From contig NZ_AP024871.1 in the NCBI RefSeq assembly GCF_024346875.1, positions 1,674,001-1,738,000 of the forward strand: DNA of 64,000 bases, read 5' to 3'. The number at the start of each line of letters is the position of its first letter. Position 1 is the first letter of the stretch. The notes beneath the pieces are model-generated. The model was not told the origin of the DNA. It did not search any database and saw nothing but the letters and a program-made list of their open reading frames with translations. The translations under genes were made by a program, and so were the position numbers. This DNA is from Vibrio gallicus. Its GTDB lineage: Bacteria > Pseudomonadota > Gammaproteobacteria > Enterobacterales > Vibrionaceae. This document shows positions 1 to 64,000 of this stretch, piece by piece.

Positions 1-872
1 GCGTCACGCATCGCCGCTTCCATTGCAAGCGCACCACCTGAACCATCTTCACTTGGAGAGGTCATGTGGTAAGCATCGCCACTCATGCCAAAACCAACTA
101 GTTCACAGTAGATTTTTGCACCACGAGCTTTCGCTGATTCATATTCTTCTAATACGATAACACCGGCACCATCACCCAAAACGAAGCCATCGCGGTCTGC
201 ATCCCATGGACGCGACGCTGCTTGTGGATTTTCGTTGTTGGTAGAAAGCGCTTTAGCTGCACCAAAGCCTGCAATACCAAGAGGCGTAGACGCTTTTTCA
301 GCACCGCCAGCTACCATTGCATCTGCATCACCGTAAGCGATCATGCGTGCTGCATGGCCAATATTATGTAGACCAGTAGTACAAGCTGTTGAAATGGCGA
401 TATTAGGGCCACGAAGACCGCGCATGATAGACAGGTTACCTGCAATCATATTTACGATAGTCGAAGGTACGAAGAACGGACTTACTTTACGTGGTCCTCT
501 TTCTTCAAGCACTTTGGCACCATTTTCAATCAAACCAAGACCACCGATACCAGAACCGATAGCTACACCTACGCGTGCACAGTTTTCATCTGTGACTTCT
601 AGGCCAGAATCATCTAAAGCTTGAACACCTGCTGCGATACCGTATTGGATAAATAAATCCATCTTACGGGCTTCTTTTTTAGACATATACTCTTCGCAGT
701 TAAAATCTTTAATCAGACCTGCAAAGCGTGTAGAGAAATTGGTTGTGTCAAAATGCTCAATGTTTGAGATACCACTTTGACCAGATAGCAGGGCTTTCCA
801 AGAAGATTCTACGTTGTTGCCGACCGGTGACAACATACCCATACCAGTAACAACGACACGACGCTTGGACAC
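1..872 (-). CDS. fabF: 3-oxoacyl-ACP synthase II, FabF (partial, C-terminus outside window)
   Basis: Condensing enzyme of type II fatty-acid elongation: condenses malonyl-ACP with acyl-ACP in the cytoplasm, and in relatives is responsible for temperature-dependent cis-vaccenate formation. Only about the first 290 of roughly 413 residues lie in the window; the gene runs off its left edge. The start is a GTG at 872 giving [12 protein letters not shown], preceded by a GGAG ribosome site. The reading includes the KS active-site region (ACATGxHNIG type, near 400-350) and a long stretch typical of FabF. It is last in the visible fabH-fabD-fabG-acpP-fabF series, 99 bp after acpP, with a hairpin in the gap. 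Identification is firm from sequence and from gene order. Confidence 0.95.
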
Positions 873-938
873 GATAATACTCCGGATTATTGATTGAGAG
901 GGATTAGATAAAACAGTGAAAGGAAAACTTGGAAGAAT

Positions 939-962
939 CAGGCGGTCAAGGTAGACCGCCTG
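939..962 (-). terminator. acpP-fabF intergenic hairpin, possible attenuating terminator
   Basis: A 9-bp perfect inverted repeat (CAGGCGGTC / GACCGCCTG, 6-nt loop) begins 10 bp after the acpP stop codon. On the minus strand it is followed by a mixed T-rich stretch rather than a clean U-run. It may be a weak terminator or an mRNA-stabilising stem that lets acpP be expressed above fabF; this is an inference from position and structure. Confidence 0.6.
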
Positions 963-971
963 AGGATAAAC

Positions 972-1205
972 TTACTGAGCGCTAGTTACGTAATCGATAG
1001 CAGCTTGAACAGTAGTGATTTTCTCTGCTTCTTCATCTGGGATTTCAGTGTCGAACTCTTCTTCTAGAGCCATTACTAGCTCAACTGTGTCTAGAGAGTC
1101 AGCGCCAAGATCATCAACGAAAGATGCTTCGTTTTTAACTTCAGCTTCGTCAACACCAAGTTGTTCAACAATGATTTTTTTTACACGTTCTTCAAGATTG
1201 CTCAT
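972..1205 (-). CDS. acpP: Acyl carrier protein
   Basis: Small acidic carrier of growing acyl chains, 77 residues as usual for the family. The phosphopantetheine attachment motif GADSLD is seen, with the modified Ser at residue 37 counting Met. The N-terminus [10 protein letters not shown] and four-helix acidic composition match gamma-proteobacterial AcpP. It lies 163 bp downstream of fabG and 99 bp upstream of fabF. The relatively long gaps on both sides suggest it has its own promoter in the fabG-acpP gap and a hairpin after it, as expected for one of the most abundant cell proteins. Certain call. Confidence 0.98.
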
Positions 1206-1368
1206 TTTTTATTTCCTATACAAGAAGTCGCCTAATGCGATGTTTTGCGTAGTTTATTCGAAAGTAAGAAAGTTGCAAGGTTATCCTTGCTGGTCTAACC
1301 ACAAATCTTGTGATTATGACCGATTTTATATGCATTATTGACTTATATCATGCCAATAATGCACAAAA

Positions 1369-2103
1369 TTAAACCATGTACATGCCGCCGTTAACGTGCA
1401 GTGTTTCACCTGTGATATATGCCGCATCAGGAGACGCTAAAAACGCCACTGCTGTTGCTATTTCACGAGGATCACCTAAACGACCTGCTGGCACTGATGA
1501 TAGTGTAGCAGCACGTTGCTCATCGTTAAGTGCTTTAGTCATATCAGTTTCAATAAATCCTGGTGCAACGGTATTAATTGTTACACCGCGAGACGCAACT
1601 TCACGTGCCATAGACTTAGTAAAACCGATAACGCCCGCTTTCGCTGCAGCGTAGTTAGTTTGACCAGGGTTACCCATAGTACCAACAACCGAGCCCACAT
1701 TAATAATACGGCCACATCTCTTCTTCATCATGCCACGTAGTACGGCTTTAGACAAACGGAAGATAGAAGTTAAGTTAGTATCAATGATGTCAGTCCATTC
1801 ATCGTCCTTCATACGCATCAATAGGTTATCGCGAGTAATACCTGCGTTGTTAACCAAAATATCTAATGCGCCAAACTCTTCGTTGATGGCTTTAAGCGTA
1901 GCCGCGATAGATTCTGGATCTGTCACGTTCAGAGCCATACCCTTACCGTTTTCACCAAGATACTCCGAGATTGCCGCAGCACCATTGTCGCTGGTTGCTG
2001 TACCGATAACGGTAGCACCGCGCTCAACTAAAGTCTCAGCAATAGAGCGACCGATACCACGACTTGCACCAGTAACCAGTGCAATTTTACCTTCAAGATT
2101 CAT
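1369..2103 (-). CDS. fabG: 3-oxoacyl-ACP reductase FabG
   Basis: NADPH-dependent short-chain dehydrogenase/reductase that reduces 3-oxoacyl-ACP in each elongation cycle. 244 residues with the start chosen at MNLEGKIALV (2103), which has a GGAGAAA ribosome site; an upstream in-frame ATG four codons earlier lacks one. The nucleotide motif TGASRGIG is at residues 11-18, NNAG near 86-89, and the catalytic Ser-Tyr-Lys set is seen as GSVVG then YAAAK. The C-terminus ends GGMYMV as in Vibrio and E. coli. It follows fabD by 21 bp, so the two are co-transcribed. Confidence 0.98.
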   Translation of the reverse strand: MNLEGKIALVTGASRGIGRSIAETLVERGATVIGTATSDNGAAAISEYLGENGKGMALNVTDPESIAATLKAINEEFGALDILVNNAGITRDNLLMRMKDDEWTDIIDTNLTSIFRLSKAVLRGMMKKRCGRIINVGSVVGTMGNPGQTNYAAAKAGVIGFTKSMAREVASRGVTINTVAPGFIETDMTKALNDEQRAATLSSVPAGRLGDPREIATAVAFLASPDAAYITGETLHVNGGMYMV

Positions 2104-2124
2104 CTGTTTCTCCAAAAAATTGGT

Positions 2125-3048
2125 TTACTTAGCAGCCTCTAAAGACGCTGCGTCATTCACTGGTGCTGCGGTTAAAGACTTAACGATACGCTTAGTTAAG
2201 CCCGTCAATACTTTACCTGGTCCCATCTCAAGAAGCTTTTCTACGCCTTGCTCATGCATAGATTGTACTGTACCAGTCCAACGAACTGGGCTATACAGTT
2301 GGCGAACAAGAGCATGCTTGATTTTAGCTGGGTCTGTTTCAGCAATCACATCAACGTTATTAATCACAGGCAGTGATGGAGCGTTAAATTCAATCTCTTC
2401 TAGGGCTACTGCAAGCTTATCTGCTGCAGGCTTCATTAATGCACAATGAGACGGTACAGAAACAGGTAGTGGCAATGCACGTTTGGCACCGGCTTCTTTA
2501 CAAAGTGCACCAGCACGCTCTACTGCATCCTTATTGCCCGCAATAACGACTTGACCAGGTGAGTTAAAGTTAACAGGAGATACAACTTCACCTTGTGCCG
2601 CGTCAGTACATGCTTTAGCGATTTCTTCATCACCTAAGCCAATGATTGCGTACATAGCTCCAGTACCCGCAGGTACGGCTTCTTGCATTAGGTTGCCACG
2701 TAGCTCAACCAATTTTATTGCTTGTTCGAAATCAATAACCCCTGCACATACTAGTGCAGAGTATTCACCAAGGCTATGGCCAGCAATAAGCTCAGGGGTT
2801 TCTAAACCAAGCTCATTCCATACACGCCAAATCGCAACCGATGCCGCTAAAAGAGCTGGCTGGGTACGTTGGGTTTGATTTAGGTCTTCCGCTGGGCCGT
2901 CTTGAATTAGTGCCCATAGGTCATAACCAAGAACCTCAGAAGCTTGTGCAAAAGTCTGTTTTACAACCTCATGTTGCTCACCCAACTCTGCTAACATACC
3001 CAGGCTTTGAGAACCTTGTCCTGGGAAAACAACTGCAAATTTGCTCAT
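2125..3048 (-). CDS. fabD: Malonyl-CoA:ACP transacylase FabD
   Basis: Transfers malonyl from CoA to ACP, supplying the extender unit for fatty-acid synthesis. 307 residues when started at MSKFAVVFPGQGSQ (3048). A longer reading of 12 more codons is possible but begins inside the hairpin region upstream and lacks family similarity. The nucleophile motif GHSLGEYSAL (Ser near residue 92) and the VSVPSHCALM segment with the partner His are present. It sits between fabH, from which it is separated by a terminator-like hairpin at 3064-3090, and fabG. Confidence 0.97.
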   Translation of the reverse strand: MSKFAVVFPGQGSQSLGMLAELGEQHEVVKQTFAQASEVLGYDLWALIQDGPAEDLNQTQRTQPALLAASVAIWRVWNELGLETPELIAGHSLGEYSALVCAGVIDFEQAIKLVELRGNLMQEAVPAGTGAMYAIIGLGDEEIAKACTDAAQGEVVSPVNFNSPGQVVIAGNKDAVERAGALCKEAGAKRALPLPVSVPSHCALMKPAADKLAVALEEIEFNAPSLPVINNVDVIAETDPAKIKHALVRQLYSPVRWTGTVQSMHEQGVEKLLEMGPGKVLTGLTKRIVKSLTAAPVNDAASLEAAK

Positions 3049-3063
3049 AATTTTTCCTGTATA

Positions 3064-3090
3064 TAAAAAGAAGTGCCGAAGCACTTCTTT
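3064..3090 (-). terminator. Intrinsic-terminator-like hairpin between fabH and fabD
   Basis: Seen on the minus strand: a 10-bp perfect stem (AAAGAAGTGC / GCACTTCTTT) closed by a TTCG tetraloop, running directly into a T-rich tract (TTTTTATAT). It lies in the 66-bp gap between the fabH stop and the fabD start. The structure is that of an intrinsic terminator, but it sits inside an operon, so partial read-through or an internal promoter for fabD is implied. Confidence 0.75.
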
Positions 3091-3114
3091 ACCAAATCAT
3101 TGGTATCAGATTAG

Positions 3115-4065
3115 TTAGAACTTAACTAGGGCTGAACCCCATGTAAACCCGCCACCAAACGCTTCTAGTAGTAAGGTTTGGCCACGCTTAATTCTGCCGT
3201 CACGAACTGCTTCATCAAGAGCAGTCGGAACTGTCGCTGCTGAAGTATTACCATGGCGATCAAGGGTGACAACCACTTGGTCCATTGACATCTTCAGCTT
3301 CTTCGCTGTTGCCGAGATGATACGAAGGTTGGCTTGATGTGGTACTAACCAATCCAGTTCTTCCTTCTGCATGTCGTTGGCTTTTAAGGTATCGGTAACC
3401 AAACGTGAGAGCTGAGTTACCGCGACCTTGAATACTTCGTTGCCTGTCATGTGAAGCCATTTATCAACTTCACCACCACGAACTGGCATCTCTAAACTTA
3501 ACAAATCACCGTAGCGGCCATCGGCCCCTAAATGAGTAGATAGAATGCCTGGTTCTTCACTTGCACTCACCACGACTGCACCAGCACCGTCACCAAATAA
3601 GATAACGGTTGAACGGTCAATATCTTCTACAGATTTTGACAGGGCATCAGCGCCGACTACCAAGATGTTTTTACACATACCTGAACGAATATGCTGGTCT
3701 GCAATAGATAGGGCATATACAAAACCGGTACACGCAGCGGCGATATCAAATGCACCACAGCCTGGAATTTCCAGCATACCTTGAATCTGACAAGCAGAAG
3801 ATGGGAAAGCATGGCTACTACTTGTGGTAGCAACAATGATGAGATCGATATCTTTTTTATCGATACCAGCCATCTCAATTGCATTTTGAGCGGCAATAAA
3901 GCCCATGTCGGCAACAGATTCATCTGGCGCTGAGATTCTACGCTCTTTGATACCCGTACGAGCAACGATCCACTCGTCGCTGGTCTCGACCATTTTTTCT
4001 AAATCCGCATTTGTGCGTACTTGTGAAGGCAAATAGCTGCCTGTGCCTAATATTTTGCTATACAT
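3115..4065 (-). CDS. fabH: 3-oxoacyl-ACP synthase III FabH
   Basis: Initiates fatty-acid synthesis by condensing acetyl-CoA with malonyl-ACP. 316 residues, the usual length. Thiolase-fold catalytic triad: Cys112 in AAACTGF, His in PHQAN and Asn in HGNTS. The C-terminus has the [13 protein letters not shown] ending typical of FabH. It starts 5 bp after plsX, so plsX-fabH are translationally close; fabD follows after a terminator-like stem. In E. coli the same order rpmF-plsX-fabH-fabD-fabG is found. Confidence 0.98.
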
Positions 4066-4070
4066 GAAGA

Positions 4071-5096
4071 CTATTGTTGCCTCTCGAGTAAAACGGTTTC
4101 CAAACGATCACTAATACGACTTGGTATTTGTCGCTTGACTTCGTGAACTGCCTCTAGAATTGCATTGATGATAGCAGTTTTATCCGCACTTCCGTGACTT
4201 TTGATGACAATGCCGCGCAATCCTAGCAAACTTGCACCGTTATACTGGTCGGGGTTCATCTTTTTAAGGTCAGAAATTAACCCACCAAAGAATATTTTTG
4301 CCAACCATGATTTTATTCTAGACTGACACATGTGTCGGCGCAGCTGTTCAAGGAACAGGTTTGCCACACCTTCAGATGCCTTTAAACATACGTTTCCGAC
4401 AAACCCATCACAAACCACGACATCCGCTTCATCTTGAAGGAGATGGTGTGCTTCTACAAAACCAGTATAATTAATAGACGGTGTATTCGTTAATTTTTCA
4501 GCGCAAGATCTAACTAAATCATTCCCTTTTACCTCTTCTTCCCCGACATTCAGGATAGCCACCCTTGGTTCGCGGTTGAGGTGTTGCTCTGCAAGTGCTT
4601 GTCCCATAATCGCAAACTGAAACAACTGTTCAGCCTCAACTGACACATTTGCGCCAAGATCGAGCAACCACACCTTTTGACCACTGCGTGTAGGCAGCGC
4701 TGAAACCAATGCGGGGCGTTCTATACCTGGAAGTAATTTCAAGCGATAGCGAGATAAAGCCATTAAAGCGCCAGTATTGCCACCGCTTACACAAGCTTGA
4801 GCTTGACCTGATTCAACAAGATCGACGGTTTCCCACATTGAACTGCCCTTGCCATGACGTAAAGATTTCGACGGTTTTTCTTCGTCTGAAATGACTTTAT
4901 CAGCATGCTGGATCTGAATGCGGTCTTTGGGATAAGCCCCAATAGAAGAGAGTTGAGAAGATATAAGGGAATGATCCCCAACTAAAATGACTTTCAGCTC
5001 TGGGAGAATAGACAATGCCTGCACGGCGGCAGGCACTGTTGTGCAGGGACCGAAATCCCCGCCCATTGCATCAAGTGCAACGGTAATCGTTCGCAA
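4071..5096 (-). CDS. plsX: Phosphate acyltransferase PlsX
   Basis: Makes acyl-phosphate from acyl-ACP, feeding PlsY in phospholipid synthesis; a peripheral membrane enzyme in its family. 341 residues. The N-terminal [12 protein letters not shown] motif, [10 protein letters not shown] in the middle and VCDGFVGNV are hallmark PlsX segments. It begins 9 bp after rpmF and is followed 5 bp later by fabH, coupling lipid synthesis to ribosomal protein L32 expression as in enterobacteria. Confidence 0.97.
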
Positions 5097-5105
5097 AAGG
5101 CAACC

Positions 5106-5276
5106 TTACTTGTTGATTACCTTTTTGCCACGGTAGTAACCGTCAGCAGTCACGTTGTGACGTAGGTGAGTTTCACCTGAAGTTGCGTCTACAGATAGTG
5201 CAGCTGTAGTTAGCGCATCGTGTGAACGACGCATGCCACGCATTGAACGTGATTTTTTGCTCTTTTGTACGGCCAT
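5106..5276 (-). CDS. rpmF: 50S ribosomal protein L32
   Basis: 56-residue basic protein read directly from the sequence: it begins [17 protein letters not shown] and ends KKVINK. It is the bL32 component of the large subunit. The C-terminal zinc-binding Cys pair found in some bacteria is absent, as is normal for gamma-proteobacteria. It lies 5 bp downstream of yceD and 9 bp upstream of plsX. The three genes form the conserved yceD-rpmF-plsX unit. Confidence 0.97.
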
Positions 5277-5281
5277 TGACC

Positions 5282-5818
5282 CTACTCCTTTGTCTTTGCT
5301 TTTAAGCTTTTTAAAACTTCGAACGGATTTGGCTTATCATCCTCAATTTCTTCAGGAAGCTCACCAAATACCAAGTTATTTGAATCAACACTACATTCAG
5401 ATGTGTCGTGCATTGCAATTTGAGGCAAGTTTAGAATGAACTCGTCTTCAACTAACTGTATGAGATTACATTCACCGTACTCGTTCAGATCTACCAAATC
5501 GTACTCTTCCGGTGCGTTCTCCTCGGTCTTTTCCCCTTTATTAGGGGTGTAGACGAATTGAACTTCACACAAGTGTGTGAAAATCCCATTGCAGCGTTGA
5601 CACTCTAAATCGACTTCGACGTTAGCTTTACCAGAGATAACGACCAATCGTTGTTCATCTAGGTCAAATGACAATGTGACTTCTGCGTTGCGTTTTACGC
5701 CATCGACTGACTCTGCTAAGCGCTTAAGCAGACTGGTTTGGATGATGCCATCGTAGTCCAATCGTTTCTGAGCTGCTTTACCGGGGTCAACCGTTCGCGG
5801 TATTTTTACCTTTTGCAT
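5282..5818 (-). CDS. yceD: YceD family protein (DUF177), 23S rRNA accumulation protein
   Basis: 178-residue acidic protein. The family member YceD in E. coli is associated with 23S rRNA accumulation; biochemical role is not settled. Seen: [20 protein letters not shown] start, a conserved CQRC pair around residue 76-79 ([12 protein letters not shown]), and the acidic C-terminal part with the conserved [10 protein letters not shown] ending. It is the first gene of the visible yceD-rpmF-plsX-fab series; a 218-bp divergent gap separates it from yceF and should hold promoters for both. Confidence 0.92.
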
Positions 5819-6036
5819 AGGGCGCGAATATTATCTTTGAAATTGAATTTAGTCAAAGGAAAACAACAAAAAATTACTCATTTTTTGTACATTCTATTGA
5901 GCATGATTTAAGAGTTAAGTAATTACCTAACCCACCTATTTTAGCTTTCCTAACAGGAAGCTTCCTAATTCTACTACAACGCGCTGAAAAATCTGCTAGT
6001 TTGTACAACAAAATAAAACAGACCAGAATAGTAGCA

Positions 6037-6633
6037 ATGACTGTCAAATCACTGATTTTAGCTTCCACATCTCCATTTAGGGCCGAGATCCTTAAAAAGC
6101 TCCCCCTTCCCTTTAGCTGTGTTAAACCAAACTTTGATGAAACACCACTGCAAGGAGAATCACCACAGGTATTGGTTACCCGACTGGCAAGTGGTAAAGC
6201 TCAATCTTGCTCGCTCCCCGCAGGCGACCATCTAATTATCGGTTCAGATCAGGTATGTGTGGTTGATGACCAAATATTAGGTAAGCCCCATACCCGCGAA
6301 AAAGCGATACAACAACTTAGCGCGCAAAGTGGCAAATCTATCACCTTCTATACCGGATTAGCGCTATTTGATACTGCGACTGGCGAGTGCAAAACCTGCG
6401 TTGATACCTTTGTGGTTCACTTTCGAACCCTGACCAAGCAGCAAATAGAAGCCTATGTCGACATAGAAAAGCCTCTTAACTGTGCCGGAAGCTTTAAAAG
6501 TGAAGGACTTGGCATTGCCTTGTTTAGCGCCCTTGAAGGCAAAGACCCGAATACGCTCATCGGGCTTCCTTTAATTGACTTAATCGCGATGTTGGAAGAT
6601 ACCGGGGTTGAGGTATTAAAAACCTATCCTTGA
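6037..6633 (+). CDS. yceF: Maf-family nucleotide pyrophosphatase YceF (m7GTP-type)
   Basis: House-cleaning nucleotide pyrophosphatase. 198 residues from the ATG at 6037 (MTVKSLILASTSPFR); a TTG start 12 codons earlier was not preferred. The ASTSPFR phosphate-binding loop at residues 8-14, IIGSDQV with the metal-binding Asp, and the FKSEGLG segment are Maf signatures. Gene position, divergent from yceD and convergent with rluC, matches E. coli yceF, the subfamily with 7-methyl-GTP activity, rather than yhdE (dTTP/UTP type). Substrate is inferred from this. Confidence 0.9.
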   Translation: MTVKSLILASTSPFRAEILKKLPLPFSCVKPNFDETPLQGESPQVLVTRLASGKAQSCSLPAGDHLIIGSDQVCVVDDQILGKPHTREKAIQQLSAQSGKSITFYTGLALFDTATGECKTCVDTFVVHFRTLTKQQIEAYVDIEKPLNCAGSFKSEGLGIALFSALEGKDPNTLIGLPLIDLIAMLEDTGVEVLKTYP

Positions 6634-6702
6634 TATGCAGTAACGGATTCAATCTAAAATACAGTGGCGCTGTAACCCTGAGTAAACAACGCCAGCGTTA
6701 AA

Positions 6703-7641
6703 CTAACGCAGCCCTTCGATTGCCTTTAATAGCCGTTTTTCCATTGGCGCTTTGAGCTCCATGGTCTCCCCACTGCCTGGATGCACAAACTTAATATGCG
6801 CAGCATGTAAGAACAAACGGTTTAACCCAACCTTTGCCGTGTATGCGTCGAAACGGCGATCGCCATATCTGTCATCCCAAGCGATAGGGTGACCAGTATA
6901 TTGAACATGAACACGGATCTGATGAGTTCGCCCAGTTACGGGACTCGCCTGAATTAAGGTAGCCTGTTTAAGCTTTTCTATAATCTTAAAGCGTGTCTCT
7001 GACGGTTTCCCATTAGGATTAACACGGACAATACTGTTTACTTCGTTTTTTAATAAGGGTGCTGTCACCTTGCGCATGCTCGGCTTCCACTCACCCATAA
7101 CCAAAGCAAAGTAGTATTTTTGTACGGTCTTTTCTCTAAACTGGGCTTGCAGGTGACGCAAAGCTGAACGCTTCTTAGCGACTAATAGCAGGCCAGATGT
7201 GTCTCTATCAATACGATGCACCAGCTCTAGAAAGCGCGCCTGTGGGCGTAAGGCTCTCAGCGCTTCAATCGCGCCAAACTTCAATCCACTACCGCCATGC
7301 ACCGCTGTCCCTGAAGGTTTGTTGAGCACCAATATGTGCTCGTCTTCAAATACGATGCATGATTCTAATTCAGCCACTTTATTTAGCTTGGTGCTTACCG
7401 CAGCGTTTTCTTCTTGTTTAGGCAAAGTCACAGGCGGGATACGAACCGTATCCCCAGCTTGTAACTTATATTCAGCCTTAACGCGTTTTTTATTTACACG
7501 CACTTCTCCCTTGCGCACGATTCGATAAACCATGCTTTTAGGTAGCGCTTTTAATTGATTGCGAAGAAAATTATCAATTCGCTGTCCAGCCATGTCGTCA
7601 TCGATTTCAACAAACTGAACTTGGGTTCTTATATCACTCAT
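6703..7641 (-). CDS. rluC: 23S rRNA pseudouridine synthase RluC
   Basis: Isomerises three uridines in 23S rRNA helices (955, 2504, 2580 in E. coli numbering). 312 residues: an N-terminal S4 RNA-binding domain (IDNFLRNQL to VRIPPV, about residues 20-72) and a RluA-type catalytic domain with the HRIDRDTSGL motif, whose Asp is catalytic. The gene is divergent from rne, as in E. coli, across a gap of 589 bp. No close downstream partner; yceF converges on it at 69 bp. Confidence 0.96.
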   Translation of the reverse strand: MSDIRTQVQFVEIDDDMAGQRIDNFLRNQLKALPKSMVYRIVRKGEVRVNKKRVKAEYKLQAGDTVRIPPVTLPKQEENAAVSTKLNKVAELESCIVFEDEHILVLNKPSGTAVHGGSGLKFGAIEALRALRPQARFLELVHRIDRDTSGLLLVAKKRSALRHLQAQFREKTVQKYYFALVMGEWKPSMRKVTAPLLKNEVNSIVRVNPNGKPSETRFKIIEKLKQATLIQASPVTGRTHQIRVHVQYTGHPIAWDDRYGDRRFDAYTAKVGLNRLFLHAAHIKFVHPGSGETMELKAPMEKRLLKAIEGLR

Positions 7642-8230
7642 CTGGGTAGTCTATCACTCAACCGTGTTGGAGTTCACATTTTTCAATCCGAAACTAATTT
7701 ACTTACCCCCCGCGCGGTAGAACAAATACTTGAAAAGCTGTGTACAACTTTCGGCGATAATTTATTTGTTTCTGACAGCTGGCTCACTAACGACTATAAA
7801 TCAAACACATACAGCACATTATTTATCATTTTTTAGTTTTTTTAGTCCGCTTTACCCTAAAGCTGATTGCTGTGCATTAGTGACACTGTTATAGTTCGTC
7901 AATCAGTATCTAGGCTAATAACAAATCTGTAGATTAACTAGCCATTTATTGAATGATAAGTTCGAGGTCGATTGTTCTCTGATTCAGTGCTGCGAAGGCA
8001 TAAGACATTGAAATTGAACAGACATGTCGCGCGACCTCAACCTTTCGATGCAGAGTTCGACTGCACCTTTTCGCAGATCATATCCTTAATTACACGAGAA
8101 TATGATGACAAAAGTGCCTATGAGCATCCCTTCCAGCCGTGAGGTTGCACAGTTAACCACGGGATCAGCACCATCGAAAGATTTCAGCGACGAACTTAAA
8201 AACACTGAAAGAAATACAACGAGATATTTA
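7642..8230 (+). promoter_or_regulatory. rluC-rne divergent region and structured rne leader
   Basis: 589 bp with no credible gene; it must carry promoters for rluC (left) and rne (right). The right half holds a structure like the autoregulatory rne 5' UTR: GAGGTCG at 7964-7970 can pair with CGACCTC at 8032-8038, enclosing about 60 nt, and a second stem TGCAG/CTGCA follows at 8049-8065. In E. coli, RNase E binds such leader stems and cleaves its own mRNA. A 43-codon in-frame extension of rne into this region exists but lies within these stems and looks non-coding. Confidence 0.7.
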
Positions 8231-11206
8231 ATGAAAAGAATGTTGATTAACGCTACTCAAAAAGAAGAGTTGCGTGTTGCCCTCGTTGATGGACAGAAGT
8301 TGTTCGATCTCGATATCGAAAGCCCTGGCCATGAATCTAAGAAGGCAAACATATACAAAGGACGTATCACCCGCATAGAACCAAGTCTAGAAGCTGCATT
8401 TGTTGATTACGGCGCTGAAAGACACGGTTTCCTTCCTATTAAAGAAGTGGCTAAAGATTATTTCCCAGCAGGTTACACCTACCAAGGTCGTCCAAGCATT
8501 AAAGAAGTGCTTAAAGAAGGCCAAGAGGTAATTGTACAGGTAGAAAAAGAAGAGCGCGGTAACAAAGGCGCTGCTCTTACAACCTTCGTATCTCTTGCCG
8601 GTAGTTACCTAGTTCTAATGCCAAATAACCCTCGTGCTGGCGGTATTTCTCGCCGTATCGAAGGTGAAGAGCGTACTCAACTTAAGGCTGCACTTAACAC
8701 CCTTGAGTTACCTCAAGGTATGGGCTTAATTGTTCGTACAGCAGGTGTAGGTAAAAGTGCCGAAGAACTAGAGTGGGATCTAAACGTACTTCTAAACCAT
8801 TGGAGAGCGGTTAAAGAGGCGGCTGATGCGAGTCAAGCACCTTTCCTAATCCACCAAGAAAGCAACGTGATTGTGCGTGCAATTCGTGACTATTTACGCC
8901 GTGATATCGGTGAAATACTTATCGATAGCAACACCATCTTTGAGCGTGCTCGCGCACACATCCAACTAGTGCGTCCAGACTTCGTCAACCGTGTTAAAAA
9001 ATACGACGGTGAAGTACCACTATTTAGCCATTATCAAATTGAGAGCCAAATCGATTCTGCTTTCCAGCGTGAAGTTCGTCTTCCTTCTGGTGGCTCAATC
9101 GTTATTGACCCTACTGAAGCACTGACCTCAATCGATATCAACTCTGCTCGTGCAACCAAAGGCAGCGATATTGAAGAAACAGCCCTAAATACTAACCTAG
9201 AAGCGGCCGATGAAATTGCTCGTCAATTACGTCTACGTGACCTAGGTGGTTTAGTGGTTATCGATTTCATCGATATGACGCCTGTTCGCCACCAGCGTGA
9301 AGTAGAAAATCGTATCCGTGAAGCTGCGCGCCTTGACCGTGCACGTGTTCAGATTGGTCGAATCTCTCGCTTTGGTCTATTAGAGATGTCACGCCAACGC
9401 TTGAGCCCATCTCTTGCTGAAGCAAGCCACCACATCTGTCCTCGTTGTAGCGGCACAGGTGTGGTTCGTGATAACGAATCATTAGCTCTATCAGTACTTC
9501 GTCTTATCGAAGAAGAAGCGTTAAAAGATAACACTTGCCAAGTATTAGCTGTGGTTCCTGTTTCTATCGCATCTTACCTATTGAACGAGAAACGTCGCAG
9601 TGTTAACCACATTGAGCGCTCGCAAGAAGTTAAGGTTACTATCGTTCCAAATTCGGATATGGAAACCCCTCACTTTGAGGTTATCCGTGTTCGTGATGGT
9701 GAAGAGCAAAACCTACTTTCATACCTGCTACCTAGCAAGCTAGAAGCAATGAAAGAAGCGGAAGCTCGTGAACCTGCAGAAGTTGAAGCTGCACCGAAGA
9801 AAATCGAGCAGCCAGCATTGCAAGGCTTTGCAACTCCATCTCAAAACGCTCCTGCTCCTGCTCCTGCGCCGAAACCGGCTCCAAAAGCAGAAGTTGCAGC
9901 GGCACAGCCAAAAGCGGAAAAACCGGGTCTTATCTCTCGTATCATTTCAGCTATCGCAGGGCTATTTAGCTCTGAAGAAGAAGTGAAAGAAGAAAAACCT
10001 GAACCGAAGCAGAACGGACCGCAGAGACAACGTCGCGATCGCAATGACAATCGCCGTCGTAACACTCGTGATAATCGTCGTAAGAACAACAATCGTAACC
10101 GTAATACTGAAAAAGACGGTGAACAAGATACTCGTTCAACTGACACTACACGCTCTGATTCTCGTAAAGAGGCTCCTCGTAAAGACAAGCGCACTGATAA
10201 CAAGCGCAAGAATCACAACGAGAAGAAACCAGTTCAAACCAGCAAAGTGGAAGAGCAAGGCAAACAACTTGCTAAACAAGCTGCTGAGCGCCCTGAAGCA
10301 ACTGACAACAAAGATGCATCTGAAGTTAAAACAAGTCAGGTTAAGCAGCGTCGCCAACGTCGTCAGTTAAAACGTCAAGTACGCGTTAAAGACCAACAAG
10401 CAACTGAGCAAAAACCAGTCGCTGCGCAACCACAAGTAGCCGAGACAAAACCCGTTGAAGCGAAATCTGTGGAAGCAACAGTTGAAGCGCCAAAATCACC
10501 AGAGGCTGAAACTCAAGCTAAAGGTGAAGGCAATAAACAACGCCGTAACCGTCGCTCACCGCGCCACCTACGTGCCAGTGGACAACGTCGTCGCCGTGGT
10601 CGTGATCGCAGACCAAACCCATTCCGCCTACGCAAGGGTGGGGTTGCCTCTCCTGAGATGGCAATGGGTAAAGTAATACCTAAATATGACCTGTACAAAG
10701 GCAGAAAGCGTCGCCCTAACAAGTCAAAGTCTATCTTTAGTGGTGTCGCTAAGCCTGAAATGGCTATGGGTAAGATTATTATCCTTAGCAAGGCGCTAGC
10801 AAATGCTCCGCTCAAAGCAAAAGTTGTCGACGCCCCTAAAGCGGAAACAAAACTGATTATCCCTGCAGTAGTACAGTCTGTCGCTCAATTTAAAGCGCCG
10901 GCTCAACCTGTAGTTGCAACCCAAGCAGTTGCAAAACCAGTTGTAAAAGCGCCAGCTAAAGCCGCGGCACCCGCAGCGAAACCTGCACCAGCTAAGGCTC
11001 CTGCTCCAGTCGCTAAGGTTAAGACTTCAATGACGGTTAAAGGTCATGCCCAGTCTCCAATGACCAAAGCATCTGGACCTGACTTCGCTAAAGACATTGA
11101 AATAGAAGCCGCGCCATTGCGTGACTCTCAATATCAAGTCAAAGGCGCAGGTAGCCAAGCGGCGACCAGTCAAGCAGGCTCAGCAATGGCGAAAACCATG
11201 AGCTAA
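8231..11206 (+). CDS. rne: Ribonuclease E
   Basis: Essential endoribonuclease of mRNA decay and rRNA/tRNA maturation and scaffold of the degradosome. 991 residues from ATG at 8231 ([20 protein letters not shown]). N-terminal half: S1 domain, 5' sensor, DNase I-like domain with the catalytic Asp residues in SIDINSA and VIDFIDM, and the zinc-link CPRC. C-terminal half is low complexity: a predicted amphipathic membrane helix ([14 protein letters not shown]), two Arg-rich RNA-binding blocks, a duplicated EMAMGK motif at residues ~804 and ~838, an Ala/Pro/Lys-rich tract, and a conserved end likely to bind PNPase. It has its own leader and a strong terminator. Confidence 0.98.
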
Positions 11207-11235
11207 AATAATGGTATAATTATTTACTGTGATTT

Positions 11236-11268
11236 AAAGAGTCAACCTTAGGGTTGACTCTTTTTTTT
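11236..11268 (+). terminator. rne intrinsic terminator
   Basis: Stem GAGTCAACC / GGTTGACTC (11239-11247 and 11252-11260) with a TTAG loop, followed by eight T residues. It begins about 30 bp after the rne stop codon, so it is the expected end of the rne transcript. Confidence 0.93.
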
Positions 11269-11498
11269 GCCAATGATTACCCATGCATTAAAACAACACA
11301 TTTTGTCCACGATGTTAGTGGTCCATGCCCTTCATACGTTCATATCTGAAAACATTGATACAGCAATCAATTGCACTTGCTCACACTTTCGGCTAGTATC
11401 CGCCAACTATATCATTTTGTAACAGAATGAAATTTCACCTTGTTAAGTCATAGAAAACGCTATGGTTTAACTGAATTATTGTAAAAACGGATACATTA

Positions 11499-13058
11499 AT
11501 GTTTGAATCTCCGCAGTTCTCTCGCCAGAGCATCAAAAATGATATTTTGTCTGGTTTAACCGTTGCTCTTGCTTTAGTCCCTGAGGCGGTAGCTTTTGCA
11601 TTTGTGGCCGGCGTTGACCCTATGGTAGGTCTATACGCGGCATTTATCGTTGGACTTGTGACCTCCATCTTTGGTGGACGTCCGGGGATGATCTCTGGTG
11701 CAACCGGCGCAATGGCCGTGGTTATGGTTAGCCTAGTTGCATTGTATGGGGTGCAATATTTATTCGCCACCATTATGCTCGCTGGCCTATTTCAAGTCCT
11801 AGCGGGGGTATTTAAACTTGGTAAGTTTATTCGAATTGTGCCACATCCGGTTATGATTGGTTTTGTAAACGGACTAGCGATTGTTATCTTCCTTGCGCAA
11901 TTGGGGCAATTTAAGGCGCCAAATATTGCTGGCGTAATGACATGGTTACCAAGCGATCAGCTGAGCATCATGTTTGGCCTAGTTGCACTGACCATGGCGA
12001 TTATCTTTTTTCTACCTAAGTTCACTACCGCGGTCCCCTCTTCCTTAGTTGCCATAGTGAGCGTGACCGTTTTAGTACATGCTCTAGGGTTAGAGACGCG
12101 TACCGTAGTCGATTTCTTACGCTCTATGTCGGGCAACGATGCGGCAACCCTTGCTGGCAATCTGCCCACATTTGCCCTGCCGCAGGTACCATTAACCTTC
12201 GAAACCCTAAAGATAATTTTACCGTTCGCTATTGTACTGGCCGCTATTGGACTCATAGAGTCGTTATTAACCCTTACCGTACTCGATGAAATGACCAATA
12301 CCCGTGGCCAAAGTAATCGTGAGTGTGTTGGTCAAGGCATTGCGAACCTCAGTTGCTCTGTATTCGGTGCTATGGGTGGTTGTGCGATGATTGGTCAATC
12401 AATGATCAACGTAAACTCAGGTGGTCGTGGGCGTCTGTCCGGTATAGTTGCTGCATTAGCCTTGCTATGCTTTATCCTATTTGCTTCCGCGCTGATTGAG
12501 ATGATCCCACTGGCGGCATTAGTTGGGGTGATGTTTATGGTTGTTATTGGCACATTTGAATGGGCAACCTTTAAGCTTGCCAAGCGCGTACCTAAGCAAG
12601 ACTTTTTCGTTATCATACTGGTTACCGTGGTCACCGTGCTGACCGATCTCGCCATTGCGGTTGCGGTAGGTGTTATCGCATCAGCGCTGATGTTTGCGTG
12701 GAATCATGCCAAGCACATCTATGCAACGAGCCATATTAATGATGAGGGTTCAAAAGAATATCATGTTAATGGCCCCGTATTCTTTGGGTCAGCAGCCAAC
12801 TTCCTTGACCTATTTGACGCGCACAACGATCCAAAAGATATCATTGTAGACTTCGCTCACTCTCGGGTTACCGACCACTCTGCTATTGAGGCGATTGAGA
12901 CCCTTGCTGAGCGTTATACCGCAGTGGGTAAGACTCTCCACCTTCGTCACCTCAGCCAAGATTGTCGAGCGCTACTTGATAAGGCTGGAAGCCTAGTAGA
13001 GATCAACGTCAAAGAAGACCCGAATTATAAAGTGGTGACCGATATACTCGCCGGCTAA
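11499..13058 (+). CDS. SulP family anion transporter with STAS domain
   Basis: Inner-membrane anion carrier; family members move sulfate, bicarbonate or dicarboxylates, and the substrate cannot be told here. 519 residues. Many hydrophobic segments from about residue 15 to 400 ([18 protein letters not shown] at the first helix is the SulP hallmark), then a cytoplasmic STAS domain from about 415 to the end ([19 protein letters not shown]). Monocistronic: 230 bp of non-coding DNA upstream and a terminator just after. It converges with the MATE gene. Short bacterial SulP proteins of this sort are often Na-dependent bicarbonate carriers, which is a possibility only. Confidence 0.88.
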
Positions 13059-13067
13059 ATCCATATC

Positions 13068-13097
13068 AATACCCAACCCAGTGTTGGGTATTTTTTT
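13068..13097 (+). terminator. Terminator of the SulP gene
   Basis: Stem ATACCCAAC / GTTGGGTAT (13069-13077, 13083-13091) with 5-nt loop and a following run of T. It lies between convergent genes and could also slow transcription from the MATE gene side. Confidence 0.88.
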
Positions 13098-13108
13098 ATC
13101 TATAATTG

Positions 13109-14584
13109 CTATTTATGGTATACCTTAGATTCCTCAAGTAGTGCCGAGTCGTTTTTCGCTAACTCCTCCATTACCGTCGCATCGTGGGTACAAAACGGCT
13201 GCATATTAACGCTTTGCAAACCTTCATCTAACTCATCTTTACTGCAAGCTGAGCAATCCAACTGATAGATATGGTATCTAAGGGCTATCAAAGCAATAAT
13301 ACCAAATACAACACAGCCAAGTGCTTGACCGTATAGCACCCCAACTGCACCAAACCACTGCGCACCAAAATAGACAAATGGAATCGTCCCAATGGTTGCT
13401 TTTCCTACATTTAGAGCCGTTGAGTAAAGTGGTTTTCCTAGATTATTGAATGAGGTATTAGCAACAAACTGCGCGCCATTGAACACAAATGTAATCGCAA
13501 TATAGGTACAAAATACACGCACTATTAAGTCAGCATCCCCGACTAGGTTAAATCCAGACACAATATGTGATTGTAGAAGATACAAGATCCCACTCACCGC
13601 TATGCAATAGATCGTCACTACCAGCAAGGAGTTTAATAGCGTTTCCTTAACCCTATCCACACGATTCGCCCCATAGTTTTGACCTATGATCGGCCCAACC
13701 GCGCCGGATAAAGCAAAAATAACCGCAAATACCACTGGAGTCAGCCGCCCAATAACCGCAAAGCCTGCTACGTAATCTTCACCAAATTTAGCAATACCGC
13801 TAGTAACAATAGCGTTCCCAACTGGGGTTGCGATATTAGTAAATACCGCTGGAATTGCAATGGAGCCCACCGGCTTTAGGCTGACTAGCCACTGCGAAAA
13901 ATCAAATCGTCCCACTAAATCATGCTGGCGAATCAAGGGCCACAATGAAAAAGCCAATACAGTAAAACGTGAAATCGCAGATGCAAACGCCGCGCCTTGC
14001 ACATCCCACATAAACAAGAAGATAAATATCGGGTCTAGAATTGCATTCACAACCCCGCCCCATATGGTAGCCATCATCGATCGCTTGGCATCTCCTACGG
14101 CTCGAAGCGCCGCCCCCGCCGCCATACCTAGTGCAATCGCGGGGGTAGTAGGAAGTAAGATATACATATAGTCTTTGGCGTGTGCTAACGCCTCACCCTT
14201 AGCGCCAATTAAAGACAGCATTTCAGGGATATAGTAGGTCATCACAGCAGTAATTATGGCGTTAACTAAAAACGCAGTAACTAACACGTTGGTCACGAGC
14301 TGACGCGCATTATCAACCCGTTTGGCTCCAAGGTCTTTTGATACTAGCGCACCCATGGCTATAGAGGTACCAATGGAGATAGACGTAGAAAAGAACATCA
14401 ATGTACCGGCAAAGCCCACCGCGGCGGCAAGCTCTACCTGTCCCAACATACTAATGAACATCATGTCTATTAGATCAACAATAAACAGCGACATCAAACC
14501 AATTGAACCTGCACCCGACATGGTCAAGATATGCTTCATGGTAGAGCCTTCGACAAACTTCGCTTGCTGTTGCGCCACTGTCAT
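13109..14584 (-). CDS. MATE family efflux transporter
   Basis: Multidrug/toxin extrusion antiporter of the inner membrane (Na+ or H+ driven in the family). 491 residues with twelve hydrophobic segments in two similar halves; a polar C-terminal tail with a Cys pair (LDCSAC) follows the last helix. The start MTVAQQQAKFVEG leads into MKHILTMSGAGSIGLMSLF. The motif pattern is NorM/DinF-like, but the subfamily and substrate are not clear. It is transcribed alone, after the terminator of the upstream GGGtGRT operon. Confidence 0.88.
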   Translation of the reverse strand: MTVAQQQAKFVEGSTMKHILTMSGAGSIGLMSLFIVDLIDMMFISMLGQVELAAAVGFAGTLMFFSTSISIGTSIAMGALVSKDLGAKRVDNARQLVTNVLVTAFLVNAIITAVMTYYIPEMLSLIGAKGEALAHAKDYMYILLPTTPAIALGMAAGAALRAVGDAKRSMMATIWGGVVNAILDPIFIFLFMWDVQGAAFASAISRFTVLAFSLWPLIRQHDLVGRFDFSQWLVSLKPVGSIAIPAVFTNIATPVGNAIVTSGIAKFGEDYVAGFAVIGRLTPVVFAVIFALSGAVGPIIGQNYGANRVDRVKETLLNSLLVVTIYCIAVSGILYLLQSHIVSGFNLVGDADLIVRVFCTYIAITFVFNGAQFVANTSFNNLGKPLYSTALNVGKATIGTIPFVYFGAQWFGAVGVLYGQALGCVVFGIIALIALRYHIYQLDCSACSKDELDEGLQSVNMQPFCTHDATVMEELAKNDSALLEESKVYHK

Positions 14585-14637
14585 CCCTTACTTTATAGTT
14601 CCCCTATCGATTATGGCGTATTTTTCTACGCTTAAAC

Positions 14638-14673
14638 GAAAAAAGCCGACCGAACCCAAAGGTTCGACCGACT
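14638..14673 (-). terminator. Terminator of the GGGtGRT/NifU-like operon
   Basis: On the minus strand: a 13-bp stem with a few G-U pairs (14644-14656 with 14661-14673), 4-nt loop and a TTTTTTC tract. It is 60 bp after the stop codon at 14735 and before the MATE start, so it ends the upstream two-gene operon. Confidence 0.88.
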
Positions 14674-14734
14674 TAAATGCTCATCAGCTGCGACTCATTA
14701 TATTTACAAGTGCCTAAGCCCTTCTTTAACGCTA

Positions 14735-15721
14735 TTAAGCAGCTCGCTTAGCACGAAGTACCTCATCAACGGTCACGGCTAAAGCAACAGATGCGCCTAC
14801 CATAGGGTTATTGCCCATACCGATAAAGCCCATCATGGCGACGTGGGCTGGAACCGAAGAACTACCCGCAAACTGAGCGTCAGCGTGCATACGGCCCATA
14901 GTATCAGTCATACCGTATGAAGCAGGACCTGCCGCTACGTTATCTGGGTGTAGAGTACGACCAGTACCACCGCCTGATGCTACCGAGAAATAAGGCAGTC
15001 CATCACGGTTACATTCGGCTTTATAGATACCTGCTACCGGATGTTGGAAGCGGGTTGGGTTGGTTGAGTTACCTGTGATACTGACATCCACACCAGCACG
15101 GCGCATGATAGCCACACCCTCACGTACTTCATCAGCGCCGTAGCAATCAATCTCGCCGCGAGGCCCTTGTGAGAAACGGCGACGTTCAACTTCTTTAAGC
15201 TCGCCAGTATCGTAGTCATATTGAGTGCGTACATAGGTAAAACCGTTGATGCGCGAGATCAAATACGCCGCATCTTTACCTAAGCCGTTAAGAATAACCT
15301 TAAGGGGTGCAGTACGTGCTTTATTCACGTTAAGTGCAATCTTAATAGCGCCCTCTGCGGCTGCAAAAGATTCGTGACCGGCGAGGAATGCAAAGCAAGT
15401 ACTCTTTTCATCAAGTAGACGTGCCGCCAGTGCCCCGTGTCCAATCCCAACCTGGCGTTGGTCGGCAACACTACCTGGTTTACAAGAAGCCTGTAGACCT
15501 TTACCTATCGCTTCTGCCGCTTCAATAGATGACTGACAGTCGGTAAATAGTGCGTATGCAGTGCCAAGGGTATAAGCCTCAACGGCACTTTCAAAGGCAA
15601 TCGGTTGGGTTTCCATTACTTGAGTGCGAGTATCAATACCAAATTCTTGGCAATATGCGAACGCTTCTTCTAAAGAGTTCATGTTCATTTCGGCTAGTAG
15701 AGCTTGAGTTGCTTGGTTCAT
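14735..15721 (-). CDS. GGGtGRT family protein, function unknown
   Basis: 328 residues. Recognised from the signature SGGGTGRTLHPDN near residue 250, which gives the family its name; other conserved-looking parts are VGIGHGALAARLLDEKS, FLAGHESFAAAEGAIK, and GFIGMGNNPMVGAS near the end. Several His, Cys and Gly-rich loops suggest a metal or nucleotide site, but no reaction is established. No signal peptide or membrane helix. It follows a NifU/IscU-like gene by 19 bp and shares its terminator; the two-gene pairing is what I recall for this family in other bacteria. The pairing suggests a role in, or dependence on, Fe-S assembly. This is an inference. Confidence 0.8.
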   Translation of the reverse strand: MNQATQALLAEMNMNSLEEAFAYCQEFGIDTRTQVMETQPIAFESAVEAYTLGTAYALFTDCQSSIEAAEAIGKGLQASCKPGSVADQRQVGIGHGALAARLLDEKSTCFAFLAGHESFAAAEGAIKIALNVNKARTAPLKVILNGLGKDAAYLISRINGFTYVRTQYDYDTGELKEVERRRFSQGPRGEIDCYGADEVREGVAIMRRAGVDVSITGNSTNPTRFQHPVAGIYKAECNRDGLPYFSVASGGGTGRTLHPDNVAAGPASYGMTDTMGRMHADAQFAGSSSVPAHVAMMGFIGMGNNPMVGASVALAVTVDEVLRAKRAA

Positions 15722-15740
15722 GATTCAATCCTCTTTAGAA

Positions 15741-16433
15741 TTACTGTTGACGTGGGTTAATGGTTTTCACTGCTTCATCGAAGCGACCGTAGGTGCCTGA
15801 TGCTTGTTGTAGAGCAGTGTCTGCGTCAACGCCGGCAGTGATTGCCTTCATAAATTTACCCAAGTTCATATATTCATAGCCGATAACTTCATCGTTCTCG
15901 TCTAGTGCCATACGTGTCACATAGCCTTCCGCTATCTCCATGTAGCGTACACCTTTAGCTTTAGTGGCATAGCTTGTACCCACTTGGCTACGTAGGGTTT
16001 GACCTAGATCTTCTAGGGCTTCACCTACTTCTAAGCCACCTTCCGAGAAAGCAGATTGTGAACGGCCATACGTAAATTGAAGGAAGATTTCTCGCATTGC
16101 AACGTTGATTGCATCACACACGAGATCGGTGTTCATTGCTTCAAGGATGGTTTTACCCGTTAATATTTCAGACGCCATTGCCGCAGATTGAGTCATGCCT
16201 GAGCAACCAATCGTTTCGATTAGCACTTCTTCAATGATGCCTTGTTTAACGTTTAGAGTCAGCTTTGCAGCGCCTTGTTGCGGCGCACAAGCACCAACAC
16301 CGTGGCTTAGGCCAGAGATTGCGATAACCTCTTTCGGGTTGATCATTCTTCCCTCAACAGGGATAGGAGAGGATGCATGAAGGTCGCCACGTTGAATCGG
16401 GCACATTGATTGAATTTCGTCGGTGTAATGCAT
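15741..16433 (-). CDS. NifU/IscU-like Fe-S scaffold-family protein
   Basis: 230 residues. The N-terminal two thirds resembles the NifU/IscU scaffold fold, with three separated cysteines in the expected order (GACAPQQ near residue 49, TIGCSGM near 76 and DLVCDAI near 104); an extra Cys lies in MCPIQ at residue 11. The C-terminal part (YMEIAEGYVTRMALDENDEVIGYEY) is not found in normal IscU. It is first in an operon with the GGGtGRT gene, unlike the isc or suf clusters. Expected cytoplasmic. Whether it really assembles clusters, or carries a cofactor for its partner, is unknown. Confidence 0.78.
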   Translation of the reverse strand: MHYTDEIQSMCPIQRGDLHASSPIPVEGRMINPKEVIAISGLSHGVGACAPQQGAAKLTLNVKQGIIEEVLIETIGCSGMTQSAAMASEILTGKTILEAMNTDLVCDAINVAMREIFLQFTYGRSQSAFSEGGLEVGEALEDLGQTLRSQVGTSYATKAKGVRYMEIAEGYVTRMALDENDEVIGYEYMNLGKFMKAITAGVDADTALQQASGTYGRFDEAVKTINPRQQ

Positions 16434-16487
16434 GTTGTTTTCCGCTCGGTTAGTTTAAAACTTGGGAAAACAGCTTAAGGCGAGTGT

Positions 16488-16503
16488 TCAAACGATAGTT
16501 TGA
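16488..16503. promoter_or_regulatory. Candidate operator, 16-bp palindrome
   Basis: Perfect 6-bp half sites TCAAAC / GTTTGA separated by GATA, placed 55-70 bp before the ATG of the NifU-like gene. It does not fit the FNR consensus (TTGAT-N4-ATCAA). The binding protein is unknown; the call rests on symmetry and position only. Confidence 0.4.
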
Positions 16504-16627
16504 TATGATTTGGCGACTTTTCCTACCAAATCGAATGCGCAATATTGCCAATGCCCCCCTTTTCTATTTGAGTAAAAGGGTAACGCTGTTTTCGATTTTA
16601 GTAGGAGTCATTATCCAAACAAGGCTT

Positions 16628-16646
16628 TTTGATAACGTATATCAAA
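16628..16646. promoter_or_regulatory. Candidate operator, 19-bp palindrome
   Basis: Perfect 7-bp half sites TTTGATA / TATCAAA with a 5-nt centre, about 195 bp before the NifU-like gene and about 125 bp after the stop codon of the neighbouring phosphodiesterase-fold gene. Half-site TTGAT recalls FNR/CRP-family sites, but the spacing is three bases too long. Confidence 0.4.
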
Positions 16647-16771
16647 GCTGTTTGGCGGTTCAATTAGGTGGAACTCCATCACCGTTACCCAATAATCTAG
16701 GTGAGTATCCATAGGCAGGCAAGGGACATTCATGCAATGTAAGATTGCTCAATTTTTAAGCTAGCCCAAAT

Positions 16772-17689
16772 TTAACCCACTTCAATTGCATTTAGATCCA
16801 CACTAATTAGCGCATGGTCACTGGACATATAATCTTTGGCATAATCAGGACTAACTAAATGCTGATCCAATACTTGATAATTAGTGGCTTCGATTACTTG
16901 TAGCGCACTGCTAGATGACAGCGCTTCTGAAACCAAAATGTAATCGAGGATATTGCCGTGCTCTCCATAATAGTGGGTTGCGGTATCTAGGCGCGGTGCC
17001 ATCAAGTCTTTGACATCAAAAAAACGTACCACCTCATCAGTCAGTAAGCACTTCAATTCCTCACTGTGAATATCTTTATTGAAATCGCCCATTATTATCT
17101 GAGGTTGCCCTTGCTCTCGCATTTGCTTTGCCATTAGATGCAACAAGTAACGAGACTCCATGCCTCTTTGCGCAGTAGAGCGCCAACGTTCAACCTGCTG
17201 TAGTCCATGCCTTGACGCGATGTCCGACACATCAAATTCCATCGGCCTTTGCGATTTAAAGTGCACGACAGTGCAGTCAAGTTTACCTAGTTCAGGGGTG
17301 GCGATAGTGGCTAGCAAAGGCGTTCGATTAAACTCAAAGTGGGCCTGCTGTTTTAGTATAGGGTCAACCTCTAAGGGTTTAGCCTCAACAATTGGATAAC
17401 GAGACGCTATCGCTACCGTCGGTTGGGAATAGATATATCCCCCTTCAACTTTCGGCTCATCAGCCGCATAGAAGTAGCCATAACCAATAGAATAAAGGTG
17501 TTGTTTTAGCGCTTCGACACTAAACACCTCTTGAAGCCCTATAATATCAGCATCTAATTGAAATAAGGTTCGAGTGAGCCACGCTTGCTTATCTTGCCAT
17601 TGTTGCTGAGTATAGATATTTTCAAAGTCATAATAAGACGCCGGTGGCTGTAAATAATTGAATAGATTAAGACTCGCGATACGTATCAA
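16772..17689 (-). CDS. Endonuclease/exonuclease/phosphatase family protein
   Basis: 305-residue metal-dependent phosphodiesterase fold (the exonuclease III / DNase I / inositol-phosphatase superfamily). Seen in order: RIASLNLFNY with the Asn (residue 8), GLQEVF with the metal-binding Glu54, IIMGDFNKD (catalytic Asp and Asn), and SSDHALISV (catalytic Asp-His) near the end. No signal peptide, so probably cytoplasmic. Substrate (DNA, sugar phosphate or lipid) cannot be told. It is single, and divergent from the aldo/keto reductase across 105 bp. Confidence 0.85.
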   Translation of the reverse strand: MIRIASLNLFNYLQPPASYYDFENIYTQQQWQDKQAWLTRTLFQLDADIIGLQEVFSVEALKQHLYSIGYGYFYAADEPKVEGGYIYSQPTVAIASRYPIVEAKPLEVDPILKQQAHFEFNRTPLLATIATPELGKLDCTVVHFKSQRPMEFDVSDIASRHGLQQVERWRSTAQRGMESRYLLHLMAKQMREQGQPQIIMGDFNKDIHSEELKCLLTDEVVRFFDVKDLMAPRLDTATHYYGEHGNILDYILVSEALSSSSALQVIEATNYQVLDQHLVSPDYAKDYMSSDHALISVDLNAIEVG

Positions 17690-17794
17690 GGGGAAACCTT
17701 ATTAAACCAAGCAGACTATCGCATTGTAGTCTGGGGGTTACACCTTACACAAATTTTGCTTTAATGAAGCCCTAAAATAAGACAGAGATAACAT

Positions 17795-18847
17795 ATGGAA
17801 TACTCCAAACTAGGAAGTAGCAACCTGAACGTTTCCCGCGTTTGCCTTGGCAGCATGACTTGGGGCCAACAAAATAATCAACAAGACGCGGATCAGCAAA
17901 TAGAGTTTGCTCTTAATCAAGGGGTTAATTTTATTGACACCGCTGAGCTCTATTCCATTCCCCCTTCACCAAAAACCTATGGTAAGACAGAAGCTATCAT
18001 TGGTGATTGGTTATCGAGAAACCGCAATCAACGACAAAATCTGATTATTGCCAGTAAGATAGCAGGCGCAGGTTTGAGCTGGATACGTGACGGCGGCCCA
18101 ATAACGGGTGAAGCTATTATCCAGTCAGTAGATAACTCCTTACAGCGACTTCAAACAGACTATATGGATCTCTACCAATTGCATTGGCCTAATCGCACAT
18201 CTCCCCACTTTGGTAAGCAATGGCCGGGTATGATCACCTTCTCCGATGAAGACTCAAAACAACAAACTTCTCAGATGCTAGAGATACTACAAGCGCTATC
18301 TGAGTGTGTGAAAGCAGGCAAAATACGCCACTGCGGGTTATCTGATGATACGCCATGGGGAATTGCTACCTACCTTAAACTGTCTCAGCAATACGACCTG
18401 CCGAAGATGGTTTCAATTCAAAATGAATTTAGCTTACTCAACCTTAAAGATTGGCCCTATCTTATCGAGCAATGTATCCATGAAGATATCGCTTATCTGC
18501 CATGGTCTCCATTAGGTGGTGGCGTTCTAAGTGGTAAATATGCCAATGGTGCTCGCCCTGAGGGAAGTCGTTGGACTCTCGCACAGCGACAAGGTCTGTT
18601 CCGCAATACCCAAGCCTCACACAACGCTGTCGCGGAATATATACGCATTGCGGATTCACTCAATATCACCCCAGCGCAGCTTGCTCTGGCATGGTGTAAC
18701 CAGGTTGATGGCGTGACCTCAACCATTATTGGTGCCACGAACCTGACTCAGCTTGAAGAAGACATTAGCGCCTTTGACATCACTCTCGACAACGACACCC
18801 TAACTAAAATAGGTGACGTTATTAAACAATTCCCAATGCCGTACTAA
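17795..18847 (+). CDS. Aldo/keto reductase, Tas-like
   Basis: 350-residue NADP(H)-dependent TIM-barrel reductase. The start MEYSKLGSSNLNVSRVCLGSM, the FIDTAELYSIPPSPKTYGKTE segment with catalytic Asp and Tyr, IASKI (Lys), and LHWPNR (His) form the family tetrad. Length, the PPSPKTYG insertion and overall pattern fit E. coli Tas (about 346 residues); the physiological substrate is not established. The next gene starts 10 bp after its stop codon, so they are likely co-transcribed. Confidence 0.87.
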   Translation: MEYSKLGSSNLNVSRVCLGSMTWGQQNNQQDADQQIEFALNQGVNFIDTAELYSIPPSPKTYGKTEAIIGDWLSRNRNQRQNLIIASKIAGAGLSWIRDGGPITGEAIIQSVDNSLQRLQTDYMDLYQLHWPNRTSPHFGKQWPGMITFSDEDSKQQTSQMLEILQALSECVKAGKIRHCGLSDDTPWGIATYLKLSQQYDLPKMVSIQNEFSLLNLKDWPYLIEQCIHEDIAYLPWSPLGGGVLSGKYANGARPEGSRWTLAQRQGLFRNTQASHNAVAEYIRIADSLNITPAQLALAWCNQVDGVTSTIIGATNLTQLEEDISAFDITLDNDTLTKIGDVIKQFPMPY

Positions 18848-18857
18848 AGGGCGTTCC

Positions 18858-19796
18858 ATGAAGCTAGATCTCGAGTCTTTAACCCACAACCAGAAGATAG
18901 GCATCACCCTATCAGTGATAGTGATTATGTTTGTCGCATCACTGCGCCTAATTGATGGCTATACCGAACAGATGATTGATGCCTCCCTTCATCAAGGCGT
19001 CGTAGCCTTTGCATCAATTCGAGGCCTGCATGCCATCATTTCATTACTAGAAGGCACTGAAGTTCACGTTGCTATCATCAATGTCAGTATCGGTGAATTA
19101 CTATCACCTGCCACTGAGATTTTAGAGACAGCTTCTACCGTGTTAACTACCGCTTTGGCATCACTTGGCTTACAAAAAATCCTGTTACAGCTGGTGTCTA
19201 AGGATATATTTAATATTCTAGTTGCCATCTCTGGCGCGGGTTTTATCTTAACCCTATGGCGACCGCTTTCAGGCGCTAGCGTTGCTATTATTCGCACCTC
19301 TTTCGTGGTTATCTGCCTCACCCGTTTTATCCTGGTACTGGCACTGCTGCTTAACGGCGCTATTGATTCGTTATTTTTAAACAATCAAGCTCAAGCCTTA
19401 ACCGCACATACCCAGCTAATTAAAGCCGATGTGAAGCAATTTCAAAGTGAGATCCCCGGTATGGAGCATATCTACACTGAACCGAATCCACATCCACAGC
19501 TTGAATCCTCAGAGGTACCCCAAAGTGCAACTGAAGAACAAGGGTTTTGGGATTCAATGGCAAGCAAAGCCAAGCAGTTATCGCATGAAGCGTCACAGAT
19601 GTTTGAAAGCACGCCCGATAGCGCAGACGCTCAGCAAAGCTTTAGTGAAAGGTTTGAACACCTGCAAAATAGCATGGAAGATTTAGTACAAAACCTGCTC
19701 GATATAATGGCGCTGTTTGTCCTAAAAACCATTTTGCTACCGATCGGGTTTTTATTACTGCTTAAAAAGCTTATTTCACGCACCCTGTTTCCATAA
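18858..19796 (+). CDS. Inner-membrane protein of unknown function
   Basis: 312 residues from the ATG at 18858 (MKLDLESLTHNQ); a start 15 codons earlier would overlap the reductase gene. Not recognised. Hydrophobic segments are seen at about residues 13-31, 105-130, 135-170 and 285-308. Between the third and fourth lies a polar, Gln/Glu/Ser-rich part (about 180-270) that looks helical and possibly periplasmic or coiled-coil. Two residues of note: a short cluster of Pro-His (EPNPHPQ) near 205. It is 10 bp behind the Tas-like reductase and likely in the same transcript, but nothing ties the functions together. Confidence 0.6.
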   Translation: MKLDLESLTHNQKIGITLSVIVIMFVASLRLIDGYTEQMIDASLHQGVVAFASIRGLHAIISLLEGTEVHVAIINVSIGELLSPATEILETASTVLTTALASLGLQKILLQLVSKDIFNILVAISGAGFILTLWRPLSGASVAIIRTSFVVICLTRFILVLALLLNGAIDSLFLNNQAQALTAHTQLIKADVKQFQSEIPGMEHIYTEPNPHPQLESSEVPQSATEEQGFWDSMASKAKQLSHEASQMFESTPDSADAQQSFSERFEHLQNSMEDLVQNLLDIMALFVLKTILLPIGFLLLLKKLISRTLFP

Positions 19797-19830
19797 GCGA
19801 GTTTCCATAAGCTAGCCAATTACCTCAGCG

Positions 19831-20298
19831 CTACTCTTTGTATTGCGCTGAGGTAATAAATTCACCAAAGCTTTCACACCAAATCACCACCGTATTGAAC
19901 TTATTAATATCCACCGAGCTATCTAGGTTTACGCTAAACCCAGAAAAGCTTTTGATATCCCCAACCTGCACCATCTTTGATTTAAGTTGATTAAACTTGG
20001 CTTCAGTTTCAACAAACTGCGGTGAAAGATAGAGCCGATAGTCCGGCCCCGGAGCCAGATCCCCCATGAAGGTTATCTGCGAGGTGCTAATATTGAGCTT
20101 GCCTTCCCCCCAATGAAAGAAATCACTGTCTTGACGCTGTTTACTGAATTTGGCAGTAAACTGCGCACTATCAAAGTGGCGAATAATCTGCTCGGTAGGC
20201 GCAGGTGGTGCGGTTAAGATAGGTAGCAGGTAAATGCCTAGGGCAAACCCCACACCGAGCATAAGGGTGTGGGATATCATCATCAGAATAATCTTCAA
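19831..20298 (-). CDS. DM13 domain-containing membrane-anchored protein
   Basis: 155 residues: an N-terminal hydrophobic segment (about residues 5-28, uncleaved anchor or signal) followed by a single DM13 domain. Domain signs are HWGEGKLNIS, FMGDLAPGPDYRLYLSP, VGDIKSFSGF and VVIWCESFGEFIT, where the Cys (near 141) is the conserved residue proposed to take part in redox chemistry. Expected in the periplasm. No partner gene is evident: it is tail-to-tail with the unknown membrane protein and follows an EamA transporter gene by 57 bp. Confidence 0.82.
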   Translation of the reverse strand: MKIILMMISHTLMLGVGFALGIYLLPILTAPPAPTEQIIRHFDSAQFTAKFSKQRQDSDFFHWGEGKLNISTSQITFMGDLAPGPDYRLYLSPQFVETEAKFNQLKSKMVQVGDIKSFSGFSVNLDSSVDINKFNTVVIWCESFGEFITSAQYKE

Positions 20299-20355
20299 GG
20301 TAGTATCTCCTTCTTATCGCTCTGTTGAGCTTAGAGGAGCATTAGCTATTTTTCC

Positions 20356-21231
20356 TTAAACGGACTCTTCGACTGTTAAATGCGGCTTGGCTTGTTTCTT
20401 CCAGCGTATCGGCATCAAGGGTACGACTATCAACAAGATACCTAGGCTAGTTAATACATCTGGCACTTCATTAAACCAAAGCACGCCGAAAATTGTTGCA
20501 AAGACCAGACCTGAATATTCCGCCAATGCGATTTGACCCGCTTCAGCCTTACGGTATGCAAAAACCGCCAACGCATGATAAGACAATACAAAGCAGTTTA
20601 TTGCCGCAATCCATGCTAAATGATGAAGCTCAATCGACTGCCAATTAAGCAAGGCCAATATCAATGCGCCGGGTAGAGTTAAAATCGTTGTCCAAAACAG
20701 TGTCACCACCACAGATTGTTGCTGTGGAAGCTTACGAATCAATATATTGCCCACTGCCATTGCCAACGCACTGCCTAATGCAATAATTGCTGCCCAGTGA
20801 AAGTTATCAGGCCGCAGCACGACTAATACCCCCACAAAACCCACTCCAGTCGCGACGATCTTGGTCATAGGTGGCACTTCTTTTAAGAACAAGGCTGATA
20901 GAGGCAACATCATCAGTGGCGCAACATAGAACATCGCATTTGCGGTTGCCAATGGCAGGTGAGTAATTGCAATCATGGCGCAGGCACTGCCAATTAAAAT
21001 GAATTGCGCCCGCCAAAAATTATACTTGCAGCAGCCCGCCATACGCTGAGCTTTAGGCAACCTTAACCACAATGGAGTGATACACACCAAGCTCATTAGC
21101 TGGCGGATCAATACATATTCAAACGTTGGCACTTCCCCATTTAATACCTTAAGCGAAACATCCGAGAATGCGGCCATTAAATTGGCAAGTACCAGAAGTA
21201 ATATGGCGGTTTGAATATGGCGGCTAGACAT
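20356..21231 (-). CDS. EamA/DMT family transporter
   Basis: 291 residues with about ten hydrophobic helices in two EamA repeats (residues about 10-140 and 150-285), ending in a basic tail. It belongs to the drug/metabolite transporter superfamily; the substrate is unknown. It is divergent from rlmF across 131 bp and may share a transcript with the DM13 gene downstream. Confidence 0.85.
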   Translation of the reverse strand: MSSRHIQTAILLLVLANLMAAFSDVSLKVLNGEVPTFEYVLIRQLMSLVCITPLWLRLPKAQRMAGCCKYNFWRAQFILIGSACAMIAITHLPLATANAMFYVAPLMMLPLSALFLKEVPPMTKIVATGVGFVGVLVVLRPDNFHWAAIIALGSALAMAVGNILIRKLPQQQSVVVTLFWTTILTLPGALILALLNWQSIELHHLAWIAAINCFVLSYHALAVFAYRKAEAGQIALAEYSGLVFATIFGVLWFNEVPDVLTSLGILLIVVPLMPIRWKKQAKPHLTVEESV

Positions 21232-21362
21232 AAATAATTAGATATTGTTCACAAATCGAAAAGATGCGCGACAATATCAGCCTTTGCCTCAAGTTTCCAA
21301 CACTGTGTTAAAACAAAATAAACTGCGCTAAACTCCTGACAAATATCTTTGTTACTAACCCT

Positions 21363-22277
21363 ATGAAAAAACAAGTTTCTCCCGGTTTGCACCCCAATAA
21401 CCCGCACCAAGGGCGTTATGATATTGCTGCGCTGTGCAAGGCTCTCCCTGATCTAAAAGCTAAGGTGAAGCTCAACCCTAAAGGTGAACAAACCATCGAC
21501 TTTACTGATGGTGAATCTGTGGTATTACTAAATAAAGCGCTACTGATGCATCACTATGGCATCACCTTTTGGGATCTGCCACAGGGGTTTCTGTGCCCAC
21601 CTATTCCTGGGCGCGCTGATTACGTGCACCGACTGTCAGAGCTTGTAAGCAAAGATCAAAACAACGTAACCGTACTCGATATCGGTACTGGAGCCAGTTG
21701 CATTTACCCCATCATTGGCGCAACTGAATATAAATGGCAGTTTGTCACCAGCGATATTGACCCTATCTCTGTAAAATCTGCGCAAGCTATCGTAAAACAT
21801 AATGCGCGCCTAAATAACCGTATCGATTGTCGCTTGCAGTCGTCACCCAAACACATCTTCAAAGACATCATTCAGCCGGGTGAGTACTATCACCTCACCA
21901 TGTGTAATCCCCCATTTCATAAATCCCTGCAAGAGGCCCAGCAAGGCACTCAACGTAAGGCGCGCAACCTCGCCGCCAACCAATTAAAGCGTGGCAACCA
22001 GCCTAAAAAAGCGTCCTCAAACAGTGGGCTAAATTTTGGCGGTCAAAAAGCAGAGCTTTGGTGCGCAGGTGGCGAAGAAGCCTTTGTCAAAAATATGGCG
22101 CTAGAGAGCAAGCTATTTGCAACACAGGTTGCATGGTTTAGTACCTTGATATCTAAAAAAGAAAACGTCACCAAGCTTACCAAACAACTAAAAGCCCTTA
22201 ACGCCATTGAAACCAAGGTGATTGATATGGGGCAAGGGCAAAAGCTGAGCCGATTTGTGGCATGGCGCTTTAACTAA
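21363..22277 (+). CDS. rlmF: 23S rRNA (adenine-1618 N6) methyltransferase RlmF
   Basis: 304-residue SAM-dependent methyltransferase that methylates A1618 of 23S rRNA. Seen: the LHPNNPHQGRYD start typical of RlmF (YbiN), a SAM-binding VLDIGTGASCIYP loop (about 102-114), and the N6-adenine motif NPPFH near residue 182. The insertion with QKAELWCAGGEEAF is family-specific. Its 3' end overlaps the convergent VOC gene by 4 bp. Confidence 0.95.
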   Translation: MKKQVSPGLHPNNPHQGRYDIAALCKALPDLKAKVKLNPKGEQTIDFTDGESVVLLNKALLMHHYGITFWDLPQGFLCPPIPGRADYVHRLSELVSKDQNNVTVLDIGTGASCIYPIIGATEYKWQFVTSDIDPISVKSAQAIVKHNARLNNRIDCRLQSSPKHIFKDIIQPGEYYHLTMCNPPFHKSLQEAQQGTQRKARNLAANQLKRGNQPKKASSNSGLNFGGQKAELWCAGGEEAFVKNMALESKLFATQVAWFSTLISKKENVTKLTKQLKALNAIETKVIDMGQGQKLSRFVAWRFN

Positions 22278-22705
22278 GCTTGCTCGTCATAGCGATAACG
22301 TTGCTTAGGGTCTTGAGTGAGGTACTCAACCAGTTCCCACTCAAACCCTGCTTTATCAAAAAAGTAGACGCGCTTACGAGTTATCTCATCAGATAACTCG
22401 CCATTGCGAATATACTCTCTTTTCAATAGCGCAGCGCAGATACCGTCGATATCACTCACAGTTAAAGCTAGGTGATTCACCCCATAATCAAAATAGGGGG
22501 TACGGTTATCTTGGGGCTGTTGTTTTTGGCTGGCTTCTTGAAGCGCGATATAGTTGTCATTGTTGCCCACGTGAGCCCAGCGATACTCTCCTTTCACATT
22601 ATATTTATCCGCTCTTACGTTAAAATCTGGCGCCACAATCTTAAAAAAATCAATTGCAGCATCAATGCTTGGAACTGTGATATTGGCGTGTTCTAACTTA
22701 GTCAT
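22274..22705 (-). CDS. VOC family (glyoxalase-like) protein, probable SoxR target
   Basis: 143 residues, one glyoxalase/bleomycin-resistance/dioxygenase-type domain: LEHANITVPSIDAAIDFFK at the start with the first metal-ligand His, GVNHLALTV in the middle (second His), and FEWELVEY with the final Glu. The reaction is unknown. It is divergent from soxR, and the 87-bp gap contains a MerR-type promoter (19-bp spacer) with a SoxR-like dyad pointing into this gene, which suggests induction by redox-cycling compounds. The convergent rlmF overlaps by 4 bp. Confidence 0.85.
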   Translation of the reverse strand: MTKLEHANITVPSIDAAIDFFKIVAPDFNVRADKYNVKGEYRWAHVGNNDNYIALQEASQKQQPQDNRTPYFDYGVNHLALTVSDIDGICAALLKREYIRNGELSDEITRKRVYFFDKAGFEWELVEYLTQDPKQRYRYDEQA

Positions 22706-22745
22706 AACTTCCCTTGTTGTTGTGATTTGACTTTCGATGCAATAC

Positions 22746-22776
22746 AGCCTAAAACCTAAACATAGGTTGAGGTCAA
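22746..22776 (-). promoter_or_regulatory. SoxR-type promoter for the VOC gene
   Basis: Minus strand: -35 TTGACC (22771-22776), a 19-bp spacer, then TAGGCT (22746-22751) as -10. The over-long 19-bp spacing is diagnostic of MerR-family activation. The spacer is centred on the dyad at 22754-22773, which reads ACCTCAACCTATGTTTAGGT and matches the SoxR box ACCTCAAGTTAACTTGAGGT at 15 of 20 positions (recalled consensus). The start codon follows about 40 bp downstream. Confidence 0.8.
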
Positions 22777-22792
22777 TAAGGAATTTGAATTT

Positions 22793-23212
22793 ATGTTATC
22801 GGTTGGAGAAGTAGCCAAGCGCTCAGGTATTGCCGTCTCTGCAGTTCATTTTTATGAAAGAAAACAATTAATTATTTCGACTCGTAATCAAGGCAACCAA
22901 AGACGATTTTCCCGAGATGTATTACGACGTATTGCGGTTATCAAGGTTGCACAACAGATTGGGTTATCTTTGGAAGAGATAAAGGCAGCCCTTGATACCT
23001 TACCCAAACACAAAGCGCCAACGGCAAAACAGTGGCAAGATATCAGCTCTATCTGGCAACAGAGCCTACAACAAAAACGAGAGCTGTTAGATAAATTAGA
23101 TTCGAAGTTGGATCACTGTATTGGCTGTGGCTGTCTATCAATGAGTAAGTGCCATCTCTACAATCCGCAAGATGAGCAAGGCGCAACACATGTTGGTGCT
23201 GCGCTGTGGTAA
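22793..23212 (+). CDS. soxR: Redox-sensitive transcriptional activator SoxR
   Basis: 139-residue MerR-family regulator that senses redox-cycling compounds through a [2Fe-2S] cluster. The N-terminal HTH (LSVGEVAKRSGIAVSAVHFYERK) and dimer helix are followed by four cysteines at 109, 112, 114 and 120 (CIGCGC and MSKC), exactly the SoxR spacing. It is divergent from the VOC gene and likely acts on the shared promoter region. No soxS is seen nearby, as expected outside enterics. The GST-like gene follows after 41 bp. Confidence 0.95.
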   Translation: MLSVGEVAKRSGIAVSAVHFYERKQLIISTRNQGNQRRFSRDVLRRIAVIKVAQQIGLSLEEIKAALDTLPKHKAPTAKQWQDISSIWQQSLQQKRELLDKLDSKLDHCIGCGCLSMSKCHLYNPQDEQGATHVGAALW

Positions 23213-23253
23213 TCCCCAGCAAAGCCATGACTAAGAAAGGTTGTGCAGACAAT

Positions 23254-23934
23254 ATGCCTCATACACTCATACTGTATTCACTACAAAACTGTCCCTATGC
23301 TATGCGCGCACGCATGGCGCTATTCAAAGCCCAGCAAGCCGTGCTGATTCGGGCGATTAAGCTAGATAATAAACCCAAACAGATGTTACTTGCTTCTCCA
23401 AAAGGTAGTGTGCCAGTGCTGGTAATAGAAAGCGCCAACTCATCACAGATTCAGGTTATAGAAGAAAGCATAGAGGTAATGTTATGGGCGCTTACTAGGC
23501 ATGACCCTAACAACCTTTTGCACCTTGAGGACGCTAACGCCTTGCCGTCAATGCTCGACTTTATTGCACAATTTGAACAAGAGTTTATTCCCCGACTCAA
23601 TGCCTATAGCTGCGCCAAGCGCTATCACGAACCAGAGCTTATCCAACTGCGCACTACCTGTGAGTATTATTTAGATAAACTGGAACAAAGATTAACCGAG
23701 CACAGCTACTTATTTTCTAACCAGCAAAGTTTAGCCGACATCGGCGTGCTGCCTTTTGTACGAAAATTCGCTCGGGTTGAAAAACAGTGGTTTAGACAAA
23801 GCCCCTACCCCAAACTGCGAGAATGGCTAAATTGCCATCTGCAAAGCCAGATGTTTTCAAAGGTTATGGAAGATCATGAGCTGTGGTTAAACAATCATCA
23901 AGATACATATCTGTCCCTTGGGAAAAAGCTATAA
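23254..23934 (+). CDS. Glutathione S-transferase-like protein
   Basis: 226 residues from the ATG at 23254 (MPHTLILYSLQNCPYAMRAR); earlier in-frame starts have no better ribosome site. The N-terminal thioredoxin-like domain carries a CPYAMRAR motif at residues 13-20, like glutaredoxin-2/GST proteins, and a PKGSVPVL cis-Pro segment; the rest (about 85-226) is a helical GST C-domain. Likely a thiol transferase or reductase in the cytoplasm. Placed 41 bp after soxR on the same strand, so it may be co-transcribed with it; a link to redox stress is plausible but unproven. Confidence 0.8.
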   Translation: MPHTLILYSLQNCPYAMRARMALFKAQQAVLIRAIKLDNKPKQMLLASPKGSVPVLVIESANSSQIQVIEESIEVMLWALTRHDPNNLLHLEDANALPSMLDFIAQFEQEFIPRLNAYSCAKRYHEPELIQLRTTCEYYLDKLEQRLTEHSYLFSNQQSLADIGVLPFVRKFARVEKQWFRQSPYPKLREWLNCHLQSQMFSKVMEDHELWLNNHQDTYLSLGKKL

Positions 23935-24020
23935 GGCCTCTATCATCGAGGCCAGTTACTTACATCATATCCCTGGCCACTGCAGTGCTGACTCAGCTTT
24001 AGTATTTGGGCTTTTAATAT

Positions 24021-24740
24021 CTAAGCTTTTGGCAGCCACGTTTGCTGATAAACACGCATTAAGTTACCTGCAAACAGCTTCGACAAGTCCTCATTTGAAT
24101 AACCCATTTTCCATAACTCATCTACGACACCGGCAATATGCTTAGATAACTCTGCACAACCAGTCGCACCCTTACCAAAGGCGTCTACCATGTATCCATT
24201 ATCTGCATATTTGTCTGCATTTTTGACCGCAAACGGCACAACTTTAGCGGTTGTCATCATGTCATCGGTCGCAATCCCAACGTGATCAATCCCCGCAACT
24301 TTTACCGCGCCATCTATCATCTCAGCGAACTGCTTTGGAGAGATGTCTTCCGGCCAAACCCCATCCATCATAAACTCGGTAGCCGTCACCGCGACCACAC
24401 TATTCACATAACGAATAGGCGTTTTTGCCGAAGAGGAGGCAGCAGTCCACTTTGCATGCTCAGATTTAAAGGCAAACATATTAGGAGTATGTGGCGCAGC
24501 GATAGTAACCGAAGCCCCTGTCACGCCGCGCTCATGAGCCAAATCAATATACTTTGCTACCTCAGAATCAGCAGTAAACCCCACTGCACTCGGTGATGCA
24601 TAGAAATCTAACACCAAGGTTTCTTTTACAAAATCTTGCGCTTTTGGAGAAGCAAACTCATGCCAATCTTTCGTCTCTATAGATGCAAATGAAGACGTTG
24701 ATAATGCGGCAATGGCGGTAGCTAATAGTAATTTTTTCGT
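24021..24740 (-). pseudogene. Degraded M19 membrane-dipeptidase-like gene (ACG in place of ATG, internal deletion)
   Basis: Continuous reading of 239 residues from an ACG at 24740: [20 protein letters not shown], a good signal peptide if the first residue is read as Met. An AGAGGT ribosome site stands 6 nt before the ACG, and no ATG, GTG or TTG lies in frame there. The rest resembles the ends of M19 (renal) dipeptidases: an N-terminal [13 protein letters not shown] part, then [20 protein letters not shown] and GNLMRVY. The family is usually 330-400 residues, and the stretch that normally holds the metal-binding Glu and two His seems to be missing between PIRYVNSV and VAVTATEF. Most likely a decayed gene; the frame is still open. 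Confidence 0.7.
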
Positions 24741-25067
24741 GGTGATACCTCTACATAATTTGGCGATTCAACTCGCTGTCGATGTAGTAGATATTAAGGG
24801 AGTAAAAACTAAAAAATAGGCATATTACGCCATGTGTTTCTAGCGAACTTTTAAGTTGGGATGTATTAGCACTGTGATGGGTGTCCGGTGTTTTAAGAAT
24901 TACAACATACAAAGTTTTAATTCGGTGAATATGAAGATCCAGCTTAAGCACCAATAGTGATCTTCCTCACACCTAGAACCAAAAACTAGCCCCAGAACCA
25001 GCCACATCAGCAAAAACAACCATAATTTACAGGCAACGTCAGCTAAACTACATTAAAGGGACTTATA
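24741..25067. other. Intergenic region at the left side of the accessory patch
   Basis: 327 bp without a credible gene; a 67-codon minus-strand reading has no family likeness. TGATGGGTGTCCGGT at 24875-24889 is the inverse of the 15-bp core of the direct repeats near 25.73 and 26.36 kb. An AACTTTTAAGTT dyad lies at 24847-24858. The promoter of the outer-membrane protein gene should be in the right part. Confidence 0.5.
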
Positions 25068-25643
25068 ATGCAGAATATTGGTAAAGCTAGCGCAATCGCC
25101 TGCGCCCTTGCTACCTCGCTCACCTATACGACACCAGCGCTCGCAGAAGATACTTCTTACTCACCTAACATATATATCGGAATTAGCTACACTCAGATTA
25201 ATACTAAAGTATCTGTGGATGGCTTTGGGAGTAAAGATATTGAAAACGGACTTTTAGGCGGCATTCTAGGCTATCGATTTTACGAATATGCGGCGGTCGA
25301 ATTTCGAGGGTACGGTAATCTCAATGATAGTAAGGAGTTAGGTGTTAGCGCCAAGATATCAAGGGATTTTTCGATTTTGTTGAAGCCTGTGTACAGCATT
25401 GATCAGTACTTTGAGGTATATGGTCTCGTGGGCTATGGGCAAGTTGAAGGCAAAATAGGAGACTTATCGGAAACCTCAGATGGACTACAATACGGCGTTG
25501 GTATCGGGGTAATGGGCGGTAAATCGTCCAACTTTGGGGTTGGGTTCGAATGGACCCGAAGGTTCGATGATGACTTTGAAACTCCCGGAGTTAATTTTCG
25601 AGGAGATGGTTTCAATCTAAACGTTACCTACCACTTTAAATAA
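25068..25643 (+). CDS. Outer-membrane beta-barrel protein
   Basis: 191 residues. A signal peptide is clear (about residues 1-25, cleavage after PALA|ED). The remainder alternates polar and hydrophobic residues in short beta-strand lengths (NIYIGISYTQ, GLLGGILGYRF, QYFEVYGLVGYG, SNFGVGFEWTRRF) and ends in FNLNVTYHFK with a penultimate aromatic, the usual sign of a small 8-strand barrel (OmpA-like or OmpW-like class). Function unknown. It lies at the left of an accessory patch, before the first direct repeat. Confidence 0.8.
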   Translation: MQNIGKASAIACALATSLTYTTPALAEDTSYSPNIYIGISYTQINTKVSVDGFGSKDIENGLLGGILGYRFYEYAAVEFRGYGNLNDSKELGVSAKISRDFSILLKPVYSIDQYFEVYGLVGYGQVEGKIGDLSETSDGLQYGVGIGVMGGKSSNFGVGFEWTRRFDDDFETPGVNFRGDGFNLNVTYHFK

Positions 25644-25720
25644 ACAGATACAAAGGCCGGCTATTTTGTCGGCCTATCACTACTCGCTGATCAAAATTAA
25701 CGCATCTTTTAAATACTCAT

Positions 25721-25818
25721 AAAACAAATAAAAACCGGACACCCATCAATTATCGTTTTCAAACGATACTCAACTGTTATATGAAGTAAGCATAAATTAA
25801 TACGTGAAATCAGATAAA
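25721..25818 (+). repeat. Direct repeat copy A (about 98 bp) with hairpin
   Basis: Aligns with copy B at 26343-26439 with a constant offset of 622 bp; the first 71 bp are nearly identical (AAAACAAATAAAAACCGGAC and onward, including the tail GTTATATGAA), and the last 27 bp more weakly. Inside is a near-perfect dyad TATCGTTT-TC-AAACGATA (25752-25769). The 15-bp core ACCGGACACCCATCA (25734-25748) also occurs inverted at 24875-24889. Confidence 0.88.
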
Positions 25819-25948
25819 ACTAGGTAAGACCTGTATCATGTATTTCTACCGCACTTTAGGATTAAAATGTGTTAGATAAGTTAAGATATGCTGAATGTAT
25901 GTATTCGTGCTGGCACGACATTGAAATCGTTATACGGGGGAGGTTGAA

Positions 25949-26353
25949 ATGGGATTAAGAGTCGTTCCCGAGCTTTATTGTCTTGATATCAACGAAAGTA
26001 AGCACTTTTATATCGATGTTCTTGGTTTTAGTATTAAGTATGAACGTCCGGAAGAGCAGTTTTTGTTTCTCACGTTAGACGGCGTCGATTTAATGCTAGA
26101 AGGTTTGGGTACTGCCGAAAGGCACTGGTTAACAGGGAATATGGAAGTCCCGTTTGGGAGAGGTGTCAATTTCCAATGGGATACTATTAATATTGAAAAA
26201 CTTTATCAGCGAGTTCAATCAATATTACCTGGTTCAATTTACATGGAATTGGAAACTAAAACCTACGAATGTAATGCCCAATTAGCTGTACAAAAGCAGT
26301 TTATCGCCCAAGACCCAAATGGCTATCTATTTAGGTTCTGCGAAAACAAATAA
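25949..26353 (+). CDS. VOC-family protein (bleomycin-resistance/glyoxalase-like), repeat-flanked
   Basis: 134 residues with a single VOC domain: VVPELYCLDINESKHFY at the start, FLFLTLDGVDLMLEG and a closing FIAQDPNGYLFRF with the usual terminal ligand region. Small VOC genes of this type are frequent in mobile gene cassettes; the substrate is unknown. It has an AGGGGGAGG-like ribosome site (GGGGGAGGTTGAAATG). It is bracketed by copies A and B of a direct repeat, with B starting before the stop codon. Likely acquired. Confidence 0.78.
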   Translation: MGLRVVPELYCLDINESKHFYIDVLGFSIKYERPEEQFLFLTLDGVDLMLEGLGTAERHWLTGNMEVPFGRGVNFQWDTINIEKLYQRVQSILPGSIYMELETKTYECNAQLAVQKQFIAQDPNGYLFRFCENK

Positions 26354-26439
26354 AAACCGGACACCCATCAGTTATCGTTTTCAAACAATACCAACCGTTA
26401 TATGAAATGAGCGCAAGCTACCACATCAAATCGGATAAT
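26343..26439 (+). repeat. Direct repeat copy B (about 97 bp)
   Basis: Second copy of the repeat at 25721-25818. It overlaps the last codons of the VOC gene, whose stop codon (26351-26353) is within the shared sequence. Its internal dyad has one mismatch (AAACAATA instead of AAACGATA), and one base is missing in the spacer. The core is at 26356-26370. Confidence 0.88.
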
Positions 26440-26445
26440 TGTATG

Positions 26446-26742
26446 CTATGCCTGTGCTAATATTTGCTCAATAAAGGCCGACTTTTTTCTGCGGTACTTC
26501 TCTTGAGAATACCCTTTACAGGACATTTTAAGCTCATTGTACTGTCGAACTAGAGAATCGTTCGAGCGTAATTGGTCACGAAATAATATAAAGAACTCAA
26601 ACTCAGAACCGTTAGCTACAACCTGGAAAGCAACATCATCACCGGTGGTGGCTTCCATCATGCATAGCTCTGATGTTCGCAATGTTTCGTTTTTTTCTTG
26701 GAATCCCAATGACGTACAAAGAATAAACCCCAAAAACGACAA
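26446..26742 (-). pseudogene. GrpB-family C-terminal remnant
   Basis: 98-codon reading whose last ~55 residues resemble the C-terminus of GrpB/UPF0157 nucleotidyltransferase-like proteins: ILFRDQLRSN, RQYNELK and a closing KKSAFIEQIL. Full GrpB proteins are about 170-190 residues, and their N-terminal domain is absent: the reading opens within the terminator of the tRNA gene, and its first ~35 residues are unrelated. It is therefore best read as a truncated gene cut at the tRNA side. Confidence in the family is moderate. Confidence 0.55.
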
Positions 26743-26774
26743 AGGCCTGACAACTTAAAAAGTCGTCAGGCCTT
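26729..26774 (-). terminator. tRNA-Arg terminator
   Basis: On the minus strand a 13-bp stem AAGGCCTGACGAC / GTTGTCAGGCCTT (26742-26754 and 26762-26774; one mismatch or wobble) is followed by TGTCGTTTTTG. It starts 8 bp after the mature tRNA 3' end. Confidence 0.85.
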
Positions 26775-26782
26775 ATAGAATA

Positions 26783-26859
26783 TGGCACGCCCTAGAGGAT
26801 TCGAACCTCTGACCACATCCTTAGAAGGGACGTGCTCTATCCAGCTGAGCTAAGGGCGC
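26783..26859 (-). tRNA. tRNA-Arg (anticodon TCT)
   Basis: 77 nt, minus strand, GCGCCCTTAGCTC to GTGCCA with CCA encoded. It folds as a cloverleaf: 7-bp acceptor stem with a terminal G-U, D-arm GCTC/GAGC, anticodon arm CGTCC-CTTCTAA-GGATG with anticodon TCT, and T-arm AGAGG-TTCGAAT-CCTCT. It reads AGA/AGG codons. Position next to folD matches argU of E. coli, a known integration site. Its 3' end faces the accessory patch. Confidence 0.97.
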
Positions 26860-27059
26860 GCTACAAGGAAAGAATTATAGGCTCTGGATTTCATTGGTCA
26901 ACGTGTTTATGCCTCATTCTGTATCAAGTGCTGAAAATTAAATCAGAAACAGCAAAAATCAATAAATTTCACTCTAGGCAAACGATTGCTCTGTAGTAAA
27001 ACTTGTGCATATTTGCGACAATGCAAAAAAATTTTGGACTGTAACACTTACGAGGATGT

Positions 27060-27917
27060 ATGACTGCTCAAAATATTGATGGAAAACTGATTTCTAAAAC
27101 TGTTCGCGCTGAAGTTGCAGCTCGAGTAAAAGCGAGAACTGATGCAGGCTTAAGAGCGCCAGGACTAGCAGTTATATTGGTAGGCGAAGACCCTGCTTCT
27201 GAAGTATACGTGGGTAGTAAGCGCCGCGCATGTGACGAGGTGGGCTTTTTATCTCGTTCTTACGATTTACCTCACTCGGCGACTGAAGAAGAGATTCTTG
27301 CGCTTATTGATGAGCTAAACCAAGATCCAGAAATTGATGGGATTCTAGTTCAGCTGCCGCTTCCTGCCGGTATTGATTCTACTCCTATATTGGAGCGCAT
27401 CCATCCTTCAAAGGATGTTGATGGCTTCCACCCATATAACGTGGGTCGTCTAGTGCAACGTATGCCTAAGCTACGTTCATGCACTCCTAAGGGTATTATT
27501 ACCCTACTTGAACGCTACAACATCCCTACTCACGGTAAGAATGCAACCGTAGTTGGCGCATCAAACATTGTTGGTCGCCCGATGGCACTTGAATTACTGC
27601 TAGTAGGCTGTACTACAACCATCTGTCATAGATTCACCAATGATCTTGAAGATCAGGTTCGTAGAGCCGATGTTGTGGTGGTTGCGGTAGGTAAACCGAA
27701 CTTCATTCCTGGTGAGTGGATCAAGCCTGGCGCAGTGGTTATCGATGTAGGCATCAACCGTCTAGACAACGGTAAGCTGGTTGGTGATGTAGAGTACGAC
27801 GTAGCGAAAGAAAATGCGGCGTTTATTACCCCTGTCCCTGGTGGCGTTGGCCCAATGACAGTAGCCTCACTAATTGAGAATACACTGATTGCTTGCGAGC
27901 AATATAGTAATCAATAA
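27060..27917 (+). CDS. folD: Methylenetetrahydrofolate dehydrogenase/cyclohydrolase FolD
   Basis: Bifunctional enzyme of one-carbon metabolism: NADP-dependent oxidation of 5,10-methylene-THF, then hydrolysis to 10-formyl-THF. 285 residues. Catalytic Tyr-Lys in [11 protein letters not shown] (about 49-59), the GILVQLPLP segment, [11 protein letters not shown] nucleotide site, and the closing [12 protein letters not shown] are all present. A 200-bp gap separates it from the divergent tRNA-Arg gene. It supplies the formyl-THF that PurU (38.5 kb) hydrolyses. Confidence 0.98.
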
Positions 27918-27928
27918 GTCGTGATTCA

Positions 27929-27967
27929 TTCCCTAGTACCAAGGCTTTTGCTCTTTGTACTAGGGAA
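27929..27967. terminator. Probable two-way terminator between folD and the lytic transglycosylase gene
   Basis: An 11-bp perfect inverted repeat TTCCCTAGTAC / GTACTAGGGAA (27929-27939 and 27957-27967) around a 17-nt loop lies between convergent genes. No U-tract follows on either strand, so termination strength is unsure. Confidence 0.5.
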
Positions 27968-27994
27968 ATTCAACGTAATCAACCTACAGCACAC

Positions 27995-28993
27995 CTAGCG
28001 TATCGAGTCCGCCAGCTGACTCACTGCCAGCCCGAAGTAATACGAGCGATTCCACTTCATTAATACCTGATAGTTATTGTATACCAGATAGGTGCGCCCT
28101 GATGGCGAATCAGGTGCAATCAACCAAGCATCGATATCAGACTTAAGCACGGGTAAATCCTGTCCTTGCTGATTTCTAACCCCCAATGCTTGCCACTGAG
28201 TTAAGGTTTTCGCCTGTCCCTTTTGTCGCCCATATAACTCAGTTGCTAACGGTTTACTAACTTTAACCTCACGACCCCAAGTGTAGGTGTGATCCCAGCC
28301 TGATTGTTTTAGATAATTAGCCGCTGAAGCAAATACATCACTCTCATTGCCCCAGATATTTTTAGTGCCATCTCCGTTACCATCGGCGGCGTACTTCAAA
28401 AACGAACTAGGCATAAATTGAGGCTGCCCCATAGCACCGGCCCATGAGCCTTTCATATCATCAGCGGTGATGTGCCCTTCATCTAAGATGGTCAACGCAT
28501 GCATTAGCTCATTGCGAAAGAACGTCTCTCTGCGCCCTTCAAATGCCATAGTAGTGAGTGCATCAATAACCCCAAAGCCCCCCGTCAAAGAACCAAAGTT
28601 ACTTTCAACGCCCCACAGTGCCACGATAAAGCGAGGCTGAACGCTGTATTTCGCACCGATTCGGTCTAGCTCTTGTCGATGCTGGGCGTATTTCTTGTTC
28701 GCTTGCTTAATCTTCCAACCTGGTACTGCTCTAGGCAGGTATTGTTCGAGGGTTATTTTGTGCTCAGGCTGAGAGCGGTCAGCTTTTACAGCATGATGTT
28801 TAAATTCGATGCTATCGAAGGCTTGGTTTACGGTATTGGGACGTATCCCCTGCTCAATAGCTTGCGTTTTTAGCGTCTCAACATACGCCTCAAAACTAAT
28901 GTCTCTATCGACCAAACTATCCTGTGCAAACACAGGGATTGAAAATAGGCCCAGTAGGCATGCGAACGTCCTTGTTCTCATTGCAAAGTCCAT
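27995..28993 (-). CDS. Lytic murein transglycosylase, MltB-like
   Basis: 332 residues. A signal sequence is seen (MRTRTFACLLGLFSIPVFAQ, starting at residue 5); the start MDF at 28993 was chosen as it has a GGAG ribosome site. The catalytic Glu130 is in WGVESNFGS, and QFMPSSFLKYAADGNGD and ANYLKQSGW are SLT-family 103 features. No lipobox is apparent in the signal region, so it is a soluble MltB-like form rather than a lipoprotein. It cuts peptidoglycan in the periplasm. The start codon is 3 bp after the ycgL stop, so they are one operon. Confidence 0.9.
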   Translation of the reverse strand: MDFAMRTRTFACLLGLFSIPVFAQDSLVDRDISFEAYVETLKTQAIEQGIRPNTVNQAFDSIEFKHHAVKADRSQPEHKITLEQYLPRAVPGWKIKQANKKYAQHRQELDRIGAKYSVQPRFIVALWGVESNFGSLTGGFGVIDALTTMAFEGRRETFFRNELMHALTILDEGHITADDMKGSWAGAMGQPQFMPSSFLKYAADGNGDGTKNIWGNESDVFASAANYLKQSGWDHTYTWGREVKVSKPLATELYGRQKGQAKTLTQWQALGVRNQQGQDLPVLKSDIDAWLIAPDSPSGRTYLVYNNYQVLMKWNRSYYFGLAVSQLADSIR

Positions 28994-28996
28994 TTA

Positions 28997-29284
28997 TTAC
29001 TCCGTCGGCGTTCCGCCTTGTTTATTTCTTTTCTTGTGTTTTTCCAGTTCATTTTCCACCGGTGGTGGCAACTGTAAGAAATAACCATCATCAACCAATG
29101 ATTGTTTGACCTTGTCTGTGTCAACAAGTGCCAAAGAACGTGTCGCTAAATTGATCATCATCACAACAACTGGCTTGCCAAACATCTGCATAAGCTGATC
29201 AGGCACTTGGCTAAAATCGTCCTTCTTAGGGACATAGAGGTACATACCTGCTTTTTTACTACTTCTATAAATTGCGCAAATCAT
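28997..29284 (-). CDS. ycgL: YcgL domain-containing protein
   Basis: 95 residues matching the YcgL family ([18 protein letters not shown], then [10 protein letters not shown] and GYFLQLPPP). Small cytoplasmic protein of unknown function, whose gene usually lies beside the min operon. It is divergent from minC (180 bp) and is followed 3 bp later by a lytic transglycosylase gene. A link with division or wall work is suggested only by gene order. Confidence 0.93.
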
Positions 29285-29464
29285 AAGATCCCTTGATCTA
29301 TCGAGTGATTGTCTAAAATAAACAATACAAAAGTGTTAAAAACACCGCTTATTGGGGATTTTGAAGCCAAAAGCATATTTTGACAATAAGATTACTTGTC
29401 GCCCCTCGTAATGAAATATAACATGAGGAGAATTAAATCAGATTATATGCCAAGGCTAGGTTCG

Positions 29465-30124
29465 ATGTCTCAATCTCCAGACTTGAAAGGCAGTAGCTTT
29501 CCACTCACAGTACTTCATATGCACCAGCATGACTCTCAGTCTGCTATCCGTTATCTTGATGAAAAAGTATCGAAAGCGCCTGCATTTTTTAAATCCGCTC
29601 CCTTAGTGATTAATCTATCCGATGCGTCGCCAGATTTAAACCTATCAACCCTCAAACAGGGCATAGAAAATGTAGGAATGATACCTGTTGGGGTTACTGA
29701 GTGTAACGATAAACAACTCGAAAAGGCAGCCCGAGAAGCCGGGTTGGCCGTTATGACGGGAACCAATCGTCCAGACAAAGCGCCAGAGCCTATTGTACCG
29801 AGTCGAATCATTCGTACTCCGGTGCGTTCCGGACAACAAGTCTATGCTAAGGATTGCGACTTAATAATTCTAAATAGTGTCAGCGCAGGCGCTGAGGTTA
29901 TTGCGGATGGAAGCATACATATTTATGGCACTTTACGTGGTCGCGCCCTTGCTGGTGCCAGCGGTCAAAATGCCACTATCATCTGCCATAATATGCAAGC
30001 AGAATTAGTTTCTATTGCTGGGAACTATTGGCTTAGCGAGCAAATCGACTCCGATCATTGGGGAGAGCGAGTGATATTGAGTTTGAAGGATGAAACTCTA
30101 AATAGCGAACTACTTAAAATTTAA
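29465..30124 (+). CDS. minC: Septum site-determining protein MinC
   Basis: 219 residues from [12 protein letters not shown] (29465); longer in-frame starts at 29396-29447 exist, but this one fits the family length. The N-terminal domain (about 1-105) blocks FtsZ; the C-terminal beta-helix domain ([24 protein letters not shown] and [10 protein letters not shown]) binds MinD. Linker at about 106-120 contains the ordinary [13 protein letters not shown]. It heads the minCDE operon, 14 bp before minD. Confidence 0.95.
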
Positions 30125-30138
30125 TAAAGGAAAAAATG

Positions 30139-30951
30139 ATGGCACGTATCATTGTTGTTACTTCAGGTAAAGGCGGCGTAGGGAAAACCACCTCTAGTGC
30201 CGCTATTGCTTCGGGACTTGCCCTAAAAGGCAAAAAAACCGCAGTTATCGATTTCGATATTGGTCTACGAAACCTAGACCTTATTATGGGCTGTGAACGC
30301 CGCGTAGTGTACGATTTTGTCAATGTTATTAATGGCGAAGCGACACTAAACCAAGCACTGATAAAAGACAAACGCACTGAAAACCTTTTCATCCTGCCTG
30401 CTTCTCAAACTCGTGATAAAGATGCTCTATCTCGCGAAGGGGTACAAGCAGTACTAGATGAATTAGATGAAATGGGATTTGACTTTGTTATCTGTGACTC
30501 CCCTGCTGGCATCGAGCAAGGCGCGTTGATGGCGCTATACTTTGCTGACGAAGCCGTGGTTACAACTAACCCTGAAGTCTCGTCTGTGCGTGATTCAGAC
30601 CGCATTTTAGGCATTCTTGATTCTAAATCTCGCCGTGCTGAACTTGGCCTTGAGCCTGTTAAGCAACACCTGCTGTTAACTCGCTACAATCCAGCTCGAG
30701 TAACGCAAGGTGAAATGCTTAGCGTTGAGGATGTTGAAGAGATCCTACACATTAACTTGTTGGGTGTTATCCCTGAAAGCCAAGCAGTACTCAATGCATC
30801 GAACAAAGGGGTCCCTGTTATATTTGATGACCAATCAGATGCAGGTATGGCATACGATGACACTGTGCAACGCTTACTGGGTGAAACCATTGAGTTTCGT
30901 TTTCTTACCGAGCCGAAAAAAGGCATCTTCAAGCGTCTATTTGGAGGTTAA
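30139..30951 (+). CDS. minD: Septum site-determining ATPase MinD
   Basis: 270 residues (MARIIVVTSGKGGVGKTT). Two ATG codons stand in tandem; the second (30139) has the better spacing from the AAGGA site. Deviant Walker A at residues 10-18, the IDFDIGLRNLDL switch region, DSPAGIEQGAL and the C-terminal amphipathic helix GIFKRLFGG that anchors it to the membrane. ATP-bound MinD recruits MinC and is displaced by MinE to give pole-to-pole oscillation. Confidence 0.98.
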   Translation: MARIIVVTSGKGGVGKTTSSAAIASGLALKGKKTAVIDFDIGLRNLDLIMGCERRVVYDFVNVINGEATLNQALIKDKRTENLFILPASQTRDKDALSREGVQAVLDELDEMGFDFVICDSPAGIEQGALMALYFADEAVVTTNPEVSSVRDSDRILGILDSKSRRAELGLEPVKQHLLLTRYNPARVTQGEMLSVEDVEEILHINLLGVIPESQAVLNASNKGVPVIFDDQSDAGMAYDDTVQRLLGETIEFRFLTEPKKGIFKRLFGG

Positions 30952-30954
30952 GTT

Positions 30955-31218
30955 ATGTCACTACTAGAATTTTTCCGTCCTAAAAAGAAATCAACGGCTA
31001 ACCTTGCCAAAGAGCGCTTACAGATAATCGTTGCTGAGCGTCGTAGCCAAGATGACCCAGCACCGGCATATTTGCCTGAGCTAAAAGCCGATATTCTACG
31101 CGTGATAAGTAAGTATGTAGATGTTGATCCGAACATGGTTGATGTTAGCTTTGAGCAAAAGCATGATGATATTGCCGTGCTTGAGCTCAATGTAAAACTG
31201 CCAGATGACGATAATTAA
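30955..31218 (+). CDS. minE: Cell division topological specificity factor MinE
   Basis: 87 residues, 3 bp after minD. Anti-MinCD region [23 protein letters not shown] at residues 1-30 and topological domain [19 protein letters not shown] later. It ends the min operon; a strong hairpin follows. Confidence 0.97.
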
Positions 31219-31250
31219 TTACCGATTTGCACAGTGAAAATTGAGCCACA

Positions 31251-31279
31251 AAAAAGCGACTTTTGAAGTCGCTTTTTTT
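31251..31279. terminator. Two-way terminator between minE and rnd
   Basis: Stem AAAAAGCGACTT / AAGTCGCTTTTT with a TTG loop, T-run on the plus strand and A-run on the other side, so it terminates both convergent genes (minCDE and rnd). Confidence 0.92.
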
Positions 31280-31296
31280 ATGCTTTGTTTCTACGC

Positions 31297-32418
31297 TTAG
31301 CTCTCTAAACGAGCTAACAGTTTTTTACCCACTAAAGGCTCTCGCCAGCCCTGCATTAAATCAGGAATAGATTGTGGATCTTTATTCTTACGCCACACCC
31401 AAGAGATAAGCTGATTAATTTGCTTCTTAGAGGCTAAGAACTCACTGGCAAGCTCCGTAGTTTGCGCCACCAGCTTTAATTCATCTTTTAAAACTTTAAA
31501 GATCTGTTTGTAGCCCGTTGCGTCAGCCAAACGCTCTATCTTGTCTGGCCATTCAGATTCTGGCGTCTGCTGAGCACTTTCTACCATGTGAGAAATCACA
31601 CGACCATAACGTTTTACCGAGCGAACATCACAGTCACGGCGCTCCATCTCACGCCATGAAGTGACTTCAAATCGAGCAATGGTAAGCAAATCGGCTTCCT
31701 TAAATACAAAGTTTAAGGCTAGGTCTTTTTTCACTGCTTGCTCATATCGCCACGCTGCCAAAGGCTTAAGGATACTCAGTTGCTTAGGCGTTAACTGCCA
31801 TGCACCTTTAATATCTTTATACGCCATTTGCGGGTCAGTATTGCGCACTCGCTTAGCCAGTTGCAAAGCGGTTTCTTGCAATGCTTGTTGCCAATACCCT
31901 AGCTCTTCAATCTTGTTTTGTAGCTTTTCAAACATAGGGAGCAGATAGAATACATCCGCCGCCGCATAGTCGAGCTGTTTTTGGGTTAGCGGTCTTGCCA
32001 GCCAATCGGTACGCGACTCACTCTTATCGAGTTCAACCCCAAGGTACTCATTTACTAACGCTGCAAAGCCCGTTGATAAACCGTGCCCTAAGAATGCCGC
32101 CATAACCTGCGTATCAACCATAGGCTGTGGCAGAGCCTGAAAATGATGCTGGAAAACCTCGATATCTTCACCACAGGCATGCAATACCTTCATCACGCTC
32201 TGATCTTGTAACAGGTCAACAAATGGGGTGACATCGGTAATCACATTGGTATCAATCAGCGACAAAACCTCACCGTCGAACATCTGCACTAATCCCAGTT
32301 GTGGGTAGAATGTGCGGGTTCTAACGAATTCTGTATCTAACATTACCGTTGCTTTACTACGGGTAGCGTCACACACTGTTTGCAACACATCGTTGCTAGT
32401 CACTATTTGATAATTCAA
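31297..32418 (-). CDS. rnd: Ribonuclease D (TTG start)
   Basis: 3'-5' exoribonuclease of tRNA maturation. 373 residues when started at the TTG at 32418 (LNYQIVTSND...); E. coli rnd, 375 residues, also begins with UUG at the same place. The DEDD exonuclease motifs are VMLDTEFVRTR (about 25-35), HACGEDIEVF and DYAAADVFYLLPM. Two HRDC-like domains occupy the C-terminal half. The long in-frame reading upstream starts in the fadD terminator and is unlikely. fadD ends 46 bp upstream; a hairpin between them lowers read-through. Confidence 0.92.
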   Translation of the reverse strand: MNYQIVTSNDVLQTVCDATRSKATVMLDTEFVRTRTFYPQLGLVQMFDGEVLSLIDTNVITDVTPFVDLLQDQSVMKVLHACGEDIEVFQHHFQALPQPMVDTQVMAAFLGHGLSTGFAALVNEYLGVELDKSESRTDWLARPLTQKQLDYAAADVFYLLPMFEKLQNKIEELGYWQQALQETALQLAKRVRNTDPQMAYKDIKGAWQLTPKQLSILKPLAAWRYEQAVKKDLALNFVFKEADLLTIARFEVTSWREMERRDCDVRSVKRYGRVISHMVESAQQTPESEWPDKIERLADATGYKQIFKVLKDELKLVAQTTELASEFLASKKQINQLISWVWRKNKDPQSIPDLMQGWREPLVGKKLLARLES

Positions 32419-32431
32419 AATATTCTCACAA

Positions 32432-32461
32432 AAATTAAAATCGCCCTTTAAGGGCGATTTA
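32432..32461 (-). terminator. fadD-rnd terminator/attenuator
   Basis: Minus strand: AAATCGCCC-TTAA-AGGGCGATTT, followed by TAATTTTTG. It lies between the fadD stop and the rnd TTG, so rnd is expected to be made from read-through or from its own promoter. Confidence 0.85.
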
Positions 32462-32464
32462 GGA

Positions 32465-34141
32465 TTATGCTTTTTGATCTTGTTCAGTTCGCAACTCTCG
32501 TCGCAGGATCTTACCGACATTCGTCTTAGGTAAGTCTTCCATAAACTGCACTATCTTAGGCACTTTATATCCAGTTAAGTGTTGACGGCAATGCGTAATC
32601 AACTCTTCTTTGGTTAAAGAAGGATCACGCTTCACAACACATATCTTAACAATCTCGCCGGAAACCTCGTGCGGTTCCCCTATTGCAGCAACCTCAAGTA
32701 CCTTACCATGCAGTGCTACAACATCTTCTATCTCATTAGGATACACGTTAAAGCCCGACACCAAAATCATATCTTTCTTGCGATCGACAATGTGTAGGAA
32801 GCCTTCATCATCAAAACGAACTACATCACCCGTTGATAACCAGCCCTCTTGGGAGATAACATCTCGAGTCGCTTCAGCACGCTTCCAATAGCCTTGCATA
32901 ACCTGTGGCCCACGAACTTGCAGTTCTCCGACCTGATCCATAGCTAGAGGATTGCCTTCATCATCGACGATGCGCACTTCAGTTGAAGGTACCGGAACAC
33001 CAATCGACCCATTGTAATCGGTCATATCGTGTGGACAACCTGATACCAAAGGCGAACACTCAGTCAGACCATAGCCCTCAAGCAAGAATACACCGGTTGT
33101 CTTTTTCCATTTTTCGGCCACGGCTTTTTGTACTGCCATGCCCCCACCAACTGCCAGTTGCAAACGGCTAAAATCTAATTCTTGGAAATCTTCGTTATTT
33201 ACCAAGGCATTAAATAGGGTGTTTACACCTGTTATGGCAGTAAATGGCACCTTCTTCAGCTCTTTAATAAAGGTTGGGATATCCCTAGGGTTGGTAATAA
33301 GAAGGTTGTGGGCACCCAGCTCCAAAAACAGTAAGCAGTTTACGGTTAAAGCGAATATATGGTACAGAGGTAGCGCAGTAACCACTAGCTCTCGCCCTTC
33401 TTCGAGCTTGGCACCATATGCCGCCTTAGCTTGCATGACATTAGCAACCATATTGGTATGGGTTAAGATAGCGCCCTTAGCAACACCGGTTGTACCGCCG
33501 GTATACTGAAGGAATGCGATATCCTCGCCACTCATAAATGGCTTAACGTATTGCAGGCGACGCCCTTTATGTAAGGCTTTCTTGAACGAAATCGCTCCCG
33601 GCAAGTCATATTTAGGCACCATACCTTTGACATACTTCACCACAAAGTCAACTAAGGTACCCTTAGCGGTTGGAAGCATTTGTCCTAGGCTAGTCAATAT
33701 CACGTTTTTGACTCTGGTATTATCTACAATCTGCTCTAAGGTATTAGCGAAGTTGGACACAATAACTATGGTCTCTACTTCTGCATCATTAAGCTGATGC
33801 TCTAGCTCACGAGGGGTATAAAGCGGATTGACATTCACCGCAATACAGCCTGCTCGCAACACACCAAATAGTGCGATTGGGTATTGCAACAGGTTTGGCA
33901 TCATCAAGGCGACGCGGTCACCTTTTTTTAGCTTTAGTTCATTCTGAAGATAGGCTGCGAATGCTCGGCTACGCTCTTCCAGCTTCCGGTAAGTCATCAC
34001 CGAACCCATATTTAGGAAAGCGGGTTGATCGGGAAAACGTCGAACACTGTTTTCAAACATCTCTACTAACGAGGGATAAATATCTGGGTCGATAGTTTCT
34101 GGCACGTCAGCAGGATAACGGGAGAGCCAAGGTTTATTCAC
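32465..34141 (-). CDS. fadD: Long-chain fatty acyl-CoA ligase FadD
   Basis: ATP-dependent acyl-CoA synthetase at the inner membrane, first step of fatty-acid breakdown. 558 residues from a GTG at 34141 ([17 protein letters not shown]), which has a CAGGAG ribosome site 7 nt upstream; E. coli FadD (561) matches end to end. AMP-binding signature [12 protein letters not shown], the [14 protein letters not shown] motif, [15 protein letters not shown] and [10 protein letters not shown] are present. A recognisable FadR site was not seen in the 144-bp upstream gap. The hydrolase, slp and tsaB genes lie upstream on the same strand. Confidence 0.97.
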
Positions 34142-34285
34142 TACATTACTCCTGAAAAAATAGGGGCGCATTATATACCCCAATTGGGGCTTCGTCAGCG
34201 TCTAATAGCACTGATTTCGTATTAATATAAGTAGGTTAGCCGAAAATTAGCCCTGAGTTCATTTTACGTTCACAAAAGTAAAAAT

Positions 34286-35119
34286 TTACTGGGCTAATAG
34301 CTCGAAAAATGCGCGAGCAAGTGGCTCTGGAGATGTCATATGACAGTGGTGCCCCCCTTCAAGCTCAATTAACTGGGTGTTGGGGTTGGGATTATCTACA
34401 AAGCGATGGGGTAATTCCGCAAAGCCTTGTTTGCCTAATACCAGCAGGTTTTTAGTCGGTAAGTGGGCGATCACTTGCTTGGCGTGTTGTGGTGGCATTC
34501 GATACAGTGAATCCGCTTTTAGTTTTTTATCGTGGCGCCATTGCCAGCCATATTTGGCCTCGACAGCATCCCGATAGACAATCGGAGCAACCAACTCTTT
34601 AGCAAGGCCTGTGGTGGTAGCCCTAAGTGTTATCATCTGCGAAATATCTGCAAAATAACGCGCAGGTTTATCAACAATGCGCTGCCGACTCTGTATGCCC
34701 TTTTTAAGGCGAGAGATTGCGTGATACTCCTCCTCAAACATTGGCCCATACCCCTCTATCTGAGTAAGGCTAGCAACATGTTCAGGAAATGTCGCACTAT
34801 AACAACTGGCAATCAATGCCCCAAGGGAGTGTCCAACTAAGTGAACTGGACGAGAAAGCTTGCCTATTACTTGATGCAATACATCTAGATAATCATGAAA
34901 GGGATAAAAGCCAGATTGGGAGTGTGAACTCAGTCCATGCCCAGGCAAATCAAGAGCAATGTACTCAAATTGAGGCTGAATGCGTTGCATACTCTCAATT
35001 AAGGGCTCAAATGACGCGGCGTTGTCCAACCAACCGTGTAGCAATAATACCGTCGCTGTTGGTGCGTCAGGTGCAAAGCGTAGCGCCTTTAACTTATGTT
35101 CAGCTAAAACAATATCCAT
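34286..35119 (-). CDS. Alpha/beta hydrolase
   Basis: 277 residues of the alpha/beta-hydrolase fold: LLHGWLDNA oxyanion loop near residue 30, the nucleophile elbow GHSLGALIAS, and a final GGHHCHM containing the catalytic His. Cytoplasmic, no signal. An ester or lactone is a reasonable substrate guess, but unknown. It starts 1 bp after the slp stop codon, so the slp-hydrolase pair is an operon; in Vibrio this gene sits between slp and fadD. Confidence 0.82.
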   Translation of the reverse strand: MDIVLAEHKLKALRFAPDAPTATVLLLHGWLDNAASFEPLIESMQRIQPQFEYIALDLPGHGLSSHSQSGFYPFHDYLDVLHQVIGKLSRPVHLVGHSLGALIASCYSATFPEHVASLTQIEGYGPMFEEEYHAISRLKKGIQSRQRIVDKPARYFADISQMITLRATTTGLAKELVAPIVYRDAVEAKYGWQWRHDKKLKADSLYRMPPQHAKQVIAHLPTKNLLVLGKQGFAELPHRFVDNPNPNTQLIELEGGHHCHMTSPEPLARAFFELLAQ

Positions 35120-35120
35120 C

Positions 35121-35663
35121 TTACTCCACCTGTTGAATAACTTGTCCAGTGGATGGGCCGATCCTTACTTCTCGACAATACAATGAGCGACAAGGAAACA
35201 TACTTGATGGGCTATCATCGATGATAACCGTCTCTTTTATCTTCCATAGATGGTAACCCGATACTTTTAGGACGGGGAATCGATACTCAAACTTACCCAC
35301 CATACCTTGCTCATAACCGGAGGCTTCTCCTAATACAGTCACCAAGCGCCCCTTGGCATAGGTCACTGGGTCCACAAAGCCATCGATATAGGCGACAAAG
35401 CGCCCTTCTGGCTCAATATTGAGGTTCGGTTTGCCATTATTTGATATTGGTAGATTGACGATTTCCAAGCGAGTACGATTAGCCTCGTTACTTACCTTAG
35501 CTATCACACCCCCTAAACGCACACTCGTTACCTCTTGTGGCGCTGTGTTTATCCATCCTTGATAATCGGTGGTGATATTTATGTCTTGGCTATCGATAGG
35601 TTCAGGCAAAGAAGCACAACCTGCTACAAACAATGAAATGAATAACACTAGCGCCTTTGCCAT
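35121..35663 (-). CDS. slp: Slp family outer-membrane lipoprotein
   Basis: 180 residues. Lipoprotein signal with lipobox VAGC (residues ~13-16); the Ser after the Cys favours outer-membrane sorting. Slp-family segments: RLGGVIAKVSN, GRFVAYIDGFVDP and YEQGMVGKFEYRFP, then YHLWK. Slp relatives in E. coli are starvation or acid-associated; the role here is not known. Between tsaB (23 bp upstream) and the hydrolase (1 bp downstream). Confidence 0.85.
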   Translation of the reverse strand: MAKALVLFISLFVAGCASLPEPIDSQDINITTDYQGWINTAPQEVTSVRLGGVIAKVSNEANRTRLEIVNLPISNNGKPNLNIEPEGRFVAYIDGFVDPVTYAKGRLVTVLGEASGYEQGMVGKFEYRFPVLKVSGYHLWKIKETVIIDDSPSSMFPCRSLYCREVRIGPSTGQVIQQVE

Positions 35664-35686
35664 TGGAACCTCTTGCGGTTAAGTCG

Positions 35687-36388
35687 TTATTCGCGACCTG
35701 GTAGTTTTTTCCATGCCACCTTATCTCTAAGGTATACCGGAGCTGCCTCTTCGGCGCTTACCAAGGGTGCGCTATCCCACTCTTGCACGGCGATAGTGAC
35801 AATGTCTTGAGACTCAGGATATAGCACACCACTTTCGGTAGTAGATAACGCCAACCCTTCAAGCCCATCTTTATATGCCTCCCAACCGGTTCCCGCTTGC
35901 ATCCACGCTTTATCGTCGGCTTTGGTCTGTTCTACAAGCTCTAAAGGTGGAATTACACACTCTTCATCCACTTCAATCCAGCGGCCAGTGGTGTCTTTAC
36001 TGTAGCGCCCCCAATATATCTCACTCATACGGGCATCGATTGCGGCTACCACATTATTAGAGCCTAAAGTGCGATGAACGCCTTGCGCCATAGCTTTAAG
36101 CGTTGATACGCCTAACATAGGTAAATCAGCGCCAAACGCCAGCCCTTGAGCAACACCAATGCCAATACGCACACCCGTAAAACTGCCAGGACCTTGTCCA
36201 TACGCTAAACCGTCTAGCTGCTTGAGCGACAGCCCAGCCTCAGCCAAAATCTCATCAACCATAGGTAGGATTTTGGTCGTATGTCCGCGAGGCGACACCT
36301 CACCACGATAAAACAGTTCGCCATCTACCCAAAGTGCTGCCGAGCAGAACTCAGTAGAGGTATCCAAAGCTAAAATTTTAGCGCTCAT
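35687..36388 (-). CDS. tsaB: tRNA threonylcarbamoyladenosine biosynthesis protein TsaB
   Basis: Partner of TsaD and TsaE in making t6A37 in ANN-reading tRNAs. 233 residues from [19 protein letters not shown] (36388); an extension of 19 codons upstream overlaps poor sequence. ASKHA-like N-domain with DTST and the [13 protein letters not shown] and [11 protein letters not shown] segments. It lies 43 bp after the yoaA stop codon; the two form an operon typical of Vibrio and E. coli (yoaA-yeaZ). Confidence 0.95.
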
Positions 36389-36431
36389 GTTACTCTCAAT
36401 GTCTTCATTGGGCACAAAGGCCCGTTCAATA

Positions 36432-38360
36432 TCACTTGCGATCACTGTCGCAAGCCTGTAGAAAATCTTTTACCGCTGAGATGCTGCGAGTCCTTGGCAT
36501 CGGTGGCAAACTGGATAAAAACCACTTCCCATAATCCCGAGTTACCAAGCGATTGTCACAAATAATCAACGCACCACGATCGGTTGCATCCCGAATTAAT
36601 CGCCCTGCCCCTTGCTTAAGTGCGATAACCGCATCCGGCAGTTGTACCTCATAGAATGGGTCACCGCCACTTAGCTTGCAATCTTCGATGCGAGCCTTAA
36701 GTAGTGGGTCATCCGGGGCGGTAAAGGGTAATTTGTCGATGATAACACAGCTTAAGGTGTCACCTCTAACATCTACCCCCTCCCAGAATGCTCCTGTGGC
36801 AATGAGCAAGGCATCCCCCAACTCAACAAACTCTTGCAATAGCGCCTGCTTGCTACTTTCACCTTGCATCAGTACCGGTAGGGTTAAGCATTCACGAAAG
36901 CGTTCAGTGAGGTTTTTTACCATGGCATGTGAGGTGCATAAAAAGAAGCAGCGCCCTCTGTTTATCTCAATGACAGGCGCTAGCATAGATACCAGTTTTT
37001 GCGCCATCAACGGGCTATTGGGCTCAGGTAAATAACGCGGCACACATAGCGTAGCTTGAGTTTGATAATCAAAGGGACTGTTAAGTGCCATTTGCTGCTT
37101 GGGTATCAATCCGAGGCGAGAGGTAAAATGGCTAAAGTCGTCAGAAACCGATAACGTAGCCGAGGTAAATATCCAGCTACCTCCTTGCTCATCAACCTGT
37201 TGCTTGAATTTATCTGCAACCGAAAGCGGAGTGATGTTCAAAGAGAAATGGCGCCGAGTACAATCAAACCAATAGGAGTACCCCATAATTGCAGTATCGC
37301 ATACCCGCTGTAAGCGATTCTGTAATAGCGTAACTCGGTCAAAAGCCGTATCGAGTAGTTGCGAGCGACCTAAGGCAACCTTTAACACCTCTCGGGTAAG
37401 CTGTAACCCTTCAGAAAGACGCGTCACATTGCGCTGCACATCACTGCTTTTTAAGCTCTCGCGCCAGTTACCTCGAAAGCCGGGTTCACCTAACGCTATG
37501 CGCAATTCGGCAGCGCAACTGACTAGCCTGTCTGCCACCTTTTGCAGCTGACGCATGTCTTTGGCTTCGGTGCGATACGCAATCTCTATATCTTTGGCTA
37601 GATCGTTTATCTGGCGCGAACTTAAAGACTGACCAAAATATTGGCTGGCAATATCTGGGATCTGGTGCGCCTCATCAAAAATAAATACCTCCGCCTCAGG
37701 AAGCAGTTCCCCAAACCCGGTTTCTTTTACGGCTAAATCCGCTAAAAAAAGGTGATGGTTCACCACCACCAGATCCGCTTCTAGGGCTCTGGTTCTGGCT
37801 TTAAATACAAAGCATTCTTGATAGCTCGGGCACTCTTTACCTAAACAATTATCGTTATTAGAGGTTATGTCGGAGATTATAGGACTGTCTTCAGGCAGTG
37901 ACTCACACTCGCCCAAGTCACCCGATTTTGTAGAAGATGACCAGTTACGAACCTTAACTAACTGACTGAGCAATAGAGGATCAGCATGCTGTCCATGGCT
38001 CTCGATCATCTGGCGGCTCAATCTATCTAAGCACAAATAATTAGAGCGCCCTTTTAACAAAGCTACTCGCCCAGTAAAGCCTAAAGCGTCCACCATTAAC
38101 GGAAGGTCACGATGGAACAATTGCTCTTGCAGATTCTTAGAACCAGTAGACACAATTGCTTTTTTGCCACTAAGCAGCGCCGGGGCTAAATAAGCGAAGG
38201 TTTTTCCCGTTCCGGTACCCGCCTCGATCACAAGTTGCTGTTGCTGGGTAATGGCATCACTAACTGCTTGCGCCATTTCTGTTTGGGCATCACGTGGTAA
38301 AAAGCCTTGAATGGTTTTACCAAGCGCACCATCAACAGAAAACACCTTATTAATCTTCAA
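36432..38360 (-). CDS. yoaA: DinG-family ATP-dependent helicase YoaA
   Basis: 642-residue superfamily-2, XPD/DinG-like 5'-3' DNA helicase. Walker A at residues 45-53 ([10 protein letters not shown]), four cysteines for the Fe-S cluster (one in NYLCLDRL, then [12 protein letters not shown]), DEAH box in [11 protein letters not shown], and the C-terminal VI motif QGAGRLIRD. YoaA in E. coli acts in tolerance of replication blocks with HolC. Divergent from purU (112 bp) and followed by tsaB. Confidence 0.93.
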
Positions 38361-38472
38361 CTTACTTCCTTTAATGGGATGTTAATTTCCCTAAAAATTC
38401 CATCATTTCGGCTGGAATCAAAACTATTCTTGAGTATAGTGGTGGCATTAGTTCTTTAAAGGAATCCTTTTC

Positions 38473-39306
38473 ATGGAAAGAAAAACACTTCTAACCCATT
38501 GCTCTGATGAGCCGGGTCTTATCGCCAAGATCACCAATATCTGCTACAAGCATCAGCTAAACATTATCCATAACAATGAGTTTGTTGATAATACTTGCGG
38601 TCATTTTTTTATGCGCACGGAACTTGAGGGTAACTTCAATGATGCCGTATTACTCGAAGACTTAGAGTTAGCGCTGCCTAAAGGCGCGAGTAAATCCTTA
38701 GTAGATTCTTCCAAAAAGAAGGTAGTTATATTAGTCACCAAAGAAGCTCACTGCTTGGGTGACATCCTAATCAAGGCCTTCGATGGTTCTCTCAATATCG
38801 ATATTGCCGCTATTATAGGCAACTATGACACCCTGCAACCCCTTGCGGAAAAATTTGATATCCCATTTTGTCATGTTAGCCATGAAGGGTTAACCCGCGA
38901 ACAACACGAAGCCAAGATCACCGCCGCTATTGACCAATATGCACCTGACTATTTAGTGTTAGCAAAATACATGCGCATATTAAATCCAGGCTTTGTGGCT
39001 CAATATAGGCATCGCATCATTAACATTCACCACAGTTTCTTACCTGCCTTTATTGGGGCTAAACCTTACCTGCAGGCATATGAGCGTGGCGTTAAAATCA
39101 TCGGTGCCACCGCGCACTTTGTTACCGATGATCTTGATGAAGGCCCAATCATTAAGCAAGACGTTATCCCAGTCGACCATAACTTCAGTGCAAAAGACAT
39201 GGCACAAGCAGGACGCGACGTAGAGAAAAACGTTCTCAGTAAAGCACTAAATAAAGTCGTTAATGACAATGTATTTGTTAACGGTAATAAGACCGTTATC
39301 TTATAG
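38473..39306 (+). CDS. purU: Formyltetrahydrofolate deformylase PurU
   Basis: Hydrolyses 10-formyl-THF to THF and formate, adjusting one-carbon pools. 277 residues: N-terminal ACT domain (about 3-80, LTHCSDEPGLIAKIT) and C-terminal formyl-transferase-like domain with NIHHSFLPAF and the HFVTDDLDEGPII motif. It overlaps the convergent yecM by 6 bp at the 3' end. Not translationally coupled to any other gene on its strand. Confidence 0.96.
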   Translation: MERKTLLTHCSDEPGLIAKITNICYKHQLNIIHNNEFVDNTCGHFFMRTELEGNFNDAVLLEDLELALPKGASKSLVDSSKKKVVILVTKEAHCLGDILIKAFDGSLNIDIAAIIGNYDTLQPLAEKFDIPFCHVSHEGLTREQHEAKITAAIDQYAPDYLVLAKYMRILNPGFVAQYRHRIINIHHSFLPAFIGAKPYLQAYERGVKIIGATAHFVTDDLDEGPIIKQDVIPVDHNFSAKDMAQAGRDVEKNVLSKALNKVVNDNVFVNGNKTVIL

Positions 39307-39882
39307 TCCTTGTTCTGACTCAACTACAGCTTTTAATGGATGGGGGTGAAGCTTAATGCACACCCCTTGCTTTTTAATGGCGACAGTTGGGTTTGCTAGG
39401 CGCTCTCCCTCCCCTTTTGGGCTTGAAAGCTTAACCTTGTAACCTTGATTGTCTAACGCGCCTGCTAGGCCACAAAACCGCTGACATAATTCTGCTAGAT
39501 AATCCTCTGCCACCAGCGCATCTGATGGAATAACAAACTCAACATGCTCCCAATCTTGATTGGGATAGGGTTTAGCCGGGTAAGGCAACTCAAGGCATTC
39601 AATGTTCCAGTTTTTATACTTAATCGGATTCTCAAGCAACATCACCACAATTGGACGACCATTGATATTGGCCTCTGAGATAGTGCGTCCATAATCTTTC
39701 CACGCCTGATGAGCTAAGCTAGCCACCTCCCAATCGTTAATGCGCAGTGCAAGGTGATCGGCTTGAAACGCGTCAATCGGGAGCCCTAACTCCTGAGCTA
39801 AGGCTTCGACCTTATGCATAAAATCACTAACGCGCTGTAGCATCTGAACCGGATGTAACTTCTCTTGCTGTAATCTGTTCAA
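39301..39882 (-). CDS. yecM: YecM family VOC-like protein
   Basis: 193 residues matching YecM (DUF991), a structural relative of the vicinal-oxygen-chelate fold with a proposed metal site; no activity is known. Conserved points: DAFQADHLALRINDWEVA, NWNIECLELPYP and DWEHVEFVIP. The gene is beside argS, as in E. coli (yecM-argS). It is convergent with purU, 6 bp overlap, and divergent from argS over 177 bp. Confidence 0.88.
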   Translation of the reverse strand: MNRLQQEKLHPVQMLQRVSDFMHKVEALAQELGLPIDAFQADHLALRINDWEVASLAHQAWKDYGRTISEANINGRPIVVMLLENPIKYKNWNIECLELPYPAKPYPNQDWEHVEFVIPSDALVAEDYLAELCQRFCGLAGALDNQGYKVKLSSPKGEGERLANPTVAIKKQGVCIKLHPHPLKAVVESEQGL

Positions 39883-40011
39883 CGGAATCTTACCCTTGCC
39901 TAGTTATTGTAATTAACTGCGTGATTGTAACTGCAAATATGAATAGCTCAAGACTCTCGATTCATCGCCGTTTAATTGGTATTATAAACGCCATTTTCTA
40001 ATTTTAGACAA

Positions 40012-40030
40012 GAAGGCGAGCATCGCCTTC
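40012..40030 (+). promoter_or_regulatory. Hairpin in the argS leader
   Basis: An 8-bp perfect stem GAAGGCGA / TCGCCTTC with a three-nt loop (GCA) lies 30 bp before the GTG start. There is no U-tract, so it is not a terminator; it might affect ribosome access, stability or act on the promoter. The ribosome site GAAGGATT lies downstream of it. Confidence 0.55.
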
Positions 40031-40059
40031 ATGACACTCCTTGAATGAAGGATTAGCGC

Positions 40060-41793
40060 GTGAATATCCAAGCACTTATTAACGACAAAGTTTCCCAAGC
40101 ACTCGAAGCTGCGGGCGCACCAGCAGGAAGCCCTGCCGCAGTACGTCAATCAGCAAAAGCACAATTTGGTGATTACCAAGCTAACGGCGTAATGGGCGTA
40201 GCAAAACGACTGGGAACTAACCCTCGAGAGTTCGCGCAAAAAGTTATTGAAAACCTAGACCTAGACGGGATCGCCAGCAAGACTGAGATTGCAGGCCCAG
40301 GCTTTATCAACATCTTCCTTAGCGAAGAATTCTTAGCAAAATCAGCGCAACTGGCTTTAGCTGACTCACGCTTAGGTGTGGCGCAAGAAGCACCACAAAC
40401 TATTGTGGCTGACTATTCTGCACCAAACGTTGCCAAAGAGATGCACGTAGGTCACCTTCGCTCAACTATTATCGGTGATGCGGTAGTTCGTACCCTAGAG
40501 TTTCTAGGCCACAAAGTAGTTCGCGCCAACCATATCGGTGATTGGGGTACTCAATTTGGTATGTTGATTGCCAACCTTGAGCGCGTTCAAAAAGAATCTG
40601 GTGAAGTTTCTATGGAACTTTCTGACCTAGAAGCTTTTTATCGTGAATCCAAAAAGCTTTACGATGAAGACCAAGATTTTGCGGCTAGAGCACGTAGCTA
40701 CGTAGTTAAACTGCAAGGTGGCGATGAATACTGCGCGCAAATGTGGAAAAAACTGGTTGATATCACTATGGTACAAAACCAGCGCAACTATGACCGTCTA
40801 AACGTTTCACTTACTCGTGAGCACGTCATGGGTGAAAGCATGTACAACGACATGCTTGCTGGTATTGTTGCAGACCTTAAACAACAAGGCTTAGCAGTAG
40901 AGGATGACGGTGCTCAGGTTGTATTCTTAGAGGAATATAAGAATAAAGATGGCGACGCTATGGGTGTTATCATCCAAAAACGTGATGGTGGCTTCCTATA
41001 CACCACAACCGACATCGCTTGTGCAAAATACCGCTTTGAAAAAATTGGCGCAGACCGTGTGCTCTACTTCATTGATTCACGCCAGCATCAGCATCTAATG
41101 CAAGCTTGGACCATTGTCCGCAAAGCAGGCTATGTACCTGAAGAGGTTTCTCTTGAGCACCATGCATTCGGTATGATGCTGGGTAAAGATGGTCGCCCAT
41201 TTAAAACCCGTGCCGGTGGTACAGTACGTCTAGCTGACCTTCTTGATGAAGCAGAAGAGCGTGCAGCTAAGCTTATTGAATCAAAAAACCCAGATCTAGA
41301 AAGTGCAGAGAAGAGCAAGATCGCGAACACAGTAGCTATGGCAGCTGTGAAATATGCTGACCTTTCTAAACACCGTACAACCGACTACGTGTTCGATTGG
41401 GACAATATGTTGGCATTTGAGGGTAACACCGCACCTTACATGCAATACGCATACACTCGCGTAGCATCAGTATTTGCTAAAGCTGGCATCAATATGGATG
41501 AGCTTAAAGGCGACATCATCATTACTGATGAGAAAGAGAAAGCGCTAATCGCTAAGTTACTTCAATTTGAAGAGGCAGTTCAAGCGGTTGCTCGTGAAGG
41601 CCAGCCACACATTATGTGTAGCTACCTATTTGAGCTTGCAGGTCAATTCTCTAGCTTCTATGAGGCGTGTCCTATCTTAGTCGCCGAAGAAGAAGCCACT
41701 AAGCAAAGCCGTTTGCAACTGGCAGCCCTTACTGCAAAAACAATTAAGCAAGGCCTATCTCTACTCGGTATTAATACCCTAGAGCGCATGTAA
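40060..41793 (+). CDS. argS: Arginyl-tRNA synthetase
   Basis: Class I aminoacyl-tRNA synthetase, 577 residues, from a GTG at 40060 ([16 protein letters not shown]) with an AAGGA site 7 nt away. HIGH motif seen as HVGHLRST near residue 130; the KMSKS loop is degenerate, as is normal for this enzyme. The N-terminal Add-1 domain ([10 protein letters not shown]) is present, and the anticodon-binding domain closes the protein ([14 protein letters not shown]). Single gene with a strong terminator. Confidence 0.98.
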
Positions 41794-41819
41794 TTCATCG
41801 CTTAATTCGCTTTATATAG

Positions 41820-41843
41820 CCCACGCCTCGCGTGGGTTTTTTT
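41820..41843 (+). terminator. argS terminator
   Basis: Stem CCCACGC / GCGTGGG with CTC loop, then seven T residues, 27 bp after the argS stop codon. Confidence 0.93.
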
Positions 41844-42142
41844 ATGTCTAATTTTTATTTCAAGTCGCAAATCTCATTTATGCTAGCAATAAATCAATGT
41901 TATTAAGATGTTAGATGTAACGATTAGTTTGCAGGGAGAACTGGCCGTATTGCTCAATTTAACAACAGTTAAATTTCATAGATTGATCTACCCCTCACTA
42001 ATCACTTTTATAGTCTTTTAACTTGCATAAAAAATTGTTTAACTCCCCTGATTAAGACATAAATCAAACATTTCAAAAGTGTATATGAATCTATACACAT
42101 AGCACTTAAAAGAAATAAGCAATATAAATTAACGGAGTAATT

Positions 42143-43573
42143 GTGGCGACTAGTAACCCAACAGCATCCCCTCGTGATAATTGGGGCTCAAGATTAGGAT
42201 TTGTAATGGCAGCGGCAGGATCGGCTGTCGGTCTTGGTAATATCTGGAAATTTCCATATACAGCGGGTGAAAATGGCGGCGGTGCGTTTGTTCTTATCTA
42301 CCTAGCATTTGTGATTGTAATTGGTTTTAGTGTCATGCTAACTGAGTTTGCTATTGGTCGACACACCAGTCGTGCCGCTGTTGGCTCTTTCAAGACTACA
42401 GACAAGCGCTGGACCTTTGTTGGTGTAATTGGTGTATTGAGTGGCCTATTAATTATGGGATTCTATCCTGTTGTTGGTGGTTGGGCTCTGGCTTATATTC
42501 CTAAGATAGCCTCTGGTCTTCTAAATACCCCAGACGCGATTGGTGACAGCTTCGGTGGCTTTATTTCTAATCCAATTCAACCACTTATGTGGATGGCCGC
42601 TTACCTAGTGCTAAATATTATCATTGTGAGCAAAGGTATCTCTGGTGGTATAGAAAAAGCAGGCAAGATCCTTATGCCACTGCTGTTTATCATTTTAATC
42701 GTGGTGGCAGTAAAAGGGCTTTCACTTCCAGGCGCAAGTGCCGGTCTTGAGTTCCTATTCAAACCAGATTTCACAAAAGTCGATAGCCATGTGGTTCTGG
42801 CCGCTCTAGGGCAAGCTTTCTTCTCTCTTAGCTTGGGTATGGGTTGTATGATCACATACGGTAGCTACCTGAAGAAGAAAGAAAACCTTGTTCAAACTAC
42901 AGGTATGGTTGTAGGTATGGACACAGCAGTTGCTCTTCTAGCTGGTATTGCTATGTTCCCGGCTATGTTTGCTTTCAATATGGAACCTGCCGCAGGTCCT
43001 GGTTTAGTGTTTGTGGTTGTTCCGCAGCTATTTGCTGAAATGGGTGGCATTGGGCTAGTGTTTGCGATGATGTTTTTTATCGGCCTAACTGTGGCAGCTC
43101 TGACCTCGTCTGTATCTCTGCTAGAGGTTGTGGTTTCTTACCTTATCGATGAGAAAGGCATGAAACGCGTCAACGCTGTTCTTAGTGCAAGTGCGGTAAT
43201 GGCAGTAATGTGTGTATTTGCTTCACTATCTCTAGGTGGGCTTGGTCCTAAGCTATTCGATACTGGCGTATTTGATATCTTTGACCTATTAACCGATAAA
43301 GTATTCCTTGCTGTAGGCGGTATGCTTATCTGTATCTTTGCTGGCTGGCGTCTAAACCGTGTTGACCTTGAGAAAGAGATCACCAATAACAGTAAGATTT
43401 CATTTCCACTATTCGGCCTTTGGTACAACCTGGTTAAATTCGTCATTCCAGTTGCGGTTGCAGTTGTTGCATGTGCGGGTATCCTAAGCGGCTTTGATAG
43501 CGGCAAGGGACCAATCATGATCCTTGCTATTGCGATTATCGGATTGACCGCGGTCTTTTCTAAGCGCTTTTAA
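42143..43573 (+). CDS. Sodium-dependent (NSS family) transporter
   Basis: 476 residues, about twelve membrane helices, from a GTG at 42143 with a GGAG site. Family signature GSAVGLGNIWKFPYTAGENGGGAF at residues 27-50 carries the Na-binding residues of the LeuT fold. Substrate (amino acid, amine) unknown. About 300 bp of non-coding DNA precedes it; it is single, with a long hairpin behind it. Confidence 0.9.
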   Translation: MATSNPTASPRDNWGSRLGFVMAAAGSAVGLGNIWKFPYTAGENGGGAFVLIYLAFVIVIGFSVMLTEFAIGRHTSRAAVGSFKTTDKRWTFVGVIGVLSGLLIMGFYPVVGGWALAYIPKIASGLLNTPDAIGDSFGGFISNPIQPLMWMAAYLVLNIIIVSKGISGGIEKAGKILMPLLFIILIVVAVKGLSLPGASAGLEFLFKPDFTKVDSHVVLAALGQAFFSLSLGMGCMITYGSYLKKKENLVQTTGMVVGMDTAVALLAGIAMFPAMFAFNMEPAAGPGLVFVVVPQLFAEMGGIGLVFAMMFFIGLTVAALTSSVSLLEVVVSYLIDEKGMKRVNAVLSASAVMAVMCVFASLSLGGLGPKLFDTGVFDIFDLLTDKVFLAVGGMLICIFAGWRLNRVDLEKEITNNSKISFPLFGLWYNLVKFVIPVAVAVVACAGILSGFDSGKGPIMILAIAIIGLTAVFSKRF

Positions 43574-43651
43574 ACTAAGGGTTAACTAAAAAGGCTCTCG
43601 CTATGCTAAGCAATTTCACTTGGCTGATGCTAGAAACCTGATACCAATCAA

Positions 43652-43695
43652 AAAGCCCCTAATATACGGCCATCCAGCCAGTAGTTAGGGGCTTT
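43652..43695. terminator. Hairpin after the NSS transporter gene
   Basis: Inverted repeat AAAGCCCCTAA / TTAGGGGCTTT (43652-43662, 43685-43695) around 22 nt. The minus-strand side is followed by TTTTTGA, the plus side by CACCAG, so the strength on the plus strand is uncertain. Confidence 0.6.
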
Positions 43696-43921
43696 CACCA
43701 GACAAAAACCCATCTCCCCACTCAAACACCAACTCAGGCAGTTTGAATCGCTAGATCTACCAAAACCTATGGCTTATCGCTATACGATATTACGCCACCC
43801 CAAAAAACATAACAAACATCATTCATATGCATGAGCTGAGCACTGCAATACATCTATTATTAATATGAATTAGACTTGCACTGTGTAACCAATTTGATAC
43901 CGTATGCCCGTCGCAAGACAC

Positions 43922-44053
43922 ACTTCAGGGCGGGGTGAGATTCCCCACCGGTGGTAAAAGCATTGCTTGAGCCCACGAGCGCCTTCGAATACCGAAGGGT
44001 CAGCAGATCTGGTGTAAACCCAGAGCCGACGGTTATAGTCCGGATGAAAGAAG
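43922..44053 (+). promoter_or_regulatory. FMN riboswitch (RFN element)
   Basis: Recognised from the aptamer: GGGCGGGGTGA, CCCCACCGGTGG, GAGCCCACGAGC, GGGTCAGCAGAT, and the highly conserved end GAGCCGACGGTTATAGTCC plus GGATGAAAG. FMN binding represses expression of the gene behind it. The 140 bp after the aptamer hold a stem CTAGC/GCTAG (44063-44079 region) and a GCAG/CTGT pair near a TTTTTT run before the ATG. These are candidates for the switching stem, but the mechanism (termination or translation) is not settled. Confidence 0.95.
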
Positions 44054-44196
44054 TAAATCACACTAGCCTCAAGCTAGCGTAAGTATTGTTGAGCAGAAAC
44101 ATTCAATTCAGTATCTACTGGATAGTATCTTCTGTGCAGCAAGCTGTGCCTCTTTTTTGCCCCTGCTACGAATTGACTTAATACTCGGAGATCATC

Positions 44197-45129
44197 GTGA
44201 CAGGAATCATACTCGTTATGCTAGCAGCTACCCTATGGGCCGCTGACACCCTATTTCGTTATCCGCTGTTAGAACATAACAGCACCCTACAGATTGTATT
44301 TTATGAGCACCTAATTCTAGTGCTGATACTCGCTGCAATTCAGATCTTTGTTCCTAAATGGCGCTTTAGCTACATTAAAGGAACCCTATTTGGTTTTGTT
44401 CTAATTGGCATATTTGGCTCGGCAATCGGCACCTTAGCCTTTACCAAAGCCTTTAGCTTAATGAACCCTACTATTGTCATCTTGATACAGAAATTGCAGC
44501 CGATAGTGGCAATATCACTGTCGGTTATATTGCTCAAAGAGAAACTGCAAAAGCACTTCTTACTCTGGTCTTCAGTAAGCCTATTGGGAAGTATCGTGAT
44601 GATTGCGCCCGATATACTGGCTCTACTCCATGAAGAAGCAACCTGGCATTATACGCCAGAGGTAATTGCAATCTTAAGTGGGTACGGCTGTGCACTACTT
44701 GCTGTTATTGCATGGGGCGCGTCAACCGTTTATGGCCGTAAGCTATCGCTAACAGGTTACAGTAGTGTGCAAATCATGTCGGGCCGCTTTGCTCTTGGGT
44801 TGATTTTCTTATGTTTTGCGATGGGATATAGCACAGAGCAGGTCTCACTATCAGAAGGCAGTTTAAGCTCTTTGGTTTATATGGTGTTGCTGTCAGGTCT
44901 GCTGGGTATGTTTATCTATTATAAAGGGCTGGAGCGCATTCCTGCGCGCTACGGCACCATAGCAGAGCTATTCTTCCCTGTCTCTGCTGTGGCAATCAAC
45001 TGGTACGTATTTGATGCCACCTTAACTATTCCGCAGATGTTCGGTGCTATTATGCTAATCGGCGGTGCATTAATGCTAAGTCGTGAGCCCAATACTCATA
45101 ATTCACAAACTACCAATGCAGTTCAATAG
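44197..45129 (+). CDS. EamA/DMT family transporter, probable riboflavin importer
   Basis: 310 residues, about ten hydrophobic helices in two EamA halves, with a hydrophilic tail. FMN-riboswitch control makes riboflavin import the natural role, as for RibN-like transporters of this superfamily; the family itself is generic, so the substrate is inferred from the switch and not from residues. The HIT protein gene follows 8 bp downstream, so it is probably in the same riboswitch-controlled transcript. Confidence 0.82.
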   Translation: MTGIILVMLAATLWAADTLFRYPLLEHNSTLQIVFYEHLILVLILAAIQIFVPKWRFSYIKGTLFGFVLIGIFGSAIGTLAFTKAFSLMNPTIVILIQKLQPIVAISLSVILLKEKLQKHFLLWSSVSLLGSIVMIAPDILALLHEEATWHYTPEVIAILSGYGCALLAVIAWGASTVYGRKLSLTGYSSVQIMSGRFALGLIFLCFAMGYSTEQVSLSEGSLSSLVYMVLLSGLLGMFIYYKGLERIPARYGTIAELFFPVSAVAINWYVFDATLTIPQMFGAIMLIGGALMLSREPNTHNSQTTNAVQ

Positions 45130-45137
45130 GAGCCTAT

Positions 45138-45566
45138 ATGACATTTGCTTTGCACCACCAACTACAAAAAGATACCGATGTTATTGGTCACTTTCCGCTA
45201 TCGGTCGCGCTATTGCACAAAGACAGCACGGTTCCTTGGGTTATCTTAGTGCCGCGCTTGGAGAGTCTAGCCGAAATCCACCATATGACAGGTGCAAATC
45301 AGCAGCAGTTTCTTATTGAATCTCAAGCGGTAATGGAGTGTTTAGAAGCCTTATATAGCCCAGATAAGCTCAACTTTGGCGCACTAGGCAATATGGTTCC
45401 GCAGCTTCACATTCACCATATTGCACGCTTTAAAGATGATGCCGCTTGGCCTGGACCAGTATGGGGAAACACCACTGGCATAGAACGCAGTAATGAAGAG
45501 CAGCAATTTATGCTAGCCCAGATAAAACAAAAGCTTGATGAAAACGCACAGTTCTCACCAAGCTAA
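45138..45566 (+). CDS. HIT family (histidine triad) protein
   Basis: 142 residues, a nucleotide hydrolase/transferase fold. The triad-type motif LHIHHIAR is near residue 93, with a preceding FGALGNMVPQ. HIT proteins hydrolyse Ap4A or other nucleotide phosphoramidates, but the exact substrate is not clear, and the motif is a variant. Its start is 8 bp after the riboswitch-controlled transporter, so it may be flavin-regulated as well. Confidence 0.82.
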   Translation: MTFALHHQLQKDTDVIGHFPLSVALLHKDSTVPWVILVPRLESLAEIHHMTGANQQQFLIESQAVMECLEALYSPDKLNFGALGNMVPQLHIHHIARFKDDAAWPGPVWGNTTGIERSNEEQQFMLAQIKQKLDENAQFSPS

Positions 45567-45582
45567 TTTTAGCTAAATTGAA

Positions 45583-45804
45583 TTACATCTTCACTGAGAT
45601 GCCAATTCCTTTATTAAGTGCGTATCGTACGCCCGACAGTTTTCCATTTAAGGTGTCCTCGATACGCATTACCTCTCCACGCTGAATCCAACGCTCAAAC
45701 ATAGCATCCACCCCATCTTCAGACAGACCGAAGTGATTGGCTAATACCTTGCGCTCAGAGGTACCATTTGTTTCTAGGTATTGCTTTAACTGCTGTAAAA
45801 TCAT
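45583..45804 (-). CDS. feoC: FeoC-like transcriptional regulator
   Basis: 73-residue winged-helix protein (ILQQLKQYLETNGTSERKVLANHFGLSEDGVD). It lacks the usual Cys motif of enterobacterial FeoC, as is common for Vibrio FeoC. 11 bp downstream of feoB, in the feoABC operon. In V. cholerae FeoC interacts with FeoB and is part of the complex. Confidence 0.88.
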   Translation of the reverse strand: MILQQLKQYLETNGTSERKVLANHFGLSEDGVDAMFERWIQRGEVMRIEDTLNGKLSGVRYALNKGIGISVKM

Positions 45805-45815
45805 AATCGCACTCG

Positions 45816-48092
45816 CTAGGCTAAGTTTTCAGCATCAAGCAGTTGTTGTTTCTTGGCTTGTCGCTTCAAGCTATAGAAGACAGCTAACCCAAACCCGATA
45901 ATAATAGCGATCCACATTGAGCTATAAGCAGGGTTATCAGCAAAGTGCACCACCTGGTTATATAGCACCGCACCGCTGTACGCTAAACCAAAGGTCCATA
46001 CTGCAATAAAGCGAGCATATTTAGCGCCATACTCACGAACATATGCGCCCATAGCTACCACACATGGGGTGTATAGTAAGATGAAAATCAAATAAGCAAA
46101 TGCGGTATGCGCTGAGCCAAACTTACTTCTCAGGTTAGCAAACACCGATACATCTACATCTTGCTCCTGCGCTGCAGCACCAGCATCATTAACATCACCA
46201 ACCTGAAGGTTTAATGGGTCCGTTGGGTTAATACCGGCTAGATTTTCAGGGATAGACATCACAGCCTCTTGCAAGCTTCCCATCAAATCGTATTCTTCAT
46301 CTGACTTTTCAGCTGTGGTCATGTAGAGACTATTTAGTGTTCCAACCACTGTTTCTTTGGCGAAGATGCCCGTCACAATACCTACCGTCGCAGGCCAGTT
46401 ATCTTGTTCAATTCCCATTGGCGCAAATACCGGTGTAACCACCTGAGCAACTTTAGAAAGAACAGAATTTTGACTGTCTTGGTTGCCAAAACTTCCATCA
46501 ACACCGATTGAGTTAATAAAGGTCAAGATAGCCGCTACCACTACGATGGTTTGACCCGCACCAAATACAAAACGCTTTAGCTTGTGCCAGGTTTTAATAA
46601 CTACATTCTTTAGTTGTGGTATTTCATAGTCTGTCATTTCCATGATAAAGCTATCGCTATTACCTGGATAGATGGTGTACTTCAGCACTAGGCCGGTGAA
46701 GACCGCCGCTACAATACCCAATAGATACAACGCAAATACTACGTTCTGTCCCGATTCAGGAAAGAATGCGGCTGCGAATAAGGCATAAACCGGCAGGCGA
46801 GCACCACAGGACATAAAAGGTGCCATAGAAGCGGCTAAGCGGCGCTCGCGCTCTTGATCTAGGGTACGACTTGCCATAATTGCTGGGACGTTACAGCCAA
46901 AACCAAGCACCAAGGGTACAAAAGCCTTACCCGGAAGCCCTACTTTCTGCATCACTTTATCAAGCACAAACGCTGCGCGAGACATATAGCCCGACCCTTC
47001 GAGCAGGGTCAAGAACAGATATAGACCGCCGATAATAGGCACGAAGCTAGCAACAAGTTGTATGCCTCCACCAATACCGTCTGCAAGGATCGTCACTATC
47101 CAAGCTGGGAGAACCCCATCTAAAAGATGGTGTGTACCGCCAACAAATACTGCGCCAAATGAGATATCGAAAAAGTCTTGTAGCGCAGTACCAACATTGA
47201 TGGAAAACATAAACATCAAATACATAACGGCGAAGAAAATAGGCACACCTAACCAGCGGTTTAGGATAACTGCGTCAATGCGCTCAGTTACACTACGCGT
47301 CACTCTTCCAACCTGAGCACGATTGGCTTTTGTTACCTGATGCAAAAATGAATATTTTACATCAGCGGTGTGCATTTCTATATCTAGATCGCTACCACGG
47401 CAGGTTGCCATAACTGCATCTCTTGCTTCACCAGACGCGTTATTTAACACCAACTGGTCTTGCTCAAGTGCACGTATCGCAATCGCGCGATTAGCCACTA
47501 GATCATAATCAAATAGGCTTGCGATGTTATCAAGGTAACGCTCACACTCTTCACCGTAATCCAGGTTCAAAGGTTCAACTTTCACCCCTTGAGCAAGCAT
47601 CTTGTGCAGATCAGATTTAAGGGTATCGACCTCATGCTGCTTGGTTGCGCTTACCGCTAAGACAGGACAACCAATCGCCTTACTAAGCCCCTTAAGGTTT
47701 ATCTTTTGCCCTTCTTTTTCCAGCGAATCCATTTTGTTTAGGATCACTACCATAGGGCGGCCAAGTTCACGCAACTGGAGGGTGACATACAGGCTGCGCT
47801 CTAAGCAGGTTGCATCAATAACGTTTATTATCAAATCAGCTGGCGAAGATAACACCGCTCGAGCTGCAATGGTTTCATCTAAGCTGTTGGCATCGTTACC
47901 ACTATCTAGCGCGTAGATACCCGGCAGATCCGTTAGATCAAAATCATCGCCAGCTAGTGAGTAATAACCTGTCTTTTTCTCTACTGTTACACCAGCCCAG
48001 TTACCAACTCTTTGATTAGAACCGGTGAAGGCATTGAATAGTGTCGTCTTTCCGCTATTAGGGTTGCCTACGGTTAAGATTGAATAGTTCAT
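45816..48092 (-). CDS. feoB: Ferrous iron transporter FeoB
   Basis: 758 residues: a cytoplasmic G-domain first (P-loop GNPNSGKTT at 9-17, DLPGIYAL, NKMD), then a helical spacer, and a C-terminal permease domain with several membrane helices and two gate regions (GCGARLPVYALFAAAFFPE and CVVAMGAYVREY). Moves Fe2+ across the inner membrane. feoA ends within the first base of the start codon. Expression is likely Fur-regulated from the site upstream of feoA. Confidence 0.97.
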   Translation of the reverse strand: MNYSILTVGNPNSGKTTLFNAFTGSNQRVGNWAGVTVEKKTGYYSLAGDDFDLTDLPGIYALDSGNDANSLDETIAARAVLSSPADLIINVIDATCLERSLYVTLQLRELGRPMVVILNKMDSLEKEGQKINLKGLSKAIGCPVLAVSATKQHEVDTLKSDLHKMLAQGVKVEPLNLDYGEECERYLDNIASLFDYDLVANRAIAIRALEQDQLVLNNASGEARDAVMATCRGSDLDIEMHTADVKYSFLHQVTKANRAQVGRVTRSVTERIDAVILNRWLGVPIFFAVMYLMFMFSINVGTALQDFFDISFGAVFVGGTHHLLDGVLPAWIVTILADGIGGGIQLVASFVPIIGGLYLFLTLLEGSGYMSRAAFVLDKVMQKVGLPGKAFVPLVLGFGCNVPAIMASRTLDQERERRLAASMAPFMSCGARLPVYALFAAAFFPESGQNVVFALYLLGIVAAVFTGLVLKYTIYPGNSDSFIMEMTDYEIPQLKNVVIKTWHKLKRFVFGAGQTIVVVAAILTFINSIGVDGSFGNQDSQNSVLSKVAQVVTPVFAPMGIEQDNWPATVGIVTGIFAKETVVGTLNSLYMTTAEKSDEEYDLMGSLQEAVMSIPENLAGINPTDPLNLQVGDVNDAGAAAQEQDVDVSVFANLRSKFGSAHTAFAYLIFILLYTPCVVAMGAYVREYGAKYARFIAVWTFGLAYSGAVLYNQVVHFADNPAYSSMWIAIIIGFGLAVFYSLKRQAKKQQLLDAENLA

Positions 48093-48319
48093 TATGCAAC
48101 CTCTACATCGATTTGTTTTGCAGTAGATTGGCGTAATGCGACACTCACATCACGCACGCGAATCTGCAGGGGATCGCCAAAGGGTGCAACACGAACAACG
48201 GTCACTTGGGTATTAGGCAATAACCCCATAACCATTAATTTTTTACGCGTTTGTCCATCCAATTGCTGCATGGATACTATGGTTGCTTGTTGCCCTAAAG
48301 GGATGTCTGCCAGTTTCAT
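48092..48319 (-). CDS. feoA: Ferrous iron transport protein A
   Basis: 75 residues, SH3-like fold (LADIPLGQQATIVSMQQLDG). Partner of FeoB; the TAATG arrangement couples translation with feoB. It heads the feoABC operon, 7 bp after a Fur-type site. Confidence 0.95.
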   Translation of the reverse strand: MKLADIPLGQQATIVSMQQLDGQTRKKLMVMGLLPNTQVTVVRVAPFGDPLQIRVRDVSVALRQSTAKQIDVEVA

Positions 48320-48325
48320 AATCTA

Positions 48326-48345
48326 AATGCCAATAATTATCATTT
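48326..48345 (-). promoter_or_regulatory. Fur box upstream of feoA
   Basis: Minus strand AAATGATAATTATTGGCATT, matching the Fur consensus AATGATAATCATTATC at about 13 of 16 positions (consensus recalled from memory). It is 7-27 bp upstream of the feoA start, an ideal place to repress. Confidence 0.75.
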
Positions 48346-48390
48346 GAGTTAATGTAGCATACTGTACCCTACACAAACCTCGAATGGGAC

Positions 48391-48419
48391 AAAAAAAAGC
48401 ACCCTCTACAGGTGCTTTT
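48391..48419 (-). terminator. znuA terminator
   Basis: Minus strand stem AAAAGCACC / GGTGCTTTT (7-nt loop) running into T8. It follows the znuA stop by 30 bp. Confidence 0.9.
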
Positions 48420-48448
48420 GTGGGAAATTACTTTCCATAAATGAAAGG

Positions 48449-49324
48449 TTATTTTAGACAAGTCTCAAACTGGCGGCTTAGCTGATTAAGAAAATCAAAA
48501 TACGCTCCGGGTTTAACCTCAATGCGAGAGGCAAGCGCATCTAACTCACCACGATTAACCGCGCTACCTCGCGTTACCGTTTCAATAATTGCAGGTTGGT
48601 ACTGCGGCTCACTGAACACACATTTTACGTCACCTTTAGCAAGACGGGTCTTAATCTGTATCAGGCTTCGTGCGCCAGGCTTTCTCTCTGGACTCACCGT
48701 GAATGCACCAAGATGATTCAAGCCAAAAGACTCTTCAAAGTATCCATATGCATCATGAAACACATAATAGCCATTAGCTTTTAGAGGGGACAGGCGACTA
48801 TCAATATCGAGTACAGTTTTATGTAATTGAACCAAGAATTGATCTAGATTTTGCTGATAATGCACCGCATTGTCTGGGTCCATAGCGGAAAGCTTGTGTG
48901 CGATGGCTGTGGCGATCACAGCAACTTGTTTTGGCCCTAACCACACATGTGGATCGTGTGTACCATGGTCATGCCCTTCATGTGCGTGAGCATGTTCTTC
49001 GGCAAACGCCCTACGCTCTAATTGCGGAATTTCGCTAATAGTAAGCACATTTTGTTGCCCTTCGACAGTTGCTGCCATAAAGGCTTCTAGGTCGTTGCCG
49101 TACCAAATAACAAGATCAGCAGAACGAATCTTCTTTAAGTCGGAAGGGCGTAATGCATAGTCATGGGGAGACATAGCGGAGCCGACTAATGCCTGAGATT
49201 TTGCTGAATTTTGGGTAATTTCTTGAGTAATCAGCTGGATAGGCTTAATACTACTAAGTACTTCAATAGCTTGAGCAGAAGACACAAACCCCAAACATGC
49301 TAAACACAATAAAATACGTTTCAT
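48449..49324 (-). CDS. znuA: Zinc-binding periplasmic protein ZnuA
   Basis: 291 residues from MKRILLCLACLGFVSSAQA (49324). Signal peptide about 1-19. Zinc ligands of the ABC substrate-binding family: His in PHDYALRPSD, His in HDPHVWLGPK and FHDAYGYF; a His-rich loop (EEHAHAHEGHDHGTHDPH) is in between. It captures zinc for ZnuBC. Divergent from znuCB over 116 bp that contain a Zur box. Confidence 0.95.
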   Translation of the reverse strand: MKRILLCLACLGFVSSAQAIEVLSSIKPIQLITQEITQNSAKSQALVGSAMSPHDYALRPSDLKKIRSADLVIWYGNDLEAFMAATVEGQQNVLTISEIPQLERRAFAEEHAHAHEGHDHGTHDPHVWLGPKQVAVIATAIAHKLSAMDPDNAVHYQQNLDQFLVQLHKTVLDIDSRLSPLKANGYYVFHDAYGYFEESFGLNHLGAFTVSPERKPGARSLIQIKTRLAKGDVKCVFSEPQYQPAIIETVTRGSAVNRGELDALASRIEVKPGAYFDFLNQLSRQFETCLK

Positions 49325-49360
49325 TAAACCACTGACCTTGACTATAGAGATAACGGGATG

Positions 49361-49383
49361 CAAATGTTACATTATAACACTTC
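49361..49383. promoter_or_regulatory. Zur box between znuA and znuC
   Basis: The site CAAATGTTACATTATAACACTTC (23 bp) differs from the recalled Zur consensus at only about 4 positions. It lies between the divergent promoters, so one site can control both genes, as in other gamma-proteobacteria. Confidence 0.8.
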
Positions 49384-49440
49384 GCTAATGCAAACCTATC
49401 TATCACATAAAAACCACAAACGGCATTTATAGAAACAATT

Positions 49441-50232
49441 ATGAAACAACTCATCGAACTGCAAAATATTAGCGTTCAATTTGGCCAACGAAAGGTGCTA
49501 GATAACGTCAGCATAACAATCAAACAATCTGAAATAACCACCCTTATCGGCCCTAATGGCGCAGGTAAGTCGACCTTAGTTAAGGTGCTTCTTGGGCTAA
49601 ATACCCAATACAGTGGCAAGGTAGTTCGCGACAAAAAACTCCGTGTTGGCTATGTACCACAAAAGCTCCATCTCAATGATGCGTTGCCACTTAATGTGAA
49701 TAAATTTTTGCAACTTGCTGGCAAATACAGCCAACAAGAGCGACAAGATGCATTAAATTTAGTCGGTGCAAGCCATCTAATTCACTCAGACGTACATAGC
49801 CTGTCAGGGGGCGAAACCCAGCGCATATTATTGGCCAGAGCACTATTGAGTCGTCCCGGACTGTTGGTATTAGATGAACCCGCACAAGGGGTTGATGTCC
49901 AAGGACAAGTTGAACTCTATAATCTCATCGATACCCTTAGACACAGATTTAGCTGCGCCATATTTATGGTGTCCCATGACCTGCACCTTGTGATGGCAAA
50001 AACAGATAATGTTATCTGCTTACAGCATCATATCTGTTGCTCAGGCACTCCTACCGTTATCGCTGAACACCCAAACTACATAGCAATGTTTGGCCAAAAA
50101 AATATCGACCAATCCAGCTTCGCCCTTTATCAACATCAGCATCAACATCACCACCATGACCTCTCTGGCGATACAGTCGAGGATGAAAGTGATGGGTGTC
50201 AACATGATTCACACGGACACAAACATGATTGA
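49441..50232 (+). CDS. znuC: Zinc ABC transporter ATPase ZnuC, with His-rich tail
   Basis: 263 residues. Walker [10 protein letters not shown] at 37-45, Q-loop PQKL, signature LSGGETQRI, Walker [11 protein letters not shown]. The last ~35 residues are strikingly rich in His and Asp ([10 protein letters not shown] to DSHGHKHD). Its last 8 bp (ATGATTGA) contain the znuB start, so the two are translationally coupled. Confidence 0.96.
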
Positions 50233-51004
50233 GTTCTTATTACCCTCTATTCTTGCGGGCATTGGTATCGCCATCGTTGCAGGGCCTTTAGGCTCATTTG
50301 TAGTATGGCGCAAGATGGCGTATTTCGGTGACACCCTTGCACACGCCTCATTAATGGGATTAGCGCTAGGCTTTTTATTAGATATCAATCTATATTTTGC
50401 GCTAATTGTTGTCTGTCTGAGTCTTGCAATTATCTTAGTGACATTGCAAAGGCAACAGCTCGTTGCAACTGACACACTACTCGGCATTTTAGCCCACAGT
50501 TCCCTATCGTTAGGTTTAATCGCCGTAAGCTTTCTTGATAATATTCGCGTAGACCTCATGGGGTATCTATTCGGTGATCTGCTGTCGGTATCCAATCAAG
50601 ATGTTATGTTTATCTACCTTGGTGTATTTGCAATCTTGATAACCCTGGTCGCTTTTTGGCGACCGCTTCTGTCTAGTACCGTCAATGAAGAGCTGGCTGC
50701 AATTGAGGGAACGAATATTCATCTAATGCGTTTAATTATTATGCTAATGATTGGCCTAGTGATTGCGGTAGGGATGAAATTTGTTGGTGCGTTAATCATC
50801 ACCTCTATGCTCATCATTCCAGCCGCAACGGCGCGCCGTTTTGCACGAACGCCGGAACAGATGGCTATCCTCGCCGCCGCAATCGGTGCATTATGTGTTC
50901 TCGGTGGGCTTAGTTTATCGTGGTTTTATGATACACCAGCCGGTCCATCGGTGGTGGTTAGCGCAACTTTCTGCTTTATATTGGCTCAGTTTAAAAAGGT
51001 CTAA
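50225..51004 (+). CDS. znuB: Zinc ABC transporter permease ZnuB
   Basis: 259 residues from ATG at 50225 ([16 protein letters not shown]), overlapping znuC by 8 bp; longer readings start inside the His-rich tail of znuC in another frame. Eight to nine hydrophobic helices (family ABC-3 permease), with [15 protein letters not shown] and AHSSLSLG segments. Forms the membrane channel with ZnuC. Confidence 0.95.
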
Positions 51005-51053
51005 GCGGTAAACGCTTGCTGCACTGTGTCAGCTAACCGCACAATTTGGACAT

Positions 51054-51083
51054 AAAAAAAGGTTCACTAATGTGAACCTTTTT
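51054..51083. terminator. Two-way terminator between znuB and sucD
   Basis: Stem AAAAAGGTTCAC / GTGAACCTTTTT with TAAT loop, A-run before and T-run after, so usable on both strands. It separates convergent znuCB and sucDCBA. Confidence 0.92.
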
Positions 51084-51102
51084 ACTATACGGAGGCGGAT
51101 TA

Positions 51103-51975
51103 TTACCAGCCGGTTATCTCACGAAGGCCTTGACCAATCTCGGCCAGACTCTTCACCGTTTTAACGCCAGCTGCTTCCAAAGCTTGGAATTTATCTTCAG
51201 CAGTACCTTTACCACCAGAGATAATCGCGCCCGCGTGGCCCATACGTTTTCCAGGAGGTGCTGTCACCCCTGCAATGTACGACACAACCGGTTTAGTGAC
51301 GTGCTGCTTGATATATTCTGCCGCTTCTTCTTCTGCAGTCCCACCGATCTCGCCAATCATAACAATAGCTTCAGTTTCTGGGTCTTCTTGGAATAGCTTA
51401 AGAATATCAATGAAGTTTGAACCCGGAATAGGGTCACCACCGATACCAACACAAGTTGACTGACCGAAACCTTCATCTGTTGTCTGCTTAACCGCTTCAT
51501 AGGTTAGCGTACCAGAGCGAGATACGATCCCTACCTTGCCTTTTCTATGAATGTGGCCGGGCATAATACCGATCTTACATTCACCCGGAGTAATTACACC
51601 TGGGCAGTTAGGACCGATCATGCGTACGCCTGCTTCGTCTAACTTAACCTTCACATCGATCATATCTATTGTTGGAATACCTTCGGTAATCGTCACAATA
51701 AGCTCGATGCCTGCATCAATAGCTTCTAGGATGGCATCCTTACAAAAAGGGGCTGGAACATAGATTACGGTTGCCGTTGCACCTGTTACTTCGACTGCTT
51801 CGCGCACAGTATTAAACACAGGTAGACCTAGATGTGTTTGTCCACCCTTGCCAGGAGAAACTCCACCAACCATCTGCGTACCGTAGGCAATTGCCTGCTC
51901 TGAATGGAAGGTACCTTGACCGCCAGTGAAGCCTTGGCAGATTACTTTAGTGTCTTTGTTAATTAATACTGACAT
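51103..51975 (-). CDS. sucD: Succinyl-CoA synthetase alpha subunit
   Basis: 290 residues. [18 protein letters not shown] at the CoA-binding start and [14 protein letters not shown] with the phosphorylated His near residue 246. Forms the enzyme with SucC that makes ATP from succinyl-CoA. Last gene of sucABCD; its start codon shares one base with the sucC stop (TAATG). Confidence 0.98.
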
Positions 51976-53141
51976 TATTTAGCCTCCGCAGCAGCTACAA
52001 CTTTTTGTGCCGCGTCTGTAAGTGACTCCGCCGCGATAATATCAACGTCGGAACCCGCTAGTACCTTACGACCTAGGTCTGCATTAGTACCTTCTAGACG
52101 TACTACAACCGGTACATTCACACCGACTTCTTTAACTGCGCCAACGATGCCTTCTGCAATCATATCGCAGCGTACAATACCACCAAAGATGTTGACTAGA
52201 ACCGCTTTTACATTGTCATCTGATAGGATGATCTTAAAGGCTTCAGCAACGCGCTCTTTAGTTGCACCGCCACCTACGTCTAGGAAGTTTGCCGGTTTGC
52301 CACCATGCAAATTAACGATATCCATTGTGCCCATCGCCAGACCCGCACCGTTAACCATACAGCCAACATTGCCATCTAGAGCAACATAGTTCAGCTCCCA
52401 CTTCGCAGCATACGCTTCACGCTCATCTTCTTGAGACAAATCGTGCATTTCGCGTAATTTAGGCTGACGATATAGTGCATTTGAATCGATGTTAATCTTG
52501 CCATCTAGACACAAAAGGTTGTCTTCGGCAGTAATAACCAGTGGATTGATTTCAAGTAGCGCTAAGTCGTACTGTTCAAACATCTTGCCAAGACCCATGA
52601 AGATCTTCACAAACTGCTTAATTTGATCACCTTTAAGACCCAGCTTAAATGCTAACTCACGACCTTGATAACCTTGAGGACCAACTAGTGGATCGATTGC
52701 AGCTTTGTGAATGAGCTCAGGGGTCTCTTCAGCTACTTTTTCAATCTCAACGCCGCCTTCAGTAGACGCCATAAACACGATCTTACGACTTGCACGGTCA
52801 ACGACCGCACCAAGATATAATTCGTTGGCAATATTAGACGCTTCTTCAACCAGGATCTTAGTTACCGGTTGACCGTTAGCGTCTGTTTGGTAAGTCACTA
52901 GGTTTTTACCTAACCACTTTTGCGCGAACTCTTTAACACCATCTTTAGTGTCATGCAGTTCAACACCACCAGCTTTGCCACGGCCACCAGCGTGAACCTG
53001 ACACTTAACAACTTTTTTGGGGGTAGTTATACGACCAGCAGCCTCAAAAGCTTGTTGTGGAGTATCACAGGCATAACCCTCTGGTACTGGCAATCCAAAC
53101 TCTGCGAAGAGCTGCTTCGCTTGATATTCATGCAAATTCAT
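51975..53141 (-). CDS. sucC: Succinyl-CoA synthetase beta subunit
   Basis: 388 residues, ATP-grasp domain first ([22 protein letters not shown]) with [15 protein letters not shown], then the C-terminal flavodoxin-like domain with [15 protein letters not shown]. The gap before it (160 bp) holds three hairpins after sucB. Confidence 0.98.
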
Positions 53142-53301
53142 TGATTTCTTCCATCTTCATCCTGTATCAGACAACTCCGACACAGATTATCCTTGAGCTA
53201 AAGGCAAACCTTTAACAGGTGTAGGGTACTCTCGAGCTTGTGAACCTAAAGGTTCAACTGGGGGAAGTAACTCCCCCAATTTTTAGGGTCTTAAGACCCT
53301 T
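53142..53301 (-). other. sucB-sucC intergenic region with three tandem hairpins
   Basis: Three perfect dyads in series: TGAACCTAAAGGTTCA (53241-53256), TGGGGG-8nt-CCCCCA (53259-53278), and AGGGTCTTAAGACCCT (53285-53300), the last starting one base after the sucB stop codon. None has a U-tract. They probably protect the sucAB mRNA 3' end or tune its ratio to sucCD; function is inferred. Confidence 0.7.
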
Positions 53302-54513
53302 TTATACGTCTAGCAATAAGCGAGCTGGATCTTCAAGTAACTCTTTAACGGTTACTAGGAAGCTCACTGACTCCTTGCCATCAACCAAGCGGTGATCATA
53401 AGAAAGTGCCAGATACATCATTGGCAAAATCTCAACCTTACCGTTTACTGCCATTGGGCGGTCTTGGATTTTATGCATGCCTAAAATGGCTGCTTGTGGT
53501 GGGTTGATGATTGGTGTTGACATTAGAGAGCCAAACACACCGCCATTAGTAATGGTAAAGTTACCACCAATTAGCTCATCAACTGTCAATTTTCCGTCAC
53601 GACCTTTTATCGCTAACTCTTTGATACCTTTCTCAATATCTGCAAAACCTAGCGTATCACAGTCTTTGAGTACTGGAGTAACAAGGCCGCGTGGGGTTGA
53701 AACCGCCATACTGATGTCAAAGTAGTTGTGATAAACGATATCATCGCCATCGATCGATGCGTTGATTTCTGGGAAGCGTTTTAGAGCCTCTGTTACCGCT
53801 TTCACATAAAAAGACATAAAGCCTAGGCGCACGTCATGACGCTTTTCAAAAGAGTCTTTATATTGCGCACGAAGCTCCATGATTGGCTTCATGTTTACTT
53901 CGTTGAACGTGGTCAACATCGCAGTATTGTTTTTCGCTTCCAATAGGCGATTAGCTACTGTTTTGCGAAGGCGTGTCATCGGCACACGTTTTTGACTGCG
54001 CGCTGGCGTTGCGAGGTCTTGCTGTAGAGGTGCTTCGGCCTTACTCGCTGGCTTAGCGGCATTACTCAGGTGTGCATCTATGTCTTCACGAGTGATACGA
54101 CCGCCCACTCCAGTACCTTTTACATCTGACGCTTGCAGGCTGTGCTCTGCCAAAAGTCGACGTACAGCTGGGCTTAGTGCATCGTTGTTCTCTTCCGTTA
54201 AAGCAGCCTTATGGCGCTTGTCTGGAGACGCTTGGGTTTGCTCGGTAGTATCTTTGGTTGGCTCACCAGCAACTGCGCCTGGTTTTAGTCTGGCAATCAA
54301 TTGCTTACTAAGAACCGTTGCGCCATCTTGTTCAATGATCTCTTCCAAAACACCCGCTTCTGGAGCCGGTACTTCTAACACTACTTTATCGGTTTCGATA
54401 TCAACCAAGATCTCATCACGTTCAACACTTTCACCAGGTTGCTTGTGCCAAGTTGCAACCATAGCGTCTGCGACAGATTCAGGTAAATCTGGAACCAGAA
54501 TTTCAATTGTCAT
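53302..54513 (-). CDS. sucB: Dihydrolipoyl succinyltransferase, E2 of 2-oxoglutarate dehydrogenase
   Basis: 403 residues. Lipoyl domain (1-80; [10 protein letters not shown] with the lipoylated Lys near 43), a Thr/Pro/Lys linker, E3-binding domain ([13 protein letters not shown], about 110-150), and catalytic domain with [12 protein letters not shown] and the DHR His. Core of the 24-mer complex. 13 bp after sucA. Confidence 0.98.
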
Positions 54514-54526
54514 TTGTCGGGATTCC

Positions 54527-57352
54527 TTATTCTTCTAGTTCTTTATCAATAGTTAACGCTTCGTCGATAAGCGCCTTTTGTTGTTTCAAGTGCACAGACA
54601 TATAACCTACCGCCGGTGATGCTGAAGCAGGGCGTCCAGCATAACTTAGGGTTGTGTTAAATGGTGTAGCCGCACGGAAGTTGTGTTGGCTAGAATACCA
54701 AGCACCTTGGTTCTGAGGCTCTTCCTGACACCACACAAATTGCTTCGCTTCGGTATAGATGGAGATAGCTTCTCGAACATCTGCCAATGGGAATGGGTAC
54801 AGCTGTTCGATTCGCACGATCGCGACATCATCAATCTCACGCTTGCGGCGCTCATCAAGCAAGTCGTAATAGACCTTACCCGAACAAAATACCACGCGAC
54901 GAACCTTAGCTGGATCAAGCGCATCAATCTCATTGATACATGGCTGGAAGTTGCCTTGCGCTAAGTCTTCTAAGCTAGAAGTACACATTGGATGGCGCAG
55001 TAGCGACTTAGGCGACATAACAATCAATGGACGACGCATTGGGCGAACCACTTGGCGACGTAGCATGTGATATACCTGAGCTGGCGTTGATGGCACCACC
55101 ACTTGAATATTCTGCTCAGCACACAATTGCAGGTAGCGCTCTAAACGTGCTGATGAGTGCTCAGGGCCTTGTCCTTCGTACCCATGCGGAAGCAACATAG
55201 TAATGCCACATAAACGGCCCCACTTTTGCTCACCCGATGAAATAAACTGATCAATAACAACCTGAGCGCCGTTGGCAAAATCACCAAATTGCGCTTCCCA
55301 AAGCGTTAAACCGCCTGGTTCGGCAGTTGCATAACCGTACTCAAATGCCAATACCGCTTCTTCAGATAGTACTGAATCAAAGACTTGGAAAGGACCTTGT
55401 TTATCATGCACATGCGCTAAAGGTACATAAGTACTGGCATCTTCTTGGTTGTGTAGAACGGCATGACGGTGGAAGAAGGTTCCGCGACCAGAATCCTGAC
55501 CAGAGATACGCACTCGCTTACCATCATCGACCAATGTTGCATAAGCTAATGTCTCAGCCATACCCCAATCTAGAGGTTTATCTCCGGCAACCATCGATAT
55601 ACGGTCGTTATACAGTTTGTTTACACGGCTTTGTAACTGGTGGCTATCTGGATACTGGCATATGCGTTTGCCTAGCTCAGTTAGACGCCCAATTTCAACT
55701 TGATTGTCCCATTCGATATCCCACTCATGGCCCAAATATGGAGACCAATCAACCGAGTGCATCGCCATTGGACGCCACTCTTTGACCACCACTTCACCAT
55801 GATCGAGGGCATCACGATATTCATTGACCAACTGCGTCGCGGTATCGATGCCAATCTCTTCGCGCTCCATCATCACATCAGCGTATAGCTTACGTGGGGT
55901 TGGATGCTTCTTGATTTTTTGATACATCAAAGGCTGAGTAGCATTTGGTTCATCGGCTTCGTTATGTCCGTGACGACGATAGCAAACTAGGTCAATCACT
56001 ACATCGCGCTTAAACGTGTTGCGATAATCCAATGCAATGCGCGTTACGAATGCAACCGCTTCTGGGTCATCAGCATTAACATGGAAAATTGGAGCCTGTA
56101 CCATCTTCGCGATATCAGTACAGTACATAGTCGAACGGGTATCTCTTGGATTAGATGTGGTAAAACCAATCTGGTTGTTGACCACAATTCTAACCGTACC
56201 ACCCACTTGGAATCCGCGGGCAAGAGACATATTGAAGGTCTCTTGTACGACACCTTGTCCAGCAATTGCAGAGTCACCATGAATGGTAATTGGCAAGACT
56301 TTATCGCCATGCTTATCAGCTAAGCGGTCTTGACGAGCTCGAACCGACCCTATAACTACTGGGTTTACAATTTCTAGATGAGATGGGTTAAATGCCAAAG
56401 CAAGATGCACGTCACCACCTGGAGTGGCAAAGTCTGCTGAGAAACCCTGATGGTATTTCACATCACCAGTGCCCCATGTGTCATCGTGTTTACCGGCAAA
56501 TTCATCAAACAGGTCTTGAGGCTTCTTACCCAGAACGTTGACTAGCATATTTAAACGGCCACGGTGTGCCATGCCAACCACGACCTCACGCATGCCGCTA
56601 CGGCCTGCATGACGGATAAGCTCTTTGGTCATTGGGATAAGTGCATCCCCACCTTCAAGAGAGAATCGCTTAGCCCCTGGGAATTTAGCACCAAGATAAC
56701 GCTCTAAACCTTCGGCAGCGGTAAGCTCATCTAGGAAGGTGATTTTTTCATCCAGAGAGAAATCCGCGTGCGACTGAACAGATTCAAGGCGCTGTTGTAT
56801 CCAACGCTTTTGCTCTGTATTGGTCATGTGCATGTATTCTGCACCGACTGAGCCACAATAGGTGTTATTAAGTACCTTGTAGAGGTCACGAAGTTTCATC
56901 GTCTCTTGCGCTACAGCAAAAGAACCAACGTTGAAACTCTCGTTTAAGTCATCTTCTGTGAGGTTATGAAATGCAGGATCCAGTTCCGGTTGAACTGGTC
57001 GTTCCCACAAACCAAGCGGGTCTAGGTTTGCTGCTTGATGCCCACGAAAACGATAGGCATTGATAAGCTGTAAGACTTTAACTTGTTTTGCATCGACATC
57101 AGGGTCACTGACTGGAACGCTGTAATGCTTCGTTTCTTGTGCAAGTCTGCGAAAGTAATCACGAACACGCGAGTGGGATTGCTCCCCTGCTTCAGAAGTT
57201 TGCGCAGGCAACCCTTCAAAAACGCGCTTCCATTCTTCACTTATCAGATCTGGATCACTGAGATAAAGTTCGTAGAGTTCTTCTACGTACGTTGCATTGG
57301 CTCCAGCCAAGTGAGAAGACTCGAGCCAGGCCTTCATCACATTGTTATGCAT
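54527..57352 (-). CDS. sucA: 2-oxoglutarate dehydrogenase E1 component
   Basis: 941 residues, thiamine-diphosphate enzyme that decarboxylates 2-oxoglutarate. Start [22 protein letters not shown]; another Met at residue 6 is also possible. ThDP motif starts at [10 protein letters not shown] and ends [16 protein letters not shown] before it. It follows sdhB by 139 bp on the same strand, giving the sdhCDAB-sucABCD order. Confidence 0.98.
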
Positions 57353-57491
57353 ATTTTCCCTTAACTAGTAATTTTATTTTTCACGATTTCGGTCTATGCC
57401 GAACTCATTTTCCAAAACAGTTGCTACACAGCTAAGTTGACTGGGTAACAGGCTTAACAGTTAACCTTGAAAAGCCTGAAATTTCAATCAT

Positions 57492-58202
57492 CTATATAGA
57501 ACGTTCCACCAGCATGGTCTTAATATGACCAATTGCCTTAGTTGGGTTTAACCCCTTAGGACATACACTGACACAGTTCATAATGCCATGACAACGGAAA
57601 ACGCTAAATGCATCATCCAAATTGTCGAGTCGCTCATCTGTGGCAGTATCTCGGCTATCAATCAGCCAGCGATATGCAGCTAATAGACCAGCAGGACCAA
57701 TAAACTTATCTGGATTCCACCAGAATGAAGGACACGACGTGGTGCAACATGCGCACATAATGCACTCATAAAGTCCATCAAGATGAGCTCGTTCTTCTGG
57801 TGACTGTTTATTTTCACGAGAAGGCGGTAGGTCACCCTCAGCAATCAAGAATGGCTTAACCTTGGTATAATTATCGTAGAACTGAGTCATATCGACTATC
57901 AGATCACGTACCACTGGCAATCCAGGTAATGGACGTATGGTAAGCGTACCCCCGCCTAAAGCGGACAGCGGAGTAATACACGCTAGACCATTCTTACCAT
58001 TCATATTAAGGCCATCGCTGCCGCACACACCCTCGCGGCATGAACGCCTAAATGAAAGACTCGGATCTTGTTCTTTCAATAGAATGAGCGCATCCAAAAC
58101 CATCATATCTGAACCTTCATCCACCTCTAGGGTGTATTGCTTCATATAAGGTTTAGAGTCCACATCTGGGTTGTAGCGATAGATAGAAAAATTCAGGTTC
58201 AT
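57492..58202 (-). CDS. sdhB: Succinate dehydrogenase iron-sulfur subunit
   Basis: 236 residues. [2Fe-2S] ligands in SCREGVCGSDG, then CIMCACCTTSCPSFWW for [4Fe-4S] and CHGIMNCVSVCPKGL for [3Fe-4S]. Passes electrons from SdhA to quinone at the membrane. 11 bp after sdhA. Confidence 0.98.
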   Translation of the reverse strand: MNLNFSIYRYNPDVDSKPYMKQYTLEVDEGSDMMVLDALILLKEQDPSLSFRRSCREGVCGSDGLNMNGKNGLACITPLSALGGGTLTIRPLPGLPVVRDLIVDMTQFYDNYTKVKPFLIAEGDLPPSRENKQSPEERAHLDGLYECIMCACCTTSCPSFWWNPDKFIGPAGLLAAYRWLIDSRDTATDERLDNLDDAFSVFRCHGIMNCVSVCPKGLNPTKAIGHIKTMLVERSI

Positions 58203-58213
58203 ATCTCGCTCCC

Positions 58214-59980
58214 TTAATAGGTTCTTGCTTTCGGAGGAAAGGCTTCGCGATGAACAGGTTCCATGTTCACATCACGCTTAGACATCTCTTCCGTGTCAGG
58301 GTTATAAATTGAATGGCATAGCCACTGCTCATCATCACGCTCAGGATAATCGTAACGCGCATGTGCACCACGGCTTTCTGTGCGGTAGTTCGCCGCAACT
58401 GCTGTAGCGAACGCGGTTTCCATCAGGTTATCAAGCTCTAAACATTCAACACGCTGGGTATTAAACTCGCTGGATTTATCTGCTAAATGGGCGTTATTTA
58501 GGCGCTCACGAATAACCTTAAGCTCCTCAAGTCCATTCGCCATCGCATCCCCTTCACGGAATACTGAGAAACTATTTTGCATGCAAGATTGTAGGTCTTT
58601 ACGGATTTGAGCTGGGTCTTCACCACTGGTGCTATTTTCCCAACGCATAGTGCGCGCAAGAGATTCTTCAATATCAGAGTCTGTTGCTGGGCGCGCTTCA
58701 GTTTGTGCCGCCAGAGCCTCACCAAGGTGTAACCCGGTAGCACGTCCAAAGACCACAAGATCCAGTAGTGAGTTACCTCCAAGTCGGTTTGCACCGTGCA
58801 CAGAAACAGACGCAATCTCACCACAAGCGAACAGCCCTTGAACTTCAATATCCTTGCCGTTGCTGTCTTGCTTAATCGCCTGACCTGAAACCTGAGTGGG
58901 TACACCACCCATCATATAGTGGCAGGTTGGAATAACAGGGATAGGTTCTTTTATTGGGTCAACGTGAGCAAAGGTTCTTGATAGCTCAAGAATACCCGGC
59001 AGGCGAGATTCAAGAACGTCACGTCCAAGATGGTCAAGTTTGAGCTTAAGATGAGGTCCCCACGGGCCATCACAGCCGCGTCCTTCACGGATCTCTATCA
59101 TCATTGAGCGAGCAACAACGTCGCGACCAGCTAGGTCTTTCGCGTTCGGAGCATAGCGTTCCATAAAGCGCTCACCATCTTTATTGAGCAGGTAGCCACC
59201 CTCACCACGACACCCTTCTGTTACCAATACACCCGCGCCAGCAATACCAGTTGGATGGAACTGCCACATTTCCATATCTTGCATTGGTACGCCTGCACGC
59301 AGTGCCATACCGACGCCATCACCTGTGTTGATATGGGCATTGGTTGTTGATTGGTAGATTCGACCAGCACCGCCGGTTGCCAGAATCGTTGCCTTAGCTT
59401 TGAAATAGCATTTTTCACCAGTTTCCATACAGATAGCGGTACAACCCACCACTGCACCATCTTGGTTTTTCACTAAATCAAGGGCATACCACTCACTAAA
59501 TATAGTGGTTTTGTGCTTAATATTTTGTTGATATAAGGTATGAAGCAGTGCATGACCGGTGCGGTCAGCCGCCGCCGCTGTACGTGCCGCTTGCTCTCCA
59601 CCGAATTGTTTAGATTGACCGCCGAAAGGACGCTGATAGATGGTCCCATCTTCAAATCGAGAAAACGGCAAACCCATTTTCTCAAGCTCGATAACGGACT
59701 CTGGACCGTTTTTACACATGTATTCAATCGCATCTTGGTCACCGATATAATCAGAGCCCTTAACGGTATCGTACATATGCCATTGCCAGTTATCCTGATG
59801 CGAATTTCCAAGAGCTACGGTAATACCACCTTGAGCCGATACCGTGTGAGAACGAGTTGGAAACACCTTCGACAGCAAAGCACAAGAGAGGCCTTGCTCT
59901 GATATTTGCAGCGCGGCACGCATACCTGCACCACCGGCACCAATGACTATGGCGTCAAATTCGCGAACTGGAATCGTCAT
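58214..59980 (-). CDS. sdhA: Succinate dehydrogenase flavoprotein subunit
   Basis: 588 residues. Rossmann GAGGAGMRA at residues 13-21, covalent FAD His in [10 protein letters not shown], active-site HPTG and RGEGG, closing [16 protein letters not shown]. The gene is one base away from sdhD. Oxidises succinate to fumarate. Confidence 0.98.
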
Positions 59981-60328
59981 TTATGCTCCCCAAAGAATGA
60001 ATAAGCCAGAAAAGAAATAGCCAAACAAAACAACAACCAATGCAAATTGCAGGCTGCCTCTAAGCAGAGTTGGCTTAATATAATCAGTCAGTACTTGCCA
60101 TACCCCAATCCATGCATGAATTAAGATGCTAGCCAGCGCGACCATAGTGAAGATTTTGGTAAATAAACCACTGAAGAAATTGTTCCACTCTAGATAACCG
60201 ACATCACCGGTTATGAGGAAAAAACCGCAGATATAAATGGTGTAAAGAGTCAATAAGATCGCAGATGCGCGGATCAATAAGAAATCATGGACACCGTTGC
60301 GTCCAATTGACGAAACATGGTTTACCAT
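59981..60328 (-). CDS. sdhD: Succinate dehydrogenase membrane anchor subunit
   Basis: 115 residues, three membrane helices (20-40, 60-80, 90-110). Haem/quinone His in SILIHAWIGVWQV. Its stop codon abuts sdhA; the start overlaps sdhC by 7 bp. Confidence 0.95.
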   Translation of the reverse strand: MVNHVSSIGRNGVHDFLLIRASAILLTLYTIYICGFFLITGDVGYLEWNNFFSGLFTKIFTMVALASILIHAWIGVWQVLTDYIKPTLLRGSLQFALVVVLFGYFFSGLFILWGA

Positions 60329-60702
60329 ACGATAACTCCTGCAAGTAGCGCTAGAACACCGGTAATAATGAATGAAACCTGTGCACTCTTGGTGCCGCTT
60401 TCAAGGTCTTCGAAATAGCCCAAGTCTTGGCATAAATGACGAATCCCACCAACAATGTGATAGAACAATGCACTTAGCATTCCCCACAAAATAAACTTCA
60501 CAAACCACCCATCAATAAAATTGGCAGCCTCCATAAAGCCTTTTGGCGACGATAAAGACGTTGATAACAACCACAGTAAAACACCAACAAACACAAAGGT
60601 GATAACACCAGAAATACGGTGCAATATGGATGCGATAGCAGTTATAGGGAATTGGATTGTCTGTAAATCCAAATTTATAGGTCTTTGATTTTTCTTGGTC
60701 AC
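60322..60702 (-). CDS. sdhC: Succinate dehydrogenase cytochrome b556 subunit
   Basis: 126 residues from a GTG at 60702 (MTKKNQRPINLDLQTIQF). Three helices; RISGV Ser-Arg for quinone and HIVGGIRHLCQDLG with the haem His. First gene of sdhCDAB; the promoter lies in the 399-bp divergent gap with gltA. Confidence 0.95.
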   Translation of the reverse strand: MTKKNQRPINLDLQTIQFPITAIASILHRISGVITFVFVGVLLWLLSTSLSSPKGFMEAANFIDGWFVKFILWGMLSALFYHIVGGIRHLCQDLGYFEDLESGTKSAQVSFIITGVLALLAGVIVW

Positions 60703-61101
60703 GGCGCTCTCACTCAGCTCCTTTGAGCATGGTTAAATGCATTTAGATAATAATTTATCGAAAACTTAACAAAACCTTACAAAACCCACGACTGAACTTT
60801 GTTATATTGCAGCTTTATTATTGCTCTCTACATACCTATTAACCCGTTAATAACACTGGCAAAGCCTTGAAAATACTAGGGTTGAGGCATAAATACCTCT
60901 CCACTATAAAATTGTTAACATGTTAATACAATTGACTTAACAAAATATGCTACCTAGAGCCGATTTTTAACCTTTTTATGTACAAAAACCCAAACAAGTG
61001 CACACAAAGATTTATATAAATTGACATCATCGTCGAACCTGCGTACAAATTCGGTGCACCATTGGAGAAAAATGGAACAATAAATAACAAAGGAGAATGT
61101 T
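60703..61101. promoter_or_regulatory. sdhC-gltA divergent regulatory region
   Basis: 399 bp with no credible gene (a 98-codon minus-strand reading overlaps gltA and is a shadow). AT-rich, with GTTAA/TTAAC motifs, such as a perfect 12-bp palindrome TTAACATGTTAA at 60915-60926, which might bind a global regulator; the spacing does not fit the ArcA direct repeat. Promoters of gltA (right) and sdhC (left) are here. Confidence 0.6.
61021..61049 (+). promoter_or_regulatory. Predicted gltA promoter
   Basis: TTGACA (61021-61026), 17-bp spacer, TACAAA (61044-61049), leaving a leader of about 45 nt with GGAG before the ATG at 61102. A perfect -35 and fair -10; a search for a start site would settle it. 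Confidence 0.6.
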
Positions 61102-62391
61102 ATGGCAGATAAGCAAGCGACGCTTAATATCAAGGGCCAAGAACCGTTCGAGCTACCAATTATGGAAGGGACTGTTGGCCCAGATGTAATTGATGTTCGC
61201 ACGCTAGGGAGTAAGGGCTTCTTTACCTTCGACCCAGGATTTCTTGCCACTGCTTCTTGTGAATCTCAAATTACCTACATCGATGGCGACGCCGGTATCC
61301 TACTTCACCGTGGCTATCCTATCGATCAGCTAGCAAACAATGCAGACTATCTCGAAGTGTGTTACATCCTTTTATATGGAGAGACACCAACTAGCTCTCA
61401 ATATAATGAATTTAAAACCATAGTTGCTCGCCACACTATGGTTCACGAACAAATCGCAAGCTTTTTTCACGGATTCCGCCGTGACGCTCACCCAATGGCG
61501 GTGATGTGTGGCGTAGTAGGTGCTCTTGCGGCCTTCTACCACGATTCCTTGGATGTCAATAACGACAAACACCGTGAAATCGCAGCGTTCCGTTTGTTAT
61601 CAAAAATGCCGACCTTAGCCGCAATGTGCTACAAATACAGCATTGGTCAGCCTTTTATCTATCCGCGCAACGACCTAACCTATGCAGAAAACTTCCTGCA
61701 CATGATGTTTGCAAACCCATGTGAAGAATATGAAGTTAACCCAGTGGTTGCTCGAGCAATGGATAAGATTTTTACCCTACATGCTGACCATGAGCAAAAC
61801 GCTTCGACCTCAACGGTTCGTTTGGCCGGCTCTTCAGGCGCTAACCCATTTGCGTGTATCGCAGCAGGTATCGCATCTTTATGGGGACCTGCACATGGCG
61901 GTGCTAATGAAGCTTGTTTACGTATGCTTGAAGAAATCGGTAGCGTTGACAACATTGAAGAGTATGTAGCGCGTGCGAAAGACAAAGAAGACCCATTCCG
62001 TCTGATGGGCTTTGGCCATCGCGTGTACAAGAACTACGATCCTCGTGCAACAGTAATGCGTGACGCATGCCACGATGTATTGAAAGAGCTAAACATCGAA
62101 GATCCACTACTTGATGTAGCGATGGAACTTGAGCGTATTGCGCTTTCTGATGAATACTTTGTGGAGAAGAAGCTGTATCCGAATGTAGATTTTTATTCGG
62201 GTATTATTCTTAAAGCGATTGGTATCCCTGCATCTATGTTTACTGTGATCTTTGCAATCTCTCGTACCATAGGTTGGATTGCTCACTGGAACGAAATGCA
62301 CAGCGACCCAACTAACCGTATTGGGCGTCCACGTCAGCTTTATACTGGTGCACCGCAGCGAGAATTTAAGGCTCTTCACGAGCGCGAATAA
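61102..62391 (+). CDS. gltA: Citrate synthase
   Basis: 429 residues, type II (hexameric, NADH-regulated) enzyme that condenses oxaloacetate and acetyl-CoA. Starts [19 protein letters not shown]; catalytic His in [10 protein letters not shown] and [12 protein letters not shown], Asp in NVDFYSG. Divergent from sdhC, single gene with a terminator. Confidence 0.98.
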
Positions 62392-62408
62392 TTCGCTTAT
62401 AAAAACTA

Positions 62409-62437
62409 AAAAGAGGCCAAACGGCCTCTTTTTTTAT
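62409..62437. terminator. Two-way terminator of gltA and ybgI
   Basis: Stem AAAGAGGCC / GGCCTCTTT with AAAC loop and T-run on plus strand. It reaches to the ybgI stop codon (62434-62436). Confidence 0.9.
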
Positions 62438-63192
62438 ACTGGGTTATCGATATCGATAAAGGTGACATCGAGGTTATGAGTGTCAGCCAACCATTCCCCC
62501 AATGCTTTGATACCGTAACGCTCAGTCGCATGGTGCCCAGCTGCGAAATAATGGATATCCTGCTCTCTCGCACTATAGGTTGTGCGTTCAGATATCTCAC
62601 CTGAAATAAATGCATCCAGTCCAAATTTCACTGCAAGATCAATATAATCTTGTCCTCCACCTGTGCACCAACCTAGTGTTTCGATCATAGTTTTGTCGCT
62701 ATCAGGAGCAATATGTAACGGGTCACGTCCTAATACCAAACTGATTTGTTTACTAAATTCACTCGCTGAAATTGGGGCTTTCAATCGACCATACATAGCA
62801 ACAGACTGTGGATGCCCCTCTAACCCCCCCTTAACTTCTATATTTAATAGCTGTGCAAGGCGGGCGTTATTACCAATTTCAGGATGAATATCTAGGGGCA
62901 GATGATAGCTATATAGGTTGATATCATTCTTGATTAAGCTACGAATTCTACGGCCTTTCATTCCAACTATAGGCTCAGGTTCGCCCTTCCAGAAATACCC
63001 ATGATGAACCAAGATAGCATCGGCTTGCACTTCAATAGCTGCATCAATCAAGGCTTGCGAGGCGGTAACCCCAGTGACTATTTTATTGATCTCTCTCCTA
63101 CCTTCAATCTGCAGGCCATTTGGCGCATAGTCTTTGATAAGCTCAGGAGATAGCTTTGCATTAAGCAGGGTTTGTAATTCTAGGTTATTCAT
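62434..63192 (-). CDS. ybgI: NIF3-like dinuclear metal-centre protein YbgI
   Basis: 252 residues, hexameric toroid family (Nif3/YbgI/DUF34). Metal-binding clusters: LVHHGYFWKGE, HLPLDIHPEIGN and AAGHHATERYGI. It is suspected of GTP cyclohydrolase I-like or metal chaperone activity; function is unsettled. Divergent from the DUF1853 gene, convergent with gltA. Confidence 0.93.
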   Translation of the reverse strand: MNNLELQTLLNAKLSPELIKDYAPNGLQIEGRREINKIVTGVTASQALIDAAIEVQADAILVHHGYFWKGEPEPIVGMKGRRIRSLIKNDINLYSYHLPLDIHPEIGNNARLAQLLNIEVKGGLEGHPQSVAMYGRLKAPISASEFSKQISLVLGRDPLHIAPDSDKTMIETLGWCTGGGQDYIDLAVKFGLDAFISGEISERTTYSAREQDIHYFAAGHHATERYGIKALGEWLADTHNLDVTFIDIDNPV

Positions 63193-63307
63193 CTTATTAC
63201 CATAGTTAAAGTCGTGACCTATTGAGGATGCACTGAAGTCTCAACATTGTATCGCTTGGGTATATAATAGAGGCAAGTTAACCAAACATTTGAAAACACG
63301 TCAAAGT

Positions 63308-64000
63308 ATGTTGCCACTTTTAACGCCTGAATCTCTATTACGCTTTGCTCACTGGATACAACGCACGCCAAATTTATTTGTGGGTGAGCAACCAGTAGTA
63401 AAGCTGCCTCCTTTGCATGATAAGCAGCTTCTGGATTGTTGCGAATATCAAGGCAACACGCGACTAGGATTTATCTATCAAACCCTTTGGCAAAGGTGGC
63501 TAGAACAAAGCCCTACCTTTGAGGTTTGTGAAAGTGAGCTTCAGTTAATTGATAACAAGAAGACCCTAGGAGAGATCGATTTTATTGTTAAAAATCGTAT
63601 CAATAACCAATTTGAACATTGGGAAGTGGCGATAAAGTTTTATCTGCTCCAATCTGATTACTGGTATGGACCTAACGCGATAGATAGACTCGATAAAAAA
63701 TTCACCCATATGCTAGAGCGTCAATTGCAACACGGGCAAAGCCTGTTTTTTAAAACGCGCTACCCTCAATACCCAAACCTCAAGCTGCAACTCATGCTTC
63801 AAGGGCGCTTATATACCAACCCTTTCTCTGACGAACCTATCCCTAGCCATTGTGCAGGCTGGCCTCTAAATTCAAGCCAGATAGATGGACATTGGTGCTA
63901 TAAGAGCCAATTGCACCTAGTTAGTGATACTCTATATTTCGTGCCTAAGCCGCTATGGGCGATTGGGTTAACTGAGTTCAACACCCCCATCACCACCTTC
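63308..64000 (+). CDS. DUF1853 family protein (partial, C-terminus beyond window)
   Basis: 231 residues are visible from ATG at 63308 (MLPLLTPESLLRFAHWIQ) and the frame stays open to the window edge, so it is cut on the right. No signal peptide. Segments EIDFIVKNR, WEVAIKFYLL and YGPNAIDRLDKKFTHML match the DUF1853 family as I recall it; the acidic/Lys residues (GEIDFIV...EVAIKFY) look like a PD-(D/E)XK nuclease core, which is an inference. A weak ribosome site. 115 bp from ybgI, divergent. Confidence 0.75.
   Translation, partial: MLPLLTPESLLRFAHWIQRTPNLFVGEQPVVKLPPLHDKQLLDCCEYQGNTRLGFIYQTLWQRWLEQSPTFEVCESELQLIDNKKTLGEIDFIVKNRINNQFEHWEVAIKFYLLQSDYWYGPNAIDRLDKKFTHMLERQLQHGQSLFFKTRYPQYPNLKLQLMLQGRLYTNPFSDEPIPSHCAGWPLNSSQIDGHWCYKSQLHLVSDTLYFVPKPLWAIGLTEFNTPITTF

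Follow-up and report, generated by a model that had tools for sequence, protein, structure and literature searches.

A fluoride riboswitch precedes a NifU-like and GGGtGRT gene pair in Vibrio gallicus, a candidate iron-dependent two-subunit enzyme

The window analysed is a 64-kb stretch (64,000 nucleotides) of the Vibrio gallicus genome. Two genes, called U and G here, lie on its minus strand in the order U to G, 5′ to 3′, with an intergenic gap of 19 nt. The features of the locus are given below.

About 16700-16434, minus strand: leader of the U-G operon.
16595..16692, minus strand: fluoride riboswitch aptamer (RF01734) in the 5′ leader of the operon; cmscan 48.4 bits, gathering threshold 34.
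16585..16593, minus strand: GAAAACAGC, just 3′ of the aptamer; 9-bp complement of 16474-16466.
16466..16474, minus strand: GCTGTTTTC, able to pair with the aptamer-side strand or, partly, with the ribosome-binding region.
16436..16443, minus strand: GGAAAACA, putative Shine-Dalgarno region of U; its complement TGTTTTCC overlaps 16474-16466.
15741..16433, minus strand: U, a NifU/IscU-like protein of 230 aa with invariant C49, C77 and C106 (open reading frame call, NifU_N match).
14735..15721, minus strand: G, a GGGtGRT protein (PF14057) of 328 aa with a predicted alpha/beta core and a low-confidence glycine-rich loop at 251-268.
14643..14674, minus strand: terminator-like hairpin after G; 14 pairs and a T run.

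The hairpin is placed between G and the downstream MATE gene; by count alone it is weak, one having been found against 2.1 expected in shuffled sequence. The upstream neighbour of the pair is a gene of the exo/endonuclease-phosphatase family, and isc and suf genes are absent among the immediate neighbours in the window. A genome search found a single copy of G in V. gallicus. An earlier note, made from the letters of this DNA, had described a compact operon outside any isc/suf cluster with a partner that carries a GGGTGRT signature. The 19-nt gap, the common strand and the hairpin before the MATE gene agree with a compact operon, and the neighbourhood agrees with its position outside isc/suf, although suf genes lie close by in two Collinsella records. 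The partner is a member of PF14057 (547.8 bits against a cut-off of 27), and it is a full-length one, profile positions 12-326 of 327 being covered. What the note overlooked is the main feature of the locus, the fluoride riboswitch ahead of the operon.

The RF01734 match has an E-value of 2.5e-10 over the 64-kb window, lies about 160 nt upstream of U and is the only fluoride riboswitch found in the V. gallicus genome. Elsewhere in the window, an FMN riboswitch (RF00050) was recorded at 43917-44059 on the plus strand with 112.7 bits. Of 20 further loci, 18 gave an Rfam match to RF01734 before U, as did L020 and L024; Shewanella and Photobacterium loci likewise have it ahead of U. With a model built from the Rfam-found loci, the element was found before U in L092. 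Counting the window, 21 of the 25 gammaproteobacterial loci have the element, and those without it are L009, L010 and two from Aeromonadales and Succinivibrio bins (L060, L063). Among 41 relatives searched, it stands directly before U in all 12 G-bearing genomes of the genus. CrcB is encoded elsewhere in each of these 12 genomes, which argues that the pair is an additional fluoride response and not the exporter. Two congeners that lack G (G310 and G320; loci L192 and L193) have the riboswitch before an EriC-type CLC gene and are without CrcB. Under the switch, the EriC-type exporter and the U-G pair seem to replace each other.

Beyond the gammaproteobacterial loci, RF01734 was found at the pair in L002, which belongs to another class of the phylum, and in L191 of the Clostridium class. 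The latter has riboswitches at 8539-8623 and 10614-10702, one before the pair and the second before the gene for a MutS_V protein directly downstream of it. None of 19 unselected Clostridia loci and none of 18 Bacteroidales loci have a riboswitch at the pair, and it was not found in 74 of 76 further loci, the exceptions being L092 and L191 (which was included because it was already known to be positive). Across 148 Clostridium-class genomes, the riboswitch (28 genomes over the cut-off) and G (66 genomes) are independent, 11 genomes having both against 12.5 expected (counted by hand); the riboswitch is at the pair in one of the 66 G-positive genomes. This independence and the near absence of the element at the pair indicate that the fluoride link is lineage-specific and not family-wide. 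The 2010 crcB-motif paper (PMC2864571), in the main-text passages available, makes no mention of NifU, and among the literature matches listed, as far as their available text goes, none joins a fluoride riboswitch to NifU or GGGtGRT.

The arrangement of the leader suggests how the switch could act. In 12 of 17 leaders the strand just 3′ of the aptamer (GAAAACAG or similar) is able to form a helix with a second strand (CTGTTTTC or similar), and in 9 of 17 this second strand could also mask the ribosome-binding region (GGAAAACA or similar). Competing helices of this kind would constitute a translational on-switch. The leader in the window is more stable than its shuffles (z -3.4). An inverted repeat in this leader was rejected as a separate element, as it falls inside the variable stem of the riboswitch. 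A pattern scan with mismatches gave no shared FNR or Rex site in 22 gammaproteobacterial leaders. A CRP-like word, TGTGA-N6-TCTA, is present upstream of the riboswitch in 12 of the 22 (L003-L007, L013-L018, L021) and may be part of the promoter. The 41 Bacteroidales-type and 22 Clostridia-type leaders yielded only AT-rich words as motifs.

To describe the distribution of the pair, 99 loci were collected, mostly from the nearest relatives, and 98 of them encode G. U is upstream on the same strand in all 98 G loci; a small ORF lies between the two genes in L064 and L084, and U is cut by the contig end in L090. The remaining locus, L008, was rejected: its match is a threonine synthase that scores under the family cut-off. 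The sample of 148 genomes from the class of a Clostridium is less biased than the 98-locus set and hence carries more weight. G is present in 66 of these genomes, and U accompanies it in 66 of 66, against one of the 82 G-negative genomes, where the lone U is a fragment of 169 residues. The count of U refers to 67 genomes with a match above 300 bits; 23 genomes with nothing but weak, IscU-like matches were left out. The earlier note had regarded a cofactor link as weak should the scaffold-like gene occur mostly without its partner. This is almost never seen, as 66 of the 67 Clostridia genomes with U carry G.

The distribution of G is patchy. Within the phylum to which the window belongs, 7 of 299 genomes score above the cut-off, and within its genus 12 of 25 genomes have G. 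For a Bacteroidales bin, the order gave 20 of 119 genomes (centre included) and the phylum one of 148, that one being the centre itself. An E. coli collection gave no DNA match. In 80 loci, none of the other genes recurs next to the pair; the largest further clusters were ORFs present in 12 loci (antisense to U-G), in 10 (resembling MetH by eye), in 9 (an ABC ATPase), in 8 and in 6. In Collinsella (L075 and L225), the pair comes shortly after suf genes, annotated as sufCBDSU in L225, and a transposase gene intervenes; U is annotated there as "nitrogen-fixing protein NifU". A canonical NifU_N protein is encoded besides U in 8 of 10 genomes examined; U is the sole NifU_N protein found in the other two, both Bacteroidales.

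The relationship of U to the IscU/NifU scaffolds was analysed residue by residue. U matches PF01592 (NifU_N) with 24.3 bits against a cut-off of 22, over residues 31-101 only; against the NCBIfam models for IscU, NifU and SufU it stays far under the cut-offs. C49, C77 and C106 are conserved without exception (96 of 96 sequences). When U is aligned pairwise with five canonical relatives, C77 corresponds to the second IscU cysteine every time. C49 is aligned with the first cysteine in two (with a gap behind), stands opposite a valine in one and lies outside the alignment in two, and a phmmer alignment also puts it ahead of the usual cysteine. C106 meets a cysteine in none of the five; the profile alignment spans only residues 55-105 of U, and the second and third cysteines are 29 residues apart in U versus 43 in the relatives. 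The aspartate two residues after the first cysteine is absent, the motif being CAP in 32 of 32 U sequences (A50 and P51 invariant) versus CGD in 5 of 5 IscU relatives. Absent from U as well is the LP..K.HC segment with the third cysteine. No Pfam family matches the C-terminal part (about 110-230) above cut-off, and an internal duplication within U was rejected as not significant. By its sequence, then, U is IscU-like, yet not an IscU, and the label "scaffold" is unsupported since the residues that define IscU are missing. The conservation of the three cysteines and a distinct C-terminal part, both raised in the earlier note, are borne out. Its placing of the cysteines in IscU order holds firmly for C77 only, given the alignment of C49 in 2 of 5 cases and of C106 in 0 of 5 and the spacing of 29 versus 43.

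In G, C109 is invariant in 98 of 98 sequences and C24 and C193 are present in 95 of 98; the TGNSTN and GGGTGRT loops are invariant. A structure model from a 100-sequence alignment predicts an alpha/beta core with the glycine-rich loop 251-268 at low confidence, an earlier 9-sequence model having left the motif region unresolved; missing fold matches to this model are no proof of a new fold. Comparison with the SIS protein GmhA by hhalign aligned the TGNSTN stretch with SGNSAN only, at a non-significant E of 0.1. No family other than PF14057 was listed by hmmscan for five G proteins. A PLP fold-type II enzyme was set aside, the matches to threonine synthase and TrpB being sub-threshold and none appearing among the 50 structural matches listed. 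In literature from 2012 on, the available text of the papers reached by our searches gives no function for the GGGtGRT family. The earlier description of the pair as undescribed is therefore right in part: both families are named and present in published expression tables, and the portions of those sources available give no function.

Published expression data, taken from the tables and excerpts available, connect the pair with iron. In the C. pasteurianum proteome (PMC5395762, Table 2), iron raises G 7.1-fold (early) and 2.2-fold (late), and a NifU-related protein with the neighbouring locus tag 2.4-3.7-fold (early) and 1.6-2.9-fold (late); enolase is higher without iron, 4.1-4.8-fold early and 1.8-4.0-fold late. 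Iron depletion lowers the B. thetaiotaomicron pair 11-12.8-fold (P 0); a three-gene row that includes eno goes up 2.0-7.7-fold, which is not significant (P 0.144; PMC10434189). In chicken-gut anaerobes, GGGtGRT proteins show high expression across distant taxa; in the Bacteroidetes of that data set phosphoglycerate mutase and enolase are low or none and PEP carboxykinase is high, and the authors proposed serine synthesis as the outlet of 3-phosphoglycerate (PMC11204068). Blautia and Megasphaera express GGGtGRT alongside glycolysis down to pyruvate in the same excerpt. In the rumen, NifU and GGGtGRT of several species are grouped with PEP carboxykinase and pyruvate phosphate dikinase (PMC7035244, in the part available).

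The explanation that we favour, with a probability of roughly 0.45, is that U-G is an iron-dependent two-subunit enzyme bypassing a magnesium enzyme blocked by fluoride. U and G would act as one iron-dependent protein complex in which the three invariant cysteines of U hold an iron-sulphur cluster or iron, and the TGNSTN and GGGTGRT loops of G give a pocket for a phosphate-type ligand. With one fully invariant cysteine in G, the cluster would sit on U or between the subunits. Under ample iron, anaerobes would run the complex. In Vibrionaceae, Shewanella and a small number of others, sensing of fluoride by the riboswitch would free the ribosome-binding site of U, and the induced pair would take over a reaction normally carried out by a magnesium-dependent, fluoride-sensitive enzyme. 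A substitute enzyme is suggested because the pair follows iron, would be deployed on fluoride by facultative bacteria and is expressed under iron-rich conditions in anaerobes.

This explanation is favoured by the obligate pairing (98 of 98 loci; 66 of 66 versus 1 of 82 genomes), by the riboswitch before U and CrcB elsewhere in 12 of 12 congeners, by the invariance of the cysteines (96 of 96 for U, 98 of 98 for C109 of G), by the Collinsella pair near suf, by the published responses of the pair to iron and of enolase, and by the low or missing phosphoglycerate mutase and enolase of the chicken-gut Bacteroidetes despite high PEP carboxykinase. It is weakened because the pairs of anaerobes almost never have the riboswitch (0 of 19, 0 of 18, 1 of 66) and because G and riboswitch are independent in the 148 Clostridium-class genomes; that G has a single fully invariant cysteine and that C106 aligns with no IscU cysteine are further points against it. 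The odds given rest on cysteine invariance and not on membership of U in IscU. The support is of different kinds: published data give the link to iron, genomic data that to fluoride, and the enzyme activity is what we infer. The dedicated cofactor assembly, or metal-dependent enzyme with its own scaffold, that the earlier note had proposed gains from the iron link; its scaffold part is doubtful, as U is without the defining IscU residues.

Fluoride blocks magnesium-dependent enzymes, and enolase is the textbook case. Enolase dehydrates a beta-hydroxy acid, as do [4Fe-4S] hydro-lyases with three cysteine ligands. This shared dehydration chemistry makes the enolase step (2-phosphoglycerate to phosphoenolpyruvate), or its bypass, the most pointed candidate for the substituted reaction, albeit a tentative one that is unlikely when taken by itself. 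Slightly less likely again is the specific form in which U-G is a non-homologous second enolase or bypass lyase, an iron-sulphur hydro-lyase making phosphoenolpyruvate without the fluoride-blocked magnesium site. Anaerobes would then fall back on magnesium-enolase in low iron, and facultative marine bacteria would keep the pair in reserve. The enolase proposal is weakened because its supporting data were picked since fluoride hits enolase, one set being not significant, and because Blautia and Megasphaera express GGGtGRT with full glycolysis in a study whose authors favour serine synthesis as the outlet (PMC11204068, in the excerpt available).

Several of the same observations could be attributed to other causes. 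The pair may be a dedicated iron-sulphur or iron-delivery module, with U as scaffold and G as accessory or client, that maintains other iron-sulphur enzymes and is induced as fluoride disturbs iron or cluster handling. We regard this as possible, though on the unlikely side. The NifU_N match of U, the suf genes close by in Collinsella and the two Bacteroidales genomes of 10 in which U is the only NifU_N protein found are in line with it. Expression of the pair tracks iron like that of the Fe-S proteins in the same C. pasteurianum table (PMC5395762, in the part available); it drops in low iron, contrary to what is expected of a repair system. The IscU aspartate and the LP..K.HC segment are missing from U, 8 of 10 genomes have a canonical NifU_N protein besides it, and the 80 loci have no recurrent third gene beside the pair.

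Riboswitch control with CrcB elsewhere would also fit a pair that counters fluoride damage otherwise, by sequestering fluoride or metal-fluoride or by clearing a metabolite that piles up, the zinc or iron of U being structural only. SufU-type relatives are zinc proteins, which would suit this explanation, though the SufU model match of U is weak. It appears improbable, as gut anaerobes widely have the pair without the riboswitch and its expression tracks iron in the available parts of PMC5395762 and PMC10434189. A somewhat smaller chance still is given to the riboswitch being inherited regulatory baggage of one gammaproteobacterial lineage, uninformative on function. Most cases are indeed from Vibrionaceae and Shewanella, and the Clostridia sample has no riboswitch-G association. 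The element is, however, present in 21 of 25 gammaproteobacterial loci, and separate instances occur in another class (L002) and in a clostridial locus, L191, where the MutS-like gene just downstream has a fluoride riboswitch of its own.

The 3′ end of the G gene has a property of its own. An extra copy of its last 23-113 nt was found downstream in 8 of 92 loci (L025, L028, L029, L034, L051, L056, L074, L082) and upstream in none, six of the 98 loci having been left out. The copies in L034 and L051, no more than 200 nt away, could be local duplications. A tail-only second protein match is present in 4 of the 66 G-positive Clostridium-class genomes, and a Phage_integrase gene directly follows the complete G gene in L168 and L169. 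Viral contigs carry G or its tail at 21 loci (L203-L223), and an integrase relative is 83-176 nt from the G tail in 5 of 22 loci examined. On one viral contig (L208, L216), G lies at one end, some 14 kb away from the tail, as expected for a provirus between two attachment sites. Judged from these sequences, L167-L171 among them, the 3′ end of G is a recurrent insertion site of prophages and islands. The elements thus seem to supply a new 3′ end so that the gene stays whole. Possible cargo at the site comprises two short genes that look, by eye, like a nucleotidyltransferase pair (L082:7037-7793) and AAA_14-DUF4143 ATPases identified by Pfam (L167:2119-3483, L171:627-2003).

Gut and rumen anaerobes express GGGtGRT proteins well, according to the parts of the expression studies available, and the riboswitch together with the published iron response gives a concrete handle on the family. 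The handle points to fluoride-insensitive, iron-dependent chemistry at a fluoride-blocked step. Should the enolase proposal be true, a non-homologous enzyme would be added to central glycolysis. The location of an insertion site for gut prophages and islands is a separate gain.

Among known systems, the three-cysteine [4Fe-4S] hydro-lyases include aconitase, fumarase and serine dehydratase. By analogy, the three invariant cysteines of U (96 of 96) and the proposed dehydration of a beta-hydroxy acid would resemble them; they differ in that a sequence relation to U-G was not found. The IscU/NifU N-terminal scaffold (PF01592) shares with U a profile match above cut-off and the second cysteine (aligned 5 of 5). 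U differs from it in an extra C-terminal part of 120 residues, the obligate partner G, the missing aspartate behind the first cysteine, the missing LP..K.HC, the other spacing of the third cysteine and a first cysteine aligned in 2 of 5. With the SIS phosphosugar-binding fold (GmhA), the profile comparison of G is not significant, other alpha/beta folds scoring equally. The fluoride riboswitch regulon (crcB motif; CrcB/Fluc, EriC-F, MutS, formate hydrogenlyase) shares the RF01734 aptamer with the U-G leader, and differs in that the genes controlled at the U-G locus are not exporters. Of the GGGtGRT family (PF14057) G is a full-length member, and what is new here is its regulator, its obligate partner and its predicted fold.
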